Assembly (NCBI GenBank): GCA_016212665.1
Contig: JACREZ010000034.1
Span: 62,001-126,000 of the forward strand
Direction of reading: 5' to 3'
Length of the DNA stretch: 64,000 nt
From: Ignavibacteriota bacterium
Lineage (GTDB): Bacteria; Bacteroidota; Ignavibacteria; UBA10030; SZUA-254
Shown here: positions 1 to 64,000 of the stretch, in pieces
Position numbering within the stretch: the first letter of the stretch is position 1
How the letters are laid out: each line of letters opens with the position of its first letter
Translations under genes and position numbers: made by a program
The notes under the pieces: generated by a model
The model's input: only the letters and a program-made list of their open reading frames with translations
Database searches by the model: none
What the model was told of the DNA's origin: nothing

Positions 1-2
1 CG

Positions 3-347
3 AAACTTACTGTTTATCAAAAACCAACCTGCACAACGTGCAGAAATGTCATTCATCACCTCAAAGAAAAAGCAATCGAGTTTGAGTCGGTCAATTATTA
101 TGTGGAATCGTTTACTGTTGAATCATTGAAAGAGATTTGCCATAAGTTACAAGTTTCTCCGCGTGAATTATTGAGAACGAAGGAATCCCTTTACAAAGAA
201 ATGAGACTTGCCGAACGAACATTCGATGACGACGAACTTCTTTCTTTGATGGTAAAACATCCCGACCTGATTCAACGACCAATTATCGTGAAGGGAAAAA
301 AGGGGATTCTTGTGCGACCTATCGAAAGATTGAAAGAGATTCTCTAA
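3..347 (+). CDS. ArsC-family protein (arsenate reductase/Spx-like), 5' end cut by window
   Basis: The frame is open from the window edge and lacks only the first residue or so. A thioredoxin-like beta strand is followed by the motif PTCTTCRN, the active-site loop of the ArsC/Spx family, with a CxxC pair. The C-terminal RPI and GILVRP segments match the family's phosphate/oxyanion-binding and dimer-tail region. The total of about 115 residues is normal for the family. ArsC-family members reduce arsenate or act as thiol regulators; the CxxC is compatible with either, and no ars genes are visible, so the substrate is unknown. It ends 44 bases before the SixA start on the same strand, so cotranscription is possible. 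Confidence 0.82.
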   Translation, partial: KLTVYQKPTCTTCRNVIHHLKEKAIEFESVNYYVESFTVESLKEICHKLQVSPRELLRTKESLYKEMRLAERTFDDDELLSLMVKHPDLIQRPIIVKGKKGILVRPIERLKEIL

Positions 348-391
348 CGTTCGTTGTTCAAATTTTGTTGTTCTTTAATCAGGTAAAAAAA

Positions 392-871
392 ATGCACATA
401 TATTTATTACGCCACTGTGAAGCCGCAGAGTTCGCACCGAACGATTTATTTCGCCCGCTTTCGGAAAAGGGGGAATCGCAGGCGTTGGTCGTCGGAAAGG
501 CACTTCAAAAGTTAAATGTTCGTCCTGATGTAATCATCTCCAGTCCATATGCAAGAACACGACAAACCTCCGAAATTATTCAGGAAGAACTCCGAATCAA
601 CGACGTCAGCATTTCAGATTTTCTTGTGCCGGGAAGCGATCCCCGGCAAATGATTCAACAACTCAACGGGCAAAATTTCTCCGCGCCGTTATTAGTCGGA
701 CATGAACCGCAACTGCGCGCGATGCTTTCCCAACTCATTAGTCATTCAGCAATGACCGATATTCTGTTTACAAAAGGAAGTTTAGGATGTCTTTCTGTTC
801 CCAAGCCAATTTTTGCCGGAAAGGGGACGCTTCACTGGTTGCTGACAAATGAGCAAATGCAACTGTTTTAA
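392..871 (+). CDS. sixA: Phosphohistidine phosphatase SixA
   Basis: This 159-residue histidine phosphatase belongs to the phosphoglycerate mutase-like superfamily. The N-terminal LLRHCEAAE carries the catalytic RH pair (residues 7-8). SSPYARTRQTSEI is the second conserved block and LLVGHEP supplies the second catalytic His. In Escherichia coli SixA removes phosphate from His of phosphotransfer proteins such as ArcB or PTS proteins; the target here is unknown. The ATG at 392 is preferred over a TTG at 365 because the fold starts directly at MHIYLLRH. It lies just downstream of the ArsC-like gene. Confidence 0.88.
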   Translation: MHIYLLRHCEAAEFAPNDLFRPLSEKGESQALVVGKALQKLNVRPDVIISSPYARTRQTSEIIQEELRINDVSISDFLVPGSDPRQMIQQLNGQNFSAPLLVGHEPQLRAMLSQLISHSAMTDILFTKGSLGCLSVPKPIFAGKGTLHWLLTNEQMQLF

Positions 872-952
872 GCAGTTTTGGTGAGGTTGGCATAGAGAAG
901 GGCGAAAGGGGGAAAATCAAAGAAAAAATCTATTTTTTATTGACTAAACTGC

Positions 953-981
953 TTGACTGTTTACATTATTCAGATTATATT
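953..981 (+). promoter_or_regulatory. sigma70-like promoter of the giant IPT gene
   Basis: TTGACT (953-958) and TATATT (976-981) are separated by exactly 17 bases, in an AT-rich stretch. The predicted start of transcription is near 988, giving a leader of about 88 bases before the ATG at 1076. The call rests on consensus match alone. Confidence 0.6.
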
Positions 982-1022
982 CTTACTGTTTAAATAACCG
1001 TAAACTCAATTTTTGTCACAAG

Positions 1023-1062
1023 CCGATGGGAAACCGTCGGTTTACTTTGTTTTATTTTTTTG
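1023..1062 (+). promoter_or_regulatory. Leader hairpin with GAAA tetraloop and U-rich tail
   Basis: CCGATGG (1023-1029) pairs with CCGTCGG (1034-1040) over seven pairs including one G-U, closed by a GAAA loop. A strongly T-rich tract (1041-1062) follows, ending 14 bases before the ATG at 1076. A smaller GTTTA/TAAAC pairing lies upstream near 988-1003. The geometry resembles an intrinsic terminator placed in a leader, so it could attenuate transcription or protect the mRNA. I do not recognise a known riboswitch class. Confidence 0.45.
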
Positions 1063-1075
1063 CATGGGGTTTGTC

Positions 1076-4000
1076 ATGAAACGATTGGTTCAATCTACAT
1101 TTATTTTCTTTGTAATTCTTAGTACTCTCGGAGCGTTCGCATTCGGTCAGAAGTTGGACAGAACGACACAGGAGGTAGGCAATCCGAACGAAGTATTTGC
1201 TGCTCCGACGGTTACGAGTTTCTCGCCATCGAGCGGTTCCGGAGGAACACTTGTTACCGTCAACGGAACAAACCTAACAGGCGCAACAGCCATAGCGGTG
1301 AACGGAGTGAGTGTTTCTTCGTTTACGGTCCTTTCTGCAACGCAGATAACGATGACGCTTTCCGATAACAACACGACAGGAAAAGTCTCTGTAACAACTT
1401 CAGGTGGTACAGGATTGAGTAATTCTGATTTTACGGTCTTCCCGAGAATTGATAGTTTTAGTCCGACGAGCGGACCACGCGGTTCAACAGTTATCATCAC
1501 GGGGGGAAATTTCTCCGGTGTAACCTCGGTAAAGTTTAACGGGACGACGGCAACCTTCACAAGAAATTCTGCAACACAAATTACCGCCACTGTTCCAACC
1601 CGTGCTACGAGCGGAAAAGTTACTCTCGCTACTTCAAGTTCCTCCACACAAAGTTCAAGCGCCTTTACCATTCTCTTCCCGCCGAACATTTCCCGGTTCA
1701 GTCCGACACGCGGAGCCGCAGGTGCTTCTGTAACTATCATAGGTTCAGGTTTTGATATTGCCACAGCGGTTTCGTTCAACGGTGCATCGGCATCGTTTAC
1801 GATTATTTCATCAACACAGATTAATGCAACTGTTCCCGCAAACGCGACAAAAGGAAAAATCAGTGTTACAAACGCGGCAGGAACTGATTTGAGCGGGACG
1901 AGTTTTACGGTATTACCAGGCGTCACAAGTTTCTCTCCCACGAGTGGAGTAGCAGGAGATGTCGTAACGATTACGGGAACAGGATTTACAACTGTCCGTT
2001 CGGTAAAGTTCAATGGAATTACAGCGACATTTACAGCAAATTCAGAAAATTCAATTACAGCAGTAGTTCCTTCGCGGGCAACAACCGGAGAAATTACTGT
2101 TACTACGTCAGCAGGTACAGCGACAAGCCCTGAAAACTTCAGCATTTTTCCGAATATTACCTCGTTCACGCCATCAAGCGGACCGGTTGGTACAACGGTG
2201 AATATTACAGGAACGAATTTTACGGGAGCGACTTCGGTAACGTTTAATGGTGTGAGCGCGACGTTTTCAGTTCGGTCATCAACTTCAATTCGTGCTACGG
2301 TTCCTTCGGGTGCTGGTTCGGGTTCGATTCAAGTGACAACTGCCGCGGGAACGGCTGAGAGCGCAACCGATTTTACCGTGACAGGTTCAACGACCGGATT
2401 GGCTATCTCAAGTTTCTCGCCCTCAAGTGGAAATGTAGGGGCAACGGTTGTTATCACCGGAACCGGTTTCAGCGACGTAACGGATGTATTGTTTAACGGT
2501 GTCAGTGCAAGTTTCACCGTCAGTTCATCCACTTCAATCTCTGCCGTCGTTCCGACAGCAGCGAGCATCGGACAGATTTCGGTCAGCACGTCTTCAGATT
2601 TTGCAACAAGTTCGAGCAGTTTCAGTGTGCTTCCTCAGTTGACAAGTTTCACTCCATCAAGCGGTGCTACAGGCTCAAGTGTTGTGATTACGGGTTCGGG
2701 ATTGAGTGGAACAAACTCGGTGAAGTTTAATGGTGTGAGCGCGGGATTCACAATCAATTCGGCAAATCAAGTAACTGCAACGGTTCCATCGAGCGCATCA
2801 ACGGGCAAGATTTCGCTGACAACTCCATCAGGTACGGTGACAAGTTCGACAAACTTCACCGTAACAGGCGCGCCGGTCATCACAAGTTTTTCTCCATCAA
2901 GCAGTACAACGGGCGCAACGATTACAATTCTCGGCGCGAACTTTACCGGAGCGTCGGTACAGTTTAACGGCGTCGCTGCATCGGCAACGGTTGTTTCATC
3001 TTCTCAGATTACCGCCGTCGTTCCCTCCACTGCAACAACCGGCTACATCACGGTGACAACTTCTCTCGGTTCATCGAATAGTTCAACAACGTTCACTGTG
3101 CTTCCTTCGATTACTTCGTTTTCACCAACGAGCGGGACAACGGGAAGTACGGTTGTGATTTCCGGTTCCGGTTTCAGCGGTGTTACGTCTGTTCGGTTTA
3201 ATGATGTCAGCGCATCCTTTACCGTCAATAGTGTGAATCAAATTACAGCAACCGTTCCGAGTTCGGCAACAACGGGTCCGGTTCGGGTTGTAACGACTGC
3301 CGGTTCTGCGCCGAGCAACACGAACTTTACCGTAACATCACCGTTGACGCCGCCGACGGTTTCATCATTTTCACCGACGAGCGGAACGGTCGGTACGACA
3401 ATAACTATCAACGGAACGAATTTCTCTGATGCGAGCGGAGTTCAGTTTAACGGGACGAACGCAACGAGTTTTACAGTAGCGTCATCAACTCAAATTACAG
3501 CAACGGTACCGACGGGCGCTTCAACAGGAAAAATAAGTGTTATCAATCCGTCCGGGACCGGAACAAGTTCTTCGAGCTTCACCGTCACCGCCGGTCCATC
3601 AATTGCAACCTTTACGCCGACGAGCGGTCCGGTCGGAACAGTGGTAAGCATCACCGGGGCAAATCTTAGTTCCGTAACCAATGTGTTGTTTAATGGTGTG
3701 AGTGCAACAACGTTTACCATAATCTCATCAACAACCATAAGCGCAACGGTTCCGGCGGACGGAAGCACGGGAAAAATCACTCTTGTTGCTTCTTCAGGAA
3801 ATGTTGTCAGCACGGGAACGTTCAGCGTAACGCCGCAACTGACAAGTTTCACTCCAACAAGCGGAACGAGCGGGACATCGGTTGTCATCAGTGGAAGCGG
3901 ATTTATCGGAGCGACCTCAGTGAAATTTAATGGAGTAAGTTCAACATTCACTTTGAATTCAGCCACTCAGATAACTGCTGTAGTTCCATCAGGAACAACG

Positions 4001-7000
4001 ACCGGGAAAATTGCAGTAACTACTACTTCCGGTACTGCTACGAGTGCGAGTGACTTTACCATTACTGCACCGCCGACGGTTACCAGTTTCACTCCGAATC
4101 GCGGCGCCACAGGAACGGTTGTTTCTATTTTCGGGTCAAACCTGACGGCGACGAGTGTAACATTCAACGGCGTGAGCGCGACATTTACCAATGTTTCTTC
4201 AACGCAGATTACGGCAACGGTTCCCGGCACAGCGACAACAGGAAAGATTGTTGTAACAACTGCAAGCGGAACAGTGATGACAACCAACAATTTTACCGTA
4301 ACACCAACGTTATCAAGTTTTACCCCGACAAGCGGAACGATTGGTTCATCCATTACAATTACCGGAACAGGATTTAGTAGTGTAACAGCGGTTCGATTCA
4401 ATAACGTTATTGCATCGTACACGGTGAACAGTTCAACTGAAATTACAGCCACGGTTCCAAGCGGCGCAACAACGGGACCTGTGAGCGTTACAACATCGTC
4501 CGGTACGGCGACGGGAGGAACAAACTATACGGTGTTACCAAATATCACCACCTTTGCCCCGACCTCCGGAGTCGTCGGGAACACGGTTTTCATAACGGGG
4601 ACGGGATTCACCAATGTCACTTCTGTATTATTGAATGGTGTAGCAGTTACATACACAGTTCAATCTTCAACATCAATTAGGGCGGTCGTGCCGGTCGGTG
4701 CGACAAGCGGTTCGTTCACGGTGACAACCACAGCCGGAACGACATTCAGTGCAGGCACGTATACAGTGATTCCTCCGATTTCTATCACGAGTTTTACTCC
4801 TGCATGCTCTGAAATTTTAACACAGGTGACAGTGACAGGAACGAGTTTCATCAGTGTCACGGAAGTGTTGATTGACACCTCGTTCTGCTTGTTTACCGTG
4901 AACTCATCAACAGAACTTGTTCTTACTGTTCCGGCAACAGCAACGACAGGGAGAATCAAAGTCATTTCATCCATCGGAACTGCGGAGAGCGCGACGGATT
5001 TTGTACCGGTGAATGTTCCCGACGTAACAAGTTTTTCACCGACGAGCGGACCGGTTGGGACAACGGTGATTCTCACAGGAACAGGATTCTGCACAACAAC
5101 CTCAGTTGATTTTAATGGAGTGACAACTTCGTTCACGATTGATTCTGATGTTCAAATCACAACTGTTGTTCCATACGGTGCGACGACGGGACCAATAACC
5201 GTAGTGAACACAGTCGGAACATTTACGACAGCATCTGATTATACGGTTACACCGGACATTCTCAGTTTCACCCCTGCAAGCGGATATGTCGGAGATAATG
5301 TAACTATCACGGGAACAAATTTCCTGACTGTTGGTACGGTTGAATTTAATGGCGTCTCAGCGACATTTACTGTTGACTCCTATTCACAGATTACTGCAAC
5401 TGTTCCGGCAACGGCTACAACCGGTTTGATTACGGTAACTTCACCCACAGAAGGAACCGATGCAAGTTCAACCGCGTACATTGTTCTTCCGAAGATTGAT
5501 AGTTTCACACCGACGACAGGAATCGTTGGCGATGCAGTAACTATTAATGGTTCGGGATTGAACAACGCAACGTCGGTGACGTTCAACGGGACGAGCGCAG
5601 GATACACAGTTGTTTCAGAATCTCAAGTTGATGCTTTCGTTCCGTTTGGCGCGTTGACCGGTTCGATTGTCATCACGACACCGTACGGAACAGCAACAAG
5701 TTCTTCGTACTTCAATGTCGAGCCGAACATCACCGGATTTACTCCGGTAAATGGTGTAGTCGGTGATAACGTCACCATTTTTGGTTCAGCCTTCATCGGT
5801 ACAACCGATGTTCAGTTCAATGGAACGAGCGCTACATTTACGATTGACTCGTATTCACAAATTACTGCAACGGTTCCGAGCAATGCATCAACCGGTGTGA
5901 TTACGGTGACGACAACTTCCGGAACGGATAATAGCGCGACAAACTTTACCGTGTTACCAAATATTACTTCGTTCACTCCGACAAGCGGTGTGATTGGTTC
6001 ATCGGTGAATATTTCCGGAACGACATTGACAGCAGTAACCGATGTTGACTTCAATGGAACATCGGCAACGTTTACTGTTTTGTCCGATGTTCTTATCAAC
6101 GCAACCGTTCCAAACGGCGCAACAACCGGACCAATTAGCGTTACAAATCCGGACGGAACGGATTATAGCGCAACCGATTTCACGGTATTACCGGATGTTT
6201 CAAGCTTCACTCCGACTGCCGGAATTGTCGGTGACAACATCACCATTAATGGAACCGGGTTTACCGGTGCGACGGATGTTCAGTTCAACGGAGTGAGTTG
6301 CAGTTTCACGGTGAATTCAGATATTGATATTACCGCAACGGTTCCGAATCTGGCAACGACAGGAGTCGTTACTGTGACTACTCCGTCAGGCACCAATTCA
6401 AGCACAAGCAACTTTACTGTTCAGCCGAACATTGACAGCTTTACACCATTGAGCGACATCGTCGGTGCGTCAGTAACGATAACCGGAACAGCATTTACCG
6501 GTGCGACTTCGGTTGCATTCAACGGAGTGAACGCATCGTACACGGTTAATTCGTATTCACAAATTACTGCAACGGTGCCTGCAACTGCAACCACAGGAGC
6601 GATTACAGTTGTGACGCCTTCCGGTACAGCAACGAGTGCGACAAACTTTGCCGTGGAACCGAACATTACAAGTTTCTCTCCGACAAGCGGAGTGATTACC
6701 GATGTTGTAACGATACTCGGAACAAACTTCACCGGCGCAACGGATGTCTCCTTCAACGGAGTCAGCGCGATAACATTTACTGTTGTATCGGCAACACAAA
6801 TTGATGCAACTGTTCCTTCCGGCGCTTCGACGGGTTTGATTAGTGTTACGACACCTGACGGAACGGATTTCAGCGCTACAAACTTCACAGTCGAGCCGGA
6901 TGTAACAAGTTTTACTCCATCAAGTGGTGAAGTAGGTGACCCGATTACTCTCAATGGAACAGGGTTTACAGGTGCAACTTCTGTTCTCTTCAATGGAGTG

Positions 7001-10000
7001 AGTGCCTCTTTCACTGTCAATTCTGATATAGATATTTCTGCAACGGTTCCGAACAATGCAACAACAGGAACCGTCTCGGTAACAACACCATCGGGAACCG
7101 GAACAAGCAGTACAAACTTTACTGTGCTTCCAACAATTCTGAGTTTCACACCGGCAGGCGGAGTTGTTGGTTCATCGGTGACAATCACCGGTACAGCGTT
7201 TACCGGTGCAACCGCGGTTGCATTTAATGGTGTGAACGCATCATATACGGTTAATTCGTATTCACAGATTACGGCTACCGTTCCATCGGGTGCGACAACG
7301 GGAACTATCACTGTAACAACAGCCGCCGGAACCGCAACGAGTGCAACGAACTTCTCGGTTGGTCCGAACATTACAAGTTTCTCTCCTACAAGTGGAGTGG
7401 TTGGAGATGTAGTAACAATTCTTGGAACAAACTTCACCGGCGCTACAGATGTAGCATTTGATGGTACGAGTGCGGTCGCTTTCACCGTTGTTTCTTCAAC
7501 ACAAATTGATGCAACAGTTCCGACGGGAGCGACAACCGGTTTGATTGAAGTAACGACTCCTGATGGGAATGATTTTAGTGCAACAAATTTCTCCGTCACT
7601 CCTGAGATAACAAGTTTTACTCCTTCAACCGAACAAGTAGGAATGCCGGTTGTTCTCACAGGCACAAGTTTCACCGGTGCAACGTCTGTAACATTTAACG
7701 GCACAAGTGCGAGTTTCACCGTTGATTCTGATGTCCAGATTACCGCGACTGTTCCGAATGGAACAACGGATGGAGTGATTGCCGTAACAACACCATCCGG
7801 CACAGGAACCAGTACAACAAGTTTTGGTATCGAACCGGATGTGACAGGATTTGCGCCTTCAAGCGGGATTGCCGGAACGTCTGTTGTTATTACGGGAACC
7901 GGATTTACCGGAACGACCGTGGTGAATTTTAACGGGACCAACGCGAGTTTTACTCTCAATTCATATACACAGATAACGGCAACGGTTCCAGCCGGAGCGA
8001 CAACGGGAAATATCGGAGTCACAAATTTATCCGGCAACGACATCATGGGAACATTTACCGTTCCTCCGACAATCTCAGGATTTTCTCCTTCGAGCGATGT
8101 CATCGGTTCGGTGGTAACGATAACCGGAACGAATCTTACCGGTGCAACGGCAGTTTCAGTGAATGGCGTTGCAGTTATTACCTATACGGTTGTTTCATCA
8201 ACCCAAATTGATGCAACCGTTCCGGCGAGCGCAACCACCGGTTTGATAAGCGTAACAACTCCAAGCGGAACAGTGAACAGTTCCTCAAGTTTCACCGTGC
8301 TGCCGAACATTACAGGATTCAGTTCTGCTACGGGAACAGTAGGCGCTTCACGAACAATCAACGGCTCGGCATTTACCGGGGCGACTTCGGTGACATTCAA
8401 CGGTGTCAGTGCAAGTTTCTCAGTTAGTTCATCAACTGCAATAACAGCAACAGTTCCAAGCGGAGCCACAACCGGTCCTGTAACAGTAACTACTGCCGCA
8501 GGAACAGCAACAAGCGCATCGAACTTTACAGTCACTCCGAGCATCTCAAGTTTTGCTCCAACGAGCGGCGCGGAAGGTGCAAGCATTACAATCAACGGAC
8601 AGGCATTCACCGGCACTACAAGCGTTGCCTTTAACGGAACGAACGCTTCCTTTACTTTTGTCTCAAATACACAACTCACCGCAACTGTTCCGGTTGGCGC
8701 GACTACAGGAACCATTGTGGTGACAACCCCATCTGGAAGCGGAACAAGCGGTTCGAATTTCTCCGTCGCACCCGCAATCAGTAGTTTGACTGTTTCAAGC
8801 GGTGTTATTGGCTCGACATTCTCTATCATCGGGACATCGTTTACGGGTGTTACATTTGTCAGAATAAATGGTGTGAGTGTTGGCGGCGCGAATTTTACTG
8901 TCGTTTCCACAACGCAAATTGATGTTACCGTCCCCGCGGGTGCAACGTCCGGACTTGTGAGCGTAACAACCGCAGGCGGAACCGCATCAAGTGCGGGGTC
9001 ATTTACCGTGTTACCGAACATTACCGGTTTCTCGGTCGCTTCAGGCGTTGTCGGAACATCAATAACAATTAATGGTTCTGCCTTTACCGGAGCCTCATCG
9101 GTGAAGTTCAACAGTGTCAGTGCAAGTTACTCGGTCTCTTCATCAACCGCCATTACTGCTACTGTTCCGAGCGGTGCAACAACAGGAAGCGTTACCGTGA
9201 CTACGGCCGCGGGAACGGCAACAAGTTCCACCTTCTTCACTGTTCCCCCTTCGATTGCAAGTTTTGCGCCCGGAAACGGCGTGGTAGGTGCAAGTATTAC
9301 CATTACCGGAGAAGCATTTACCGGAGTAACATCGGTGACATTCAACGGTACGTCTGCCGTGTTCACGTTTAACTCGAATACCTCGGTGACTGCGACTGTA
9401 CCAAGCGGCGCTACCGATGGAAACATTCAATTAACCACTCCGAGCGGAACGGCGACGAGCGGCGTTGCATTCGATGTGCTTCCCAAACTTGCAATTCTTG
9501 ACAATCTCCATGCAATGCTTGTGGTTGATGCCAAAGGAATTGAACAGCGTATCTTTTTCGGCGGAGTTGCCGATGCAGATGTTGTTCTTGCAAAAAAATA
9601 TGAATTAGGTCCCGTGATGAAGGGTATCTTCGATGTCCGTTTTGCACCACAAGCGGAAGGTTCAAACGGAAAGTTGGTTGAGATGTTCAGCAACACGCAG
9701 AAGAAGAACATCGAATACCGTCTGCAAATTTCCTCTGCGACATATCCTTTGACGCTCCACTTCGATAAATCGAAAAGCCAGTTTTCGTCAATCAGAATTT
9801 CTTCGATGAAAGATGGTGTCCCTGTTAATCCCATCGAACTGAAGAAGAGCGGAAGCATTACGATTGAAGATGAGAGCGTAAAAGAACTCCTGCTGGAAAT
9901 CGGTGAAGGCGAACCGTTACCGACAGAGTTTGCCTTGAAGCAAAACTACCCGAATCCGTTCAATCCATCCACGACAATTCGGTTTGCCGTGCCGGGAACG

Positions 10001-10210
10001 TATTGGGTTTCGCTCAAAGTCTATAACATGCTCGGCGAAGAAGTTGCCGAACTTATCAATGAACAACGGGAACAGGGCAACTACGAAATGGAATGGAACG
10101 CAGTTGATGTACCGAGCGGCGTTTATACGTATCGCCTGCTTGCGTTTGATATTGCCAATCGTTCGAATGTTGCGTACACTGAGGTGAAAAAGATGCTTAT
10201 GCTTAAATAG
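1076..10210 (+). CDS. Giant secreted IPT/TIG-repeat protein with type IX sorting signal
   Basis: This protein of about 3044 residues starts at ATG 1076, which gives a clean signal peptide (MKRLVQS, hydrophobic core, then AFGQ); upstream in-frame TTG 1013 would bury it. I count 35 IPT/TIG immunoglobulin-like repeats of about 78 residues (nt about 1204-9480). Each opens like ITSFSPTSGxxG and has cores like FNGVSA and ITATVPSGATTG. A linker of about 150 residues follows, then a C-terminal domain with QNYPNPFNPSTTI, VYNMLGEEV and GVYTYRL, the type A sorting domain read by the type IX secretion system. It is very rich in Thr, Ser, Gly and Val and has very few Cys. The likely role is a cell-surface stalk or adhesin; the ligand is unknown. 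It has its own promoter and terminator. Confidence 0.93.
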   Translation: MKRLVQSTFIFFVILSTLGAFAFGQKLDRTTQEVGNPNEVFAAPTVTSFSPSSGSGGTLVTVNGTNLTGATAIAVNGVSVSSFTVLSATQITMTLSDNNTTGKVSVTTSGGTGLSNSDFTVFPRIDSFSPTSGPRGSTVIITGGNFSGVTSVKFNGTTATFTRNSATQITATVPTRATSGKVTLATSSSSTQSSSAFTILFPPNISRFSPTRGAAGASVTIIGSGFDIATAVSFNGASASFTIISSTQINATVPANATKGKISVTNAAGTDLSGTSFTVLPGVTSFSPTSGVAGDVVTITGTGFTTVRSVKFNGITATFTANSENSITAVVPSRATTGEITVTTSAGTATSPENFSIFPNITSFTPSSGPVGTTVNITGTNFTGATSVTFNGVSATFSVRSSTSIRATVPSGAGSGSIQVTTAAGTAESATDFTVTGSTTGLAISSFSPSSGNVGATVVITGTGFSDVTDVLFNGVSASFTVSSSTSISAVVPTAASIGQISVSTSSDFATSSSSFSVLPQLTSFTPSSGATGSSVVITGSGLSGTNSVKFNGVSAGFTINSANQVTATVPSSASTGKISLTTPSGTVTSSTNFTVTGAPVITSFSPSSSTTGATITILGANFTGASVQFNGVAASATVVSSSQITAVVPSTATTGYITVTTSLGSSNSSTTFTVLPSITSFSPTSGTTGSTVVISGSGFSGVTSVRFNDVSASFTVNSVNQITATVPSSATTGPVRVVTTAGSAPSNTNFTVTSPLTPPTVSSFSPTSGTVGTTITINGTNFSDASGVQFNGTNATSFTVASSTQITATVPTGASTGKISVINPSGTGTSSSSFTVTAGPSIATFTPTSGPVGTVVSITGANLSSVTNVLFNGVSATTFTIISSTTISATVPADGSTGKITLVASSGNVVSTGTFSVTPQLTSFTPTSGTSGTSVVISGSGFIGATSVKFNGVSSTFTLNSATQITAVVPSGTTTGKIAVTTTSGTATSASDFTITAPPTVTSFTPNRGATGTVVSIFGSNLTATSVTFNGVSATFTNVSSTQITATVPGTATTGKIVVTTASGTVMTTNNFTVTPTLSSFTPTSGTIGSSITITGTGFSSVTAVRFNNVIASYTVNSSTEITATVPSGATTGPVSVTTSSGTATGGTNYTVLPNITTFAPTSGVVGNTVFITGTGFTNVTSVLLNGVAVTYTVQSSTSIRAVVPVGATSGSFTVTTTAGTTFSAGTYTVIPPISITSFTPACSEILTQVTVTGTSFISVTEVLIDTSFCLFTVNSSTELVLTVPATATTGRIKVISSIGTAESATDFVPVNVPDVTSFSPTSGPVGTTVILTGTGFCTTTSVDFNGVTTSFTIDSDVQITTVVPYGATTGPITVVNTVGTFTTASDYTVTPDILSFTPASGYVGDNVTITGTNFLTVGTVEFNGVSATFTVDSYSQITATVPATATTGLITVTSPTEGTDASSTAYIVLPKIDSFTPTTGIVGDAVTINGSGLNNATSVTFNGTSAGYTVVSESQVDAFVPFGALTGSIVITTPYGTATSSSYFNVEPNITGFTPVNGVVGDNVTIFGSAFIGTTDVQFNGTSATFTIDSYSQITATVPSNASTGVITVTTTSGTDNSATNFTVLPNITSFTPTSGVIGSSVNISGTTLTAVTDVDFNGTSATFTVLSDVLINATVPNGATTGPISVTNPDGTDYSATDFTVLPDVSSFTPTAGIVGDNITINGTGFTGATDVQFNGVSCSFTVNSDIDITATVPNLATTGVVTVTTPSGTNSSTSNFTVQPNIDSFTPLSDIVGASVTITGTAFTGATSVAFNGVNASYTVNSYSQITATVPATATTGAITVVTPSGTATSATNFAVEPNITSFSPTSGVITDVVTILGTNFTGATDVSFNGVSAITFTVVSATQIDATVPSGASTGLISVTTPDGTDFSATNFTVEPDVTSFTPSSGEVGDPITLNGTGFTGATSVLFNGVSASFTVNSDIDISATVPNNATTGTVSVTTPSGTGTSSTNFTVLPTILSFTPAGGVVGSSVTITGTAFTGATAVAFNGVNASYTVNSYSQITATVPSGATTGTITVTTAAGTATSATNFSVGPNITSFSPTSGVVGDVVTILGTNFTGATDVAFDGTSAVAFTVVSSTQIDATVPTGATTGLIEVTTPDGNDFSATNFSVTPEITSFTPSTEQVGMPVVLTGTSFTGATSVTFNGTSASFTVDSDVQITATVPNGTTDGVIAVTTPSGTGTSTTSFGIEPDVTGFAPSSGIAGTSVVITGTGFTGTTVVNFNGTNASFTLNSYTQITATVPAGATTGNIGVTNLSGNDIMGTFTVPPTISGFSPSSDVIGSVVTITGTNLTGATAVSVNGVAVITYTVVSSTQIDATVPASATTGLISVTTPSGTVNSSSSFTVLPNITGFSSATGTVGASRTINGSAFTGATSVTFNGVSASFSVSSSTAITATVPSGATTGPVTVTTAAGTATSASNFTVTPSISSFAPTSGAEGASITINGQAFTGTTSVAFNGTNASFTFVSNTQLTATVPVGATTGTIVVTTPSGSGTSGSNFSVAPAISSLTVSSGVIGSTFSIIGTSFTGVTFVRINGVSVGGANFTVVSTTQIDVTVPAGATSGLVSVTTAGGTASSAGSFTVLPNITGFSVASGVVGTSITINGSAFTGASSVKFNSVSASYSVSSSTAITATVPSGATTGSVTVTTAAGTATSSTFFTVPPSIASFAPGNGVVGASITITGEAFTGVTSVTFNGTSAVFTFNSNTSVTATVPSGATDGNIQLTTPSGTATSGVAFDVLPKLAILDNLHAMLVVDAKGIEQRIFFGGVADADVVLAKKYELGPVMKGIFDVRFAPQAEGSNGKLVEMFSNTQKKNIEYRLQISSATYPLTLHFDKSKSQFSSIRISSMKDGVPVNPIELKKSGSITIEDESVKELLLEIGEGEPLPTEFALKQNYPNPFNPSTTIRFAVPGTYWVSLKVYNMLGEEVAELINEQREQGNYEMEWNAVDVPSGVYTYRLLAFDIANRSNVAYTEVKKMLMLK
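6193..9480 (+). repeat. Higher-order repeat: three-IPT unit of about 705 bases
   Basis: From the 22nd IPT repeat on, neighbours differ but every third repeat is alike. Class A carries NSDIDI/DSDVQI-type cores, class B carries NSYSQITATVP, class C carries VVSSTQIDATVP followed by TTPDG or TTPSG. Class A units begin near 6197, 6901, 7607, 8308 and 9019, steps of 704, 706, 701 and 711 bases. This indicates growth by duplication of a three-domain block rather than single domains. The last round (31-35) has diverged most. Confidence 0.75.
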
Positions 10211-10233
10211 TCTCGCTTCAATGAGTCACAATA

Positions 10234-10265
10234 AAAGCCCGCCCATAAGCGGGCTTTGCTTTTTG
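10234..10265 (+). terminator. Intrinsic terminator after the giant IPT gene
   Basis: AAAGCCCGC (10234-10242) pairs perfectly with GCGGGCTTT (10249-10257) around a six-base loop and is followed by a T-rich run. It lies 24 bases after the stop codon and isolates the IPT gene from thrB. Confidence 0.88.
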
Positions 10266-10306
10266 TATTCATCTTCACTTGTGCTATATTTTTCCCCAAG
10301 TAAACC

Positions 10307-11251
10307 ATGACAACCAAACAAGTTACAGTCTTCGCACCGGCAACAGTTGCCAATCTCGGCTCCGGCTATGATGTGTTCGGCGTTGCGATTCATGCGCCGG
10401 GCGATATCGTGGTTGCTGAACGAACGAAGGAAGAAGGACTTACATTCTCGGTTCAATCAAAAAAGAAAACGGTTCCTTCAACAACAAAGAATGTTGCAGC
10501 GCATGTTGCGACACTATTATTAGAGGAAGTCAGACCGCCGTTTGGTGTCAGGATGGTGTTGAACAAACTCATGCCAGTCGGTTCGGGATTGGGAAGTTCT
10601 GCGGCGAGCAGTGTTGCTTCCGTCGTCGCAGTAAACGAGTTACTTCCCAAGCAGTTGAAACGAAGGGACTTACTCCGGTTTGCCGTCGAAGGAGAACGAT
10701 TGGCTTCCGGCTCGCCGCACGCTGATAATGTCGCGCCGTCGCTTCTTGGCGGCGTATGTTTGATTCGGAGTTACAACCCGCTCGATGTTGTACAAATTCC
10801 GATGAAGAAATCTCCTGTGTGGGTTGTCGTTCATCCGCATGTCATTGTCCGAACGGAAGAAGCGCGGAATATTTTACCGAAACAAATTCCACTCAGGCAA
10901 GCAGTGCATCAATGGGGTAACGTCAGCGGATTGACTGTTGGATTGATGGATGGAGATATTAAACTCATCGGCAAGTGTGTTGAAGATGTGATTGTCGAAC
11001 CGGTTCGTTCGAAATTGATTCCGGCATTTGATGAGGTGAAGCAAGCCGCTCTGGAGAGCGGTGCAACGGGGTGTTCCATATCGGGTTCCGGTCCTTCGAT
11101 GTTCGCGGTTGCTTATTCAATCAAACAAGCAAAGGAAATTGGCAAAGCAATGAGCAACGAGTTTAGAAAAGTCGCGGGTGTGAAATCGGAAATTTATATT
11201 TCGATAACGAATGTTGAAGGGGCAACAATGATGAAAGTACAAAACGGATGA
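10307..11251 (+). CDS. thrB: Homoserine kinase
   Basis: This 314-residue GHMP-family kinase phosphorylates homoserine with ATP, the penultimate step of threonine synthesis. The N-terminal FAPATVANLGSGYDVFG is the homoserine kinase signature. PVGSGLGSSAASS (about residues 87-99) is the GHMP phosphate-binding loop, and GCSISGSGPSMFA near residue 265 is the C-terminal glycine-rich motif. Its last four bases overlap the thrC start (ATGA at 11248-11251), so the two genes are translationally coupled. Homoserine dehydrogenase is not in the window. Confidence 0.95.
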   Translation: MTTKQVTVFAPATVANLGSGYDVFGVAIHAPGDIVVAERTKEEGLTFSVQSKKKTVPSTTKNVAAHVATLLLEEVRPPFGVRMVLNKLMPVGSGLGSSAASSVASVVAVNELLPKQLKRRDLLRFAVEGERLASGSPHADNVAPSLLGGVCLIRSYNPLDVVQIPMKKSPVWVVVHPHVIVRTEEARNILPKQIPLRQAVHQWGNVSGLTVGLMDGDIKLIGKCVEDVIVEPVRSKLIPAFDEVKQAALESGATGCSISGSGPSMFAVAYSIKQAKEIGKAMSNEFRKVAGVKSEIYISITNVEGATMMKVQNG

Positions 11252-12549
11252 AGTTCAGAAGCGTCAAAGGAGAAAGCCCGTCAGTAAGTTTTCGTGAGAC
11301 GTTGTTCAACGGACAGGCGCCGGACGGAAGTTTGTATGTTCCGGAGTTACTCCCGAAACTATCTCCGGGATTCGTTTCAAGTCTTCGAGAGAAAACATAT
11401 CACGAGATTGCGTTTGAAATGCTTTCGCTTTTTCTCGATGAAATTCCTTCGACGGATTTGAAGAACATCATCGAGCAGTCGTTTACATTTCCGATTCCGT
11501 TAGTCCATCTCGAACAAAATCTCTACCTGCTCGAACTCTTTCACGGACCGACGCTCGCGTTCAAAGATGTCGGCGCGCGGTTCATGGCAAACACACTTTC
11601 CTATTTTTTGCAGAAAGATAAACGCGAGATAACAATTCTTGTGGCAACTTCTGGTGATACGGGAAGCGCAGTGGCACACGGGTTTTACAATGTCCCGAAC
11701 ATTAACGTGTATGTGCTGTACCCATCAGGAAAAATCAGCCGCTTGCAGGAACAACAGATGACAACGCTCGGTGGAAATATCCACGCCATCGAAGTGGATG
11801 GGACGTTTGACGATTGCCAACGACTTGTGAAACAATCGCTCGCGGATGCCGAACTTGTGAGAGCAAAAAATCTTACTACGGCAAATTCCATCAACCTCGG
11901 AAGGTTGCTTCCGCAAAGTACCTATTATGCGTGGTCTGTTGCTCAATTACAGTCTCAATTCAAACAAACAGAGAATCCCGTTGTGGTTGTGCCAAGCGGA
12001 AATTTCGGGAACCTGACGGCGGCGGTGTACGCGAAGCATATGGGGATTCCTGTTCGAAAGTTTTGCGCGGCGATGAATGTCAACGATGTTGTGGGAAGTT
12101 ATTTGTGGATAGGGAAATTTTCGCCTCGTGATTCCATTCAGACCTATTCCAACGCAATGGATGTCGGGAATCCAAGCAACTTCGCACGGCTTCAGGTTGT
12201 CTATGATTTTCAGTTTCAGAAAATGTTCAGCGAGATGGAGCCATTCAGTATTGATGATGCGCGAACATTGCGCGAAATTCAATTAACGTACGAACGAACC
12301 GGAACTATTCTTGACCCGCATACCGCGGTCGGCGTTTGTTCAGCACGAGCGATGAAGTCAAAACAGGCGATACACGAGCCGATGGTTATCGCCTCGACTG
12401 CTCATCCTGCAAAATTTCCTGAAGTGGTGAAAAAAGCAATCGGGGTTGATGTTCCGTTGCCAGTAGTGTTACGTTCAGCATTGAACAGACAAAAACAAAC
12501 CACCCGCACAAGCACGAAGTATGAAGATTGGAAAAATCTTCTTACATAA
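11248..12549 (+). CDS. thrC: Threonine synthase
   Basis: This 433-residue PLP enzyme converts phosphohomoserine to threonine. The motif TLAFKDVGARF carries the PLP-binding lysine (K106). ATSGDTGSA is the phosphate-binding block, and PSGNFGN also fits the fold-type II family. The long form with an N-terminal domain beginning FRSVKGESPSVSFRE is the bacterial/yeast type. It starts inside the thrB stop (ATGA overlap) and ends 30 bases before dcd. Confidence 0.95.
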   Translation: MKFRSVKGESPSVSFRETLFNGQAPDGSLYVPELLPKLSPGFVSSLREKTYHEIAFEMLSLFLDEIPSTDLKNIIEQSFTFPIPLVHLEQNLYLLELFHGPTLAFKDVGARFMANTLSYFLQKDKREITILVATSGDTGSAVAHGFYNVPNINVYVLYPSGKISRLQEQQMTTLGGNIHAIEVDGTFDDCQRLVKQSLADAELVRAKNLTTANSINLGRLLPQSTYYAWSVAQLQSQFKQTENPVVVVPSGNFGNLTAAVYAKHMGIPVRKFCAAMNVNDVVGSYLWIGKFSPRDSIQTYSNAMDVGNPSNFARLQVVYDFQFQKMFSEMEPFSIDDARTLREIQLTYERTGTILDPHTAVGVCSARAMKSKQAIHEPMVIASTAHPAKFPEVVKKAIGVDVPLPVVLRSALNRQKQTTRTSTKYEDWKNLLT

Positions 12550-12579
12550 TAACTCAACATCAGCATTCGGAAATATTTC

Positions 12580-13119
12580 ATGATTCTTACAGACAAACAA
12601 ATCCTCGAAGAAATGAAAAAGGGGACAATCGTCATCAAGCCGTTCAAGCGAAAATATCTCGGTTCGAACAGTTACGATGTCCATCTCGGAAAATGGCTTG
12701 CGATGTATAAGGAGGAAATTCTTGACGCGAAGCTACACAATCACGTCCGGTATTTTACCATTCCTAAAGAAGGAATTATTCTCGTGCCGAGCAAGTTATA
12801 TCTCGGTGTAACAGAAGAATACACAGAGACGCATCGCCATGTTCCGTTTCTTGAAGGAAAAAGCAGTATCGGTCGGCTTGGAATTGATATCCATGCGACG
12901 GCGGGAAAAGGAGACATCGGTTTTTGCAATACATGGACGTTAGAAATTTCCGTCCGACAACCCGTTCGGATTTATGCCGGAATGCCAATCGGTCAGTTGA
13001 TTTATTTTGAAGTCAGCGGCGAGGTGGACGTTCCGTATAATCAAAAACAATCTGCCAAATACCGGAAGCGGACAACGAAGCCGGTGGAATCAATGATGTG
13101 GAAAAATTTTATTAAGTAG
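12580..13119 (+). CDS. dcd: dCTP deaminase
   Basis: This 179-residue enzyme deaminates dCTP to dUTP, the first step to dTMP through dUTPase. YLGSNSYDVHLG is the N-terminal family block, GKSSIGRLGI provides the triphosphate-binding Ser/Arg, and WTLEIS holds the catalytic Glu. Length is slightly below the common 188-193. Some family members also hydrolyse dUTP; sequence alone does not settle that here. It follows thrC closely. Its stop codon lies at the start of a degenerate short tandem repeat array. Confidence 0.92.
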   Translation: MILTDKQILEEMKKGTIVIKPFKRKYLGSNSYDVHLGKWLAMYKEEILDAKLHNHVRYFTIPKEGIILVPSKLYLGVTEEYTETHRHVPFLEGKSSIGRLGIDIHATAGKGDIGFCNTWTLEISVRQPVRIYAGMPIGQLIYFEVSGEVDVPYNQKQSAKYRKRTTKPVESMMWKNFIK

Positions 13120-13216
13120 TTGAGTAGTTGAGTACAAAGTAGTTGAGTAATCAGTATGTCAGTATTCAATAGCCAGTAGCCAGTAAATAACAACCTGTAA
13201 CCGATAACCAGAAACC
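13114..13216 (+). repeat. Degenerate heptanucleotide repeat array between dcd and the S9 peptidase
   Basis: GTAGTTGA-type units (repeating about every 8 bases) lead into a series of seven-base units such as TCAGTAT, CCAGTAG, CCAGTAA, CCTGTAA, CCGATAA and CCAGAAA. The same style recurs in many other intergenic regions here, with different unit sequences. The array starts at the dcd stop codon. It resembles the short tandemly repeated repetitive (STRR) sequences of filamentous cyanobacteria. Confidence 0.7.
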
Positions 13217-13232
13217 ATTATTAACAAGAACT

Positions 13233-15350
13233 ATGAAAAGAAACAGTATTTCAATCGCCAATCGTCAATCTAAAATTTTCAATTATATATTCACTCTCAT
13301 TGCTTATTGCTCACTGCTCATAGCTTTAAGCTCACCGCTCATAGCGCAGCCGACGAGAGTGATGGAACTCGAAGACCTGTTCAAAATAAAACGCGTAGCC
13401 GACCCGCAACTTTCTCCCGACGGGAAATGGGTTGCCTACGTTGTAACGGAAGTTGACAAAGCCGCGAACAAATCGAACAGCGACATCTGGCTCATTCCTT
13501 CGGCAGGAGGTGAAGCACGCCAATTGACGTTCGGTCCGAAAGCGGACAGACATCCTCGCTGGTCGCCGGATGGAAAACGGATTGCATTTGAATCGAACAG
13601 GAACGGTTCGTTTCAAATTTTTCTTTTGAATGTCAATGGCGGCGAAGCGAAACAATTAACTTCCATCTCAACAGAGGCAACGCAACCGGTCTGGTCTCGC
13701 GATGGAAAACAAATAGCGTTTGTTTCTGCCGTGTATATGGATTTTTCGCAGATGCCGTACGCACAGAGCGATGCCGCAAACCGGAAAAAGCAGGAAGAGA
13801 AAGATAACAGTAAAGTAAAAGCAAAAATCTTCGGAACGTTGTTATATCGTCACTGGGATAGTTGGGTTGATGAAAAGCGGCAACACTTGTTTGTTATTCC
13901 GGCAGATGGCGGTGACCCGCTCAATGTTACTCCCGGCGACAGAGATGCGGTTCCGACTTCTTCCACATTTTCTGCAGGGGATGATTTCGATTTTTCTCCC
14001 GACGGACTCGAACTTGCTTTCACTGCAACTCCCGTTCCGGTTGAAACAGAAGCATGGAACACGAACCACGATATTTATTCTGTCAATCTCAAAACAAAAG
14101 AGAAAAAACAAATTACAACTAACGCTGCGGCAGATGGTTTCCCGAGATACTCTCCGGACGGAAAATATATCGCTTACCGAGCACAAGCTCGCGCCGGATT
14201 TGAAGCCGACCGTTGGCAGTTGATGTTGCTTGAACGCGCAACGGGAAAAGTGAAAAGCCTGACCGAGAATTTTGATGCAAGCGTGGAAGTATTTGTTTGG
14301 GCAAGCGATAGTAAAACATTGTATTTCGATGCGGAAGAAAAAGCGAACAAGCCAATCTGGTCGGTGACGATTGCTGGAAACGACGCGAAGAAAATTGTTG
14401 ATAACGCGACGAACAGTGAAGTGAATATTTCTTCTGACGGAAAGTTTCTCGTCTTCTCACATCAATCATTGTCGCGGCCGATTGAAATTTACACACAAAA
14501 AACCGACGGGAAAGGATTGAAGCCGCTCACGACGGTGAACGATAGATTGTTTTCTGAAATTCTCATGAACACGCCGGAATATGTCTGGTTCAAAGGCGCA
14601 GGCGGAAAAGACGTGCAAATGTGGATTATCAAACCGCCGATGTTTAATGTATCGCTGAAATATCCGCTTGTGTATTGGGTGCATGGCGGTCCTCAGGGCG
14701 CGTTTATGAATTCATGGTCGTATCGTTGGTGTGCGCAACTCTGGGCGGCACAGGGATATGTGCTTGCACTTCCCAACCCGCGCGGCAGTACGGGATTCGG
14801 TCAGAAATTCACTGATGAAATCAGCCGCGATTGGGGCGGAAAAGTTTTTGAGGATGTCATGAATGGAGTCTCCTTTATGGAACAACAACCGTACATAGAC
14901 GCGACGCACATGGCGGCGGCGGGCGCATCGTTCGGCGGGTACATGATGAACTGGCTCAACGGACACACGGATAAGTTCAAAGCAATTGTCTGTCACGACG
15001 GCGTGTATAACTCGACCAGCAATTACGGAACAACGGAAGAACTCTGGTTCGATGAATGGGAACACGGCATCCCGTGGGAGACTCCGGATTTTGAGAAATT
15101 TTCACCGCATAAATACGCACAGAATTTCAAAACACCGACGCTTGTCATCCACGGCGAATTGGATTACCGCGTTCCTGTGACTGAAGGAATGCAATTGTTC
15201 ACCGCACTTCAGCGCAAAGGAATCCGTTCAAGATTTCTCTATTTCCCTGATGAAGGACATTGGGTATTGAAGCCTCTCAACAGCGAGTTATGGCACAACA
15301 CGGTATTCAAATGGCTTGCAGATTATTTGAAGCCGGGACCGAGATATTGA
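13233..15350 (+). CDS. Secreted S9 family (prolyl oligopeptidase/acylaminoacyl peptidase type) serine peptidase
   Basis: This 705-residue protein has an N-terminal signal peptide ending near PLIAQ, then WD40-like PD40 blades with LSPDGKWVAYV, WSPDGKRIAF and YSPDGKYIAY motifs. The C-terminal alpha/beta hydrolase domain carries the triad: Ser about 565 in GASFGGYMM, Asp about 644 in HGELDYRVP and His about 676 in DEGHW. S9 enzymes cleave small peptides, and this one should act outside the cytoplasm. The signal-peptide coding region is itself built of seven-base repeats like those upstream, so the export signal may be derived from a repeat array. Confidence 0.92.
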   Translation: MKRNSISIANRQSKIFNYIFTLIAYCSLLIALSSPLIAQPTRVMELEDLFKIKRVADPQLSPDGKWVAYVVTEVDKAANKSNSDIWLIPSAGGEARQLTFGPKADRHPRWSPDGKRIAFESNRNGSFQIFLLNVNGGEAKQLTSISTEATQPVWSRDGKQIAFVSAVYMDFSQMPYAQSDAANRKKQEEKDNSKVKAKIFGTLLYRHWDSWVDEKRQHLFVIPADGGDPLNVTPGDRDAVPTSSTFSAGDDFDFSPDGLELAFTATPVPVETEAWNTNHDIYSVNLKTKEKKQITTNAAADGFPRYSPDGKYIAYRAQARAGFEADRWQLMLLERATGKVKSLTENFDASVEVFVWASDSKTLYFDAEEKANKPIWSVTIAGNDAKKIVDNATNSEVNISSDGKFLVFSHQSLSRPIEIYTQKTDGKGLKPLTTVNDRLFSEILMNTPEYVWFKGAGGKDVQMWIIKPPMFNVSLKYPLVYWVHGGPQGAFMNSWSYRWCAQLWAAQGYVLALPNPRGSTGFGQKFTDEISRDWGGKVFEDVMNGVSFMEQQPYIDATHMAAAGASFGGYMMNWLNGHTDKFKAIVCHDGVYNSTSNYGTTEELWFDEWEHGIPWETPDFEKFSPHKYAQNFKTPTLVIHGELDYRVPVTEGMQLFTALQRKGIRSRFLYFPDEGHWVLKPLNSELWHNTVFKWLADYLKPGPRY
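13250..13349 (+). repeat. Heptanucleotide array coding for a signal peptide
   Basis: Units such as TCAATCG, CCAATCG, TCAATCT, then TTGCTTA, TTGCTCA, CTGCTCA, TAGCTTT, AAGCTCA, CCGCTCA and TAGCGCA run through the first 40 codons of the S9 peptidase. Three units make 21 bases, so the protein has a seven-residue echo: SLLIALS followed by SPLIAQ. Same repeat style as in the neighbouring intergenic region. Confidence 0.65.
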
Positions 15351-15413
15351 ACGATGGAGGAGCGGAGTATTGGATTGATGGAGAGTTGGAGTAATGGATT
15401 GCTGGTTCGTTGT
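15351..15413 (+). repeat. Heptanucleotide array after the S9 peptidase
   Basis: The units GATGGAG, GAGCGGA, GTATTGG, ATTGATG, GAGAGTT, GGAGTAA and TGGATTG follow each other directly after the peptidase stop codon. Purine-rich variant of the dispersed family. Confidence 0.6.
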
Positions 15414-15436
15414 AAGTAAATACTGAAGGAATTATC

Positions 15437-15832
15437 ATGCAAAAATGTATTGTTTACTTACTTATTGTTATGTTGTTGATAACTGGTTGTACCCATACTC
15501 AGGTATTTAGTCCTGAACATTTGGAAAACGATAGTGGAGAGAGTATTACAGTTTTCTTAAAAGATGGCAGGATAATTCGCTTTCGTAGCGGAGATTACAC
15601 TGTCGTCAATGTTGGAAATGAAATGATACGCGGAACAGGAAAGTTAGTTATTAACAAGCAAACAGGAGAGTTTCTTGAATTTGTTGGTACAATCAATTTT
15701 GATGAAATAGAGAAAGTGACAATAACCGAAACCACACTCGCAGGTAAAATAACTCTTGTTCTTGTTGTTTCGGGGCTAGCATTATTCGGTTTATTAATGT
15801 TGTTATTGTCTAATCTTTTATTTAAAACATAG
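15437..15832 (+). CDS. Small lipoprotein with C-terminal membrane segment, function unknown
   Basis: This 131-residue protein begins with a lipoprotein signal (hydrophobic core then LITGC, Cys at residue 18). The middle part has beta-rich stretches with VFLKDGRIIRFRSGDYTVV. A strongly hydrophobic helix occupies the last 25 residues or so (LVLVVSGLALFGLLMLLL). I do not recognise a family. It sits between an S9 peptidase and pyrF, with repeat-derived sequence upstream, so no operon partner is clear. A TGAAGGAAT stretch at 15422-15430 supplies a plausible ribosome binding site. Confidence 0.7.
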   Translation: MQKCIVYLLIVMLLITGCTHTQVFSPEHLENDSGESITVFLKDGRIIRFRSGDYTVVNVGNEMIRGTGKLVINKQTGEFLEFVGTINFDEIEKVTITETTLAGKITLVLVVSGLALFGLLMLLLSNLLFKT

Positions 15833-15883
15833 ATTTTTTTGGCAAGCCGCTTTGTATTACAAATATTTTTTATTTCGTTATAG

Positions 15884-16708
15884 ATGAAAAATTCTTTTGT
15901 TCAAAAACTCAAACACATTCAACGCAAAAACAATTCGCTTCTGTGTGTAGGCCTTGATGCTGATGTGTTGAAGGTGCCGGAGTTTCTCCGCATGTATGAA
16001 GACCCTCTTCTCGAGTTCAATCGCCGCATTATTGATGCGACGAAAGATTTGGTTTGTGCGTACAAATTGAACCTCGCGTTTTATGAAGTAACGGGTACGC
16101 GTAGTTGGAAAACTATCAATGAAACTCTTGCGTTGCTTCCGGAAGAAGTTATTTCTATTGGCGATGGAAAACGGGGAGATATCGGCAACACCGCAGAAAT
16201 GCAGGCACGAGTTTTTTTTGAAGATTGGAAATTTGGTGGAGCAACAGTCAATCCATACATGGGAAAAGATGCAGTTGAACCGTTTTTGAAACGACGCGAC
16301 CAATGTGCGTTTGTCCTTGCGGTGACATCGAACAAGAGTGCGAAGGATTTTCAATATTTGAATGTGAACGGGAAGCCGTTGTACGAGCATGTTGTGGCGC
16401 AAGCAAAAAAATGGAATGTGAAAAAAAATGTCGGCTTGGTCGTTGGTGCGACGAAACCGGAAGAATTGAAACGTATCCGCACACTTGCCCCCGAGATGCC
16501 GCTCCTCATTCCCGGCATTGGGGCACAGAAAGGCGACCTTGAGTCAACCGTTCGATATGGCTGTAATAAGAAAGGAGAACTTGCTCTTATCAACATCGGT
16601 CGTGCAATTATTTATGCATCTGGCGGAGACGATTTTGCAGAGAAAGCCCGTGAAGCGGCGATTCAGTACCGAGACCAAATCAACGCATACCGCGAACAAT
16701 ATTTTTAG
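15884..16708 (+). CDS. pyrF: Orotidine 5'-phosphate decarboxylase, type 2
   Basis: This 274-residue enzyme converts OMP to UMP, the last step of UMP synthesis. LLCVGLDAD opens the TIM barrel and IGDGKRGDIGNTA carries the catalytic Lys/Asp set. NPYMGKDAVEPFL and LIPGIGAQKGD complete the type 2 (longer) subfamily pattern; GIGAQ is the phosphate-binding loop. No other pyr genes are nearby. The stop codon coincides with the left inverted repeat of the GxxExxY unit. Confidence 0.93.
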   Translation: MKNSFVQKLKHIQRKNNSLLCVGLDADVLKVPEFLRMYEDPLLEFNRRIIDATKDLVCAYKLNLAFYEVTGTRSWKTINETLALLPEEVISIGDGKRGDIGNTAEMQARVFFEDWKFGGATVNPYMGKDAVEPFLKRRDQCAFVLAVTSNKSAKDFQYLNVNGKPLYEHVVAQAKKWNVKKNVGLVVGATKPEELKRIRTLAPEMPLLIPGIGAQKGDLESTVRYGCNKKGELALINIGRAIIYASGGDDFAEKAREAAIQYRDQINAYREQYF

Positions 16709-16742
16709 TTCAACCGCTAAGGGCGCAAAATAACCGCAAAGG
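16707..16742 (+). repeat. Left inverted repeat of the GxxExxY unit
   Basis: This stretch begins AGTTCAACCGC, contains GGGCGCAAAA and ends AACCGCAAAGG. It matches the reverse complement of 17125-17158 along most of about 34 bases with scattered mismatches. It begins within the pyrF stop codon and ends just before the GxxExxY start. Confidence 0.7.
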
Positions 16743-16746
16743 ATTT

Positions 16747-17124
16747 ATGACAGAAAATGAAATTGCCACAATTGTAGTTGATTGTGCTTTCAAAGTTCAT
16801 CAAGCACTTGGTCCTGGTTTGTTAGAATCAACATACGAAGCTTGTCTGACACACGAATTACATGAACGGGGAATTCAAGTTGAAGCGCAGAAAGCCCTTC
16901 CAGTAATTTATCGCGAAGTGAAGTTGGACTGTGGATACCGGTTAGACCTGTTAGTTGAAAACAAAGTCATTATCGAAATAAAATCTGTTGAATCACTGAA
17001 TGATGTCCATCTTGCTCAAATATTAACCTACCTGAAATTATCAGGATGTAAGTTAGGATTCCTCATTAATTTTAATGTCAAACTTATCAAACAGGGAATC
17101 AGAAGAATTGCAAATAATCTATAA
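16747..17124 (+). CDS. GxxExxY protein (PD-(D/E)XK-like fold)
   Basis: This 125-residue protein carries the eponymous motif in GPGLLESTYEACL (residues about 22-34), then GYRLDLLVENKVIIEIKS, the D...ExK arrangement of a PD-(D/E)XK nuclease-like core. Its function is not established; the family is widespread, patchy, and related to proteins found in rRNA intervening sequences. The gene fills a 452-base unit bounded by imperfect inverted repeats of about 34 bases, between pyrF and DUF2851. That fits insertion of a small selfish or mobile unit. Confidence 0.88.
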   Translation: MTENEIATIVVDCAFKVHQALGPGLLESTYEACLTHELHERGIQVEAQKALPVIYREVKLDCGYRLDLLVENKVIIEIKSVESLNDVHLAQILTYLKLSGCKLGFLINFNVKLIKQGIRRIANNL

Positions 17125-17158
17125 CTTTGTGTAGCTTTGCGCGCTTTGCGGTTTAACT
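17125..17158 (+). repeat. Right inverted repeat of the GxxExxY unit
   Basis: CTTTGTGTAGC through GCGGTTTAACT is the partner of 16707-16742. Read on the minus strand it gives AGTTAAACCGCAAAG followed by CGCGCAAAG, close to the left end AGTTCAACCGCTAAG then GGCGCAAA. Confidence 0.7.
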
Positions 17159-17162
17159 AAGT

Positions 17163-18710
17163 ATGTCAAAACGAACTCCATCCCACCACGTTCCCGAACG
17201 ATTCCTGAGACAACTCTGGAAGCATCAGGATTTTGCAACGGATATTCTCCGAACAACAGATAACCGTTCGATTGAAATTCTTTCAACAGGCATAGTTAAT
17301 TCTGACGGCGGTCCAGATTTTTCCGATGCACGGATTCGCATCGGTGGTATATTGTACCGGGGCGATGTCGAGTTGCATCAGAATCTTGAAGACTGGGAAA
17401 AACATTCTCACCAACACGACCCGAACTACAACAAAGTCATTCTTCATGTTGTCTTTCGGGGAAGCAAAACACTCGAGCCGACGAAAACGAAAAGCAACCG
17501 CGAGGTTCCTGTTCTGATTCTTGAACATTATCTCACTTCTTCGTTCCGTGAGTTGTGGGAAAAGATGATTCTCGATGAACGCTCGGAACGGCTGGCGACA
17601 ATCAAATGTTTTGAGAAGAATGATGATGTGGATTCTGCCCTCATTCAAAGATGGTTGAATAAACTTGCGGTCGAGCGCATCGAACTGAAGATGCGACGTT
17701 TTGAAGAACGACTCAAGGAATTGATTGACGAAACAAAACTTTCACTGAAAGAGCCGCCCCGTTTCGGGGAAATTCCGTTCGGCATTAACCCGGAAGATTT
17801 GCCGCCGCCTGTACAGGAATATTCGTCGCGGGATTTTACCAACTCGCACTTGTGGGAACAACTTCTCTACGAAGGATTCATGGAAGCGCTCGGCTACTCC
17901 AAGAATCAACAACCGTTTGTAAAACTTGCCCGAAACGTCCCGCTTCATTGGCTTGCCGATACAATAAGTTCCGCCCGTTCATCAAATCCGCAACTCGAAC
18001 TTGAAGCGCTCCTGTTTGGTGTTTCCGGTTTGCTTGCTTCTCCGAAACGAACGGACGACGAAGCGACCAAAGAGTATGTTTCGCTGCTGCAAACCTCGTG
18101 GAAGAAATCTCAAAAACTCTATCGCAATGAGTGCTGTGAAGAAACCGAATGGCAGTTCTTCCGGTTGCGACCGGATAACTTCCCGACAATACGGCTTGCC
18201 GGTGCGTCACGTCTTGTCTCTTCGTTGTTAAACAAACGACTTCTCAAATCACTCATTCAGATTTTGAAAAATCAGGAACTGAACAGCAAAGAAAAACACC
18301 GTCGCATGACAGAACTCTTTATGGTTGATGCCGATGGATTCTGGAAAACGCATTACCGGTTCGGGGAGAAAGCGAAAAAGGAACTGACAAAACTGATTGG
18401 TAACTCCCGCGCGGATGAAATTGTACAGAATGTTGTCGTGCCGGTTTGCTTTCTGTACGCACGTATTTTTAAAGATAAAGATGTCCGCCGCGCAACGTTA
18501 GATGTGTTCGAGCGTTGCCTCCCTGCAACAGAAAACTCCATTCTCAAAACAATAGACGAGCAACTGCTGAAGAGTCGAAAATTCGACTCGTCGAAAAAAT
18601 TCAAATTGAACTCGGCAAAGTTGCAACAAGGCGCGTTGCAGTTGTATAAGTTCTATTGTTCAGAGGAACAGTGCGGGGAGTGTGCGGTGGGGAAGGTGGT
18701 GTTTAAGTGA
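17163..18710 (+). CDS. DUF2851 family protein
   Basis: This 515-residue protein begins with VPERFLRQLWKHQDF and continues with GxxNxDGGPDFSDARI-type and GDVELH motifs, the recognised head of DUF2851. It ends with a Cys-rich tail (CSEEQCGECAVG). No signal peptide, so it is cytoplasmic. Function is not established; the GPDF...DVELH core has a nuclease-like look with acidic residues in the right spacing, but that is speculation. It starts 38 bases after the GxxExxY stop. Confidence 0.85.
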   Translation: MSKRTPSHHVPERFLRQLWKHQDFATDILRTTDNRSIEILSTGIVNSDGGPDFSDARIRIGGILYRGDVELHQNLEDWEKHSHQHDPNYNKVILHVVFRGSKTLEPTKTKSNREVPVLILEHYLTSSFRELWEKMILDERSERLATIKCFEKNDDVDSALIQRWLNKLAVERIELKMRRFEERLKELIDETKLSLKEPPRFGEIPFGINPEDLPPPVQEYSSRDFTNSHLWEQLLYEGFMEALGYSKNQQPFVKLARNVPLHWLADTISSARSSNPQLELEALLFGVSGLLASPKRTDDEATKEYVSLLQTSWKKSQKLYRNECCEETEWQFFRLRPDNFPTIRLAGASRLVSSLLNKRLLKSLIQILKNQELNSKEKHRRMTELFMVDADGFWKTHYRFGEKAKKELTKLIGNSRADEIVQNVVVPVCFLYARIFKDKDVRRATLDVFERCLPATENSILKTIDEQLLKSRKFDSSKKFKLNSAKLQQGALQLYKFYCSEEQCGECAVGKVVFK

Positions 18711-18748
18711 AATACTTTTCGACTTAAAATTAATTTTAAGGGAACAAA

Positions 18749-19423
18749 ATGAAAACTTCCATTCTGTTTTGTTTGACTGTGATGACATTCATTGGATGTA
18801 GTTCGCTACGCGAAGGAATTTACATCGGTCAACAATGGAGTATCATCGAGATTACTCCCGATGACACGTTAATCGCTCAAGATGTTCGCGTTGACGGAAA
18901 TTCAATCTCCGCAGTGTCAGGGGAAGACAGTGGATATATTTATCAAATCAAGGGACGCTACAAGTTGTCATCAGACAAATTATTTGTTGAAGTGGGTGAT
19001 TCCATCAAACTAATCGGAACCGTGGATGAACACAATATTATATTCGGAAAAGAATTGCCGGAAAATATATGGAATAGGTGGTATGGAGGAAACACGAGAA
19101 CAGATTATACAATGTATAAGTCTCGCTTTATAAGAAGTCATGTTGATATGATATTATGTAATTTGTATGCACTGGCATTGCGCGCGGTTTCGTATAAAAA
19201 TTTACAGCGGAACGAAAAATATAAAGATGGTACTTATGATGGTTTTGAAAAACAAAATCTTTATGAATTTAGTAACGACAGAACTATGACATTCTCGATA
19301 ACGACTTTAGGGACAAGTCTTAAACTTGAGGCGCATTCTTTGCTGAATAAGGGTGGAACAGTTAATCTAATTTTAGATGAATACGGTCGAATAACTGCCG
19401 GACCTAATGTCTCAGGATTTTAA
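18749..19423 (+). CDS. Lipoprotein of unknown function
   Basis: This 224-residue protein has a short lipoprotein signal with lipobox FIGC (Cys about residue 17). The N-terminal half (about 20-120) is beta-rich and resembles lipocalin-like small lipoproteins (YIGQQWSIIEITPDD). The C-terminal part (about 127-224) begins SHVDMILCNLYALALRAV and ends in a beta meander, a layout also seen in pilin-like proteins of this bacterial group; this is a weak resemblance. AAGGGAAC before the ATG is a plausible ribosome binding site. Confidence 0.7.
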   Translation: MKTSILFCLTVMTFIGCSSLREGIYIGQQWSIIEITPDDTLIAQDVRVDGNSISAVSGEDSGYIYQIKGRYKLSSDKLFVEVGDSIKLIGTVDEHNIIFGKELPENIWNRWYGGNTRTDYTMYKSRFIRSHVDMILCNLYALALRAVSYKNLQRNEKYKDGTYDGFEKQNLYEFSNDRTMTFSITTLGTSLKLEAHSLLNKGGTVNLILDEYGRITAGPNVSGF

Positions 19424-19573
19424 ATCAGAAAAACTAATAAGCATTGTTACAGAGTATCATCCCTAACACATAATAATAAAAACGATAGTGATTTTTCTAT
19501 ACATTTTTACAGAAGCAGATTGTATGTTGAAAAGTACAAATGGCTATGGCAACCATGAATCCGAAATCAAAGT

Positions 19574-20254
19574 ATGATTCCTCTCCGAGATACTAACCCT
19601 TCACGAACGACTCCGTTCATTACGTACATCATCATTGGATTAAATGTTGTGGTGTTTGGCTTCGAGTTTTTGCTCGGTGAACATCAAGCCGAGTTGTTTT
19701 ATTACTTCGGCGTGATTCCCGCGCGGCTCACCGCTTCTGCCGATTATGAATTCTCCGGCATCTTTTCGTCGTTCACAATTTTTACTTCAATGTTTCTTCA
19801 TGGCGGCATTATGCACCTCATCGGGAATATATTGTTCCTCTATGTGTTCGGTGATAATGTAGAAGACCGACTCGGACATTTCAAGTACATCGTTTTTTAT
19901 CTTCTTGCGGGAGTAGCCGCGGCATTGACACAGGTCTTCATCGCACCGGAATCGGAAGTGCCGATGATTGGCGCAAGCGGCGCTATTGCAGGAGTGTTAG
20001 GTGCATATGTGTTCTTGTTCCCGCGTGCGCGTGTTTCGACCCTCATTCCGCTTTTTATTTTCTTTCAAGTGGTAGAGTTGCCTGCATTTCTTTTTCTCGG
20101 TTTGTGGTTCCTCATGCAGATGTTTAGCGGCGTGATGTCGCTTGGTATTGGCGGCGATGCTGGTGGCGTTGCATGGTGGGCACACATCGGTGGGTTTGCC
20201 GCAGGCGCCGCACTGTTGCCGATCTTGAAAAAACGTGAGTATGTGGCTGAGTAA
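19574..20254 (+). CDS. Rhomboid family intramembrane serine protease
   Basis: This 226-residue protein has six or so membrane segments. MIPLRDTNPSR is the usual head of bacterial rhomboids. HGGIMHLIGNILFLYVFG is the conserved His/Asn region that lines the active site. GASGAIAG carries the nucleophile S135, and the catalytic His is H204 in WWAHIGGFAAG. Rhomboids cut transmembrane helices; the substrate is unknown. The stop codon runs into a heptanucleotide array that leads to the next gene. Confidence 0.93.
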   Translation: MIPLRDTNPSRTTPFITYIIIGLNVVVFGFEFLLGEHQAELFYYFGVIPARLTASADYEFSGIFSSFTIFTSMFLHGGIMHLIGNILFLYVFGDNVEDRLGHFKYIVFYLLAGVAAALTQVFIAPESEVPMIGASGAIAGVLGAYVFLFPRARVSTLIPLFIFFQVVELPAFLFLGLWFLMQMFSGVMSLGIGGDAGGVAWWAHIGGFAAGAALLPILKKREYVAE

Positions 20255-20369
20255 TCAGTATTCAGTACTCAGTAATGAATCTTAGAGATAACTCATATCG
20301 TGTTTCTCACATCCCGTATCAATCAATTAATTCGCAATTGACAATCCGAAATCCGAAATCAAATCTCGA
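20250..20369 (+). repeat. Heptanucleotide array spanning the start of the Fe-S oxidoreductase gene
   Basis: TAATCAG, TATTCAG, TACTCAG and TAATGAA follow the rhomboid stop codon, and later CAATTGA, CAATCCG, AAATCCG and AAATCAA lie inside the first codons of the next gene. The annotated ATG at 20275 is part of a repeat unit. Confidence 0.6.
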
Positions 20370-21633
20370 CGACATCCTTCATAAGTGCCTGCATTGTGGT
20401 TTGTGCCTGCCCGTTTGTCCGACGTACAACCTCACGTTCAATGAAGTGTCTTCGCCGCGCGGTCGCATCCGGTTGATGAAGGAAGTGTTTGAGGATAAAC
20501 TCGAAGTTAGCGCGAAGTTTGTTGACGAAATGTATTTCTGTTTGGACTGCCAGGCATGTCAGACAATCTGCCCTGCGGGAGTGAAATACGGAGAACTTGT
20601 CGAAGATGCGCGGAATGTAATTTCTGAACAAGGGAGAGAGACTTATTTTCTCCATTGGTTTAAATCTGTTTTTCTTGGGATTCTTTCTTCAAAACGATTG
20701 ACAAAACTTTGGGCGAGAATGTTGTGGATGTACCAACGTTCGGGTTTGCAGGAAGCAATTCAACAATCGGAAATTCTCAAATTGTTTTCTCCTTTGTTGC
20801 ATGAAAAGCAATCCCTTCTTCCAAATGTTTCAGATTCTTTTTTTGATGAATCATTTCCCGAAATCATCAAACCGGAGGGAGATGTACGCGGACGGGTTGC
20901 GTTTCTTTCCGGTTGCATCATGAACGTTGCGTTTGCAGAGATTCACCGTGATGCAATCGAAGTTCTGTTGAAAAACGGATTTGAAGTCGTCATTCCGAAA
21001 GCACAAGTCTGTTGTGGCTCTCTGCATGGACACAATGGTGAAATCAAACAGGCGAAAGAACTTGCCCGAAAAAATATTGCCACATTCAATCAATTCGAGT
21101 TTGATGCATTGATTATTGACGCGGCAGGTTGTGGTGCGTTCATGAAGGAATATGGAAAATTGTTTGCCGATGTTAGTGAGATGGCGGAACAAGCAGAGCA
21201 ACTATCAAGCAAAACAAAAGACATTACGGAGTTTCTTGCCGGGATCGAACTTCTACCTCCGACAGTCTCAATATACAAGCGTGTTACCTACCATGAAGCA
21301 TGTCACCTTGTCCACACACAGAAAATCAGTCAGCAACCGAGACAACTGTTGAAGCAAATTCCGGGAATTGAATTTGTGGAATTACCGGAAGCGACATGGT
21401 GTTGCGGAAGCGCAGGCATTTACAATGTTCTCCGCTTCGAAGACTCAATGAAGATGATTGAACGGAAGATGAAGAATCTTGAATCAACACAGGCAGAGAT
21501 TATTGTGACAGCAAATCCCGGGTGCCATCTCCAACTTCAATACGGAATGAAAAAAAACTGGCTGAACGTTGAAGTTGTTCATCCCGTTACGTTATTGAAC
21601 AGGAGCTATTTCAAGAAAGAGTCTGTCCATTGA
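20275..21633 (+). CDS. (Fe-S)-binding oxidoreductase subunit, GlcF-like
   Basis: This 452-residue protein has two 4Fe-4S motifs, CLHCGLCLPVCP (about residues 38-49) and CLDCQACQTICP (about 91-102). Two CCG domains follow, with CCGSLHGHNGE and CCGSAGIY. This is the architecture of the glycolate oxidase iron-sulfur subunit and related lactate/glycolate dehydrogenase subunits that pass electrons from a flavin subunit to quinone. No GlcD/GlcE partner is adjacent, so the substrate is open. The first 30 residues or so come from heptanucleotide repeats and are probably not functional; the true start could be downstream, for example a TTG near 20338. Confidence 0.85.
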   Translation: MNLRDNSYRVSHIPYQSINSQLTIRNPKSNLDDILHKCLHCGLCLPVCPTYNLTFNEVSSPRGRIRLMKEVFEDKLEVSAKFVDEMYFCLDCQACQTICPAGVKYGELVEDARNVISEQGRETYFLHWFKSVFLGILSSKRLTKLWARMLWMYQRSGLQEAIQQSEILKLFSPLLHEKQSLLPNVSDSFFDESFPEIIKPEGDVRGRVAFLSGCIMNVAFAEIHRDAIEVLLKNGFEVVIPKAQVCCGSLHGHNGEIKQAKELARKNIATFNQFEFDALIIDAAGCGAFMKEYGKLFADVSEMAEQAEQLSSKTKDITEFLAGIELLPPTVSIYKRVTYHEACHLVHTQKISQQPRQLLKQIPGIEFVELPEATWCCGSAGIYNVLRFEDSMKMIERKMKNLESTQAEIIVTANPGCHLQLQYGMKKNWLNVEVVHPVTLLNRSYFKKESVH

Positions 21634-21692
21634 ATCGCGGGTGAAAAAAATTACAGAATTTGATTCTCTGTGCGAAGTCTCCTATATTCAGC

Positions 21693-23657
21693 ATGAATTT
21701 TATCAAAGGAATAAAGTTGAAAAAACTCCTCTCTCTCAGTATTGTATCCCTCTTTTGTTTAACCATTGCTTTCAGTCAATCGAAGGATATTCTCCCCGGA
21801 GATAATCTCACCATTGACGGTATTCCGGCAATTCCTTCTTCCATTGCAGAAGAAGTCAGCCGTTATACGGAGTTTCGCTCGGCATCGTTTTCAAGTTGGC
21901 ATCCGACAAAACACGAGATGCTTATCAGTACACGCTTCGGAGATGTTCCGCAGGTTCATTACGTGAAGTTCCCCGGCGGCGCACGAACACAGATGACGTT
22001 CTTTCCTGAACGTATCGGCGGCGCGTCGTTCAATCCGAAAAATGAGAATTACTTCATCTTCAGTAAAGATGTTGGCGGCGGAGAATGGTTTCAGATTTTC
22101 CGGTTTGATATTTCATCGGGCAACGTCACCATGCTCACCGACGGAAAATCCCGCAACCTTATCGGTTCTTGGTCACGTGATGGAAAGTGGCTTGCATATT
22201 CTTCAACACGAAGAAACAACAAAGATCTCGATGTGTACGTCATCAATCCGTTAGAACCTTCGAGCGATAAAATGCTTTGCCAGTTGGAAGGAGGCGGATG
22301 GAGCGTAGGCGACTGGTCTCCTGATGGAAAATGGATGTTGTTGCAGGAAGGAATTTCTGTGAACGAATCGTATCTCTATTTAGTAGATGTTGCAACAGGG
22401 GAAAAATCATTGCTCACGTCGAAAGATGGAAAAGAACAAGTCGCGTATGGCGGAGGACAATTCACCAATGATGGAAAAGGATTTTATGTGACGAGCGATT
22501 TGAATTCTGAGTTCAGACGACTTGTCTATTTTGATATTGCTTTGAAGAAGCAAACTCCCATCGTCGAAAACCTCAATTGGGATGTTGACGGTTTTTCACT
22601 TTCGGATGACGGAAAAAGAATAGCATACATTTCCAATGAAGACGGAATCAGCGTCTTGCATGTTCTTGATGTAGCAACAAAAAAAGAATTACCGTTGCCG
22701 AAACTTCCAGTCGGACTCGTCGGTGGCATCGGTTGGCACAGCGATAACACAACGCTCGCTCTCAATATCAACTCTGCCCGTTCTACCAACGATGTCTATT
22801 CACTCGATGTAACAACAGGAAAACTCGAACGGTGGACGGAAAGCGAAACAGGCGGATTGAATGTCAGTAATTTTCCCGAACCCGAACTTATCAAATGGAA
22901 ATCATTCGATGGAAAAATGATTTCCGGTTTTCTGTACAAACCGCCTGCAAAATTTTCGGGGAAATATCCGGTGATTGTCAATATTCATGGCGGACCGGAG
23001 GGACAATCCCGTCCCGGTTTTCTCGGGCGCAATAATTACTTCCTAAACGAAATGGGAGTGGCAATGATTTTCCCGAACATCCGCGGCTCGACAGGATATG
23101 GAAAAACGTTCGTCAAACTCGACAACGGTTTCAAGCGGGAAGATTCGTATAAAGACCTCGAAGCATTGCTTGATTGGATTAAACAACAACTGGAACTCGA
23201 CGGTGACCGCATCATGATAACAGGCGGAAGTTACGGCGGGCACATGACGCTTGCTGTTTCCACATTTTATTCTGACAAAATCCGTTGCTCAATTGATATT
23301 GTCGGCATGTCGAATCTTGTCACGTTTCTCGAGCGAACGGAAGCGTACCGCCGCGACCTTCGCCGTGTCGAATACGGAGATGAACGTGATGAGAAGATGC
23401 GCGAGTATCTCAACAAGATTGCACCTCTGAACAATGTCGAGAACATCAAGAAGCCGATGTTCGTCATTCAGGGGAAGAACGACCCGCGCGTTCCTTACAC
23501 CGAAGCAGACCAAATCGTAGCGTCATTAAAAAAGAGTAACACGCCTGTGTGGTATCTCATGGCAAACGATGAAGGACACGGGTTTGCGAAGAAGAAAAAT
23601 CAGGATTTTCAATTTTACTCCACGGTGTTGTTCATGAGAGAGTTTCTTTTAAAATGA
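21693..23657 (+). CDS. Second secreted S9 family serine peptidase
   Basis: This 654-residue protein starts at ATG 21693, which gives a signal peptide ending TIAFSQ; an in-frame TTG at 21660 would add 11 unlikely residues. Beta-propeller repeats (WSRDGKWLAYSS, WSPDGKWMLLQ) lead to a hydrolase domain with nucleophile S513 in GGSYGGHM, D597 in GKNDPRVP and H629 in DEGHGF. It is paralogous to the peptidase at 13233 but clearly distinct (for example GGSYGGH versus GASFGGY). Probably a periplasmic or secreted oligopeptidase. Confidence 0.92.
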   Translation: MNFIKGIKLKKLLSLSIVSLFCLTIAFSQSKDILPGDNLTIDGIPAIPSSIAEEVSRYTEFRSASFSSWHPTKHEMLISTRFGDVPQVHYVKFPGGARTQMTFFPERIGGASFNPKNENYFIFSKDVGGGEWFQIFRFDISSGNVTMLTDGKSRNLIGSWSRDGKWLAYSSTRRNNKDLDVYVINPLEPSSDKMLCQLEGGGWSVGDWSPDGKWMLLQEGISVNESYLYLVDVATGEKSLLTSKDGKEQVAYGGGQFTNDGKGFYVTSDLNSEFRRLVYFDIALKKQTPIVENLNWDVDGFSLSDDGKRIAYISNEDGISVLHVLDVATKKELPLPKLPVGLVGGIGWHSDNTTLALNINSARSTNDVYSLDVTTGKLERWTESETGGLNVSNFPEPELIKWKSFDGKMISGFLYKPPAKFSGKYPVIVNIHGGPEGQSRPGFLGRNNYFLNEMGVAMIFPNIRGSTGYGKTFVKLDNGFKREDSYKDLEALLDWIKQQLELDGDRIMITGGSYGGHMTLAVSTFYSDKIRCSIDIVGMSNLVTFLERTEAYRRDLRRVEYGDERDEKMREYLNKIAPLNNVENIKKPMFVIQGKNDPRVPYTEADQIVASLKKSNTPVWYLMANDEGHGFAKKKNQDFQFYSTVLFMREFLLK

Positions 23658-23696
23658 CGAATGAATCATTGACTCAATCGTCAATCGAAAATTTAT
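23655..23696 (+). repeat. Short heptanucleotide array before nrfH
   Basis: GACTCAA, TCGTCAA and TCGAAAA lie directly ahead of the nrfH start, following ACGAATGAATC after the peptidase stop. Short and partly degraded member of the dispersed family. Confidence 0.45.
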
Positions 23697-24159
23697 GAAA
23701 AAATATCTCCTTATCGAATCAACCATTACGATTGTGCTGAGCATGTTGTTTGGCTTGGCGGTCGGCGTCGGTTCGTACACGTTTATCTACGCCAAAGGCG
23801 GCTCGTACATGACGAACGACCCTGCCGCCTGCGCAAACTGCCACATCATGAACGACCAATATTCCTCATGGTTGAAGTCGAGTCACCGTTCTGTTGCCGT
23901 TTGTAATGATTGCCATACGCCGCCCGGGTTCGTTTCAAAATACATGACGAAAGCATCGAACGGATTTTGGCATTCGTTCGCGTTTACTTCGGGCGATTTC
24001 CACGAGCCGATTCAAATCAAACCACATAATAAAGAAGTTACCGAACAGGCGTGCCGAAAATGCCACGAACCGATTGTCGAAGCAATCGAAGGACCGCATG
24101 GAGAAGGAGAACAACTCGCGTGTCTTCAATGCCATTCATCGGTTGGACATCTGCATTAG
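23695..24159 (+). CDS. nrfH: Cytochrome c nitrite reductase small subunit (membrane quinol dehydrogenase)
   Basis: This 154-residue protein has one N-terminal membrane helix (residues about 8-32) and four CxxCH heme motifs: CANCH, CNDCH, CRKCH and CLQCH. This is the NapC/NirT-type tetraheme NrfH that oxidises menaquinol and feeds electrons to NrfA. The KGGSYMTNDPAACANC stretch is typical of the first heme region. nrfA follows 153 bases downstream, with a repeat array in between. Together they carry out nitrite ammonification. Confidence 0.95.
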   Translation: MKKYLLIESTITIVLSMLFGLAVGVGSYTFIYAKGGSYMTNDPAACANCHIMNDQYSSWLKSSHRSVAVCNDCHTPPGFVSKYMTKASNGFWHSFAFTSGDFHEPIQIKPHNKEVTEQACRKCHEPIVEAIEGPHGEGEQLACLQCHSSVGHLH

Positions 24160-24312
24160 TCAATTGTTCATAGTCATTAGTCATTGGTCATTTGGCAATA
24201 ATCAATAAATGGAATCTGAAACTTTAATTCTAAATCCTGAATCTTGAATCTTTCAACCCGAAAAATTATACCCAAAACACAAAATCTGTAACCCGTAACC
24301 AGTAGTAAATTT
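24160..24312 (+). repeat. Heptanucleotide array between nrfH and nrfA
   Basis: TAGTCAT, TAGTCAT, TGGTCAT, then AATCCTG, AATCTTG, AATCTTT, CAACCCG and finally GTAACCC, GTAACCA fill nearly the whole 153-base gap. It is the longest array in the window and sits inside what should be one operon. Confidence 0.7.
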
Positions 24313-25701
24313 ATGAATCAACAAAAAGAAAACAGACACTCTTTTCGTTTCTACATTTTTGTGACCGCGTTAATCGCCGGAGCCGCGTTCGGTTCTGCCG
24401 CGCTTCTTGTGAACATCATGGAACATAAACAGGAGGCGAAAAATCCGTTCTTTCGTGTCGTCGAGTTGACTGACACGACGGAAGACCCGGTTATGTGGGG
24501 AAAGAATTTCCCGATGCAATATGATGAGTACATGCGGACCGTGGATCAGGTTCGAACACGATTCGGCGGAAGCGAAGCGGTACCGAGAACACCGACACAA
24601 GCCGACCCGCGTTCCGTTGTTGCGCAGTCACGCATCGAAGAAGACCCGCGTTTGAAGACTATGTGGTCGGGCTACGCGTTTGCTGTGGATTTCAGAGAAG
24701 AACGCGGGCACGCATACATGCTTGATGACCAAACATTTACTGAGCGGGTGAATGTTGTGAAGCAACCGGGGACGTGCTTACATTGTCACGGTTCTGTTTA
24801 TGTTCCATACATGAAGGCGGGCAATGGTGATTTGATTGCCGGCTTTGAAAAGATGAATCAGATGCCGTACAAAGAAGCACGCACTCATATCGAACATCCG
24901 ATTGCGTGCATTGATTGCCACGATTCACAGACGATGCAATTGCGCGTCACTCGTCCCGGATTCATCGAAGGAATGCGCGTGCTGAAATCATCGCAGGGAA
25001 TTGCCGACTATGACGTGAACAAAATGGCAACGAGGCAGGAGATGCGTTCGTATGTCTGCGGACAATGCCACGTCGAATATTATTTCAAAGGACCGGAAAA
25101 GCGGCTCACGTATCCATGGCACAAAGGATTACAGGTGGATAGTATTCTGGCTTACTACGATGAAGTTGAGTTTAAAGATTGGACACACAAAGAAACCGGT
25201 GCACTGGCACTGAAAGCACAACATCCCGAATTTGAACTGTGGAATCAGGGAATTCACGCGCGTTCAGGGGTAGCGTGCGCGGATTGTCACATGCCGTATC
25301 AACGAGTTGGTGCGTTGAAGATTTCTGACCATCACGTCAACAGCCCGCTATTGAAAATCAATCGTTCTTGTCAGACGTGTCATAAGTGGTCGGAAGATGA
25401 ATTGAAAGCGCGGGTAGAGACAATTCAGGAGCGAACATTCCGCATGAGAAATCTCGCGATGGATGCTCTCATGGAATTGATTGATGATTTGAAAACGGTA
25501 AGAACTGCGGACTCGACCCTTCCATCTGTCAAAACAGCACAACAGTTTCAACGCAAGGCACAATTCTACTTGGATTTTGTCGAAGCGGAGAACTCAACCG
25601 GTTTCCACGCTCCGCAGGAAGCGGAACGAATTCTCGGAGAGTCAATCAACTTCTCTCGCAAAGGGCAGGTGGCATTGAGGAATTTAGTTGTGAAGAAATG
25701 A
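24313..25701 (+). CDS. nrfA: Ammonia-forming cytochrome c nitrite reductase catalytic subunit
   Basis: This 462-residue pentaheme enzyme reduces nitrite to ammonium with six electrons. Heme motifs in order are CLHCH (about 154), CIDCH (about 198), CGQCH (about 249), CADCH (about 322) and CQTCH (about 354). CGQCHVEYYFKGP is the diagnostic NrfA stretch with the active-site Tyr/Lys region, and QHPEFELWNQGIHA supplies the catalytic His. The first heme has His, not the Lys of the E. coli CxxCK site, so this is the CxxCH type. The N-terminal hydrophobic segment (about 12-34) may be an uncleaved anchor. It pairs with nrfH upstream. Confidence 0.94.
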   Translation: MNQQKENRHSFRFYIFVTALIAGAAFGSAALLVNIMEHKQEAKNPFFRVVELTDTTEDPVMWGKNFPMQYDEYMRTVDQVRTRFGGSEAVPRTPTQADPRSVVAQSRIEEDPRLKTMWSGYAFAVDFREERGHAYMLDDQTFTERVNVVKQPGTCLHCHGSVYVPYMKAGNGDLIAGFEKMNQMPYKEARTHIEHPIACIDCHDSQTMQLRVTRPGFIEGMRVLKSSQGIADYDVNKMATRQEMRSYVCGQCHVEYYFKGPEKRLTYPWHKGLQVDSILAYYDEVEFKDWTHKETGALALKAQHPEFELWNQGIHARSGVACADCHMPYQRVGALKISDHHVNSPLLKINRSCQTCHKWSEDELKARVETIQERTFRMRNLAMDALMELIDDLKTVRTADSTLPSVKTAQQFQRKAQFYLDFVEAENSTGFHAPQEAERILGESINFSRKGQVALRNLVVKK

Positions 25702-25760
25702 TTCGGAAGAACCTGTGGCGTCGGGAAATCTCGCTCGTGTCGGAATGTTTTTTTATTCCA

Positions 25761-26456
25761 TTATACTTCTTCGAGAGAATATCGTACCGCTTCCTGCGCA
25801 TGAATGAGTGTTGTATCAAACAACGGAACAGTTGCATCTTCTTGCTTGACAAGCAAACCGATTTCCGTACAACCTAAAATTATTCCTTCCGCTCCCCGCG
25901 TTGCCAAATTCTTCATGATGCTTTGGTAACGATTCTTTGATTCTTCTTTAATGATGCCGTGAACGAGTTCATCAAAAATAACACGATGAATGATTTCCCG
26001 TTCCTGCGCATCTGGAATTATCACACGGAGATTGTTTGCTTTCAATTTCGATGTGTAGAATTCCTGTTCCATCGTGTACGTTGTTCCTAGCAATCCGACG
26101 GTTGAAATATTTTGCTGTTTGATATTCTTCGCCGTTGCATCTGCGATGTGGAGAAACGGAATGTTAACGTTGTTCTGAATTTGTTCAGCGACTTTGTGCA
26201 TCGTGTTCGTACAGAGAACAAAAAAATCCGCGCCGGCTCGTTCAAGGTTTTTTGCCGCTTCATTGAGAATGATTCCCATCTCTTTCCACCTTCCTTCCCG
26301 TTGCAAGCGTTCGATTTCTTCAAAGTCAACGCTGACCATAACACACTTTGCAGAATGGAATCCGCCAAGTTTCCGTTTCACTTCTTCATTGATGATGCGA
26401 TAGTAGTGGAGAGTTGATTCCCAACTCATCCCGCCGATGAGACCGATAGTTTTCAT
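25761..26456 (-). CDS. Aspartate/glutamate racemase family protein
   Basis: This 231-residue, cofactor-independent racemase interconverts D- and L-amino acids, most likely aspartate or glutamate. The start IGLIGGMSWEST is the family signature. The two catalytic cysteines lie in LCTNTMH and LGCTEIGLL. Length is standard. It is monocistronic on the minus strand, facing nrfA; D-amino acid supply for the cell wall or medium is the usual role. Confidence 0.9.
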   Translation of the reverse strand: MKTIGLIGGMSWESTLHYYRIINEEVKRKLGGFHSAKCVMVSVDFEEIERLQREGRWKEMGIILNEAAKNLERAGADFFVLCTNTMHKVAEQIQNNVNIPFLHIADATAKNIKQQNISTVGLLGTTYTMEQEFYTSKLKANNLRVIIPDAQEREIIHRVIFDELVHGIIKEESKNRYQSIMKNLATRGAEGIILGCTEIGLLVKQEDATVPLFDTTLIHAQEAVRYSLEEV

Positions 26457-26504
26457 AGTTCTTATTCAAATGTAGAAGATCCTACTGAAAACTTCAAACT
26501 TTTT

Positions 26505-26582
26505 TTACCGCAAAGCACTCGAAGAAGACGCCCGCCTGCCAAAGTCCCGCTTAGTGGACGGCGGGCAGGCAAAGAGCGCAAC
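26505..26582. repeat. Inverted repeat with GxxExxY-like flanks
   Basis: GCCTGCC (26534-26540) pairs with GGCAGGC (26564-26570), with an inner GTCC/GGAC pair (26544-26547 and 26556-26559); CCCGCC/GGCGGG offers another register. It is GC-rich against AT-rich surroundings. The flanks, ACCGCAAAGCAC on the left and CAAAGAGCGCAAC on the right, resemble the repeat ends around the GxxExxY gene at 16707-17158. It lies between two minus-strand genes, so it could also act in RNA as a hairpin. Confidence 0.6.
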
Positions 26583-26583
26583 G

Positions 26584-28002
26584 TTATTGATACCGTTTAA
26601 GAATGTTGTCAATCGGAATGTTGTCAAGCATAAGAAGAGAAGATTCTGCACCGAAAATCCATTCATTGAAAAACTTGTTTAGATTTTTCTTCGAAGTTCT
26701 CTCTGTTGTTTTCTGAAATTCTTTGAAGTCAATGGATTTGCCATCGAACTCTTTCCGCAATGTTTTGATGAGCGTTCTAAATTCTTCATCACCGAGCAAC
26801 CGATGCAAAACATACAACGACCACGCGCCCTTCGTGTACGACATCTGACCAAGTTCTGATTTCCCGTACTCAGCAATCGGTGTTTCACCGTATTTCTTAT
26901 CATAGTTCACCCACCGGGCAAACATTTCCCGGCTTCGTTCCATGTCATCAAGAAATGCCTGCTCGCCATTAAACTCTTTGATTGCAAGGGCTTCAAAGTA
27001 CGAGGCGAATGCTTCATCAAAATATCTGCATCGTTGTACTTCGGGCTTCGCGCTCAGGTCCCATGAATGTCCGATCTCGTGGTACACTTCCGAGAGTTTG
27101 TTCGTGTCGCGAAACGCGGCAGATGTTTGCATGAAATAATAATCTCCCGCCTGTGAACCCCAACCATCAGGAATTTCAATCGCTGTGTAGCCCTGATAAT
27201 TTTCCACCTCTCCGAATAGACGCGAGTACAACGCAATAACGTTCTTCATTCCGCGCAAAACATGATGCGCGCCAAGTGAATCTTCCGGCATCGTGTAGAT
27301 AAATAGTTTCTGTGATTCATCTTTCACTGTGGAAAATTTCGCCGCGGCAATATCCATTCGCCACGTCGGCGCTTTGCTTTCAAAGATAAATGTTGATGAG
27401 TCTTTGCTGTTGACAACATTTTTTAGTACACCGCCGCATGCAACGGTGTAAGAATTTGGAACGGTGACTTCGAGATTGTAGGTAAATAATTGATAGAGAA
27501 TCGAACCCCGTCCTGAAAACGATGGCTTGGAGAGAAGTGGATACGCTAATACGTCGGGACGAAGCAATGAATAGTGTTCATCAATCCTGTCGTGCGTGTA
27601 CGCCATAACTTCCGGGTAGCCATAGATTGCACCGTTGTATTTCATCGCGATGATAGTCGTTTGTTTCGGTAGTAATGGCTTCGAAAGTGTCACGGAGATG
27701 AGATTTGCCTGTAGCGTTGCCGCATCATCAAATCGCTGAATATCCTGAGTGAAATGTAGTGCTTCCCCCGCTTCGTCTGCTACTGATTGAACATCAAGCA
27801 GGCGATAGAGGACAAGCGGAAGTTCCTTGAAAGATTTCTCCGTCGTGTTTGAAATTGTCAACCGGGCAGTTGCTGTTTGCGATTCATCTTTCGGGAAGAG
27901 TTGGATGTTGAGATTGTAATGAGAAATGACAGGAAGCTGAGAAAGAACAGTCGCCGGAAGTATCACGGCGAAAATGATGAGTGAGAGAAGCATTCGTTTC
28001 AT
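26584..28002 (-). CDS. Secreted M1-like (gluzincin) metallopeptidase
   Basis: This 472-residue protein has a signal peptide ending TVLSQ, an N-terminal beta domain that resembles the M1 aminopeptidase bowl, and a catalytic domain with HEIGHSW (H308, E309, H312). A third zinc ligand is probably E330 in FDEAFASYFE. The spacing between H312 and E330 is 17 residues, one fewer than the usual 18 of M1. GSQAGDYYFMQTSA precedes it in the position of the M1 exopeptidase motif but does not match GxMEN. It is likely a periplasmic aminopeptidase-like enzyme, specificity unknown. Confidence 0.82.
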   Translation of the reverse strand: MKRMLLSLIIFAVILPATVLSQLPVISHYNLNIQLFPKDESQTATARLTISNTTEKSFKELPLVLYRLLDVQSVADEAGEALHFTQDIQRFDDAATLQANLISVTLSKPLLPKQTTIIAMKYNGAIYGYPEVMAYTHDRIDEHYSLLRPDVLAYPLLSKPSFSGRGSILYQLFTYNLEVTVPNSYTVACGGVLKNVVNSKDSSTFIFESKAPTWRMDIAAAKFSTVKDESQKLFIYTMPEDSLGAHHVLRGMKNVIALYSRLFGEVENYQGYTAIEIPDGWGSQAGDYYFMQTSAAFRDTNKLSEVYHEIGHSWDLSAKPEVQRCRYFDEAFASYFEALAIKEFNGEQAFLDDMERSREMFARWVNYDKKYGETPIAEYGKSELGQMSYTKGAWSLYVLHRLLGDEEFRTLIKTLRKEFDGKSIDFKEFQKTTERTSKKNLNKFFNEWIFGAESSLLMLDNIPIDNILKRYQ

Positions 28003-28126
28003 GGTTCATCCTGATTGTTGTACCAATGAAACGGAGGGAGGGAGGAAAAGGTTACAGGGGTAGAGAGTTGGCTTTCGGTTTGTAGTTGGTGTTCAGTGTT
28101 TTTACATACACATTTCCTGTAAATCT

Positions 28127-28351
28127 TCAAACAGCTTTTTTCATTGGCACTTGATGAATTTCCAAATCATAGAGATTTTCTTTCAATATCTCAGATGCAT
28201 CTAACACTTCAATGCCAACTATTTGGTTGTTTTCATCCACGTCCATACTTACGCCGGGAATAATGTCAATATTATGATGTGCTGTGTTGTCCCGGAGTTC
28301 GATATACAACCCATCTACATCTTTATCGTATAGTATTTTCATGGTTATCAA
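28127..28351 (-). CDS. DUF2283 family protein
   Basis: This 74-residue protein matches the DUF2283 pattern: YDKDVDGLYIEL followed by IDIIPGVSMDVDENNQIVGIEVLDAS. It overlaps the preceding DUF4258 gene by four bases (28348-28351), so the two are translated together. DUF2283 genes are commonly paired with DUF4258 and are candidate antitoxins. Met 4 is an alternative start. Confidence 0.85.
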   Translation of the reverse strand: MITMKILYDKDVDGLYIELRDNTAHHNIDIIPGVSMDVDENNQIVGIEVLDASEILKENLYDLEIHQVPMKKAV

Positions 28352-28575
28352 TCCTTTGAAATTCGTTCTTTAATTGTTGCCGTTATGATGATTGTCCTGT
28401 TTTCTTCTACAATGTAAGTAACTTTTATAAATCGGTCATAATACGATTGCCATGCGTTTTTTCTTCCTTTGATGTCGTCTTCTACATAGAGAGGATTGCT
28501 AACAGTTTGTTCAACTTCTTCTTGGGTAAGTTTGAATTTTCTCATTCTGTTTTTCGCATGTCTTGAAAAGAACAT
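28348..28575 (-). CDS. DUF4258 family protein, candidate toxin
   Basis: This 75-residue protein opens FSRHAKNRMRKFKLTQEEVEQTV and ends with TYIVEENRTIIITATI, the DUF4258 pattern with its basic N-terminal His/Arg motif. The fold is related to RelE/BrnT-like small toxins, so RNase activity is a reasonable guess, not shown. It lies between a YgiT-type zinc-finger gene (44 bases upstream) and DUF2283 (four-base overlap), forming a three-gene toxin-antitoxin-like unit. Confidence 0.85.
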   Translation of the reverse strand: MFFSRHAKNRMRKFKLTQEEVEQTVSNPLYVEDDIKGRKNAWQSYYDRFIKVTYIVEENRTIIITATIKERISKD

Positions 28576-28619
28576 CTGATTAATCCCGCCTTACAAATTC
28601 GTGATTGGCAAACTATTCA

Positions 28620-28859
28620 TTAGCTAATTCTTTCATAAGCAAATACATCCATCGAAACAGACTTCACCGGCTTTGCATTTCCATGTACCATAAGCCGGAC
28701 TTTCTCTGTGGTTTCCCTGCTAAAGATTCGCTCACCACAACGGGAACAAATTTCTGCAGGAATGTTTTCCACGAGAACATGCTTCCCCTCGTTTTCAAAT
28801 ACTTCGCTTCGTACAGAATGACTAAGTTCTGCAGAACCACAGACATGACATTGTTTCAA
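28620..28859 (-). CDS. YgiT-type zinc finger protein
   Basis: This 79-residue protein carries two CxxC pairs, CHVCG at the start and CSRCGE near residue 40, with GENIPAEIC-type spacing typical of YgiT/MqsA N-terminal zinc domains. It lacks the C-terminal helix-turn-helix of MqsA. The start is probably the TTG at 28859 with AGAG upstream, because an in-frame stop lies just before. YgiT-type proteins regularly accompany DUF4258 genes as presumed antitoxins. Confidence 0.8.
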   Translation of the reverse strand: MKQCHVCGSAELSHSVRSEVFENEGKHVLVENIPAEICSRCGERIFSRETTEKVRLMVHGNAKPVKSVSMDVFAYERIS

Positions 28860-28885
28860 ATTGATTGCTCTGTTTCATTTGAGAA

Positions 28886-30442
28886 TTATGGGCTTACCGC
28901 ATCCAACTGCACACTCAATGTCGCTGTTTGCCCGCCAAGGATAACTACGTTTGCTTCACCGAGACTCATGTACGCATCGCCCGTGTTCAGCGTTCCGCTG
29001 TTGTCAACATCGAGATACACTTGAACGCAACGTCCTCCGGAGAGTACGTTACTGAACGTGTGCGAGTTCGGAGTTCCTGCGCTGAGTGTAACTCCGGTGT
29101 ATGTTCCTGTGCTTTGTGCCGGAGTTCCGACACCGCAATCTTTCAGAATGAAACGAAGTGTTCCTGTTAATCCGCATGCGGGACCTGTACAGGTAACATC
29201 TATTTGTGCATTTCCGGTGGTTGGTGTTCCGCCGCAGAACAAGCAGGAAATATCAAGCGAAATACTTGCATCGTTGTAGGCGATAACATTTACATTCTGT
29301 GCTGATACGGTTGCTTGTTGTCCGGGCTGTGCGGGGTCGGTCAATACCAAATCAAACGAATATGTTCCGGGACCGAGATTGGATATTTGATACGTACCCG
29401 CAGAACAACTTACGTTATAATTACCTGCCGAAGGTCCGGTGACGGTAATGCTGATGTTTCCACCAGCCGGGCAATTCGTTCCGCCGTTCACAGTCCAATT
29501 GATTGTTGCAGAACCGACTAACGGTCCGGTATTAAAATCAAGATTTACATTTGCTGTTTGATTTGTGAGAATAGTAATACTTTCGACTCGCTGACTGAGA
29601 ATTGTATTTCCTGCATCAAGCAAATCAGCGACCATCGTGTACGTACCGGATGGAATATTGTTCATTGTTAATTGCCCGTTCGAGCATGGCTCAATCATCG
29701 GGGAAAGATTGCCGACAGTGAGGCGTACGCTTGTTGAGTTTGCGCTCGAACATCCGGTGCTTGCAACTTGTCCGTCAATTGTCCAAGCAAAATTCAGTGA
29801 GCCGACAATTAACGGCGCGTTGAAATTAATTGAGAGCATCAAATCCTGATTTGCCACAACGAATATTGATTGATTCACGGTAGAAAGAACATTGTTCAAC
29901 GGGTCAAGCAGTTCGGCTGTGAAAGTGTGGTTTCCAGCTGTGATACTTGTGAACGTGTACACGCCGTCTCCGCATGTACGAAGAACCGGTGAGTAACCAT
30001 CAATCGTTATTCGCACTTGCGATGAATTCACTTGCGGGCATAATAAGTTTGACGCCAGATTGTTAATCGTCCATGCAACGTTGATATTTCCATGTCCGAT
30101 GGAAATCGTTATTGGAATCGTCACGGTGCGAACCGGGTCGGATGCGTCCTGAACAGTTATCGAAGTTGCCCCGGCGGCTTTCGGTGTTACCGTTACAAGA
30201 CCGATAGTTGCAATCGTAGCCGTGCAGAATGTTGTATCAGGTCCAACCTGAATCGAGTATGGAGTTTGTCCGCCTGAAACAGCAATCGAACCGGTCATTC
30301 CCGTTGAAATGCTGAGCGCCGCAGGTTCTGATAAAAGCGGAGTTGTATCCTCAATCAACCCATCATCATCACACGAGATAAAGATGAGACTACTGAGAAA
30401 AAGTAGGAACAAACTGCTTGATAAGAGGTAAAATGTTTTCAT
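28886..30442 (-). CDS. Lipoprotein with three Cys-bearing beta repeats
   Basis: This 518-residue protein has a lipoprotein signal with lipobox FISC (Cys about 24) followed by an acidic DDD stretch. Residues about 27-110 look like a bacterial Ig-like domain. Three homologous modules of about 90 residues follow, each with an INVAWTIN/LNFAWTID/ATINWTVN start, a Cys pair, a beta hairpin and a closing DLMLSINF-type strand. The last 120 residues carry LDVDNSGTLNTGDAY, a calcium-binding-like dockerin motif. It is probably surface-exposed; function unknown. The gene ends 26 bases before the zinc-finger gene on the same strand. Confidence 0.75.
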   Translation of the reverse strand: MKTFYLLSSSLFLLFLSSLIFISCDDDGLIEDTTPLLSEPAALSISTGMTGSIAVSGGQTPYSIQVGPDTTFCTATIATIGLVTVTPKAAGATSITVQDASDPVRTVTIPITISIGHGNINVAWTINNLASNLLCPQVNSSQVRITIDGYSPVLRTCGDGVYTFTSITAGNHTFTAELLDPLNNVLSTVNQSIFVVANQDLMLSINFNAPLIVGSLNFAWTIDGQVASTGCSSANSTSVRLTVGNLSPMIEPCSNGQLTMNNIPSGTYTMVADLLDAGNTILSQRVESITILTNQTANVNLDFNTGPLVGSATINWTVNGGTNCPAGGNISITVTGPSAGNYNVSCSAGTYQISNLGPGTYSFDLVLTDPAQPGQQATVSAQNVNVIAYNDASISLDISCLFCGGTPTTGNAQIDVTCTGPACGLTGTLRFILKDCGVGTPAQSTGTYTGVTLSAGTPNSHTFSNVLSGGRCVQVYLDVDNSGTLNTGDAYMSLGEANVVILGGQTATLSVQLDAVSP

Positions 30443-30562
30443 AGCCGATTCTTTCTGAGTAATAAATCAAGAAACCATGCCCCTAAGGGCAGAGTGAAGG
30501 TACAAAATTTTGTTGTGGGTATCAATAATGATATAAGGAAAATTTATCTTTTTATAAAGATT

Positions 30563-31573
30563 TTACCTTTTGCCGGATAAAAATTCTTCACAAATCAGCA
30601 CATCTTCCTCGCTTCCGAGAAATACGGGAGTATGTTCGTGCAACGCAGTCGGTTGAATCTGAAGGATGCTGTGCTTGCCGTTACTCGAACGTCCGCCTGC
30701 CTGCTCTATAATAAATGCCATCGGGTTACATTCATAACAAAGCCGGAGTTTCCCGTCGGGATTTTTCTTGTCGCCGGGGTATGCAAAGATGCCGCCGTAG
30801 AGCAACGTCCGGTGCGCATCGCCAACCATCGTGCCGATGTAGCGGAGCGAGTAAGGGCGATTGGTTGCTTTATCTGTTTCTTTGAGATAATCAATGTAAC
30901 GTTTCATCCCGTCATCCCAATTTCGATAGTTCCCTTCGTTCATGCTGTAAATTTTTCCTTTCTTCGGGACACGGATATTTTCATGCGAAAGCAAAAACTC
31001 GCCAACCGAAGGGTCGAGTGTGAATCCGTGCACACCTCGCCCGGTCGTATAAACAAACATGGTGCTTGTTCCATAGATGATATATCCAGCGGCAAGTTGT
31101 TTGTAACCCGGTTGCAAACAATCTTCGAGCGTCCCCTTTCCTTCGGGAGAGATGCGCTGGTAAATTGCAAAGATAGTTCCCAGTGTAATGTTTGCATCTA
31201 TGTTTGATGAACCATCAAGCGGGTCAAACAAAAAGACGTACTTCCCTGCCTTGTAGTGGTCGGGAATGTGAAGAATATCTTCGTTCTCTTCCGATGCCAT
31301 CACGCAGACGTGACCGCCATGATCCATTGCGCGGTAAACTGTTTCATCCGCAAATTCATCAAGTTTCTTCACAACATCACCACTCTTGTTGAGCCGGTGC
31401 GTAGTTCCGAGAATGTTAACAAGCCCGGCTTTGCTTACTTCGCGCCAAACAAGTTTCGCGGCAAGTGATAAATCGTGCAACAAACCGGTAAATTCTCCTG
31501 TCGCATTCGGGTGTAATTGCTCCTGCTCATTGATGAACCGTTCGAGCGTCATAAATTTTTTTGTGGATGTCAT
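30563..31573 (-). CDS. fbp: Fructose-1,6-bisphosphatase class I
   Basis: This 336-residue enzyme dephosphorylates fructose-1,6-bisphosphate in gluconeogenesis. FLFDPLDGSSNID is the Li-sensitive/Mg-binding signature, ASEENED supplies further metal ligands, and the C-terminal GKLRLCYECNPMAFIIEQAGG is class I. The start at 31573 is chosen because GAGAAAG lies upstream at good spacing; an in-frame ATG at 31657 would add 28 unlikely residues. It diverges from etfB. Confidence 0.93.
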   Translation of the reverse strand: MTSTKKFMTLERFINEQEQLHPNATGEFTGLLHDLSLAAKLVWREVSKAGLVNILGTTHRLNKSGDVVKKLDEFADETVYRAMDHGGHVCVMASEENEDILHIPDHYKAGKYVFLFDPLDGSSNIDANITLGTIFAIYQRISPEGKGTLEDCLQPGYKQLAAGYIIYGTSTMFVYTTGRGVHGFTLDPSVGEFLLSHENIRVPKKGKIYSMNEGNYRNWDDGMKRYIDYLKETDKATNRPYSLRYIGTMVGDAHRTLLYGGIFAYPGDKKNPDGKLRLCYECNPMAFIIEQAGGRSSNGKHSILQIQPTALHEHTPVFLGSEEDVLICEEFLSGKR

Positions 31574-31719
31574 CGGGTACTTTCTCGTTGATAGAACATT
31601 GTGTTGGCGTGAAAATGTAGTAAAAGGATTCTTGTTATTCAAACACCTCTTTGTCAACTAACGAATAATAACTATCGGGTAAAAGGCAAGGGTGAAAAGG
31701 AGCAGGGCGCAAGGGACAT

Positions 31720-31765
31720 AATTTTTCCTTTTGCATTTTTAATTTTGAATTGATTGTTTTTGCCT
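31720..31765 (+). repeat. AT-rich heptanucleotide array upstream of etfB
   Basis: TTTTGCA, TTTTTAA, TTTTGAA and TTGATTG repeat every seven bases in the fbp-etfB divergent region, just upstream of a candidate promoter. Confidence 0.5.
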
Positions 31766-31788
31766 ATTTTGGCAATCATAACTATATT
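31760..31788 (+). promoter_or_regulatory. Candidate sigma70-like promoter of etfB
   Basis: TTGCCT (31760-31765) and TATATT (31783-31788) are 17 bases apart; the leader would be about 45 bases. A TTGCC/GGCAA palindrome (31760-31775) overlaps the -35 box and could be an operator. Confidence 0.5.
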
Positions 31789-31839
31789 GTGCCGAAAATT
31801 TTAGCACTTCTCTTATAACCACTCAGAAACTGAACATCC

Positions 31840-32586
31840 ATGAAGATTGCAATTTGTATCAATCACGTTCCCGATACTGAAACGAAAGTGAAAGTCGGCG
31901 CTGACGGAAAAACGATTGATAAATCAGGCGTCAATTCTATTCTCAATCCCTACGATGAATTTGCCATTGAAGCCGGGCTGAAACTGAAAGAACAGTTTGG
32001 CGGAGAAACGTTCGCCCTCTCGCTCGGCGGCGATACACACAAAGAAACACTCCGCAAAGCGCTTGCGATGGGCGTCGAAAAAGCCGTTCTCCTCAAAGAC
32101 GATTCACCACGAGATTCATACTCGGTTGCATTTGCACTCGCGGAAGAACTGAAACAGCGTTCGCCCGATTGCGTCCTCTTCGGGAAACAATCAATTGATT
32201 ATTATGATGAATCGGTAGCAGGACTTGTCGGAGAATTTCTTGGAATTCCTACCGTCAATACCGTTATCAAACTCGAAGCAAGCGTAGATAAAGTGGTGTG
32301 CGAACGGGAAATCGAAGGCGGGCATGAAGTTGTGGAGACACAATTTCCGTGCGTGATTTCCGCACAAAAAGGTTTGAACGAACCGCGTTATCCATCGCTG
32401 AAAGGAATCATGTCGGCAAAAACAAAACCGATTGAAGAGAAACAACCCGCCACGCTCGCCCCGAAAGTTGACGTTGTTGCGATGCGAATGCCTCCGGCAA
32501 AACAAGCAGGAAAAATTGTCGGGACGGATGCAACGGCAGTTCCTGAGTTGGTGAGATTGTTACGAGAGGAAGCGAAAGTCTTTTAA
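31840..32586 (+). CDS. etfB: Electron transfer flavoprotein beta subunit
   Basis: This 248-residue subunit binds AMP and with EtfA forms an FAD-containing electron carrier from acyl-CoA and other dehydrogenases to the quinone pool. MKIAICINHVPDTE is the family start, SILNPYDEFAIE is a conserved early motif, and LRKALAMGVEKAVLL and FGKQSIDYDE-type residues line the nucleotide site. etfA follows 76 bases downstream across a repeat array. Confidence 0.95.
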   Translation: MKIAICINHVPDTETKVKVGADGKTIDKSGVNSILNPYDEFAIEAGLKLKEQFGGETFALSLGGDTHKETLRKALAMGVEKAVLLKDDSPRDSYSVAFALAEELKQRSPDCVLFGKQSIDYYDESVAGLVGEFLGIPTVNTVIKLEASVDKVVCEREIEGGHEVVETQFPCVISAQKGLNEPRYPSLKGIMSAKTKPIEEKQPATLAPKVDVVAMRMPPAKQAGKIVGTDATAVPELVRLLREEAKVF

Positions 32587-32660
32587 TTTCGAATTAGCGG
32601 TTGCATGTACAACTCACAACACATAACATTTTTTAATTTTTCATTTTACATTTTGCATTG
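32587..32660 (+). repeat. Heptanucleotide array between etfB and etfA
   Basis: ACAACTC, ACAACAC and ATAACAT lead into TTTTTCA, TTTTACA, TTTTGCA and TTGATAT. It fills the gap between two genes whose products form one complex. Confidence 0.6.
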
Positions 32661-32662
32661 AT

Positions 32663-33634
32663 ATGAAGCTATTGTCATTCGCTGAACAGCGAGAAGGTAA
32701 GTTTAAGAAATCTGCATTTGAAACAACACAAGCCGCACGCAACATTGCAGACACATTGGGAGCGGAACTTGTTACGCTCGTTGTCGGAAACAATGTGCAG
32801 GGCATCGCTTCCGAGTTGGGAAAGTACGGAGCGACAAAAGTTATCGTTGTGCAGGATGCACGTTTGCAATTATATTCGACCACGGCGTACAGCAAAATCG
32901 TTGCAGAGATTACGAAACGCGAACAGGCGTCCGTTGTATTTCTTCCTGCAAGTCAGATGGGAAAAGATTTGGCATCGCGTGTTGCGGTGAAGTTGGATGC
33001 AGGCATCGCCGCAGATTGCACCGCGCTGAAAGTGGAAAAAGGAACCATTGTTGCAACCAGACCGATTTATGCAGGCAAGGCATTTATTGATGTCACCGTC
33101 TCTTCGCCAGTCAAACTCTTCACGCTTCGACCGAATGTTTTTACTGCAACACCAAGCACAGGGACAGCAACTGTTGAAACTGCAACTGTTGAATTGAATG
33201 ATGCCGATTTCAAAACAAAAGCGACGGCAGTGAAAATTGCAGAAGGTCGTCCGGATTTAACAGAAGCAAGTATCGTCGTCTCCGGCGGTCGGGGAATGAA
33301 AGCCCCCGAACATTTCACAATGCTCGAACAACTTGCCGATATTCTCGGCGGTGCAGTCGGTGCAAGCCGCGCGGTCGTTGATGCGGGTTGGCGTCCGCAT
33401 GATGAACAAGTCGGGCAGACCGGAAAAACGGTATCACCTTCGCTGTACATCGCGTGCGGAATTTCCGGGGCGATTCAGCATCTCGCCGGAATGTCTTCCT
33501 CGAAATGTATTGTCGCCATCAACAAAGATAAAGACGCTCCGATATTTCAGGTTGCAGATTACGGAATCGTTGGGGATGTATTTGAAGTTCTGCCGAAACT
33601 CAACGAAGCGTGCAAAACAGCGTTAGGCAAATAA
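32663..33634 (+). CDS. etfA: Electron transfer flavoprotein alpha subunit
   Basis: This 323-residue subunit carries the FAD in its C-terminal domain: VVSGGRGMKAPEHF, GASRAVVDAGWRP and the FAD motif QTGKTVSPSLYIACGISGAIQHLAGM, then INKDKDAPIFQVADYGIVGD. It is the partner of the upstream etfB. The gene after it starts four bases later, so the three may share a transcript. Confidence 0.95.
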   Translation: MKLLSFAEQREGKFKKSAFETTQAARNIADTLGAELVTLVVGNNVQGIASELGKYGATKVIVVQDARLQLYSTTAYSKIVAEITKREQASVVFLPASQMGKDLASRVAVKLDAGIAADCTALKVEKGTIVATRPIYAGKAFIDVTVSSPVKLFTLRPNVFTATPSTGTATVETATVELNDADFKTKATAVKIAEGRPDLTEASIVVSGGRGMKAPEHFTMLEQLADILGGAVGASRAVVDAGWRPHDEQVGQTGKTVSPSLYIACGISGAIQHLAGMSSSKCIVAINKDKDAPIFQVADYGIVGDVFEVLPKLNEACKTALGK

Positions 33635-33637
33635 CGC

Positions 33638-34186
33638 ATGAACAAAATTCAAGTAGAAATTTTAGGATTATCAACCAATCCGCAAAGCGGCGGAGCCTAC
33701 GCGCTGATTTTGAAAGAGACACATGGGACACGCCGCCTTCCCATTATCATCGGGGCGTTTGAGGCACAATCCATCGCGCTCGAAATTGAAGGCATTAAAC
33801 CGCCGCGACCGCTTACGCATGACCTGTTAAAAAATGTCGTCGAAGCGCTCGGTTCAGAGTTGCTCGAAATTGTTATCAGTGATTTACGGGAAGGAACGTT
33901 CTATGCGTACTTACAAATCGACAACAGAGAAGTTGATGCGCGTCCGAGCGATGCGATTGCACTTGCTGTTCGCTTCGGCGTTCCGATATTCGTCGCGGGA
34001 AATGTGATGAACGAAGCGGCATTTTTTCCGGATGAACAGCAGGAGAGTGCATCACAACAGAAACAACCCAGTCTTACCAAACTTGAAGCGCTCAGAGCGC
34101 AACTCCAACAGGCAATCGAACGGGAGGATTACGAAAAAGCCGCCGCACTTCGTGATGAACTTCGGAAACTTGAAACACACGAGTAG
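33638..34186 (+). CDS. Bifunctional nuclease family protein (DUF151) with UVR motif
   Basis: This 182-residue protein has an N-terminal DUF151/BFN domain (about 1-130: PIIIGAFEAQSIALEIEG, ARPSDAIALAVR). A C-terminal UvrB/UvrC-like coiled motif follows (about 145-180: LEALRAQLQQAIEREDYEKAAALRDELRKLE). Plant members have nuclease activity; the bacterial role is unclear and the UVR motif suggests a protein partner. It begins four bases after etfA and is followed by a terminator. Confidence 0.9.
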   Translation: MNKIQVEILGLSTNPQSGGAYALILKETHGTRRLPIIIGAFEAQSIALEIEGIKPPRPLTHDLLKNVVEALGSELLEIVISDLREGTFYAYLQIDNREVDARPSDAIALAVRFGVPIFVAGNVMNEAAFFPDEQQESASQQKQPSLTKLEALRAQLQQAIEREDYEKAAALRDELRKLETHE

Positions 34187-34208
34187 GATGACTCACTCAT
34201 AGATTTTT

Positions 34209-34236
34209 AAGTCAGGTTTACAGCCTGACTTTTTTG
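34209..34236 (+). terminator. Intrinsic terminator after the etf cluster
   Basis: AAGTCAGG (34209-34216) pairs with CCTGACTT (34224-34231) around a seven-base loop, followed by a T run. It separates the etf cluster from the convergent DUF5916 gene. Confidence 0.88.
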
Positions 34237-34282
34237 TTTGAAGTGAACGTACGAAAGTAAGCACCTCCTCATAACAAAGAGG

Positions 34283-36751
34283 TTATAAACTCCAAAAATA
34301 GCTCAACTTCAAGAGAAGCACATTATCCATCGGAAGCCGAAAAGTTTGCCCGAAATCTTCGCCAAAAGAAGTTGTGTACGGTGTGTTGTATCCCTCTCGA
34401 GCTTGAGTCCAGACAACATACGCCGTGCTTCCCGGCAGATACTCCCATCGCAATACAACATTCGCGTTCAAAACTTGTTCGTTGAAATCCGGGTCATAGA
34501 ATGTGAGAGAATTTTGAATATCGTATGGTTTCAAATCGGTTGGTGAGACAAGTTCCCGGTAATCTTCGTAGTGAACTTTTACCAACAGTACTTGTGTGAA
34601 AAATTGTAAACTGAGATGCGGTGAAAATGTTATCGTCCCTCGCAACGAAATATCGCGCTGGTCAATATCTCTCTTTCCAAACAAATTGTACCCGTGTTCT
34701 GTGTACTGCGGAATGACCCACGCTTCTTCATTGCGTGTTTCATAATACGTGAACGCCGGTACAAATTCCATCCACGTGAGCGGGCGAAGTGTAAGCCGGG
34801 TCGAAACAATGCCGGTATTCATTCCCAATTCGTTTGTCAGAATTCCACCATGCATCATCATATTGACAGGCTTGCGCGAGTCTGTCTGAATAGTCGCGAC
34901 AATCGTACTTCCGGCAGGCTTGCGATATAATCCGACGATGCCGCGATTCTCATCGTCAAACGACGGAAAGATTTGTGTGTAGTTCAACGTAACCATCCAG
35001 AAATTTCTGAACTCCATACTCGGTTCAAATTCAAACTCAGCGACAGTTTTCGCCCCCTCCCAATTCCACCGGTAATTTAACTGGAAAGCGCTTGCATACC
35101 GTCGCAACATTCCCTCTGCATTGTCTTCTTTATATGTGACTTGCGTGTATCCACCGTGCTCGCGTGGCTGACTGTAAAATCCGAGGTCATTGATAAAAAA
35201 GTTTTTCGTTGAGAAATCATAAAAAGAAAATGCAAGCCAGTGTTGACCTTCGAGTTTTCCAAGTCCGATACGACCCGCCGTTCCTGTTTGTTGTTTATCA
35301 GGTGCAGGTGTGATTAACGAACCGGCAACATATCCATCGAAGGCGTACGCGCCTTCATCAAATTTCAACTTCCAATCAATCCCACTGCTGACTGATGGAA
35401 AGCGTTTTTCTTTGAATGCCCCGGTTGCCATAAATCCAAGTGAGTTTTGATTGCTGAAATCCTGTTTGAGTCGAAGAACGTTATAACTTGCCTGACGTTC
35501 AAACACAATAGGAGAAAGTCTGTTTCCGTTCAGGTTTTCTTCAACTCCTTCTTCCTGTTCTGTTAAGGCTGTCAACAACCCGATGGAAAGTCCGCCCTCC
35601 GTTCGTCCTGTAAGTTTGCCAGCGCCGAGGATAGTCGTTGTTTGCGGCTCTTCAGCAAAGAAATGTCCTGATGAAGGAGTTCCGTACGGAGCCAACGGTT
35701 TTTTCCCGATTCTTCTTGAGTAAAACATCTGAAGCGAGCGATTATCAAATAAATTTCCGAAGTTGAACATTGGTGAACCATCTAAAAAAAATGGTCGTTT
35801 CTCCGGGTACCTTGTTTCAAACACGGTGAGATTCAATACTGATTGGTCAACTTCCACTTGTCCGAAATCCGGGTTGATTGCCAAATCGAGTGTGAAGTTG
35901 TTACTAATACCGTACTTCATATCAAGTCCGGCGTTAACTTCCGTATTACTTTGGTGTGGAAAAGGGGCGGGCTTGGAAAGAAAACTCTGTTTCGCAATTC
36001 CGTATGGCAACAGGGAAAGATGAATCGGCGGTTTAATACCGCTCATCCCTGTGAGATGTCCCATCTTCGAGACAGAAGAAATAGTTCCGGGCGGCGTTTC
36101 GCTTCGTTTTACCATTACCCATTCAACTGTTTCTTTTTTCCGCGCAATAAAACGACGGAAATTTATTCCCCAAACATATTCCGAACGTTGTTCAGAAAAT
36201 CGTAACGCACTGAACGGAATTTTAAATTCACCCGTCCAACCTTCGTCATCTGTCCGCGTTTCAAAATCCCAGACCGCATCCCACTGCACATCATATACAA
36301 GTCCGTCATGCGAAAGGATTCCGTCGGAGACGACGCCGGAGACCGAACCGCTAAAGAGAAATGCTGTATTATGGTCATGGTAAGAATCAATAATAACGGA
36401 GAATCGGTCTGCTTGGGATGTGCGGTCGCGGCGAGTTATTTGTTTTTCGATTGCCGATGGTTCTGAATCGAAACACTTCACACCGATGTATAATGCATCG
36501 TTATCATACAAAATTTTGATGGCTGTCCGTTCCGTCGGTTCTTCACCTTCTTCCGGGTCGAATTGTTTGAAGTCGGAAATAAATGTTGAAAAATCCCAGT
36601 CAGGTTCTACAAGTTTTCCATCGAGTGAAATTGGAGAGGAGACGCGATAGGCAATAACATTTTTTTCCTGTTCCTGTGCGGTGACAGAAATCAGAAAGAG
36701 GAACACCCACAACAAGGGAGAGTATATGAAAATTCGGAACTTCCGCTTCAT
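34283..36751 (-). CDS. DUF5916 outer-membrane protein with N-terminal CBM9-like domain
   Basis: This 822-residue secreted protein has a signal peptide ending SVTAQ. Residues about 30-225 form a CBM9/DOMON-like carbohydrate-binding domain (PISLDGKLVEPDWD start, ILYDNDALYIGVKCFD core). The rest is DUF5916, with IGKKPLAPYGTPSSGHFFAEEP, then long alternating strands and a C-terminal aromatic (YFWSL), suggesting an outer-membrane beta-barrel. Family function is unknown; a role in glycan binding or uptake is inference. It diverges from ubiE/menG with 90 bases between. Confidence 0.85.
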   Translation of the reverse strand: MKRKFRIFIYSPLLWVFLFLISVTAQEQEKNVIAYRVSSPISLDGKLVEPDWDFSTFISDFKQFDPEEGEEPTERTAIKILYDNDALYIGVKCFDSEPSAIEKQITRRDRTSQADRFSVIIDSYHDHNTAFLFSGSVSGVVSDGILSHDGLVYDVQWDAVWDFETRTDDEGWTGEFKIPFSALRFSEQRSEYVWGINFRRFIARKKETVEWVMVKRSETPPGTISSVSKMGHLTGMSGIKPPIHLSLLPYGIAKQSFLSKPAPFPHQSNTEVNAGLDMKYGISNNFTLDLAINPDFGQVEVDQSVLNLTVFETRYPEKRPFFLDGSPMFNFGNLFDNRSLQMFYSRRIGKKPLAPYGTPSSGHFFAEEPQTTTILGAGKLTGRTEGGLSIGLLTALTEQEEGVEENLNGNRLSPIVFERQASYNVLRLKQDFSNQNSLGFMATGAFKEKRFPSVSSGIDWKLKFDEGAYAFDGYVAGSLITPAPDKQQTGTAGRIGLGKLEGQHWLAFSFYDFSTKNFFINDLGFYSQPREHGGYTQVTYKEDNAEGMLRRYASAFQLNYRWNWEGAKTVAEFEFEPSMEFRNFWMVTLNYTQIFPSFDDENRGIVGLYRKPAGSTIVATIQTDSRKPVNMMMHGGILTNELGMNTGIVSTRLTLRPLTWMEFVPAFTYYETRNEEAWVIPQYTEHGYNLFGKRDIDQRDISLRGTITFSPHLSLQFFTQVLLVKVHYEDYRELVSPTDLKPYDIQNSLTFYDPDFNEQVLNANVVLRWEYLPGSTAYVVWTQAREGYNTPYTTSFGEDFGQTFRLPMDNVLLLKLSYFWSL

Positions 36752-36841
36752 AAAATTCTGTTGAACATACGAGAAAACTTACCAAAAAACAAACGAATCG
36801 TTGATTTGAATGTTAGAAATATTTTCAACACATTCACACGT

Positions 36842-37561
36842 ATGAATTCAGCCAATCAACTTCCCACCCGAACTAATCCCGGAGAAATCAGGGAGATGTT
36901 CGATGCAATTGCACCAACGTATGACCGACTCAATCACCTGTTGAGTTTCGGTTTGGATATTCTTTGGAGAAGAAAAGCAATTCGTTTGCTTGAAGAAAAA
37001 CGCGGGGGTGCATTGCTCGATATTGCAACCGGAAGCGGCGACTTAGCGCTTGATGCGTTGCAGTTAGAGCCCGGCACGTTGGTCGCTTCTGATTTTGCCT
37101 ACAACATGTTACAAGTATTCCGCAAGAAAGCGGTACAACACAAAGAGGCACAAGCGCCGTTACTGGTCTCATGCGATGCGCTTCATCTTCCGTTCAAATC
37201 AGGAAGTTTCGATGCAACGATGGTTGCTTTTGGAATCAGGAATTTTGCAGATCGGTTACAATCATTACAGGAAATGTATCGTGTCCTGAAACCAAATGGT
37301 TGTTCCTTGATTTTAGAATTGACCTCACCCGAACTGCCGGTTGTCAGACAATTATATACGTTCTATTCTCAGGTTGCACTGCCTCTCATCGGAAAAATCA
37401 TTTCACGTCATACCTCAGCATATACGTATCTGCCAAGTTCTATTTCAAGTTTTCCCGGACAAAAAGAATTCACTTCACAAATGAAGCAAGCAGGATTCTC
37501 GGAAGTAAAGGTACATTTTCTGACGTTGGGAGTTGCAACGATTTTTATCGGGAGGAAATAA
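36842..37561 (+). CDS. ubiE: Demethylmenaquinone methyltransferase
   Basis: This 239-residue SAM-dependent enzyme methylates demethylmenaquinone (ubiE/menG family), the last step of menaquinone synthesis. The N-terminal MFDAIAPTYDRLNHLLSFGLD is the family hallmark, LLDIATGSGDLALD binds SAM, and the C-terminal YTYLPSSISSFPGQKEF is the second signature. The ATG at 36842 is chosen over an upstream ATG (36761) because the family starts here. It supports a menaquinone-based respiratory chain, consistent with nrfHA. Confidence 0.92.
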   Translation: MNSANQLPTRTNPGEIREMFDAIAPTYDRLNHLLSFGLDILWRRKAIRLLEEKRGGALLDIATGSGDLALDALQLEPGTLVASDFAYNMLQVFRKKAVQHKEAQAPLLVSCDALHLPFKSGSFDATMVAFGIRNFADRLQSLQEMYRVLKPNGCSLILELTSPELPVVRQLYTFYSQVALPLIGKIISRHTSAYTYLPSSISSFPGQKEFTSQMKQAGFSEVKVHFLTLGVATIFIGRK

Positions 37562-37655
37562 AAATAGGATAATTATCCTGCTTTTATAGATTTTGTCTTT
37601 TTTCAACTGCCGGATGTACCGGGCATAGAAGTTAGAGTTGAATCTCTCATTATGT

Positions 37656-37684
37656 TTGAGTATCTTTAGCGCACTTAATATATA
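37656..37684 (+). promoter_or_regulatory. Candidate sigma70-like promoter of a lipoprotein gene
   Basis: TTGAGT (37656-37661) and TATATA (37679-37684) lie 17 bases apart. A strong AGGAG (37709-37713) sits six bases before the ATG at 37720, giving a short leader. Confidence 0.55.
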
Positions 37685-37719
37685 CCCTTATACTTAATTA
37701 TTAATTTCAGGAGTTTCTT

Positions 37720-38556
37720 ATGAAACAATACACGCAGTACGCGTTGTTCTTGGCTTTGACTGTAGCCCTCATGTTGACAGTCGGTTGTAAAGAAGATGAA
37801 ACCATCACACCGCCGCCGGATACTTCCGTGCCGACAACTCTTTTCCCATTCACTGCTGGCAATGCTATCACCTATAGCGGTTACCTTACAGCAACGGAAA
37901 CAGAAACGAAAATCAACGGAACCGAAACCGGCTACTCAACCAAATGGACGGTTGGCAACAAAATTCCGGTTTCAGCAGTTCTTCCAGCCTCAGTATTTCC
38001 AAATCTTGTCGGTGAAAGTGCCGTCCTTATTTTTGATACGACAAGTGTTCCGGCTTTTGCAGTGAATAACAAATTCACACCTGTGTTTATCCGACAGGAT
38101 ACTGCAACGGGAGATTTCTCGTACATGACAAATCTTGGATACTTCTACCGCAGTTCAAGCACGAAGATATGGAAAAGCGCGAGTGACACAACTGCGCGCA
38201 ACGATTCCCTTCGTTTCATTACTCTTGCAAAACCGAGTGCAGGTATTGGAACAAAGTTTACCTGTTTCAATGAAGACTTTACAAGTTATGTCGGCGGAGT
38301 GAGCAACCCGATTACCGTGAACTTGAAAATTGAAGGTATTTTTGAAGGCAAAGAAAATATCACCGTCGGTTCAACAACTTATGAAACATACAAACTCGTC
38401 GTCACAAGAACGGTCAGTTCCGGCGGCGCAGTGTTGTCGGCAGGCGTGACAGCAAAATTGTGGCTGGCAAACAATGTCGGACCTGTTCAAATGTTCCTGG
38501 CAGGAAATGCAGAAGGTCCCGGCAATTTCCGAACAATGGTCAGCAAGAATTTCTAA
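37720..38556 (+). CDS. Lipoprotein of unknown function
   Basis: This 278-residue protein starts after a clear AGGAG site and has a lipoprotein signal with VGC (Cys about 24) followed by KEDETITPPPDTS, a typical surface-lipoprotein linker. The rest is beta-rich with no recognised domain. Two Cys occur in the whole protein. It has its own promoter and terminator, so it is a single-gene unit. Bacteroidota-type surface lipoproteins often look like this. Confidence 0.75.
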   Translation: MKQYTQYALFLALTVALMLTVGCKEDETITPPPDTSVPTTLFPFTAGNAITYSGYLTATETETKINGTETGYSTKWTVGNKIPVSAVLPASVFPNLVGESAVLIFDTTSVPAFAVNNKFTPVFIRQDTATGDFSYMTNLGYFYRSSSTKIWKSASDTTARNDSLRFITLAKPSAGIGTKFTCFNEDFTSYVGGVSNPITVNLKIEGIFEGKENITVGSTTYETYKLVVTRTVSSGGAVLSAGVTAKLWLANNVGPVQMFLAGNAEGPGNFRTMVSKNF

Positions 38557-38572
38557 TCAATTCATATAAACT

Positions 38573-38610
38573 AAACCCCGAGGTACAATTTCACTCGGGG
38601 TTTTTCTTTT
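38573..38610 (+). terminator. Intrinsic terminator after the lipoprotein gene
   Basis: AAACCCCGAG (38573-38582) pairs with CTCGGGGTTT (38594-38603), with an 11-base loop and a T-rich tail. Confidence 0.88.
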
Positions 38611-38641
38611 ACTTCCGGAATAACTATACACGAGCATTACC

Positions 38642-40900
38642 ATGCGTCTCAAAACTCGACCGATATGCAATCTGATGGTTGCATTGTTCTTTTTATTATT
38701 GACACAATCAGCTACCTCACAAACCATGGGTAGTATTACCGGATACATAACGGATGCGGAGAGTCGCGTTCCGCTTCCGATGGTGAACGTCATTATTCAA
38801 GGAACGACGCTTGGAGTCTCCTCTGATTTTGAAGGTAAATATCTTATCCAAAACGTTTCCATCGGGGAACACACATTAGTTATTTCAGCCGTTGGTTATG
38901 AGACGAAAGAGATTTCGTTCTCCATTACTGCGAATGAAACTGTTCAAAAAAATATCGCTCTCCGGGAAAAATCGGTCGAGATAGGCGGCGTTACTGTTTT
39001 CGGTGCGTCATTCAAAAAAGAACGGATTACCGATGCGCCTGCATCCGTTTCTTTGATTGATACGAAGGATATCATCCGTACTTCATCAAGCGGACAGTTA
39101 CCAAAGATTTTGGAATCCCAACCGGGAATTGATTTGGCGCAAAACGGTTTGTTCGATTTTAATATCAACACGCGCGGATTCAACAGTTCGTTGAATCGCC
39201 GCATGTTAATTTTGCTCGATGGCAGAGATTTGGGAACTGCATTTCTCGGTGCGACGGAATGGAACGGATTATCTATTCCGCTGGAAGAACTCGGGCACAT
39301 CGAACTTGTTCGCGGACCCGGCTCAGCATTGTATGGTGCGAACGCGTACAACGGTGTCATCAACATTTCTTCTTTCCCACCACGGCTTTCACCAGGAACA
39401 AAAATCATTACCGGCTTCGGAGAGATGAATATGTATCGCGGAGATATTCGTCACGCAGGCATTGCGGGCAATTGGAGTTACAAAGTAAACGCTGGCGGAA
39501 TTTCCGGAAAGTCGTATAGCGTCATCCGGACGAATCAACAATTTGAATATGCTAAAACTCAGTTTCATCCGGTTCTTAATGATGAAGTCACAGACCTGGA
39601 TTTGAATCCGATTCAAACTATGTACGCCTCGGCGCGGGTTGATTATGAATATGATGGAGGAGGTTTTACAACACTCGAAGGCGGCATCGCTCAGGCAGAA
39701 AGAGAAGTGATTGTCACGGGTATCGGCAGAGTGCAGGCAATCAAAGCGCAACGCCCGTGGGGACGATTGCTATACGCCGGACACGGCTTTAATTTCTTAC
39801 TCTGGTCAAACGGACGAATCAACAAAGAGCCGGAGCGCTCACTCTCGACAGGACTTCCGTTGATTCAGGATGCTTCGATTACACACGGTGAACTTCAATA
39901 CAACTTTACAGCGCTTGATAACAAACTGTTTGTCGTCGGTGGAATTTCCCATCGCCTCATCAACATTGACACAAAAGGAACGTTAATGCTTTCGCCGCGT
40001 AATGATAACACAAGCGGCATCTTTGCTCAGGGTGAGTACAGGTTTTCCGAACAATTAAAAACAGTTGTCGCCGCCCGTTTCGACCGTTCAACGCTTCACG
40101 AAAATTTTATTTCACCGAAAGCGGCAGTTGTCTGGTCTCCATGGCAGGAACATACATTTCGCGTAACGTATAACCGCGCGTTTCAAGCGCCGAACTATTC
40201 CGAACTGTTTCTGTATGTGAAGCATCCGTTCAAAGCGCTTGCATATCTTGGCAACGACCAACTCAAAGTTGAAAAAATTTCCGGATTTGAAATCGGTTAT
40301 AAGGGCGTTCTTGAACACACTCTCTTTGTCAGCGCAGACATCTACTATAACGAGATGCGCGACTTCATCTCCGATTTGGGACCGGGATTGAATTTGAATT
40401 ATCCGTACTCCACCGTTCTTCCCGGAGACCCGCCGACATACGGTCGTCTCATTTGGTCTTACACGAACGCGGGAAAGGTAACGGAAGCAGGATATGAACT
40501 CTCTGCAAATTATTACCTTACCAACCATTGGACGGTCGACGCGAATTTTTCCTATTTCAGTTTCAAGATTCTCGAAGGACATCCGAACGACCCGAATAAT
40601 AATTTCCTCGTTCCCAACGCGCCCCGATACAAATTTAATATCGGAGCGACCTATTCTCAGTCTTCATTTGACCTTGGTGTGAAAATGAAATACGTCCCCT
40701 CGTTCTTCTGGTCGGCGGGAGTTTTCCGAGGCGATATTCTGGCGTACACATTGCTCGATTTCTCCGGGAGTTATCATTACTCGGATAACTTGTCTATGAG
40801 TATGAGCATTGCCAATGTATTGAACAGAGAGCACTGGGAGATTTTCGGCGGCTCGTTGTTGAAACGCCGGGCGACTGCAACTATCACCGCATCATTTTAA
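38642..40900 (+). CDS. TonB-dependent receptor with carboxypeptidase-like regulatory domain
   Basis: This 752-residue outer-membrane receptor has a signal peptide ending SATSQ. Residues about 30-110 are the carboxypeptidase-regulatory-like (CarboxypepD_reg) domain (GSITGYITDAESRVPLPMVNV). A plug follows with RILLILLDGRDLG-type and IELVRGPGSALYGANAYNGVINI, the TonB-plug signature. A 22-strand-type barrel ends in a C-terminal aromatic (TASF). The cargo is unknown; no SusD partner lies beside it. The Sua5-like gene starts eight bases later. Confidence 0.92.
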   Translation: MRLKTRPICNLMVALFFLLLTQSATSQTMGSITGYITDAESRVPLPMVNVIIQGTTLGVSSDFEGKYLIQNVSIGEHTLVISAVGYETKEISFSITANETVQKNIALREKSVEIGGVTVFGASFKKERITDAPASVSLIDTKDIIRTSSSGQLPKILESQPGIDLAQNGLFDFNINTRGFNSSLNRRMLILLDGRDLGTAFLGATEWNGLSIPLEELGHIELVRGPGSALYGANAYNGVINISSFPPRLSPGTKIITGFGEMNMYRGDIRHAGIAGNWSYKVNAGGISGKSYSVIRTNQQFEYAKTQFHPVLNDEVTDLDLNPIQTMYASARVDYEYDGGGFTTLEGGIAQAEREVIVTGIGRVQAIKAQRPWGRLLYAGHGFNFLLWSNGRINKEPERSLSTGLPLIQDASITHGELQYNFTALDNKLFVVGGISHRLINIDTKGTLMLSPRNDNTSGIFAQGEYRFSEQLKTVVAARFDRSTLHENFISPKAAVVWSPWQEHTFRVTYNRAFQAPNYSELFLYVKHPFKALAYLGNDQLKVEKISGFEIGYKGVLEHTLFVSADIYYNEMRDFISDLGPGLNLNYPYSTVLPGDPPTYGRLIWSYTNAGKVTEAGYELSANYYLTNHWTVDANFSYFSFKILEGHPNDPNNNFLVPNAPRYKFNIGATYSQSSFDLGVKMKYVPSFFWSAGVFRGDILAYTLLDFSGSYHYSDNLSMSMSIANVLNREHWEIFGGSLLKRRATATITASF

Positions 40901-40908
40901 CTTCCTAG

Positions 40909-41928
40909 ATGAAAGAGACAACGCTCATCACTGTCTCTCCGCATCAACCCGAAGAGTCAATTATTAATATTGCGGCGGAGGTGTTGCAACAAGGCGGACT
41001 CGTCGCCTTCCCGACAGAAACGGTCTATGGGCTCGGCGCCGATGCGCTGAATCCCAATGCTGTAAAAAAAGTGTTTGATGCAAAAGGACGCCCGGCAGAT
41101 AATCCGCTCATTGTTCACATCGCTTCTATCGAACAATTGTTTGAACTGGGAAGAGAAATTTCTCCCGTTGCCCGAACTCTTGCCGAAACATTCATGCCGG
41201 GACCGTTGACGCTTGTAGTCAAACATTCATCCATTGTTCCGGAAATTATTACCGCAGGGTTGGATACCATCGCGCTTCGAATGCCGAATCATGCAGTTCC
41301 GCTTGCTCTTGTAAGAAAACTCAAGCACGGAATTGTCGGACCGAGCGCAAACCGTTCGGGCAAACCAAGTCCCACAACCGCGCAACATGTGTTTGATGAT
41401 TTGAACGGGAGAATTGAAATGATTCTCGATGCCGGAGCGACAGAGATTGGCGTTGAATCAACGGTCATTGATACAACATCGAATCTACCTACTATTCTCC
41501 GCCCCGGAGGAATTTCGCGTGAACGACTTGAGCGAGTAATCGGCACAGTTCAAACAGCAAAAGATATTGAACAAATGAAACGCTCACCGGGAACACGGCA
41601 TCGTCATTACGCGCCCGATGTGCAGGTGATTTTGGTAGAGCCAAAAAATGTCGGGCAATTCAATCAACAATGGAACAAACTTCAGCAAGAAGGAAAAAAC
41701 GTTCGGGCGATTATCTATAGCGATGAGTTACGTGCGCTGTCGAACGGCTCATCATTTCTTGTGCTTCAATCATCCACTGAAGGATACGCACAGCGATTGT
41801 TTGATTCGCTTCGCTTATTCGACCAGCCGGAAATTGATGCAATCATCGTCGAGGCGGTTCCTGAAGTCGGACTGGGCGTTGCTGTGATGGATAGACTTCG
41901 GCGCGCTGCGGAAACACAACGCGAATGA
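40909..41928 (+). CDS. L-threonylcarbamoyladenylate synthase, Sua5 type
   Basis: This 339-residue enzyme makes the threonylcarbamoyl-AMP used for t6A37 in tRNA. The YrdC core (about 20-210) shows GGLVAFPTETVYGLGADA, PGPLTLV, and SANRSGKPSPTTAQHV. A C-terminal Sua5 domain (RSPGTRHRHYAP then about 120 residues) makes it the longer Sua5 form rather than TsaC. It is probably cotranscribed with the TonB receptor gene by proximity; no functional link is implied. Confidence 0.92.
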   Translation: MKETTLITVSPHQPEESIINIAAEVLQQGGLVAFPTETVYGLGADALNPNAVKKVFDAKGRPADNPLIVHIASIEQLFELGREISPVARTLAETFMPGPLTLVVKHSSIVPEIITAGLDTIALRMPNHAVPLALVRKLKHGIVGPSANRSGKPSPTTAQHVFDDLNGRIEMILDAGATEIGVESTVIDTTSNLPTILRPGGISRERLERVIGTVQTAKDIEQMKRSPGTRHRHYAPDVQVILVEPKNVGQFNQQWNKLQQEGKNVRAIIYSDELRALSNGSSFLVLQSSTEGYAQRLFDSLRLFDQPEIDAIIVEAVPEVGLGVAVMDRLRRAAETQRE

Positions 41929-42041
41929 TTTCTTTTATTGACGATTTTCGATTTACGATTGAAGATTAATGATTAAAGACACCAATTAACAATCACAAAT
42001 GACAAATGACTAATGACTAATGACAAATAACTATGAACCAC
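41929..42041 (+). repeat. Heptanucleotide array between the Sua5 gene and purE
   Basis: ATTGACG, ATTTTCG, ATTTACG, ATTGAAG, ATTAATG and ATTAAAG are followed by CAAATGA, CAAATGA, CTAATGA, CTAATGA and CAAATAA. The unit periodicity is very clear. The outermost purE ATG (42020) lies within one repeat unit. Confidence 0.75.
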
Positions 42042-42562
42042 AAATGAAGAACAAAAAGATGAAACAGAAAATGAAACCATCAAAGAAACAATTACCTATT
42101 GTTGCCGTCATCATGGGAAGTCAATCAGACTCTGAGACGATGATGCAGGCGAAAGAGATATTGGAAAAATTCGGCGTTGCGTGCGAGTGGAAAATCCTCT
42201 CAGCGCATCGGACTCCTGATGAAGCATTGAACTATGCCGAGACGGCGCTTGACCGCGGAGTGGAAGTGATTATTGCAGGCGCCGGCGGCGCGGCGCATCT
42301 TGCAGGAGTACTTGCGGCGAAAACTCCGTTGCCGGTTATCGGTGTTCCCATCAAATCAAAATCGCTGAACGGACTTGATTCGCTTCTCTCAATGGTGCAG
42401 ATGCCGAGTGGAGTTCCAGTCGCCACCGTTGCGATTGACGGTTCGGCAAACGCGGCATTGCTCGCGTTGCGCATGCTCGGATTGAAATATCCGGCAATCA
42501 TGAAGAAGATGAACGCGTACCGCGAAGAGATGCGCCTAAAAGTGTTGAAAGCGAACGGTTAA
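42020..42562 (+). CDS. purE: N5-carboxyaminoimidazole ribonucleotide mutase
   Basis: This enzyme moves the carboxyl group from N5-CAIR to CAIR in purine synthesis. [14 protein letters not shown] is the ligand-binding start, ILSAHRTPD carries the catalytic His, and [16 protein letters not shown] and [13 protein letters not shown] complete the class I PurE pattern. The core is about 160 residues. The first ATG (42020) lies in a repeat array; in-frame ATGs at 42044, 42059 and 42071 are equally possible, so 8-17 residues at the N terminus are uncertain. purK is not nearby. Confidence 0.9.
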
Positions 42563-42569
42563 CCGGATA

Positions 42570-45254
42570 TTATTTTCCATCTATACAATTCCTGATAGTT
42601 TTCAGCAATTCATCGGGCGAATACGGTTTTTGTACAAAATGCTTAGCGCCATCCGTTGCCAAACCGGATTTCACATTCGGGTCAATAAATCCGCTTGCTA
42701 GGATAACCGGCACAACCGGATTCATGCTTTTTATTTTTCGAAATACTTCATCCCCGCTTGTCCGGGGAAGTCCCATATCGGTCACGACTGCAGAAATCCT
42801 GCTCTGGTATTCTCTGTACAATTGAATTCCTTCTTCCCCGTTTTGTGCGGTAATAATATGGTATCCTTTCATTTCAAGGAGTACTTTCAGCATCTCCCTG
42901 AGCATTTCTTCGTCTTCGACAATAAGGAGTGTTTCCGTACCACCGGAAATTTCTTTTGCGACAACTTCACTCCTATTTATTTTTTCAGTGTTTTCCGGAA
43001 CGGGGAGATAAAGAATAAATGTCGTCCCCATTCCAACAGAAGAAGTGACATCAACAAAGCCGTGATGGTCTTCGATGATTCCAAAGACTACGGAGAGACC
43101 TAACCCTGTTCCCTTTCCCAATTCCTTTGTCGTGAAGAACGGCTCGAAAATCCTTTTCATCGTTCCTTCCTCTATTCCCATTCCCGTATCGCTTACCCGG
43201 ATTTCAATATACTCGTGGATATTTGCACGGCGTGGAAATTTTAATGGAAGAAAATTGGCTTCAATAACCGTTGTTGCAAGCGTGAGTGTTCCTCCGTTCG
43301 GCATAGCATCCCGTGCATTGACACAGAGATTCAGCAAGACCTGATGTATCTGTGACGAATCAGCGACAATAACCGGTAAATGGTTCTCCTGTTGGATTGA
43401 AAGGAGAATTGTTTTCGGAAATGTTTCCCCGATGAGTTTTGCTATCTCGCTCACAACGGAATTTACACACATTGCCTGACGGGTCGTTTCGGTTTTTCGG
43501 GCAAACGTCAGGAGTTGTTTTACCAGCGAGGCACCTCGTTGCGATGCTTTTGTTATTGAAGCAATGCTCTCAAAGCATTTTTCTTTGTCGTCATAATACT
43601 TGTTGAATAGAGACGCATGCCCGATGATGATTGTGAGGATATTATTAAAATCATGTGCGATGCCACTGGCAAGCGTTCCCAAACTTTCTAATTTTTGTGC
43701 CTGAAGAAGTTGCTGTTCCAGGGACTTCCTTTTTTCTTCTGCTTTTTTCCGCTCTGTTATATCAACTGCAATTCCTACAAGACCAAGAATATTCCCGTTT
43801 TCGTCATGTATTTTTGATGTGGTGAGTGAAATGGGAAATATGTTCCCGTCTTTTGTTTGATTAAGAAGTTCACCAGACCAACCACCTTGCAAAGTTTTAC
43901 TGTAAATTTCTTCCAACACTTCATTCCCGACTTCAGGCGCTGCTAACATCCTGATGTGCTGTCCGAGAACGTCTTCGTAGGTATACCCATATTTTTCCAC
44001 AAATGCCTTGTTGACAAAAATGAATCTGTTCTCAAGATCTGTTATAGTTGTGATTTCAGAAATGCTTTCAAGCGTCCGTGCGGCAAGGAGTAATTTTTCT
44101 TTTATCTTTAATCGTTCCGTAATATCAAAAATAACGGCAAGAAACACCTGCTTTGAAGATTGCTCAACGAGTTGTAGATGGACTTCAACCGGATACGTAC
44201 TTCCGTTGTTCCTCTGATGAACGGTTTGAAAAATTACCTGTTTTTGCTGATGGTTAAATAACGGCAGAAGCAATTCCCGAAATTTTGCTTCGGTGAATTC
44301 AGGTTTCAAATCGAGCGGAGTACAATTATCTAAGTGCTCAGCTGAATATCCAAGATTTCTCCGTGCCGCCTCGTTGACATATTGAAACTTCCACGTCTCA
44401 GCATCAAACACATAGATTTCGTTCAGACTTTCTTCTAAAATGGTCTGAAGTTTCAACCGCTCTTCTTCTATTTTCCGTTGATGAGTGACATCAGAAAGAA
44501 AATAGGTGATGTTTTTTGGAACTCCCTCTTCAAATCTGCATTTGATACTCCCTTCTAACTCTAATTTCTTTCCATCCTTCGTGATAAATGAAGTTTCAAG
44601 ACGGTCTATTTCTTCGCCGGCAAGTGCCCGGCGGAATATTGTATCGTAATGCTGTTCATTTTCGGGATGAATAATCTGTCTATACACAAGGTTCTCAATT
44701 TCATCTTCAGAGTATCCAAGAGCTTCCCGCCAAGCGCGGTTCACAAAGAGGAAACGTCCGTCCGGTGTAAGTACATGGATCAACTCGTTCGTAGTTTCAA
44801 ACAATTCCCGGTCGCGTTCCTCGCTTCGTTGTAACGATTCTTCAATCAGTTTTTGTTCGGTAATGTTCTTTGCCGTTGAAACGAAATGCGTAATTTCTCC
44901 TTTTTCATTCTTCAACGGAGTAATGGTTTTATCTTCATAGATAATATTTCCATCTTTCCTCTTGTTGATGAGAACTCCTCTAAATACATTCCCGGAAAGT
45001 ATCGTATTCCAAAGGCGCTTATAATATTTATTTTCATGTTTTTCGGATTTAAGGAAACGTGGTATTTTTCCAACTGCCTCTTCACGCGTATATCCGGTTT
45101 CTTTCTCGAAGGCGGCATTGACATACTGAATAATTCCGTCCCTGTCGGTAATGATAACGCAATCTGCTGTTTGCTCCAATGCGATGGAAAGAATTTTCAG
45201 TTGTATTTCAGTGTTTTCGTTATTCTTTTCTCCCGATGTTTCTGATTGATGCAT
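42570..45254 (-). CDS. Hybrid PAS-histidine kinase with receiver domain
   Basis: This 894-residue cytoplasmic sensor has four PAS/PAC domains (about 20-140, 145-265, 270-390, 395-510). A HisKA/HATPase pair follows, with phospho-accepting H534 in GIAHDFNN and an ATP-lid region GLGLSVVFGI. A C-terminal receiver domain has phospho-Asp about D826 in VVTDMGLPRTSG and the closing Lys in VQKPYS. No membrane segment, so it senses an internal or soluble signal. The first PAS is close to the second PAS of the neighbouring sensor. It is third in an operon with the ArsR regulator and the PAS sensor. Confidence 0.9.
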   Translation of the reverse strand: MHQSETSGEKNNENTEIQLKILSIALEQTADCVIITDRDGIIQYVNAAFEKETGYTREEAVGKIPRFLKSEKHENKYYKRLWNTILSGNVFRGVLINKRKDGNIIYEDKTITPLKNEKGEITHFVSTAKNITEQKLIEESLQRSEERDRELFETTNELIHVLTPDGRFLFVNRAWREALGYSEDEIENLVYRQIIHPENEQHYDTIFRRALAGEEIDRLETSFITKDGKKLELEGSIKCRFEEGVPKNITYFLSDVTHQRKIEEERLKLQTILEESLNEIYVFDAETWKFQYVNEAARRNLGYSAEHLDNCTPLDLKPEFTEAKFRELLLPLFNHQQKQVIFQTVHQRNNGSTYPVEVHLQLVEQSSKQVFLAVIFDITERLKIKEKLLLAARTLESISEITTITDLENRFIFVNKAFVEKYGYTYEDVLGQHIRMLAAPEVGNEVLEEIYSKTLQGGWSGELLNQTKDGNIFPISLTTSKIHDENGNILGLVGIAVDITERKKAEEKRKSLEQQLLQAQKLESLGTLASGIAHDFNNILTIIIGHASLFNKYYDDKEKCFESIASITKASQRGASLVKQLLTFARKTETTRQAMCVNSVVSEIAKLIGETFPKTILLSIQQENHLPVIVADSSQIHQVLLNLCVNARDAMPNGGTLTLATTVIEANFLPLKFPRRANIHEYIEIRVSDTGMGIEEGTMKRIFEPFFTTKELGKGTGLGLSVVFGIIEDHHGFVDVTSSVGMGTTFILYLPVPENTEKINRSEVVAKEISGGTETLLIVEDEEMLREMLKVLLEMKGYHIITAQNGEEGIQLYREYQSRISAVVTDMGLPRTSGDEVFRKIKSMNPVVPVILASGFIDPNVKSGLATDGAKHFVQKPYSPDELLKTIRNCIDGK

Positions 45255-45274
45255 CGTTGTTTGTTCCTTCGCTT

Positions 45275-46612
45275 TTAGTTGTCCTTGCCTTTTGAAGTTA
45301 AATTCATTTTTTTTGCAATTTCCGGATATAATTTCTCAATACAACCCGGGCAAATGCCATGACTGAAACTTGCATCCGAATGTTCCATGATGTATCCTTC
45401 TACTTGTTGCCAGAATCCCTTGTCATCGCGGATTTTCTTACACGATGCACAAATCGGAATTAATCCTTTTAAGGTTTTGATATTTGCAAATGCTTCCTGT
45501 AAATCTGCCAGGAGTTTTTCACGTTCCTGTTCGGCGAGTTTTTGTTTTGTAAAATCTTTTGCCGTGGAAACAAAATGAGTGATTACACCTTCTTGATCCT
45601 TAATGGGAGTGATTGTCTTTTCGTCCCAATACAATTCACCATTTTTTTGCTTGTTGATAAATGATGCGCTGAAAACATACCCTGAACGGATCGTACCCCA
45701 GAGTTCTTCATAAAATCTCTGGTCATGCTTTCCGGATTTTAAAATTCTCGGCGTTTTGCCGATTGCTTCCTCAGAAGAATATCCGGTTGTTTTCGTAAAT
45801 GCATGATTAACGTATTGAATAACTCCATTATTATCAGTAATAAACACATTATCGGCAGTTTGCTCTACTGCGCTTGAGAGAGTTTTTAACCGGATTTCTG
45901 TTTGTTTTCGCTCGGTGATATCGCGAATAATGCCGCAGAAGTATATAGTATCATCTTGTTTCCACGCACTCAGGGAAAGTTCCAACGGAAATTCACTGCC
46001 ATCCTTTCTTAGTCCATTGTACTCTTTCGTTTTACCGATCATTTGAGATTTTTCCGTTGCGCGATAACGCGCTAATCCGTTTCTGTGAGCGTCGCGGTAA
46101 CGTTCCGGCAACAAGAGAGTGAGAGATTGTCCTATTATTTCTTCTTCTATGTAGCCGAAAATGGTTTGCGCGCTCCCGTTCCATGAAATAATATTTCCGT
46201 CGCTATCAGAAACTATAATAGCCTCCGTTGCTGATTGTGCCACCGAACGGAATCGTTCTTCACTTTCACGCAATGCCTTGTTTGTAGTGGTTAGTTCCGA
46301 GGTTCGCTCTGCGACCTTGATTTCCAGATTGGTGTTCGCTTTTTCTAATTCCCGATGTGCTTCTTCGTTTTTCCTGAGGAGTCGAACCATGGGACGGAAG
46401 ACAAATATATAGAGTACTGGAAAAATAATAAGCGTCAGGATAAACGCATCAATAATACCTTCTGCCTGCGGTGACAAAGAGTGTAAGTGTTGGAGAAGGT
46501 ACATAATAATTCCTTCGCTGAGGAAGATTGACAACGCAACGACAACCAGCAAAAGGAACGGCGAAAGGATGCTACTTCTTTGCCAACTCAATTTTTTATT
46601 CTTACTTGACAT
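45275..46612 (-). CDS. PAS sensor protein with membrane anchor and C-terminal CxxC module
   Basis: This 445-residue protein has two N-terminal membrane helices (about 18-43 and 55-75), a coiled segment (AHRELEKANTNLEIKVAERTS-like, about 85-110) and two PAS/PAC domains (about 120-240 and 245-370). It has no kinase domain. Its end, IPICASCKKIRDDKGFW then HGICPGCIEKLYPE, has two CxxC pairs, likely a zinc- or redox-active module often found at this position after PAS domains. It overlaps the ArsR gene by 11 bases and precedes the hybrid kinase by 20 bases, so it may act as a signal input partner. Confidence 0.85.
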   Translation of the reverse strand: MSSKNKKLSWQRSSILSPFLLLVVVALSIFLSEGIIMYLLQHLHSLSPQAEGIIDAFILTLIIFPVLYIFVFRPMVRLLRKNEEAHRELEKANTNLEIKVAERTSELTTTNKALRESEERFRSVAQSATEAIIVSDSDGNIISWNGSAQTIFGYIEEEIIGQSLTLLLPERYRDAHRNGLARYRATEKSQMIGKTKEYNGLRKDGSEFPLELSLSAWKQDDTIYFCGIIRDITERKQTEIRLKTLSSAVEQTADNVFITDNNGVIQYVNHAFTKTTGYSSEEAIGKTPRILKSGKHDQRFYEELWGTIRSGYVFSASFINKQKNGELYWDEKTITPIKDQEGVITHFVSTAKDFTKQKLAEQEREKLLADLQEAFANIKTLKGLIPICASCKKIRDDKGFWQQVEGYIMEHSDASFSHGICPGCIEKLYPEIAKKMNLTSKGKDN

Positions 46613-46961
46613 GATGGGTGCGCTCTTTTTTCGCTTCAGTAATGGTGGTATTTTTTTGTTGATAATGTTCGAAGAGCACTTCGCACATGAGGTCGTATGC
46701 AGTCATAACTTTTAGATTGGAAATCCTGTAAAAGATGTTCAATCCGTCACGGTGGGTTTCAAGAATACCCGCCTTCCTCATCACGGCAAGATGCTGTGAT
46801 ACGTTCGACTTCGTAATGTTCATCTTGCTCACGATTTCGCTGACATTTCGCTCCTCCTCTCTCAGGATTGCTAAAATTTCAAGACGCTTGGGATGGGAAA
46901 GTGTTTTACACACTTCGGCATGAAGTTCAAAAAGTATTTTATTGGAAATTGATTTTTTCAT
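46602..46961 (-). CDS. ArsR-family transcriptional regulator
   Basis: This 119-residue winged-helix regulator shows CKTLSHPKRLEILAILREEERNVSEIV and SNVSQHLAVMRKAGIL, the ArsR/SmtB recognition helix. CKTLSH places one Cys near helix 1, but I see no ELCVCDL-type metal site, so the effector may be redox or other. The start at 46961 (KKSISNK) is preferred over an ATG at 47015. It leads a minus-strand operon with a PAS sensor and a hybrid kinase, and faces the divergent bacilliredoxin gene, so it may control both. Confidence 0.88.
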   Translation of the reverse strand: MKKSISNKILFELHAEVCKTLSHPKRLEILAILREEERNVSEIVSKMNITKSNVSQHLAVMRKAGILETHRDGLNIFYRISNLKVMTAYDLMCEVLFEHYQQKNTTITEAKKERTHHVK

Positions 46962-47158
46962 AAAGAACTGGTTACATGATTTAGAATTATTGCAACCAAT
47001 ATAAAACTCAGTCAACGAAATTCAAATACCACGCGAAAGAATTTTCTTGAACATCACATTTCAACCTTGTGTCGTAATTCAAAGTTTTTCAGTTCCCCAG
47101 CGTTTTGTATATTCAACCATCAAAATCAACAGTTCTTTCACGAAACAGGAAATTTACT

Positions 47159-47581
47159 ATGTACGACATTCTTATTGACCAAATCAAACAGGAAGTAACC
47201 AAACACGGAGTTCGGGAACTTCGCACTCCCGAAGAAGTGGACTCGCTTTTACAAAATCAAAAAGGAACAACAATAATTTTTGTTAACTCTGTCTGCGGAT
47301 GTGCAGGCGGCGTTGCACGACCGGCGTTTGTTCAATCCATGCAACACACGGTGAAGCCGGATGTATTTGCTACAGTCTTTGCCAGCGGTGACCGTGAGGC
47401 AACAGCCCGCGCCCGTGAATATTTTACCGGAATGCCTCCGTCTTCTCCATCATTTGCTTTGCTCAAAGATGGAAAACTTGTTCAGATGATTCATCGCTCC
47501 GAAATAGAAATCAGCGATGCACAAAGTGTTACTAAAGTATTGACGGATGCTTTCGAGAAGCATTGTCTTCCCAGAAACTAA
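47159..47581 (+). CDS. Bacilliredoxin, BrxA/BrxB (YphP/YqiW) family
   Basis: This 140-residue thioredoxin-like protein carries the CGC active-site motif in NSVCGCAGG (C46, C48) and PPSSPSFALLKDG, the family signatures. Bacilliredoxins remove bacillithiol from mixed disulfides in Firmicutes; here it may act on another low-molecular-weight thiol, which is known for other bacteria of this group. The ATG at 47159 follows AGGAAA; an in-frame ATG/alternative at 47105 is less likely. It diverges from the ArsR operon. Confidence 0.9.
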   Translation: MYDILIDQIKQEVTKHGVRELRTPEEVDSLLQNQKGTTIIFVNSVCGCAGGVARPAFVQSMQHTVKPDVFATVFASGDREATARAREYFTGMPPSSPSFALLKDGKLVQMIHRSEIEISDAQSVTKVLTDAFEKHCLPRN

Positions 47582-47600
47582 TCGCGAAATATAAAACAAC

Positions 47601-47634
47601 AACGCCTCGCACTTGAACAGCACGAGGCGTTTTT
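47601..47634. terminator. Bidirectional terminator between bacilliredoxin and Spy-like genes
   Basis: AACGCCTCG (47601-47609) pairs with CGAGGCGTT (47623-47631), with T-rich sequence after it on both strands. It lies between two convergent genes. Confidence 0.85.
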
Positions 47635-47670
47635 CGTTCTCCACAAGACGACTCAATTTTTCCCGACCTA

Positions 47671-48189
47671 TCAGTCACAACAGTTGCCGCGGCAACCGTG
47701 TTTCACGTCCAGCCCGTGTTGTCCCTGCCCGTGTCCCCGGTTCATTCGTTTTCCATGCCCGAAACCTTGTCGTTGCCCCATGTGCTTTTTCATCATTACG
47801 CGATGTTCCTTCCAGAGTTCCTGCTGTTCCGGTTGTAAAATTTTATTGACTTTGAACCAGTGCGATATTGCATTCAACTTCATCTCGTTTTGCACTTTGC
47901 TGATGTCGCTGATGACCGATTCAATGTTCCCTTGGTCGGGTTTGTCTTCATCGAATAAATCCCTGAGAGTGAGTCGCATCGTTTGGACTTTTGCCCGAAG
48001 TTCAATATTCTTTTTCTGAAACTCTGAACGGAACTTGTCGAATTGTTCTTCTTGCTCTTCCGTCAGATGTAACCGGTCTATGAATGGTTTGTGTCCCGTT
48101 GGAGGACCGAAATCATCATCGTCCATCCAGCGCGGTTGAGCAAAGACAAACGCCGTAGTGAGAACAAATAAAACTAAAATCTTCTTCAT
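47671..48189 (-). CDS. Spy/CpxP-like periplasmic protein with metal-binding tail
   Basis: This 172-residue protein has a signal peptide ending FVFAQ and a mostly helical middle with two LTxxQ-like motifs (LTEEQEEQF near 42, LQPEQQELW near 118), the Spy/CpxP pattern of periplasmic chaperones and metal-stress sensors. The tail is rich in His, Gly, Met and ends HGCRGNCCD, so it may bind copper or other metals. Promoter is not resolved. It lies convergent to the bacilliredoxin and near the ArsR/PAS operon, hinting at a shared metal/thiol stress theme. Confidence 0.82.
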   Translation of the reverse strand: MKKILVLFVLTTAFVFAQPRWMDDDDFGPPTGHKPFIDRLHLTEEQEEQFDKFRSEFQKKNIELRAKVQTMRLTLRDLFDEDKPDQGNIESVISDISKVQNEMKLNAISHWFKVNKILQPEQQELWKEHRVMMKKHMGQRQGFGHGKRMNRGHGQGQHGLDVKHGCRGNCCD

Positions 48190-48266
48190 ACTATTTTCCT
48201 TTCGTTAATGTGTTGTTTGAAATTTTCACAATGTTAGACCGTTCGTTCGCGAAAGAAGTTTAACAA

Positions 48267-48330
48267 ACAAGGCATTTTTCTATAAGGCAGAAAATCTGTA
48301 AATTGGTGTCGCCTTATAGAAAACAAGGCA
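48267..48330. mobile_element. Small inverted-repeat element with flanking direct repeats
   Basis: Two perfect eight-base direct copies of ACAAGGCA (48267-48274 and 48323-48330) flank a 48-base segment. Its arms, TTTCTATAAGGC (48277-48288) and GCCTTATAGAAA (48311-48322), are perfect 12-base inverted repeats. The layout equals a tiny miniature element with an 8-base target duplication, but it may also be a hairpin in the leader of typA. No transposase is present. Confidence 0.5.
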
Positions 48331-48417
48331 AACCAACAGCAAATGAAAGGCTTTTGCGTCCTGTTTCACTCTCAATGAGGGAACAGGATTTTTCATTCTT
48401 AGAAACATCATCATTTT

Positions 48418-50262
48418 ATGCAGACTCGAAACAATATCAGAAATATTGCAATTATTGCGCACGTTGACCACGGCAAAACGACACTCGTTGACCACATGCT
48501 CAGACAAACAGGAACCTTTCGCGAAAATCAGGAAGTTGTAAAACGCGTCATGGACTCGAACGACCTTGAACGCGAACGGGGCATTACTATTCTTGCAAAA
48601 AACACATCCGTGTTTTACAAACAACCGGGAAAGGAAGTAACGAAAATTAATATCGTTGATACCCCGGGTCACTCGGATTTTGCCGGAGAAGTTGAACGCA
48701 CGCTGAAAATGGTTGATGGTGTCTTGTTGCTTGTTGATGCCGCGGAAGGTCCTCTTCCCGGAACAAAATTCGTATTGAAAAAATCGCTCGAACTCAATCT
48801 TCAACCAATTGTTGTCATCAACAAGATTGATAGAAAAGATGCCCGCGCGCATGTAGTACTTGATGAAGTGTTCGAACTGTTTCTTTCGCTCGGTGCGCAC
48901 GACCACCAGTTAGATTTTCCAACTATTTATTGCATAGCAAAACAAGGAATTGCAAAGAACGAACTTGAAGAAGAAGGAGTGAACCTCGAACCTTTATTTC
49001 AGGCAATCGTTAATAAAATTCCACCGCCTCCGGGAGATGCTTCGCTTCCGTTTCAAATGCTCGTCACGACAATTGATTACAGCGATTATCTCGGACGACT
49101 TGGCATCGGAAGAATTGCGCGCGGCACTATTCGTTTTGGTTCGCCGATGAAAATTATTCATCGCGACGGAGTTGTTGATGACGCGCGTGTGACAAAAATT
49201 TATACCTTCGAAGGATTGAAGCGGATTGAAGCGCAGGAAGCACACGCAGGCGATGTCATCGCTCTTGCAGGAATGGAAGATGTTGACATCGGTGAAACTA
49301 TCGCCGATGCCGCAGACCCGACACCGCTTCCGTTCGTCACCATTGAAGAACCAACACTCTCGATGAATTTCATCGTCAACAATTCTCCGTTTGCCGGAAT
49401 GGAAGGGAAATACGTAACGACGAGAAATCTTGGTGAACGTTTGGCGCGTGAACTCCGCTCTAACGTCAGTTTGCGCGTCGAACTGACAGATTCGCCCGAT
49501 ATGTTCAAAGTAAGCGGGCGCGGTGAACTACATCTCGGCATTCTCATTGAAACGATGCGACGTGAAGGATTTGAGTTTCAGGTTTCCGCGCCGGAAGTAA
49601 TTTACAAACGCATAGACGATGTGCTGAGTGAACCGATTGAACATGTTATTATTGATGTGCCCGACGAACATGCAGGAATCGTTATTCAAAATCTTGGTTC
49701 GCGCAAGGGAATAATGAAAAACATGCTGCAAACACAAGGGAATACGCGATTGGAGTTTCTCGTTCCCGCACGCGGTTTGCTCGGCTTCCGTTCCGAATTT
49801 ATGACAGACACAAAAGGAACAGGAATTCTTCACCACAACTTTCACGGATACGAACCGTTCAAGGGTGAACTCTCCACTCGACACAAAGGCGCTGTCGTTC
49901 AACTTGAGGATGGTTTGGCAACCGGGTATGCGATGTTCAAATTACAGGAACGCATTACGTTTTTTATCGAACCCGGAACAAAAGTATATAAAGGAATGAT
50001 TGTCGGCGAGAACGCGAGGGATGAGGACATTATTGTCAACGTTTGCAAGACCAAGCAATTGACGAACATGCGCGCAAGCGGAGCCGACGAGGCAATCCGT
50101 TTAGAACCGCCGCGCATTCACTCACTCGAACAAGCAATCGAGTGGATTGCTGACGATGAATATATCGAAGTAACACCGCAATCACTTCGTCTTCGAAAAA
50201 AATATCTTGACCATAACGAACGGACAAGGATGTCAAAGAAAAAAGCAGTAACAATAGATTGA
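48418..50262 (+). CDS. typA: GTPase TypA/BipA
   Basis: This 614-residue translational GTPase binds the 70S ribosome and helps stress adaptation and large-subunit assembly. IIAHVDHGKTTLVDHML is the P-loop (G1), RGITILAKN the switch I region, DTPGHSDF the G3 motif and NKIDR the G4 motif. Length and the C-terminal domain (LGFRSEFMTDTKGTG) match BipA. It is monocistronic with its own terminator. Confidence 0.95.
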   Translation: MQTRNNIRNIAIIAHVDHGKTTLVDHMLRQTGTFRENQEVVKRVMDSNDLERERGITILAKNTSVFYKQPGKEVTKINIVDTPGHSDFAGEVERTLKMVDGVLLLVDAAEGPLPGTKFVLKKSLELNLQPIVVINKIDRKDARAHVVLDEVFELFLSLGAHDHQLDFPTIYCIAKQGIAKNELEEEGVNLEPLFQAIVNKIPPPPGDASLPFQMLVTTIDYSDYLGRLGIGRIARGTIRFGSPMKIIHRDGVVDDARVTKIYTFEGLKRIEAQEAHAGDVIALAGMEDVDIGETIADAADPTPLPFVTIEEPTLSMNFIVNNSPFAGMEGKYVTTRNLGERLARELRSNVSLRVELTDSPDMFKVSGRGELHLGILIETMRREGFEFQVSAPEVIYKRIDDVLSEPIEHVIIDVPDEHAGIVIQNLGSRKGIMKNMLQTQGNTRLEFLVPARGLLGFRSEFMTDTKGTGILHHNFHGYEPFKGELSTRHKGAVVQLEDGLATGYAMFKLQERITFFIEPGTKVYKGMIVGENARDEDIIVNVCKTKQLTNMRASGADEAIRLEPPRIHSLEQAIEWIADDEYIEVTPQSLRLRKKYLDHNERTRMSKKKAVTID

Positions 50263-50270
50263 AGTAAAAA

Positions 50271-50304
50271 GAAACCCCGCTTAACAAAACGGGGTTTCTT
50301 TTTT
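50271..50304 (+). terminator. Intrinsic terminator after typA
   Basis: GAAACCCCG (50271-50279) and CGGGGTTTC (50290-50298) form a perfect nine-pair stem with a 10-base loop and a T run. Confidence 0.9.
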
Positions 50305-50400
50305 GTTTGAGACGAGGCACGATCCTATAGATTCGTTTCGCTGAGATTGTATTATTATATTCTGGCAAAATATTTCAACGAAGTGAATCGTAATAACCCA

Positions 50401-52227
50401 ATGCAGAAATCAAAGCAAGAAGAAAAACCGCCCTACGTAATAATTCTTCTCCTGATAATTTTTACCGTTATTGCTTTTGCAGATGTTTTTACTTCAGGGT
50501 TCATTAATTATGATGACCCCGATTATGTAACAGAAAATATTCATGTTCGGGAAGGCATTACTCCGCAAACAATCAAATGGGCATTTACAACAACTCTCCA
50601 GGCAAACTGGCATCCCCTGACATGGCTCTCGCTTGCGTTTGATTACTCGTTGTTTGGTCTCAATGCGACATCCTTTCATGCGATGAATTTTCTCTTTCAC
50701 CTTCTGAGTAGTATTTTCCTGTTTTTCATTTTTGAACGGATGACGCACTCACGATGGCAGAGTGCATTTGTCGCTTTTGTCTTTGCGCTTCATCCGCTTC
50801 ATGTCGAGTCTGTTGCCTGGATTTCTGAACGGAAAGATGTTCTTTCCGGTTTTTTCGGGATACTCACAATCGGGGCATACATTGTTTTTCGGCAATCATC
50901 AAACAAGAAATATTATTTCCTGATGCTTGCTTTCTTCATTCTTGGATTGATGGCAAAACCGATGTTGGTAACTCTTCCCTTTGTTCTTCTTCTTCTTGAT
51001 TATTGGCCCCTCAACCGGTTCGCTATCGGAACGTCAAAGACACATCGGAAACCCAACAGCAGACAACTGTTTCAACAAAGCGTGATAGAAAAAATTCCGT
51101 TGTTTCTTTTCTCTGCCGCTTCAAGTATTGTAACATTCCTCGTTCAACAGCAAGGCAAAGCAATGCTCTTCGGGGAGACGTTGCCATTTCAAAAACGTAT
51201 CGTCAATGCCATCGTTTCATATGCTCAATATGTTGGAAAAGCAATTTATCCTACAAACCTTTCCATATTTTACCCTCATCAGGGAAAGACATTATCATCT
51301 ATTGAAGTTGGTATTGCGATAGTAGTTCTTGCACTGATAACATACTTTGCCTGGAAACAAAAAGTTCAACGCCCCTATCTTCTCATCGGATGGCTCTGGT
51401 TTCTCGGAACATTAGTTCCGGTGATAGGCATTGTTCAGATAGGTATGCAGGGGTTGGCGGACAGATACATGTATTTACCGATTATCGGGCTTGCAATCAT
51501 GGTAGCATGGGGCGTTCCCTCTTTTTTGAAAACGTGGCGCAATTCCCGACAGTTTATTATTGCCTCATTTGCCATCGTCGTTCTTTGTATGATAGTAGGA
51601 ACCCGTTTGTATGCAAGTAAATGGAAAGATACAACATCATTGTTTAGCCATGCTCTTTCCGTTACTTCGAATAATTATATTGCCCATGATTGTCTCGGCA
51701 CAGAGTTAGCTGATTCGGGAAAACATACAGAAGCGGCCCGGCATTTACGAGAAGCGGTTCGAATCATGCCGACCTATACATATTCCAAATCGAAACTCGG
51801 TGCCATTCTTCTTTCACAAGGAAATATTGATGAAGCCATTTCTTACTTCCTTCTTTGTCTCCGTGATATGCCCGATAACGTTTCAACAAACAATAATTTG
51901 GGCGTAGCGTTTGCCGCGAAAGGTCAGTTAGAAAAAGCTGCCACGTACTGGAATCGCGCAATAGAAATCGACCCGGAAAACGCCGATGCTCACTCTAACC
52001 TTGCTCGTCTATATTCCATTCAAGGAAAAACAGAGAAAGCAATTCAGGCATTTGAGACTGTATTGCGGCTTGATGCGAACCATGTTCAGGCGCATTACAA
52101 TTATGGAAATCTGCTTGCAACAACCGGGAAAACACAAGATGCAAAGTTTCATTATTCTGAGGCTCTCCGAATTACTCCCGGCTTTCAAGATGCGCGAACT
52201 GCTTTAAGAAAACTTGAAGACAAGTAA
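50401..52227 (+). CDS. TMTC-like membrane glycosyltransferase with C-terminal TPRs (copy 1)
   Basis: This 608-residue protein has about ten membrane helices and a cluster FINYDDPDYV near residue 38, the acidic motif of GT-C O-mannosyltransferase-like proteins. HPLHVESVAWISERKDVL is the hallmark of the TMTC-like family. The C-terminal third (about 425-600) has TPR units (AHDCLGTELADSGKHTEAARHLREA, NNLGVAFAAKGQLEKAATYW and others). Eukaryotic TMTC proteins add mannose to cadherins; the bacterial role is likely a protein or lipid glycosyltransferase. The start at 50401 avoids an upstream in-frame ATG (50347). A paralogue follows in tandem. Confidence 0.88.
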   Translation: MQKSKQEEKPPYVIILLLIIFTVIAFADVFTSGFINYDDPDYVTENIHVREGITPQTIKWAFTTTLQANWHPLTWLSLAFDYSLFGLNATSFHAMNFLFHLLSSIFLFFIFERMTHSRWQSAFVAFVFALHPLHVESVAWISERKDVLSGFFGILTIGAYIVFRQSSNKKYYFLMLAFFILGLMAKPMLVTLPFVLLLLDYWPLNRFAIGTSKTHRKPNSRQLFQQSVIEKIPLFLFSAASSIVTFLVQQQGKAMLFGETLPFQKRIVNAIVSYAQYVGKAIYPTNLSIFYPHQGKTLSSIEVGIAIVVLALITYFAWKQKVQRPYLLIGWLWFLGTLVPVIGIVQIGMQGLADRYMYLPIIGLAIMVAWGVPSFLKTWRNSRQFIIASFAIVVLCMIVGTRLYASKWKDTTSLFSHALSVTSNNYIAHDCLGTELADSGKHTEAARHLREAVRIMPTYTYSKSKLGAILLSQGNIDEAISYFLLCLRDMPDNVSTNNNLGVAFAAKGQLEKAATYWNRAIEIDPENADAHSNLARLYSIQGKTEKAIQAFETVLRLDANHVQAHYNYGNLLATTGKTQDAKFHYSEALRITPGFQDARTALRKLEDK

Positions 52228-52266
52228 CTTATTCATGTGTGAATCATTATCCGGAACAAGTCAGCG

Positions 52267-54102
52267 ATGCAAACAAAAAAACAACAACAAGAACACAAAT
52301 CTCAATATGTTATCATTCTTCTTCTTTCTGTTGCAACCGTTATTGCGTTCGCAGGAGTAGTAGAATCCGGATTCACCAACATTGATGACAACGGCTATGT
52401 TACACAAAATGCACAGGTGAAATCGGGGATTTCTTGGCAGACCGTTGTCTGGTCGTTCTCGACGACAAAACACGCGAACTGGCATCCCCTGACATGGCTT
52501 TCGCTTGCTCTTGACAAATCGTTGTTTGGTCTTGATGCAAGATATTTTCATGCAACCAATCTTTTCCTCCATCTTCTCAGCAGCATTCTCTTGTTTCTTG
52601 TGTTGGAAAGAATGACCCGCTCTCGCTGGCAAAGCGCGTTTGTCGCGTTTGTCTTTGCTCTTCATCCGCTTCATGTCGAATCTGTCGCATGGATTTCCGA
52701 ACGGAAAGATGTTCTCGCCGGATTCTTTTGGATGCTGACGATGGGTGCGTACAGTTTCTATCATCAGTCATCTCAGAAGAAATATTATTACATCACTCTG
52801 ATATTCTTTATGCTGGGATTAATGGCAAAACCGATGTTGGTAACGCTTCCATTTGTTCTCCTTCTTTTAGATTATTGGCCACTGAATAGAATTTCTTTGA
52901 GCAATGTTTCTACTGGTCGTGAGAAAAAGCAACCCATCATACCATTGAAACAGAGTCTACTGGAAAAATTACCATTCATTATTCTTGCCATCGCATCAAG
53001 CATCATAACCTTTATTGCCCAACGACAAGGCGAAGCGATGAACCTGGGAGATGCCTTACCTTTTCATGAACGCCTTATCAACGCCATCATTTCGTATGCG
53101 CAATACATTGGAAAAACGTTTGTACCGACCAATCTTGCAGTGTTTTATCCGCATCCGGGGAGTGACTTTTCGCCGGGTATGCTGGCTGGTGCAACGATAC
53201 TTCTTTCCCTCATTACCATTGTTGTGTGGAAACAAAAAACGCAACGTCCATTTCTTGCTTTCGGATGGCTTTGGTTTCTTGGAACATTAATTCCCATGCT
53301 CGGTATCGTGCAGGTTGGAATGCAGGGCATGGCAGACCGTTATATGTATGTGCCAATAATCGGGCTTGCGGTGATGTTGGCGTGGGGAGTTCCATCGTTG
53401 ATGAATCAATGGAAGAATCATCGTACGATTCTTCTCGTTACGTTTGTGTTCGTAACATTGAGTATGATGTTTGCGACGCGGACTCAGGTATCATATTGGA
53501 AAAACAGCAAGACAATTCTTGAACATACGCTCAGTGTTACAACAGATAACTATTTTGCACATTACTGTCTCGGTCTTGATTTTGCGGATTCAGGAAAAAC
53601 CGATGAGGCAATCCTGCACTTCCGTGAAGCGCTTCGTATCAACCCGTCGTATCCACTGACCCACAATAATTTGGGAGCGGCGCTTTCACGCAAGGGTAAT
53701 TTCGATGAAGCGATTCCTCTTTTCAGGGAAAGCATTCGTCTAATGCCTTCTCATCCGCCAACATACAATAATTTCGGAGTGACACTTGCACAGCAAGGTA
53801 AACTCGATGAGGCGGAAACACAATGGCTTCGCGCAATTGAGTTAGACCCGGAGTTTGCCGATGCTCATGCAAATCTCGGTCGTCTGTTTTTTCTTCAGGA
53901 AAAGACTGAGGAAGCGATTCAACACTTCGAAACCGCGATACGGCTTGATGCGAACCATGTCAACGCCCATTTCAATTACGGTAACGTACTTGCGAAAGCG
54001 GGAAAGGTTGAAGAAGCGAAGTTTCATTATTCAGAAGCGCTACGGGTTGCGCCGGGGTTTCAGGCGGCTCGAACTGCCTTACGTCAACTTGGTGGAAGGT
54101 AA
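52267..54102 (+). CDS. TMTC-like membrane glycosyltransferase with C-terminal TPRs (copy 2)
   Basis: This 611-residue protein is a tandem paralogue of the previous gene: the same acidic motif (TNIDDNGYV), an identical HPLHVESVAWISERKDVL stretch, and the same TPR tail (LDANHVNAHFNYGNVLAKAGKVEEAKFHYSEAL). The gap is 39 bases. Differences concentrate in the outer loops and TPRs, as expected of duplicates with different partners or acceptors. Confidence 0.88.
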   Translation: MQTKKQQQEHKSQYVIILLLSVATVIAFAGVVESGFTNIDDNGYVTQNAQVKSGISWQTVVWSFSTTKHANWHPLTWLSLALDKSLFGLDARYFHATNLFLHLLSSILLFLVLERMTRSRWQSAFVAFVFALHPLHVESVAWISERKDVLAGFFWMLTMGAYSFYHQSSQKKYYYITLIFFMLGLMAKPMLVTLPFVLLLLDYWPLNRISLSNVSTGREKKQPIIPLKQSLLEKLPFIILAIASSIITFIAQRQGEAMNLGDALPFHERLINAIISYAQYIGKTFVPTNLAVFYPHPGSDFSPGMLAGATILLSLITIVVWKQKTQRPFLAFGWLWFLGTLIPMLGIVQVGMQGMADRYMYVPIIGLAVMLAWGVPSLMNQWKNHRTILLVTFVFVTLSMMFATRTQVSYWKNSKTILEHTLSVTTDNYFAHYCLGLDFADSGKTDEAILHFREALRINPSYPLTHNNLGAALSRKGNFDEAIPLFRESIRLMPSHPPTYNNFGVTLAQQGKLDEAETQWLRAIELDPEFADAHANLGRLFFLQEKTEEAIQHFETAIRLDANHVNAHFNYGNVLAKAGKVEEAKFHYSEALRVAPGFQAARTALRQLGGR

Positions 54103-54173
54103 GTGAGCCCGGCTCTTTCATCGCAATTCGGAGAAGTCGGTGTAAAAATGGAAATCGAAACAACAGCCATATT

Positions 54174-54311
54174 GCAGAGGATGGGGCTGTCTCACAAGTT
54201 AGATTTCACTGTAGGCGCAACCTTCATGGTTGCGTTTCCACATCAAAAACGCAGACATAAAGTCTGCGGCTACTCTTTATTTAGATTTTTGAGACAGCCC
54301 CATTTCTCTGC
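54174..54311. mobile_element. MITE-like element with 14-20 base terminal inverted repeats
   Basis: ATGGGGCTGTCTCA (54181-54194) and TGAGACAGCCCCAT (54290-54303) are perfect 14-base inverted repeats. Outside them GCAGAG (54174-54179) and CTCTGC (54306-54311) also pair. Inside are two perfect hairpins, CGCAACC/GGTTGCG (near 54215-54233) and GCAGAC/GTCTGC (near 54251-54267), making a three-way junction. No ORF. It sits between the TMTC-like gene and the convergent CreD-like gene and may double as a terminator. Confidence 0.7.
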
Positions 54312-54320
54312 TGACTTTTG

Positions 54321-55640
54321 TTAAGCACCCGATGACGGGTCACTTGTCTTTAGTGAAAACCAATCAATTTTTCTCGTCAGGTACATGACGAACGAGAGGA
54401 TGAGTAAGAGCCCCAAACTTCCTAACAACAAGGCGTAGTCCTGAAGTTGTAATGTAACATAGAGAAAACTGTACAGCAACACGAGGACACTAAGAATAAT
54501 CATCATGATTCTCCCGCTCTGAGTTATCCATTTTGTGTACACCGTAATCAACCCAATGATACTGATGCTGGAAATTAAATACGCAACATTGAAGGTAACA
54601 TGTTCAGACAGTGAAAGAAGAAGCGCGTAAAAAAGAACCAACGCGAACCCTATCAATCCATATTGGACTGGATGAAGAAGTATCTTCCCAAGTACTTCTG
54701 TCAGAAAGTATGCGAGGAATGTTAACGCAATAAACATGATTGCATATTTTACCGTCCGCATCGTTTTCTGGTATTCATCAACAGGAACGAGTAACCGAAC
54801 TCCAAAAGAATTTTCTTCGATGTTATTGTCCACATCGGTAAGGTTATCCGGGATGTTTCTGTTTAATTCCAGTACTCTCCATGTTGCCTCGAATCCGTTC
54901 GATGTAATTGTTCTTGATTCCGGCAGAAAGCTTCCAAGAAAACTTGGATTGCTCCATGGTGATGAAACCATCACCGATGTTTCTTTTCCAACAGGAACAA
55001 CACGGAAATCCGTCGCTCCGTTGAGATTCAACTGAAGAGAAAACGAATATCGTTCTTTTTCCGGTGTGATTGCAGGGAAATATCTCACGCCGGAGTGAAT
55101 AGCGGAGGGAATATCAGTGCCTGCTTTTGGAGAATATGGAACTTGTTCCCACATCAGTAAAGCGGAATCTTTTATTCCTTTGAGGTCGGAAATTCCCAGC
55201 GTGACAGACGCTTCATCCCACAACAAATTTTCGATTGGCTTTTTTTGTTCTTGAAGAGTGAGGAGTGAAAAATCGCCGGAAAGATTCACGGTTGAATTGT
55301 AGAGGATCACTTCATAAATTCCACGGTATCTCACGTTCGGGTCAAGGGATGAGTTGATAGATACATGTTCCGGAAGAATTTGAAGGTACTCTTTTGAGTA
55401 TTGGATGTCTCCATCCTTCCCGGAATTCTTTTTCATGTATGGAACTGTTAGAATCGGTCCTGTCAACAATTGACTTCCTCCCCAGCCCTGACTTACGTCT
55501 TTGATTGCTTCATCGCGTCGTTCTTGTCGTTCGATAATTAACGACTCTATCATTACCGTTGGAGGGAGTAATACTAAGGTCAGTACGCCAACAAGAACCA
55601 TTCGTAGCAGAACCGAGTTTTTTAATCTGCTCTCGTTCAT
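54321..55640 (-). CDS. creD: CreD-like inner membrane protein
   Basis: This 439-residue protein has an N-terminal helix (MVLVGVLTLVLLPPTVMIE), a long periplasmic region with YRGIYEVILYNSTVNLSG and RYFPAITPEKERYSFSLQLNLNG-type motifs, and about six C-terminal membrane helices starting LLVPVDEYQKTMRTVKYAIMFIALTFLAYFLTEV. This is the CreD/inner-membrane protein family, in Escherichia coli controlled by CreBC. No CreBC here, so its role is unclear. It is monocistronic. Confidence 0.88.
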   Translation of the reverse strand: MNESRLKNSVLLRMVLVGVLTLVLLPPTVMIESLIIERQERRDEAIKDVSQGWGGSQLLTGPILTVPYMKKNSGKDGDIQYSKEYLQILPEHVSINSSLDPNVRYRGIYEVILYNSTVNLSGDFSLLTLQEQKKPIENLLWDEASVTLGISDLKGIKDSALLMWEQVPYSPKAGTDIPSAIHSGVRYFPAITPEKERYSFSLQLNLNGATDFRVVPVGKETSVMVSSPWSNPSFLGSFLPESRTITSNGFEATWRVLELNRNIPDNLTDVDNNIEENSFGVRLLVPVDEYQKTMRTVKYAIMFIALTFLAYFLTEVLGKILLHPVQYGLIGFALVLFYALLLSLSEHVTFNVAYLISSISIIGLITVYTKWITQSGRIMMIILSVLVLLYSFLYVTLQLQDYALLLGSLGLLLILSFVMYLTRKIDWFSLKTSDPSSGA

Positions 55641-55823
55641 AACTTGCTTTCTGAATTTGGTACATCAAAATGGATTATTTCTTGATTGCACTACCACAGT
55701 GTTCAGTTCGAAAGAAAGGAGAGAGTTCGCTTCTTTTATATCTGCAGTAACACTATCCGGTTACACGTAGTACCAATATAGCAAATGAAGCTTGAAGTCG
55801 TGATAGAAAGAGTGATGAAGAAA

Positions 55824-56993
55824 TTACCGTTCCTTTTTCCCCGTCATAATCTCGAACAACGCTTCCCGCGCCTTGTCGCTTCCGATGCTTCCGAGATAAT
55901 AAACTGCATCGCGACGCAAGTCATAGTTCTCGTTCGTTTGTGCAACATCGGTAAGAAACACTACCGCTTTCTCATTTCCGATTTCCGCTACCGAACTGAG
56001 AATCGTCATCAATTGCTCGGTGCGATATTTCGGAATAACGGAAAACAATTCGCTCAACGTTTCAACCGAACGATTTTTGTTCCCCGATATCATGCCGATG
56101 TAATCAATCGCCCTGTTCTGAATTTCCTGACTCGTATCCTTCTTCGCAACTTCGAGCAGAACGGGGAGCGGGTCGTGTTTTTTGAAATCGAGTAATAGTT
56201 CCATCGCTGCAACACGGAGTTGGTGATGTTGTTTTGCATCGGTCGCGATTGTTTTTAACGCGTTGTACGACATCTCATCCTCTTTCCGTTCACCAAGTGC
56301 GTTCAACGCATCCATACGGAGTTGAGTTTCCTTGTCTAATTTTTCCCACGAATGAATCGGAGCGGGCGCACCGGTAACTGTTATTGCAGAAGGTCGAGGC
56401 GTGTACAACCGGTTGAGTTGGCGTTGTAACATTCGTTCCGAAGAACGCATGTGTTGTTTCGCAATGTTGTAGGTTGTTCCTACGCCGTATGTAAAACCTT
56501 TTCCCGGAATCGTCTTTACCACAGCAACGTTGCTGTCGTCCGATGTTGTGAAGACAAACGAGACATCCATATCATCCAAATCCGCAACGGCGTCATCGTA
56601 GTATTTGCTGTCGGGATATTTCTTCATGAACTGTTTGTACAACTCACGCGCTTTGTCTTCGTCGGTGTGTTTGTACGAGTACGCAGTCCAGTACATCGCA
56701 TCGTCGTAGTAATTGCTTTTCGGAAACGCTTTCATCATCTCGGCAAATTGTTTGATGGCTTTCTGCCATTCTTCATCCAGCACAAAGTCGTATCCTTTTT
56801 TGTATGATGTGTAACCCGGGTCATCTTTTTTCTCTGATTGTTCCAACGTCAGACATTCTGTAACTGCATCAGTTTCTCCATGAAACACCAACGGTGCAAA
56901 CGCTACATTCACCGGCAGTTCATCAATCACGATTGTTGTTTCCTGTGATTGAGCCAGACTACAAACGAAAAACAAACCAACAAGTAACTTCAT
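55824..56993 (-). CDS. Secreted TPR/HEAT-repeat protein of the sigma-factor operon
   Basis: This 389-residue protein has a signal peptide ending SLAQSQ, then an acidic head with TPR-like units (YKKGYDFVLDEEWQKAIKQFAEMMKAFPKS, then AMYWTAYSYKH). After a linker, HEAT-like units fill residues about 230-389 (LRVAAMELLLDFKKHDPLPVLLEVAKKD, EIQNRAIDYIGMIS and others). It lies 18 bases behind the anti-sigma gene, so it is the third gene of the ECF operon. It could scaffold or sense for that system; this is inference from position. Confidence 0.8.
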   Translation of the reverse strand: MKLLVGLFFVCSLAQSQETTIVIDELPVNVAFAPLVFHGETDAVTECLTLEQSEKKDDPGYTSYKKGYDFVLDEEWQKAIKQFAEMMKAFPKSNYYDDAMYWTAYSYKHTDEDKARELYKQFMKKYPDSKYYDDAVADLDDMDVSFVFTTSDDSNVAVVKTIPGKGFTYGVGTTYNIAKQHMRSSERMLQRQLNRLYTPRPSAITVTGAPAPIHSWEKLDKETQLRMDALNALGERKEDEMSYNALKTIATDAKQHHQLRVAAMELLLDFKKHDPLPVLLEVAKKDTSQEIQNRAIDYIGMISGNKNRSVETLSELFSVIPKYRTEQLMTILSSVAEIGNEKAVVFLTDVAQTNENYDLRRDAVYYLGSIGSDKAREALFEIMTGKKER

Positions 56994-57011
56994 TCTCTTT
57001 TCCTTTCTTGA

Positions 57012-57818
57012 TTATCGGATATCACTTGCAAACTGAACGGGAACGGTGCGATAGGTCGCTTCCGCCCGTCTGATTTTGTACAGAAGATTTTCCCGCTCGA
57101 TTCCGTTTCGAATCAGTTCGAGTTCGGGAAAATCATTATTGTCGCCGCCGTTGGCAACCTTGAGAAATATTTTCTCCATGTCATTGATGAGCCGCTCCGA
57201 GCGCGGGTCGAGCGCTGTCCGTTTCAGCGAACGGGATTCATCCAGTAAATTATTGGAAAGCGTTCTCTCGGTCTCCAAATCAACTTGCTCAACTTCGCCT
57301 TCGTTCGTGTTTGCCAACCCGACAAGCAATGCTTTTGATTTTCTGAAATAATCATGCAAACGAACATATTCAGAATCCACAACGGGAGTTTGTTGAGCAA
57401 GTTGTTGTTGTGGTTGTGCTTCTTTTTCTTTCACAAAATATACCCTACCAACGACAAACGAGACTACAAGCAATGCACAGACCGCTCCGGTAATTGCAAT
57501 GTCTCTCGGTCGGAATGAAATAAATGAATCAAGCCACTCTCCGAATCGTTCTGCAAAACTCCGTCGTTCTTTTTCTTCTTGTCTGATTTGCTCTGCGACT
57601 GCATCGGCAAAATGATTCCAGTATGCGGGAGTTTGTTGCTCGCTCCAATCAATTGTTTCGTTCCGTAACTGCTCGACAAATAGTGTGAGCGTTTCAACTT
57701 CACCTGTACATTCCTGACATTCTTTGAGATGAACTTCAACCCGGTTTCGTTGAGCATCCGGAAGTTCGTTCATCACAAAATCATAAAGGAGATTTTTTAT
57801 TGTTGCGTGGTTCATCAT
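57012..57818 (-). CDS. Zinc-finger anti-sigma factor
   Basis: This 268-residue protein has an N-terminal HLKECQECTGEVE, the Hx3Cx2C zinc-binding anti-sigma (ZAS) motif, then one membrane helix (AITGAVCALLVVSFVVGRVYFV, about 155-175) and a periplasmic tail. The ATGA overlap with the sigma factor gene (57815-57818) shows coupled translation. It probably holds the sigma factor at the membrane until a signal triggers release. The periplasmic part has no recognised sensor domain. Confidence 0.88.
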   Translation of the reverse strand: MMNHATIKNLLYDFVMNELPDAQRNRVEVHLKECQECTGEVETLTLFVEQLRNETIDWSEQQTPAYWNHFADAVAEQIRQEEKERRSFAERFGEWLDSFISFRPRDIAITGAVCALLVVSFVVGRVYFVKEKEAQPQQQLAQQTPVVDSEYVRLHDYFRKSKALLVGLANTNEGEVEQVDLETERTLSNNLLDESRSLKRTALDPRSERLINDMEKIFLKVANGGDNNDFPELELIRNGIERENLLYKIRRAEATYRTVPVQFASDIR

Positions 57819-58372
57819 GCGTGTTCTGTCTTCAAAAATTCTAACTTTGATTGCAATTTTCTGATTGCCCTGTGCAAATGTGTTTTCACTGTTCCTTCCG
57901 TGCAACGGAGAATGGAACTCACTTGTTTGGTGGAAAGCCCGTTCATGTGGCGAAGGATGACGACGGCGCGCTGAAGTGTTGGCAGTTCATGCAATGCCCG
58001 CTCAATGTGCGACGATGTATCCAACGAATGAACATACGACGGTTCATGTCCGATGCCTGATGTTGTTATTTCTAGCATCGGCAATTCATGTTTGTTGATG
58101 CGTTGCATTTGCTTTACTCTGTTCAGCGAAAGATTGGTGACGATACGATAGAGCCATGTCGAAAACTCCGCATCGCCGCGAAAATAGTTCAGCGAACGAT
58201 ACGCACGGACAAACGCGTCCTGCGCAACGTCTTCTGCATCGTCGTGGTTTCCGACAAACCGGTAAGCAAGGTTGTACGCCTGTTTCATGTTTCGTTCAAC
58301 TAACTGCTTATACGCATTGTGGTTACCATTCTTCGATTCTTCAATAAGTTTCTTGTCGTCCGACGACGGCAA
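57815..58372 (-). CDS. ECF RNA polymerase sigma factor
   Basis: This 185-residue ECF sigma factor has region 2 (YNLAYRFVGNHDDAEDVAQDAFVRAY, then FSTWLYRIVTNLSLN) and region 4 (LPTLQRAVVILRHMNGLSTKQVSSIL then EGTVKTHLHRAIRKL). The start is a TTG at 58372 with GAAGGAA upstream; the next Met is too late. A sigma70-like promoter sits 27 bases upstream, and the anti-sigma gene follows with a four-base overlap. The regulon is unknown. Confidence 0.92.
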   Translation of the reverse strand: MPSSDDKKLIEESKNGNHNAYKQLVERNMKQAYNLAYRFVGNHDDAEDVAQDAFVRAYRSLNYFRGDAEFSTWLYRIVTNLSLNRVKQMQRINKHELPMLEITTSGIGHEPSYVHSLDTSSHIERALHELPTLQRAVVILRHMNGLSTKQVSSILRCTEGTVKTHLHRAIRKLQSKLEFLKTEHA

Positions 58373-58405
58373 TCCGGGTATTCCTTCGAAGTTTATGATT
58401 AGACA

Positions 58406-58434
58406 AATGTAAATGGGTGACGGTTGACAGTCAA
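58406..58434 (-). promoter_or_regulatory. Promoter of the ECF sigma operon
   Basis: On the minus strand TTGACT (58434-58429) and TACATT (58411-58406) lie 17 bases apart. The start of transcription would fall about 27 bases before the TTG start codon. A TGACT/AGTCA palindrome lies just upstream at 58451-58465. Confidence 0.55.
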
Positions 58435-58609
58435 ATTACGATTCGTAGAATGACTCGTAAAGTCACTTGGTTAATTGTTATACCGCTTTTGTTGACGTTT
58501 TTGTGTACGGCGGGGAAGGAGAAAGGTTGTGGGATATTCCCTTCATTTGTTCAGTTTCCCCAATATCTGAAAACATGAATCCTAAAGAGTTAATACAAAA
58601 ATAAATTAC

Positions 58610-58638
58610 TTGACAAATAAAAAAAAAAGAAGTACATT
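58610..58638 (+). promoter_or_regulatory. Promoter of the glycoside hydrolase gene
   Basis: A perfect -35, TTGACA (58610-58615), and TACATT (58633-58638) are 17 bases apart, the spacer mostly A. The leader to the ATG at 58971 would be about 325 bases. Confidence 0.6.
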
Positions 58639-58655
58639 GTTCGCATGCCGAACAA
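58637..58655. promoter_or_regulatory. Palindromic operator candidate
   Basis: TTGTTCG and CGAACAA are perfect seven-base arms around CATGC, directly at the -10/+1 region of the promoter at 58610. The position suits repression by a dimeric regulator. No regulator gene is adjacent. Confidence 0.55.
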
Positions 58656-58970
58656 AGTCCTAGTTATATTAAAAACCTGATTTTGAATATTGTCCATTGA
58701 CATGATTGTTATCAAGAAAAATATTAACAGCACAGGCAGAGTTGAAAGCAGTTGTCGAATCGTCATATCTTCAAAATGTCCGGGCACAAATCAAGCAATA
58801 CTACACCGTGTAGATCAACCGCCCTTTACTCATCAAATCATATCATCCTTTGTTCTCTCCCAAAACGTTAAAACATCCATCGAAACACTTCAATCAATTT
58901 TATACTCAACAGTACTATTGCGGACTAAGTTGAGGTTATTTCTGAATATTTAATTTTTACAGAGCATCAC
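58656..58970 (+). other. Long leader region, no convincing gene
   Basis: These 315 bases between the operator candidate and the hydrolase ATG hold one open frame of 87 codons from TTG 58690, with no recognisable protein features, so I treat it as non-coding. No strong hairpin or known riboswitch was seen. AT-rich. Confidence 0.4.
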
Positions 58971-61900
58971 ATGATTTCTCCTTTCAAGACAAACGGTCAA
59001 TATTTTCGTACTGTGTTGATATTCTTGATTTATATCGTACTTGTTATTTCTGCAACAGTGTTTACTGAAGCACAAGAAACACAGGTAACTGTAAAGTCAG
59101 ATGCATCGGGTACTACGCTTCAGGTGAACGGGAAAGATTTCATGATTATCGGTATGAATTGGGATTATTATCCTATTGGAAAAAATTATACATACAGTTT
59201 ATGGTCACAGCCGGATAATGTAATTCAAACGGCACTTGATAATGAAATGCCGTTATTGAAAAATATGGGAGTAAATGCTATCCGCCAATATGTTGGCATA
59301 CCTCCTCGTTGGATTAAATATATTTATGAGCGCTACGGAATTTATACGGTATTAAATCATACATTCGGGCGTTACGGTGTTTCAATTGATGGTATGTATA
59401 TGCCTAACACGGATTATTCTGATCCTCGAATACGAGAGTATCTTGTACGAGAAGTGGACTCAATGGTTAATGATTTTAGAGCTACTCCCGGTTTACTTAT
59501 GTGGTTACTTGGTAATGAAAACAATTATGGACTCTTTTGGGGTGGTGCGGCGACCGAGGATATTCCTGTGGGTGAAACATTAGAATCAATGAGAGCTCGT
59601 CAGATGTATTCGCTATTTAATGATGCTATTAAAACAATTAAACAAAAAGATACCAAGCACCCAGTAGCGATAGCCAATGGTGATTTGTTATTCATCGATA
59701 TTATTGCCAAAGAAATTCAGGGTCTCGATATCTTCGGGACAAATATGTACAGGGGGATTTCATTCCGTGACGCATTTCAAACGGTGAAAGAAAAATTAAA
59801 TATTCCCATCATGTTCACAGAGTTTGGTGCAGATGCTTTCAATGAAAAAGATATGTGCGAAGACCAAATCTCACAAGCGCGTTACCTCCTTGGTAATTGG
59901 CAGGAGATATTCGAACAATCGAGCGGTAAGGGAAAAATAGGAAATGCAATCGGTGGTTTTACATTCCAGTTCAGTGATGGTTGGTGGAAATATCGTCAGG
60001 AAATTAATCTCGATGTTCATGATGTGAATGCTTCCTGGTCCAATGGCGGATATAAAGAGGATTATTCGGAAGGGGAGAACAATATGAATGAGGAATGGTT
60101 TGGTATATGTGCAAAAGGACCTTCCGACGGTAATGGGTATTATCAATTGTATCCACGCGCTTCGTTCTACGCATTGAAAAGGGCGTACAGGCTTGATATC
60201 TATAATACGGCAACTGATACAATTAGAATAAGAAATCATTTTAACAGTATAAACTTGGTTGAGGATGTCTTAACTGCTCGGGGTGATCGCGCATCGCTTC
60301 AAACCGAGGAGATAAAAAAAGTAAGAATAAGCGGATTAAGGATGGAGTTTGAAACGTATAACACGGGTGGTGAACGGATTACAACTCCCGCCGACAGGAT
60401 ACCGGGAGGGACATCAACTCCTGCTTTTTTGGGTTTTGACCATTTGGAATCATTCTATGCCGAGGTAGAAGCACGTCCATCCGAAAATATTACGGGTAAA
60501 GTTTCAGTCAATATCCTTGGTCATGTACCTGAAAATCCCATCGATGAAATCTTTTATGAAAATCGGGGACTTCCCAGAACGGTGGTTACCGGATCTGGGA
60601 CATCACAAATGAACGATCTTGAACGGGTGAAGATATTTAATGCCAGTATTTTATGGGACAGTCGTTGGCTTATGCTGGATGGCTTCTACAGAACAGGACA
60701 TTATCATTGGGGATATGAAGGCGATTTCTTTGGCTTATATCCTGAAGCAAATTACGGTGATAATATCAATCTTTACAATGCAGATGCCCCCTTAGGATTT
60801 GAAGTTACCGGAAAGAAACTTTTTGACGGATTAAAGGTTGCTTTTGGTCCTCAACTCTGGTGGGGTGCAAATCCTACTGTACTTGTGAAATATCAACGGT
60901 CGTTCGGACCAATTCAAGCAACTGGTATGTATCAGGAAGATATTGATAAGCAGAGTACAGCAGTCAGTTCGTTCGCGGTACCGTTGGCACCAACCCGAAA
61001 AGGTACACTCCATCTTGCCTATAAAAAAGGTGAATTGGGAATCGAGGTAGGTGGAATCTGGTCGGGAAGTACAAAAGTAGGACAACAATTCCAGATTGCG
61101 ACTGGGACATCGGGTAACTATACAATTTACCAAGACCATATTAAATCATCAGATGCATTTGGAGGAAAGGTTAAACTAACATTCTCAAGTGGCCGCTGGA
61201 ATTGGTATGCTCAAGGTTCGGTGATGGGTCTCGTCGCCGATGGAGGACCAACTTCAACTCTTACATACACGGGATGGCGACTCAAAGATTGTGGAATGGG
61301 AAATCAACGAAGTTTCCTTACAGGGTTAGCGGTTCTTTTTGGTAATTGGCAGATCGCTCCAAACTTTTTGTGGCAAAAACCAATTGAAGCGCCAATACCT
61401 AACGATATTCCTGCGCCCGGTCGTCCAAGAAATATCCTTGCTGACCCGTTTGCAGTACGAGGGAATAGAGAAACAGTAGCAGGCGAATTACTTATCAATT
61501 ATGACCCGACTCCTGCAACCTGGCTTTATATGTGGGATAACGACCTACGCGAAGACGCCTCGTTTGCATTTAGTACAGGCATTGTCGTTCGTCATCAACC
61601 CACGACACAAGATGCCTCGATTGGCATTTTGAAAGATGGAAGAACACTGTTTGCGTTTCCCGGTGCGACACCGGCAAGAGATGTATGGGAAGTTAACTCT
61701 CGTTTTATTTCCAAAATGCAATCGGGTGTTGGTATAATTGCAAACACATACTTTGGAACGGTTGAGCCAAACGGAAGTGATGTTCGTTTGATTCATCGTT
61801 ATGGGGGCAATGTACGATGTGTTTATAATTCAATGAAATTCATCGCATCAGCAAAGGTCAATGATTGGGGTCCTTACGATTATCATCGCGATTTCAATCT

Positions 61901-62150
61901 TACCTATCCGCTACAATTCAGTGCTGATATCTCAACTGTTTTCGGTACACCGGAATGGTTCGATATTCCGCAAACCCGAATTGGCATTATCGGTACATGG
62001 CGTTCACTTGATAGATACTCGGCACGATACGATTTTATTAAAATATTAGACGCTACAGGAAACCTTGTGCCAAATACCGAAACACCCGGACAACCAATCG
62101 GGAATGAATGGGAAATTCGTACCTACATTCACTTGAATGTCGGAATGTGA
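58971..62150 (+). CDS. Secreted clan GH-A-like glycoside hydrolase with C-terminal beta-rich region
   Basis: This 1059-residue protein has a signal peptide ending TEAQ. Residues about 45-410 form a TIM barrel with acid/base E183 in LLGNENNYG (Asn-Glu pair) and nucleophile E284 in MFTEFGAD, the GH-A clan layout, closest in style to GH2 C-terminal-domain or beta-glucan-active enzymes. The remaining 600 residues are beta-rich, with alternating strands like an outer-membrane barrel or repeated beta domains; I recognise no named domain there. A surface-anchored glucanase or transglycosylase is likely. It is followed after 81 bases by a carbohydrate-active lipoprotein gene. Confidence 0.8.
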   Translation: MISPFKTNGQYFRTVLIFLIYIVLVISATVFTEAQETQVTVKSDASGTTLQVNGKDFMIIGMNWDYYPIGKNYTYSLWSQPDNVIQTALDNEMPLLKNMGVNAIRQYVGIPPRWIKYIYERYGIYTVLNHTFGRYGVSIDGMYMPNTDYSDPRIREYLVREVDSMVNDFRATPGLLMWLLGNENNYGLFWGGAATEDIPVGETLESMRARQMYSLFNDAIKTIKQKDTKHPVAIANGDLLFIDIIAKEIQGLDIFGTNMYRGISFRDAFQTVKEKLNIPIMFTEFGADAFNEKDMCEDQISQARYLLGNWQEIFEQSSGKGKIGNAIGGFTFQFSDGWWKYRQEINLDVHDVNASWSNGGYKEDYSEGENNMNEEWFGICAKGPSDGNGYYQLYPRASFYALKRAYRLDIYNTATDTIRIRNHFNSINLVEDVLTARGDRASLQTEEIKKVRISGLRMEFETYNTGGERITTPADRIPGGTSTPAFLGFDHLESFYAEVEARPSENITGKVSVNILGHVPENPIDEIFYENRGLPRTVVTGSGTSQMNDLERVKIFNASILWDSRWLMLDGFYRTGHYHWGYEGDFFGLYPEANYGDNINLYNADAPLGFEVTGKKLFDGLKVAFGPQLWWGANPTVLVKYQRSFGPIQATGMYQEDIDKQSTAVSSFAVPLAPTRKGTLHLAYKKGELGIEVGGIWSGSTKVGQQFQIATGTSGNYTIYQDHIKSSDAFGGKVKLTFSSGRWNWYAQGSVMGLVADGGPTSTLTYTGWRLKDCGMGNQRSFLTGLAVLFGNWQIAPNFLWQKPIEAPIPNDIPAPGRPRNILADPFAVRGNRETVAGELLINYDPTPATWLYMWDNDLREDASFAFSTGIVVRHQPTTQDASIGILKDGRTLFAFPGATPARDVWEVNSRFISKMQSGVGIIANTYFGTVEPNGSDVRLIHRYGGNVRCVYNSMKFIASAKVNDWGPYDYHRDFNLTYPLQFSADISTVFGTPEWFDIPQTRIGIIGTWRSLDRYSARYDFIKILDATGNLVPNTETPGQPIGNEWEIRTYIHLNVGM

Positions 62151-62231
62151 GGAAACAATGGGTTGTCTTTTTGAAAGAATGAGATGCCAAACAACAAAAG
62201 AAATAAACAGTTACAAATTTGGAGTGAAGTC

Positions 62232-64000
62232 ATGACCAAGGGAAATCTATTTTGTTTGTTCGCAGTTGCAATGATAGTGTTGGTGTTCGCTATTTCAGGT
62301 TGTGAAAGAGATACCAGTATGTTAGAGTCGGCTACCTATCCTAAAGATGCCGAAGTGTTCACCGATCAGTTCGGTCCTGCAATACAATATCAATCGTTCG
62401 GTGATTCAAAGTTAGATGCCTTACAAATGGATGAAACGGAAACATACAGCGGTACAACATCGCTTAAAATATCCGTACCGAACGATGGATATATGTATAG
62501 CACTTATCCTTATGCAGGTGGCGCCTTTGTTTCTACTTCTGGACGCGACCTTCGCGGGTATAATGTGCTTACCTTTTGGGCAAGAGCTACAGTAGAAACA
62601 AAATTTAATTTCGGTATTGGAAATGACAATACAGGAACTTCTAAATATACTGCACAAGTATCGGATGTCGCGTTGCATCAGGTGTGGACAAAGTATGTCT
62701 TTCCAATTCCTTCTCCTGAAAAACTCTCAAAAGAAAAAGGTCTGTTTTTCTTTTCTGCCGCTAATTTGAATGGTGTAGGTTACAATTTCTGGCTTGATGA
62801 AATTAAATATGAGAACATTGGTACTATTACTGATCCGCGTACATCTATAACAACATCATCATTTAACAATGCAATTGAAGGGGATACCTTTGTAATTGAT
62901 AAATCGATTGATGTGAAGTTTAATCTCAATGGTAGAGATCAAACGGTACAAGCATCACCGAGTTATTTAAAATATTTTTCATCTGCTGATACTGTTGCCT
63001 CAGTCAGTACCGATGGGGTTATTAAAGCGGTGGGACCCGGCAGTGCAATTATTACAGCAAAACTTGGTTCGGTTAATGCCACTGGTCAAGTAGCCGTCAA
63101 CAACGTTAAAGCTGCACTAAGTCCAACGACTCCGGCTACTACTCCTCTACATGCATCGGATAAAGTGATTTCAATTTTCAGCGATACATACAGCAACATC
63201 CCGGTGGATACGTGGTCGGCAGAGTGGACGAATCATGCAAAAGTTGAAAACAGAACGATTAACGATAACAATGTAAAAGTATATACTAACCTTGATTTTG
63301 CAGGAATCATTTTTTCGAAGAACACCATTGATGCCTCAATGATGACTCATTTTCACTTGGATATCTGGACTCAGTATCCGACTTCATCTGCTTCGTTCAA
63401 AGTTAAATTGGTTGACTTTGGGAACAATGGTAAATATGGAGGAGGTGATGACGTTCAATCTGAATGTACTTTTACTTCAACAACACAACCGAATGCTTTA
63501 CGAACAGGTTCGTGGATTAGTCTTGATATTCCCCTTTCAGATTTTGCTGCACTTACCACACGAAGCCACCTCGCACAATTAATTATATCGGGTGGGTTGA
63601 AAACCGTTTGGGTGGATAATGTGTATCTTTATCAGGGAACGGTCACTCCCGGACAAACAGCGCCAACAACCGCGGCTCCTCTACCAACCGTCCCGAGTGT
63701 TAATGTAATATCATTATTCAGTGATAATTACAATAACAATGCTGTCGATACCTGGTCTGCCCAATGGGATATGGCTGATGAAACATACAGGTCGGTTGCA
63801 GGAAACGATGTTATGCTTTACACTAATCTTGATTATGCTGGTATAGAATTTACAGGCGCGAATCAGATTAATGCTTCATCAATGGAAAATTTCCACGTTG
63901 ATATCTGGACACCAAACTCGATTTTGGGTGCAACGTTTAAAGTTAAATTGGTAGATTTCGGGGTAAATGGTGTGTATGGTGGTGGCGATGATGTACAATC
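62232..64000 (+). CDS. Carbohydrate-active surface lipoprotein, GH16-associated modules, 3' end cut by window
   Basis: The frame is open from ATG 62232 (GGAG seven bases upstream) to the window end, 589 codons. A lipoprotein signal with ISGC (Cys about 24) is followed by a CBM-like beta-sandwich (about 30-200). Then comes a Big_2 Ig-like domain (VASVSTDGVIKAVGPGSAIITAKLG-type, about 205-300), and two homologous modules of about 165 residues. Each begins VISIFSD or VISLFSD and contains VDTWSA, LDFAGI/LDYAGI, FHLDIWT/FHVDIWT and KVKLVDFG. In Bacteroidota such modules accompany GH16 beta-glucanases, so a catalytic domain may follow outside the window. It probably works with the hydrolase upstream. 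Confidence 0.8.
   Translation, partial: MTKGNLFCLFAVAMIVLVFAISGCERDTSMLESATYPKDAEVFTDQFGPAIQYQSFGDSKLDALQMDETETYSGTTSLKISVPNDGYMYSTYPYAGGAFVSTSGRDLRGYNVLTFWARATVETKFNFGIGNDNTGTSKYTAQVSDVALHQVWTKYVFPIPSPEKLSKEKGLFFFSAANLNGVGYNFWLDEIKYENIGTITDPRTSITTSSFNNAIEGDTFVIDKSIDVKFNLNGRDQTVQASPSYLKYFSSADTVASVSTDGVIKAVGPGSAIITAKLGSVNATGQVAVNNVKAALSPTTPATTPLHASDKVISIFSDTYSNIPVDTWSAEWTNHAKVENRTINDNNVKVYTNLDFAGIIFSKNTIDASMMTHFHLDIWTQYPTSSASFKVKLVDFGNNGKYGGGDDVQSECTFTSTTQPNALRTGSWISLDIPLSDFAALTTRSHLAQLIISGGLKTVWVDNVYLYQGTVTPGQTAPTTAAPLPTVPSVNVISLFSDNYNNNAVDTWSAQWDMADETYRSVAGNDVMLYTNLDYAGIEFTGANQINASSMENFHVDIWTPNSILGATFKVKLVDFGVNGVYGGGDDVQ

What the first reader, a model, noticed from the sequence alone, without database searches (positions are those of the whole stretch)
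13250..13349. A repeat array has become the signal peptide of an S9 peptidase
The first 40 codons of the peptidase at 13233 consist of the same kind of seven-base units as the adjacent intergenic array. Because three units equal 21 bases, the hydrophobic core repeats with a seven-residue period (SLLIALS then SPLIAQ). This would be birth of an export signal from non-coding repeats, in a gene whose catalytic part is conserved.
Basis: partly seen in the sequence, partly recalled or inferred. Interest (0 to 1): 0.65.

Follow-up and report, generated by a model that had tools for sequence, protein, structure and literature searches.

The report
Seven-base repeats rewriting bacterial export signals
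In this groundwater bacterium the export tag of a peptidase is written in seven-base tandem repeats; the tag itself is ancient, but its DNA keeps being overwritten by such repeats, here and in other secreted proteins of its relatives, so that near-identical enzymes in sister species can carry quite different repeat-made tags.

Summary
Codons 6-39 of the S9 peptidase gene (13249-13349) are degenerate 7-nt tandem repeats: lag-7/14/21/28 autocorrelation that stops at the predicted signal-peptide cleavage site, and synonymous recoding does not explain it. The core reads FTLIAYC/SLLIALS/SPLIAQP.

"Birth of an export signal" is not supported. All 29 readable orthologues carry a signal peptide at the same place, many of them repeat-free. 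An ancestral signal has been rewritten. A sister species (92% identity) differs by exactly 21 nt, or three units.

The process is recurrent. In 814 kb of this genome I count 95 such arrays. Inside genes they concentrate in signal peptides (8, expected 1.0) and in T9SS C-terminal sorting domains (14, expected 0.17); both segments are removed after export. Two other genes with 96-97.5% identical mature parts have signal peptides built wholly or partly from different heptamers in the sister species.

Best reading: a known kind of heptamer repeat that turns over fast and is kept where the peptide is later cut off. I found no report of this use in the papers held. How arrays are written and replaced is unknown. 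No export assay exists.

The parts
12580..13119 (+). upstream gene, dCTP-deaminase-like (dcd); directly upstream of the peptidase in many orthologues
   Evidence: ORF; its C-terminal coding end (KPVESMMWKNF) precedes the peptidase in many relatives. The name is from my reading of the sequence, no profile run.
13115..13209 (.). intergenic heptamer array, units AGTAGTT/AGTAGTC/AGTAGCC then ATAACCG/AGAAACC
   Evidence: TRF rows 13115-13149 and 13146-13185; lag-7 self-match 0.44 over 13120-13232; differs from sister species G002 by an 8-nt gap
13233..15350 (+). secreted S9 (prolyl oligopeptidase/Dpp5-like) peptidase, 705 aa, with beta-propeller repeats
13249..13284 (+). coding heptamer array 1 (CAATCGC CAATCGT CAATCTA ...), writes the polar, positively charged n-region SIANRQSKIFN
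   Evidence: shared with G002, replaced by CGCTCAG units in G001
13285..13349 (+). coding heptamer array 2 (GCTCAnn family), writes the hydrophobic core FTLIAYC-SLLIALS-SPLIAQ
   Evidence: TRF 13291-13345 period 21 score 68; synonymous-recoding p = 0.00075 at lag 7 and lag 14
13309..13329 (+). 21-nt segment (three heptamers, seven residues) absent from the sister species G002
   Evidence: alignment A1; length difference -21
13344..13349 (+). predicted signal peptidase I site, A38|Q39, where the periodicity ends
   Evidence: A-Q conserved or similar at this place in orthologues; Q after the cleavage site is the rule in Ignavibacterium album (77%, PMC5837995). Prediction only.
13362..13364 (+). 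alternative in-frame ATG (M44) at the start of the conserved block MELEDLF; the rival start
20245..20292 (.). another array at a site where G002 also has an array, with different units (AGTAATC versus GTACTTT/GTCATTG)
24149..24265 (.). another intergenic array; G002 has 68 nt less and other units
32604..32665 (.). another array upstream of a gene; G002 has other units (GATATGC/CATATCT versus TTTTCAT)
41926..42052 (.). long intergenic array running up to the start of a purE-like gene

Best explanation
The peptidase is an ordinary Sec-exported S9 enzyme whose signal peptide is ancestral. In this Ignavibacteria lineage a mutational process scatters degenerate 7-nt tandem arrays through the genome, mostly between genes. 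When an array falls in a signal peptide and its coding strand lacks stops, it reads as a repeating heptapeptide (three units = 21 nt = 7 codons; as 7 and 3 share no factor, all three frames give the same cyclic heptapeptide). Pyrimidine-rich units such as GCTCAnn give a hydrophobic core, CAATCGT-type units a polar charged n-region. Such arrays survive because the segment only has to be hydrophobic and is cut off after export, while selection keeps the downstream frame, so length changes that persist are multiples of three bases. The same tolerance would explain arrays in the T9SS C-terminal sorting domain, also removed after export. Shown: the arrays, their enrichment at both signals, ancestral signal peptides, differing units between sister species, in-frame length differences. 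Inferred: export by the repeat-coded peptide, selection for hydrophobicity, removal as the reason for tolerance. Unknown: how arrays are written and replaced.
For: Periodicity beyond codon and amino-acid constraints, ending at the cleavage site. All 29 readable S9 orthologues have a signal-peptide-like N-terminus, with or without repeats. Among 80 S9 loci measured, 9 have at least 20/35 lag-7 matches in this region, all from the Ignavibacteria/Bacteroidota side and none from the Verrucomicrobia or Planctomycetes. Array density per 100 kb: signal peptides 49, T9SS sorting domains 503, other coding 2.7, non-coding 30; binomial p = 5.5e-6 and 1.2e-23. 18 of 29 sorting domains have a lag-7 array against 0-1 at other lags except 14; six array-bearing proteins match TIGR04183 above cutoff. 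Sister-species comparison: array lengths at signal peptides differ by -21, 0 and +87 nt (all multiples of 3), intergenic ones by -8, +64, -68, +16 and -1 (none), Fisher p = 0.018; 84 of 87 random coding spans do not differ. L147:4622 is 97.5% identical in the compared part of its mature protein but has GCGGATT/GGGCATT units in one species and GTTTCCG/GTACTTG in the other.
Against: No export assay, expression or proteomic data; signal peptides were judged by a simple hydrophobicity rule, not a trained predictor. The count of signal peptides above threshold (10 of 166 at lag 7) exceeds control lags (8: 4; 10: 0; 11: 2; 13: 2) only moderately; the strength lies in the high scorers. Existing intergenic arrays are only slightly richer in hydrophobic frames than other intergenic DNA (36% versus 28%), so arrays are not strongly pre-adapted. 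Sorting-domain arrays are partly copies of one another, so 14 is not 14 independent events. No good ribosome-binding site precedes ATG 13233. Sister-species numbers are small and the genomes are fragmented drafts.
Confidence: 0.78

Rival explanations
1. Birth: the mature enzyme had no export signal here and non-coding repeats supplied one.
For: The signal-peptide DNA is repeat-made and an array lies just upstream.
Against: All readable orthologues among the relatives, including repeat-free ones, have a signal-peptide-like segment at the same place, and so do the distant-phylum members read; the upstream array has different units.
Confidence: 0.05
2. Contingency locus: a 7-nt unit at the 5' end of a gene is a frame switch, so gain or loss of one unit turns the gene on or off, as in phase-variable surface genes.
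For: Unit length not a multiple of 3, position near the start codon, known enrichment of simple repeats at gene termini (Lin and Kussell as cited in PMC4692102).
Against: Units are degenerate (about 78-82% alike), which should slow slippage; the species compared are all in frame and differ by 21, 0 or 87 nt at these sites; the L147:4622 gene has the same array length in both species with different units, which a slipping tract would not give.
Confidence: 0.08
3. The translated start is M44 (13362) and the array is simply 5' non-coding DNA that happens to be open.
For: Coding statistics favour 13362; no clear ribosome-binding site before 13233.
Against: Frame open across species with only in-frame length changes; orthologues have a signal peptide and an A-Q site exactly there; 13362 lies in the conserved block and also lacks a clear ribosome-binding site.
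Confidence: 0.06
4. The periodicity is a by-product of the leucine/alanine/serine-rich composition of signal peptides and has nothing to do with repeats.
For: Lags 6, 9 and 15 (multiples of 3) also score in some signal peptides.
Against: Lags 7 and 14 are not multiples of 3; synonymous recoding keeps the protein and loses the signal (p = 0.00075 in the core, none of 20,000 for the whole); the 21-nt difference between sister species.
Confidence: 0.02

Closest known systems
TAACTGA heptamer direct repeats of Beggiatoaceae, Cyanobacteria and some Bacteroidetes (MacGregor 2015, PMC4679880)
   Same: 7-nt units, dispersed, mostly intergenic, sometimes at the periphery of coding sequences. That paper notes other heptamer repeats nearby in some Bacteroidetes and gives the reverse-strand reading LSVISYQ; the same heptapeptide in another phase (VISYQLS) occurs in sorting domains here, and an exact TAACTGA pair lies at L140:519-532, inside a gene with such a domain.
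   Different: There one fixed unit dominates and a translational-regulation role is proposed; here units are many and degenerate, differ between sister species at the same site, and concentrate in cleaved export signals.
Heptameric G-rich repeats (GGGAATC, GGGGAYT) of Xanthomonas and Nostoc (PMC4692102)
   Same: heptamer arrays, dispersed, variable copy number, over-represented outside genes
   Different: G-quadruplex-forming fixed unit with a preference for four copies; not described, in the passages I read, as coding for export signals
Short tandemly repeated repetitive (STRR) heptamers of filamentous cyanobacteria (PMC4692102 cites the Calothrix report; details from memory)
   Same: tandem 7-nt units of several types
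   Different: intergenic markers; no coding role known to me
In-frame tandem repeats of archaeal Borg elements (PMC9879509)
   Same: fast-evolving repeats that create protein sequence, more often in proteins with signal peptides
   Different: Borg repeat units in genes are all divisible by three and make disordered regions; here the unit is 7 nt and makes the signal peptide itself

Membership tests
Heptanucleotide tandem-repeat arrays (TAACTGA/STRR/GGGAATC kind) | tandem units of 7 nt in excess of other unit lengths | tested here: met
   68 arrays at lag 7 against 0, 0, 0, 8, 0, 1 at lags 4, 5, 6, 8, 9, 10 in 814 kb
Heptanucleotide tandem-repeat arrays (TAACTGA/STRR/GGGAATC kind) | dispersed and mostly outside genes | tested here: met
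   56 of 95 arrays outside called genes, 30 per 100 kb there against 2.7 in ordinary coding sequence
TAACTGA repeats proper (MacGregor 2015) | one fixed unit sequence, TAACTGA | tested here: not met
   many unit families; the TAACTGA pair found once in 345 loci. Hence not filed as a TAACTGA repeat.
Sec signal peptide, signal peptidase I type | positively charged n-region, uncharged hydrophobic core, small residue at -1 | tested here: met
   MKRNSISIANRQSK - IFNYIFTLIAYCSLLIALSSPLIA | Q; composition only, no trained predictor
Sec signal peptide, signal peptidase I type | drives export and is cleaved | not testable with these tools
   needs a fusion assay or N-terminal proteomics
Peptidase family S9 | Peptidase_S9 domain above curated cutoff with Ser-Asp-His motifs | tested here: met
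   PF00326 210 bits against cutoff 22.6; GASFGG, DYRVP, DEGH
Dipeptidyl-peptidase Dpp5 (NF053518) | score above the NCBIfam cutoff of 900 bits | tested here: not met
   543 bits: Dpp5-like, not filed as Dpp5
T9SS type A sorting domain (for the related C-terminal arrays) | TIGR04183 above cutoff 23 | tested here: met
   six array-bearing proteins score 38.6-48.1 bits; the peptidase itself has no match to this model
Phase-variable contingency locus | length changes by single units that shift the frame within a population | tested here: inconclusive
   between species only multiples of 3 at coding arrays; no population data

The most novel reading that the evidence does not exclude
An unknown, site-directed activity writes and replaces heptamer arrays: in sister species arrays sit at the same orthologous sites (between genes and inside signal peptides) but often with entirely different units, so the site is inherited while the word is rewritten. 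Export signals would then be under a dedicated rapid-diversification process.
Probability: 0.15. Interest if true: 0.85.

Novelty: new variant of a known kind. Interest (0 to 1): 0.58.

Why it matters
Signal peptides are known to vary, but where their raw material comes from is rarely visible. Here one can watch it: heptamer arrays, whose unit shares no factor with three and so reads the same in every frame, repeatedly overwrite export signals while the enzyme behind them hardly changes. It gives a simple account of why such arrays are retained inside genes (in segments that are cut off), explains odd heptad-like N-termini and FGFRISDFG tails in predicted secreted proteins of this group, and makes testable whether repeat turnover alters export.

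Tried and rejected
My first gene caller covered too little of the sequence and was replaced by a hexamer model. Composition as the cause of the periodicity was rejected by synonymous recoding. A test whether arrays confine their variation to particular unit positions gave only weak support (14.7% of arrays at p<0.05) and is not used. Plain alignment identity of array and non-array signal peptides between sister species was too insensitive and too small (3 against 11); the flank-to-flank comparison replaced it. Hydrophobic pre-adaptation of intergenic arrays was tested and is slight. Literature searches found no report of heptamer arrays serving as signal peptides; the library lacks most subscription journals.

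Full report
WHAT IS THERE. The gene at 13233-15350 encodes a 705-residue S9 peptidase with the expected Ser, Asp and His motifs and Dpp5-like similarity below the family cutoff. Bases 13249-13349, codons 6 to 39, are degenerate tandem heptamers in two blocks: CAATCGC CAATCGT CAATCTA, which writes the polar charged start of the signal peptide, and a GCTCAnn block that writes the hydrophobic core FTLIAYC-SLLIALS-SPLIAQ. Self-match is 0.52, 0.50, 0.46 and 0.40 at lags 7, 14, 21 and 28 against 0.21-0.32 elsewhere, and it vanishes in the mature part. Recoding the same protein with synonymous codons does not reproduce it. The intergenic array before the gene (13115-13209) has the same period but other units.

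ANCESTRY. Of 30 orthologous loci fetched from relatives, 29 have a readable N-terminus, and all 29 have a short hydrophobic segment, mostly ending in A-Q or S-Q, just before the conserved block (M/L)E(L/I)EDLF(K/R)IKRVSDPQLSPDG. Many are repeat-free (for example MKRLIVILTLLLAITSIMVAQ in L022). The Verrucomicrobia and Planctomycetes members whose N-termini were printed look the same. So the export signal is old. Glutamine after the cleavage site fits the Q-rule, with 77% reported for Ignavibacterium album (PMC5837995).

REWRITING. Within the genus the three species differ. G002 (92% identical protein) lacks 21 nt, 13309-13329, exactly three heptamers; G001 (78%) has CGCTCAG units in the n-region and no clear array in the core. 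Elsewhere in the group L004, L009, L018, L021 and L025 have their own heptamer-like signal DNA. Of 80 S9 loci measured (79 from a species-level collection plus this one), nine reach 20/35 lag-7 matches, all on the Ignavibacteria/Bacteroidota side.

NOT ONLY THIS GENE. In 814 kb of the genome (21%) there are 95 merged arrays, 11.7 per 100 kb, far above control lags; most relatives sampled have fewer. Eight arrays lie in signal peptides, this one included. The other seven belong to a DPP IV-like S9 peptidase (LYFVLCTLYVVTLNAQ), an M64 and an M28 peptidase, an LptC-like lipoprotein, a protein with a weak, below-cutoff BatD match, a conserved protein without Pfam match, and a lipoprotein-like protein. 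Fourteen lie in one loop of the T9SS C-terminal sorting domain, where PNPFNPxT is followed by NFGFRISDFG (unit GATTTCG) or VISYQLPVDS (unit GTTATCA) before VTLKVYD. Expected numbers under uniform placement in coding sequence are 1.0 and 0.17. 18 of 29 sorting domains show the period, against 0-1 at other lags apart from lag 14, and 12 of 29 at p<0.01 by synonymous recoding. Remaining coding arrays are few and, where read, sit in apparent loops or linkers: an ATP synthase gamma-like protein, a glycogen synthase-like protein, a response regulator (names from my reading).

SITE KEPT, UNIT CHANGED. Flank-to-flank comparison with G002 recovers the orthologous site for eleven arrays. At window 20245, 24149 and 32604 and at L147:4606 both species have an array at the same site but with unrelated units; at L048:5271 and L147:14025 the units are partly shared. 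L147:4622-5989 is the clearest: mature parts 97.5% identical over the residues compared, array spans of equal length (174 nt), units GCGGATT/GGGCATT in one and GTTTCCG/GTACTTG in the other, and the start codon overlaps the preceding stop, so the array cannot have come in from intergenic DNA. Length differences are multiples of three at the three signal peptides and at none of five intergenic arrays (Fisher p = 0.018); 84 of 87 control coding spans show no difference. Of four sorting-domain arrays recovered, two (L033, L147:18804) keep their unit in G002 at equal length; a third (L146:17309) does not, though that pairing may be with a paralogue.

MECHANISM. Seven and three share no factor, so a stop-free array gives the same cyclic heptapeptide in all frames, and three units restore the frame. 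69% of all heptamers are stop-free on a given strand and 6.4% encode an uncharged hydrophobic heptapeptide that can be extended indefinitely, against 0.28% of random 42-mers. Yet the intergenic arrays that exist are only slightly richer in hydrophobic frames than other intergenic DNA (36% against 28%), so raw supply alone is not the explanation; tolerance plus selection at a cleaved segment is the better one. I infer, and have not shown, that the repeat-coded peptide exports the enzyme.

WHAT IS KNOWN. Heptamer arrays are known in Beggiatoaceae, Cyanobacteria, Bacteroidetes (PMC4679880) and Xanthomonas/Nostoc (PMC4692102), where enrichment of simple repeats at gene termini is also cited. MacGregor noted that coding copies sit mostly at protein ends and that the reverse repeat encodes LSVISYQ; here the same heptapeptide in another phase (VISYQLS) occurs in sorting domains. 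Borg repeats create protein sequence but in units divisible by three (PMC9879509). I found no report in the held library of arrays as signal peptides, nor of their turnover between sister species.

LIMITS. Draft genomes, a 21% sample, home-made gene and signal-peptide calling, few sister-species pairs, correlated sorting-domain copies, no experimental data.

Noticed in passing
L050:3758-3829, L032:6408-6464, L147:18804-18853 and eleven other sites: T9SS sorting domains carry heptamer arrays in the loop after PNPFNPxT (NFGFRISDFG or VISYQLPVDS); 18 of 29 such domains in the sample show the period.
   Followed up: partly
L147:18640-18882 against G002: The DNA of this sorting domain matches some two dozen or more places in the sister genome at about 68-91% identity, which suggests copying or conversion among sorting domains.
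   Followed up: no
L035:14473-14539: An ATP synthase gamma-like gene contains a CATCTCA array encoding a TSHISHLTSHI-type insertion.
   Followed up: partly
L036:2159-2224 and L045:7851-7899: Heptamer arrays inside a glycogen synthase-like and an RnfC-like gene (names from my reading), in apparent loops.
   Followed up: no
window 41926-42052: A 127-nt heptamer array runs up to the start of a purE-like gene, with possible alternative upstream starts.
   Followed up: no
window 15353-15405: A 24-nt period tandem repeat (GATGGAGAGTCGGAGTAATGGATT) follows directly after the peptidase stop codon.
   Followed up: no
window 1064-10210: A 3048-residue protein of many similar domains (IPT/TIG-like by eye) ending in a T9SS-type tail without an array.
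   Followed up: no

Follow-up and report, generated by a model that had tools for sequence, protein, structure and literature searches.

REPs are among the commonest repeats of bacterial genomes, and the manner of their spread is debated; the REP doublet is regarded as what RAYT (Y1) transposases mobilise. In Anabaena variabilis, Thermomicrobium roseum and Halothiobacillus neapolitanus REP dimers have been described inside longer palindromes, and the same 2013 survey records no dedicated transposase for the CGTC-type REPs (PMC3733652). In the IS1182 family of insertion sequences, IS1272 is described as moving by inverted-repeat-replacing transposition (PMC5678879), as is TnSha1, a member of the same family whose targets include terminators (PMC4923244), and IS1182-family MITEs of 160 and 169 bp, with ISMac2 as their partner, are listed for Methanosarcina acetivorans (PMC3852290).

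The element described here comes from an Ignavibacteriota bacterium and was found in a window of 64,000 nucleotides, the whole stretch of DNA analysed, to which the coordinates of the element and its neighbours refer. It resembles each of these systems in part. As with IS1272 and TnSha1, it appears to belong to the IS1182 family, to delete its target hairpin wholly or partly, to make no target duplication and to use terminators as targets; those two are autonomous insertion sequences or composite elements of staphylococci, whereas this is a 119-bp MITE without a transposase, with other ends, a REP cargo and a home in another lineage (PMC5678879, PMC4923244). Its core resembles the REPINs and GTAG-type REP dimers, which are inverted, GTAG-tagged hairpins with GTAG outermost and whose REPs flank RAYT genes, but the doublet here is enclosed by IS ends and multiplies together with them, and its RAYT was detected solely in a different genus of the same family (PMC3116915, PMC3733652). 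Flanking palindromic arms are shared with the palindrome-enclosed dimers of A. variabilis, T. roseum and H. neapolitanus, although the relevant passages report those arms as target palindromes and draw no tie to an IS, whereas the MITE arms are IS1182-type ends (PMC3733652). The M. acetivorans MITEs are likewise assigned to an IS1182-family partner; the available part of that paper mentions neither hairpin replacement nor REP cargo, and lists one of them with a 4-bp repeat (PMC3852290). Each half of the element thus has precedents, in IS1182 MITEs, in hairpin replacement and in REP dimers within palindromes, and it is their recurrent coupling that looks new, with REP hairpins acting as targets as well as cargo: a literature search, covering few subscription journals, found no description of a chimera of IS1182 shell and REP cargo, and found the end sequence in three apparently unrelated papers.

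We consider it very probable (roughly 85%), from comparison of sequences, that an IS1182-family DDE transposase moves the MITE in trans, and that the MITE replaces hairpins and carries a REP doublet. What the comparisons themselves show is the sharing of ends with an IS1182-family IS, the multi-copy spread, the exchange of hairpin for MITE at orthologous sites, the REP-doublet anatomy and the RAYT link in a related genus.

Anatomy of the element

The MITE spans positions 54183..54301, boundaries set by comparing the genome's 12 class-a copies with both ends, which diverge everywhere beyond their GGGG...CCCC ends. The left terminal inverted repeat, GGGGCTGTCTCACAAG (54183..54198, plus strand), shares 12 identical nucleotides with an IS end found at a contig end of the same genome and is alike at 15 of 16 positions; the right one, GGGGCTGTCTCAAAAA read inward (54286..54301, minus strand), complements the left end perfectly over 12 nt. 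The ends are a perfect 12-nt GGGGCTGTCTCA, or 14 nt with the flanking AT, in arms of 16 nt. The original prediction had recognised perfect 14-bp ends and two perfect inner hairpins, and all of these are present where it placed them, the ends reading ATGGGGCTGTCTCA and TGAGACAGCCCCAT. The hairpins form a REPIN-like REP doublet, GTAG...CTAC, of 63 bp (54211..54273): hairpin 1, CGCAACC-TTCAT-GGTTGCG (54216..54234, plus strand), and hairpin 2, CGCAGAC-TTTAT-GTCTGCG as read on the minus strand (54250..54268), each of seven pairs, are inverted with GTAG at each outer foot, the arrangement of a REPIN. The six further pairs that had been added outside the ends do form, between GCAGAG (54174-54179) and CTCTGC (54306-54311), but lie beyond the mobile unit of 54183-54301.

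The element contains no ORF of 80 aa or more and, as predicted, sits between convergent genes for a TPR protein (52267-54102, plus strand) and CreD (54321-55640, minus strand). The former ends a tandem pair of paralogous membrane proteins of 626 and 611 aa with C-terminal TPR repeats (50347-54102). A supposed GC-richness relative to the neighbours is not clear, the element having 45.4% GC against 48.0% and 40.3% in the 300 bp to its left and right and 44.5% in the window. The fold is strong, with none of 200 shuffles equally good either as RNA (z = -9.1) or as DNA (z = -9.4); the three-way junction proposed for it is the RNA minimum and the DNA centroid, but at minimum energy the DNA forms one long imperfect hairpin. 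Such a fold, a position between convergent genes and the terminator-like score of hairpin 2 might suit a structured RNA or regulatory three-way junction whose own role at these two genes has kept it conserved. We regard this as extremely improbable, given that many copies are dispersed at unrelated sites, that an Rfam search of the window gave no match and that an unrelated hairpin takes the place of the element at the orthologous site of a sister species.

Copies in the genome and a probable IS1182-family partner

The genome of the window (G000; 3.9 Mb in 45 contigs) holds 36 MITE matches, a count that takes in the window element and matches to its palindromes in reverse. Within the loci retrieved, paired ends delimit 22 two-ended shells of 102-141 bp (23 rows in the pairing table, in which one nested pair is counted twice), and the end word, with up to one mismatch, occurs 51 times against 9 for a reversed control pattern. 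These shells share the GGGGCTGTCTCA ends but enclose four unrelated interiors, whose classes were assigned by reading the sequences, automatic labelling having grouped class d with class b. Class a, that of the window element, accounts for 12 of the 22, class b (GTCATTCCTGCGAAAGCAGGAATCC...) for five, class c (GTAGGACAGGC...GTCTGTCCTAC) for four and class d (GTAGAGTCC...GGACTCTAC) for one. The same end word also makes up cargo-free palindromes of about 32 bp at C2:236 and C37:42051 (L068, L075), one of which precedes a terminator-like T-run.

The original prediction had read the element as MITE-like, likened its ends to those of insertion sequences and proposed a search for copies and for a full IS with the same ends. 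In its 119-bp length, lack of a transposase, terminal inverted repeats and 22 two-ended copies the element is a MITE, and an IS with its ends exists, so that the refuting case, a single copy with no such IS, fails. The viral contig IMGVR_UViG_3300022181_000116 carries a complete IS of 1.9 kb bounded on either side by GGGGCTGTCTCAAAA (bases 2822-4702, covered by loci L280 and L252, which abut at contig bases 2926/2927), and the open frame of 527 aa in this IS scores 388.8 bits to NF033551, the IS1182-family model with a cut-off of 270. Partial IS1182 copies with ends of similar style are found in Bacillus methanolicus (GGGGCTGTCC, L237) and Paenibacillus lautus (GGGGGTGTCCCAAAAG, L247).

Within G000, 46 of the 90 contig ends were viewed (43 starts and the ends of C4, C8 and C12), and in five of them the contig stops 139-141 nt into a multi-copy element whose end is of the MITE type, three reading GGGGCTGTCTCAAAAGGGCAGCCCC and then MPTAIFKPYSPNQLQLLP and the other two GGGGTTGTCTCAAAAGGACAGCCTC. 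We infer that they represent the two ends, left and right, of a single repeated IS that could not be crossed in assembly. The MITE ends are thus common to the complete IS1182-family IS of the viral contig and to a partial IS in G000. No complete copy with these ends is readable in G000 or in 14 relatives; because of this, the case for the partner in G000 is built on the five contig-end fragments and on 18 aa of an N-terminus. A search of the 14 relatives gave no match to the IS ends, and four relatives have IS1182-like matches without such ends; the 11 PF05598 matches in 7 of 16 shell-bearing genomes include none with both GGGGCTGTCTCA ends. Plasmid sequences queried with the IS peptide and the MITE gave no match, nor did viral contigs searched for the two-ended MITE pattern. 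The sole PF05598 match in G000 was ruled out as the partner: this locus (L067, C34:25415) holds an element of IS5 type (371 bits to NF033578) whose ends resemble AGGGTTCACTGAAAAAGT and which has no relation to the MITE.

Insertion at hairpins

In a sister species (G002) whose CreD is 88% identical, the gap beside creD (L085) holds a perfect hairpin, CAGAGAAAGAGAGTCACTG-TATT-CAGTGACTCTCTTTCTCTG as read on the CreD strand. The window keeps the feet of this hairpin, CAGAG and TTTCTCTG, and the MITE occupies the place of its 26-nt top: the left foot, GCAGAGGAT (54174..54182), aligns to CACAGAGAAA, and the right foot, ATTTCTCTGC (54302..54311), to TTTCTCTGT on the opposite side of the G002 hairpin. 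The six outer pairs are thus a leftover hairpin foot, since the MITE replaced the top of the hairpin seen in G002. A ridA gene (PF01042, 98.6 bits) is convergent to creD in G002 and has its stop codon within the hairpin (L085, 2526-2930); beside the MITE, at about 54145-54182 of the window, there is a possible remnant of a ridA C-terminus, MEIETTAIL, with a weak protein match (E 0.019 in a single comparison).

The flanks of 20 more copies were searched in G002, which is 81% complete, and in G001, a second species of the genus. Both flanks fall at one place in G002 for eight copies, the window's included, the other 13 having one flank there or none that was followed. The orthologous site is a hairpin for six of the eight (the window, L003, L005, L010, L013 and L077), as in CTTG-GGGCTGAAATGAGTTTCTGCCC-CAAG for L003 and AAGTCGGTT..AACCGACTT followed by a T-run for L013; for L005 and L010 the G002 alignment ends 3-31 nt before the junction on one or both sides. 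The site of L008 is occupied by a long inverted repeat that has CCCACAACT...AGTTGTGGG as its ends (L303, about 1613-1800) and may belong to a different MITE family or be the replaced target itself, and the site of L020 is unclear. Five of the G002 hairpins were scored, L005 being left out, and rank among the top 0-2.2% of all 45-nt windows in their own loci. No target-site duplication is visible by eye at the six hairpin sites. Nested events in G000 follow the same pattern, with class b and class c shells lying inside class-a copies where the REP hairpin between GTAG and TTCC has been replaced. Taken at the level of sequence, these comparisons indicate that the MITE inserts by replacing hairpins, in an inverted-repeat replacement of the IS1272 type.

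The surroundings of copies at large were examined for the 22 shells of G000 and for the distant copies, of which 79 of 80 enter the junction counts, one at a contig start being omitted. A T-tract after the element or an A-tract before it accompanies 7 of the 22 (background 3.4%) and 36 of the 79 (background 4.5%). By a crude ORF caller, the neighbours are convergent for 3, tandem for 16 and divergent for none of the G000 shells, with 3 at edges, and convergent for 25, tandem for 28 and divergent for 4 of the distant shells, with 23 at edges. GTAG or CTAC stands at the junction of 3 of the 22 copies (0.12 expected) and 5 of the 79 (0.25 expected), an excess that points to REP hairpins as recurrent targets. 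Complementarity of the flanks was considered as a general mark of leftover stems and rejected, because the test on the 22 own copies was not significant (282 of 2000 permutations); among the 79 distant copies the mean was raised (0 of 2000) and the count of feet of at least four pairs was not (232 of 2000).

REP doublets within and outside the shells

Thirty-nine class-a cores from nine genomes, one orientation chosen per core and all rows drawn from fetched loci, could be aligned. Their two hairpins are 97.4% paired, with four pairs changed on both sides (three in hairpin 1, one in hairpin 2), and covariation is 0.101 against 0.041 in shuffles, none of 500 being as high. In G005, of a related genus in the same family, class-a REPs stand on both sides of a RAYT-like gene of 164 aa (L101; PF01797, 32.9 bits), and at the seven Y1-transposase loci of G000 no REPs of classes a-d were found. 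The interiors of classes a, c and d in G000 are whole GTAG...CTAC doublets between the arms. In G001 the version is compact, with GTAG about 2-4 nt beyond the end, so that the same doublet occurs with different arms. The class-a doublet also lies between other ends at L093, L103 and L107 and, within G000, at L014 and L022 (e.g. GGGGTTGTCCAAAAGTC), which hints at shells of other IS subgroups, and the core occurs without visible ends at L090, L092, L095, L102 and L104. A reading of core-only matches in other genera as bare REP doublets was withdrawn, as several lie between other related-looking ends.

With a core that is a RAYT-linked REP doublet, and with Y1 transposases flanked by terminal inverted repeats described in one survey (PMC3733652), the whole element could be taken for the work of a RAYT: a Y1 transposase would have recruited the outer repeats into one large REP-type unit, and a DDE transposase would have no role. 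We find this very unlikely: the ends match those of an IS1182-family IS, interiors without REPs share the same ends and the hairpin at the target disappears, as it does with IS1272.

One exact pattern, both perfect ends GGGGYTGTCYCA, gave at least 80 loci in named genomes, a lower bound, with shells in Clostridia, Bacteroidota, Chloroflexi, Chitinispirillales, Ignavibacteriae, Bacillus, Cohnella and others. Different REP doublets stand between these ends in Clostridia, Chloroflexi and Bacteroidota, and GTCAT or CGTC-like doublets, with tags seen by eye, are present in shells of Chitinispirillales, Tannerella and Pedobacter. Y1-transposase genes occur in 17 of 22 shell-bearing genomes; by eye, 3 of the 20 Y1 loci viewed are flanked by REPs resembling the local shell cargo (L332 in RUG11088, L331 in RUG11878 and L330 in a Chloroflexi MAG). 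REP-like matches outside shells were found in 6 of 12 genomes, within the stretches examined. In a Chloroflexi MAG (L132, 5140-5808) about 30 bp separate a shell from a RAYT gene, and REPs like the cargo of that shell are next to it; in RUG11088 (L119, 6998-7132) a REP that is also shell cargo there forms a short tandem array.

A further alternative is an ordinary IS-deletion MITE with incidental interior hairpins, between whose ends REPs, as frequent targets, were caught by chance with no functional coupling. The recurrent use of REP hairpins as targets would allow for this, plain IS-end deletion shells without REPs do exist elsewhere (L124, L173, L185 and L191, the last with a tagged hairpin that is probably due to chance), and when 85 interiors, including five G000 representatives, are grouped into 33 families, 25 have no GTAG/CTAC-tagged hairpin. 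The tagged hairpins in the other eight families nevertheless compare with a mean of 0.2 in shuffles, and the whole doublets fitted between the arms in classes a, c and d also speak against capture by chance, which we think unlikely.

Discussion

In the mechanism that we favour, an IS1182-family DDE transposase would act in trans on the non-autonomous MITEs, directing them to hairpin-forming inverted repeats that would be mostly gene-end terminators and sometimes REP hairpins. The MITE would remove the top of the hairpin, or the whole of it, and take its place without target duplication, and the leftover T-tract of the target together with the end stem of the MITE may keep termination working. 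The REP doublet could have entered the shell by insertion of a RAYT unit into a short palindrome or by internal replacement; a RAYT might insert a doublet into the loop of a cargo-free palindrome, or a shell might form around a doublet already in place.

We put forward more tentatively, as a possibility that falls somewhat short of an even chance, that a recurrent coupling joins two unrelated transposition systems in different phyla: shells of IS1182 type would repeatedly take up the REP doublets of their host lineage and use REP and terminator hairpins as landing sites, so that DDE transposases, and not RAYTs, would in part spread REP families, those of the CGTC type included. Shells that replace hairpins and carry REP doublets would then represent a concrete second route for the spread of REPs. 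For the host, a transposon that swaps one gene-end hairpin for another and keeps the T-tract may explain why such insertions are tolerated.
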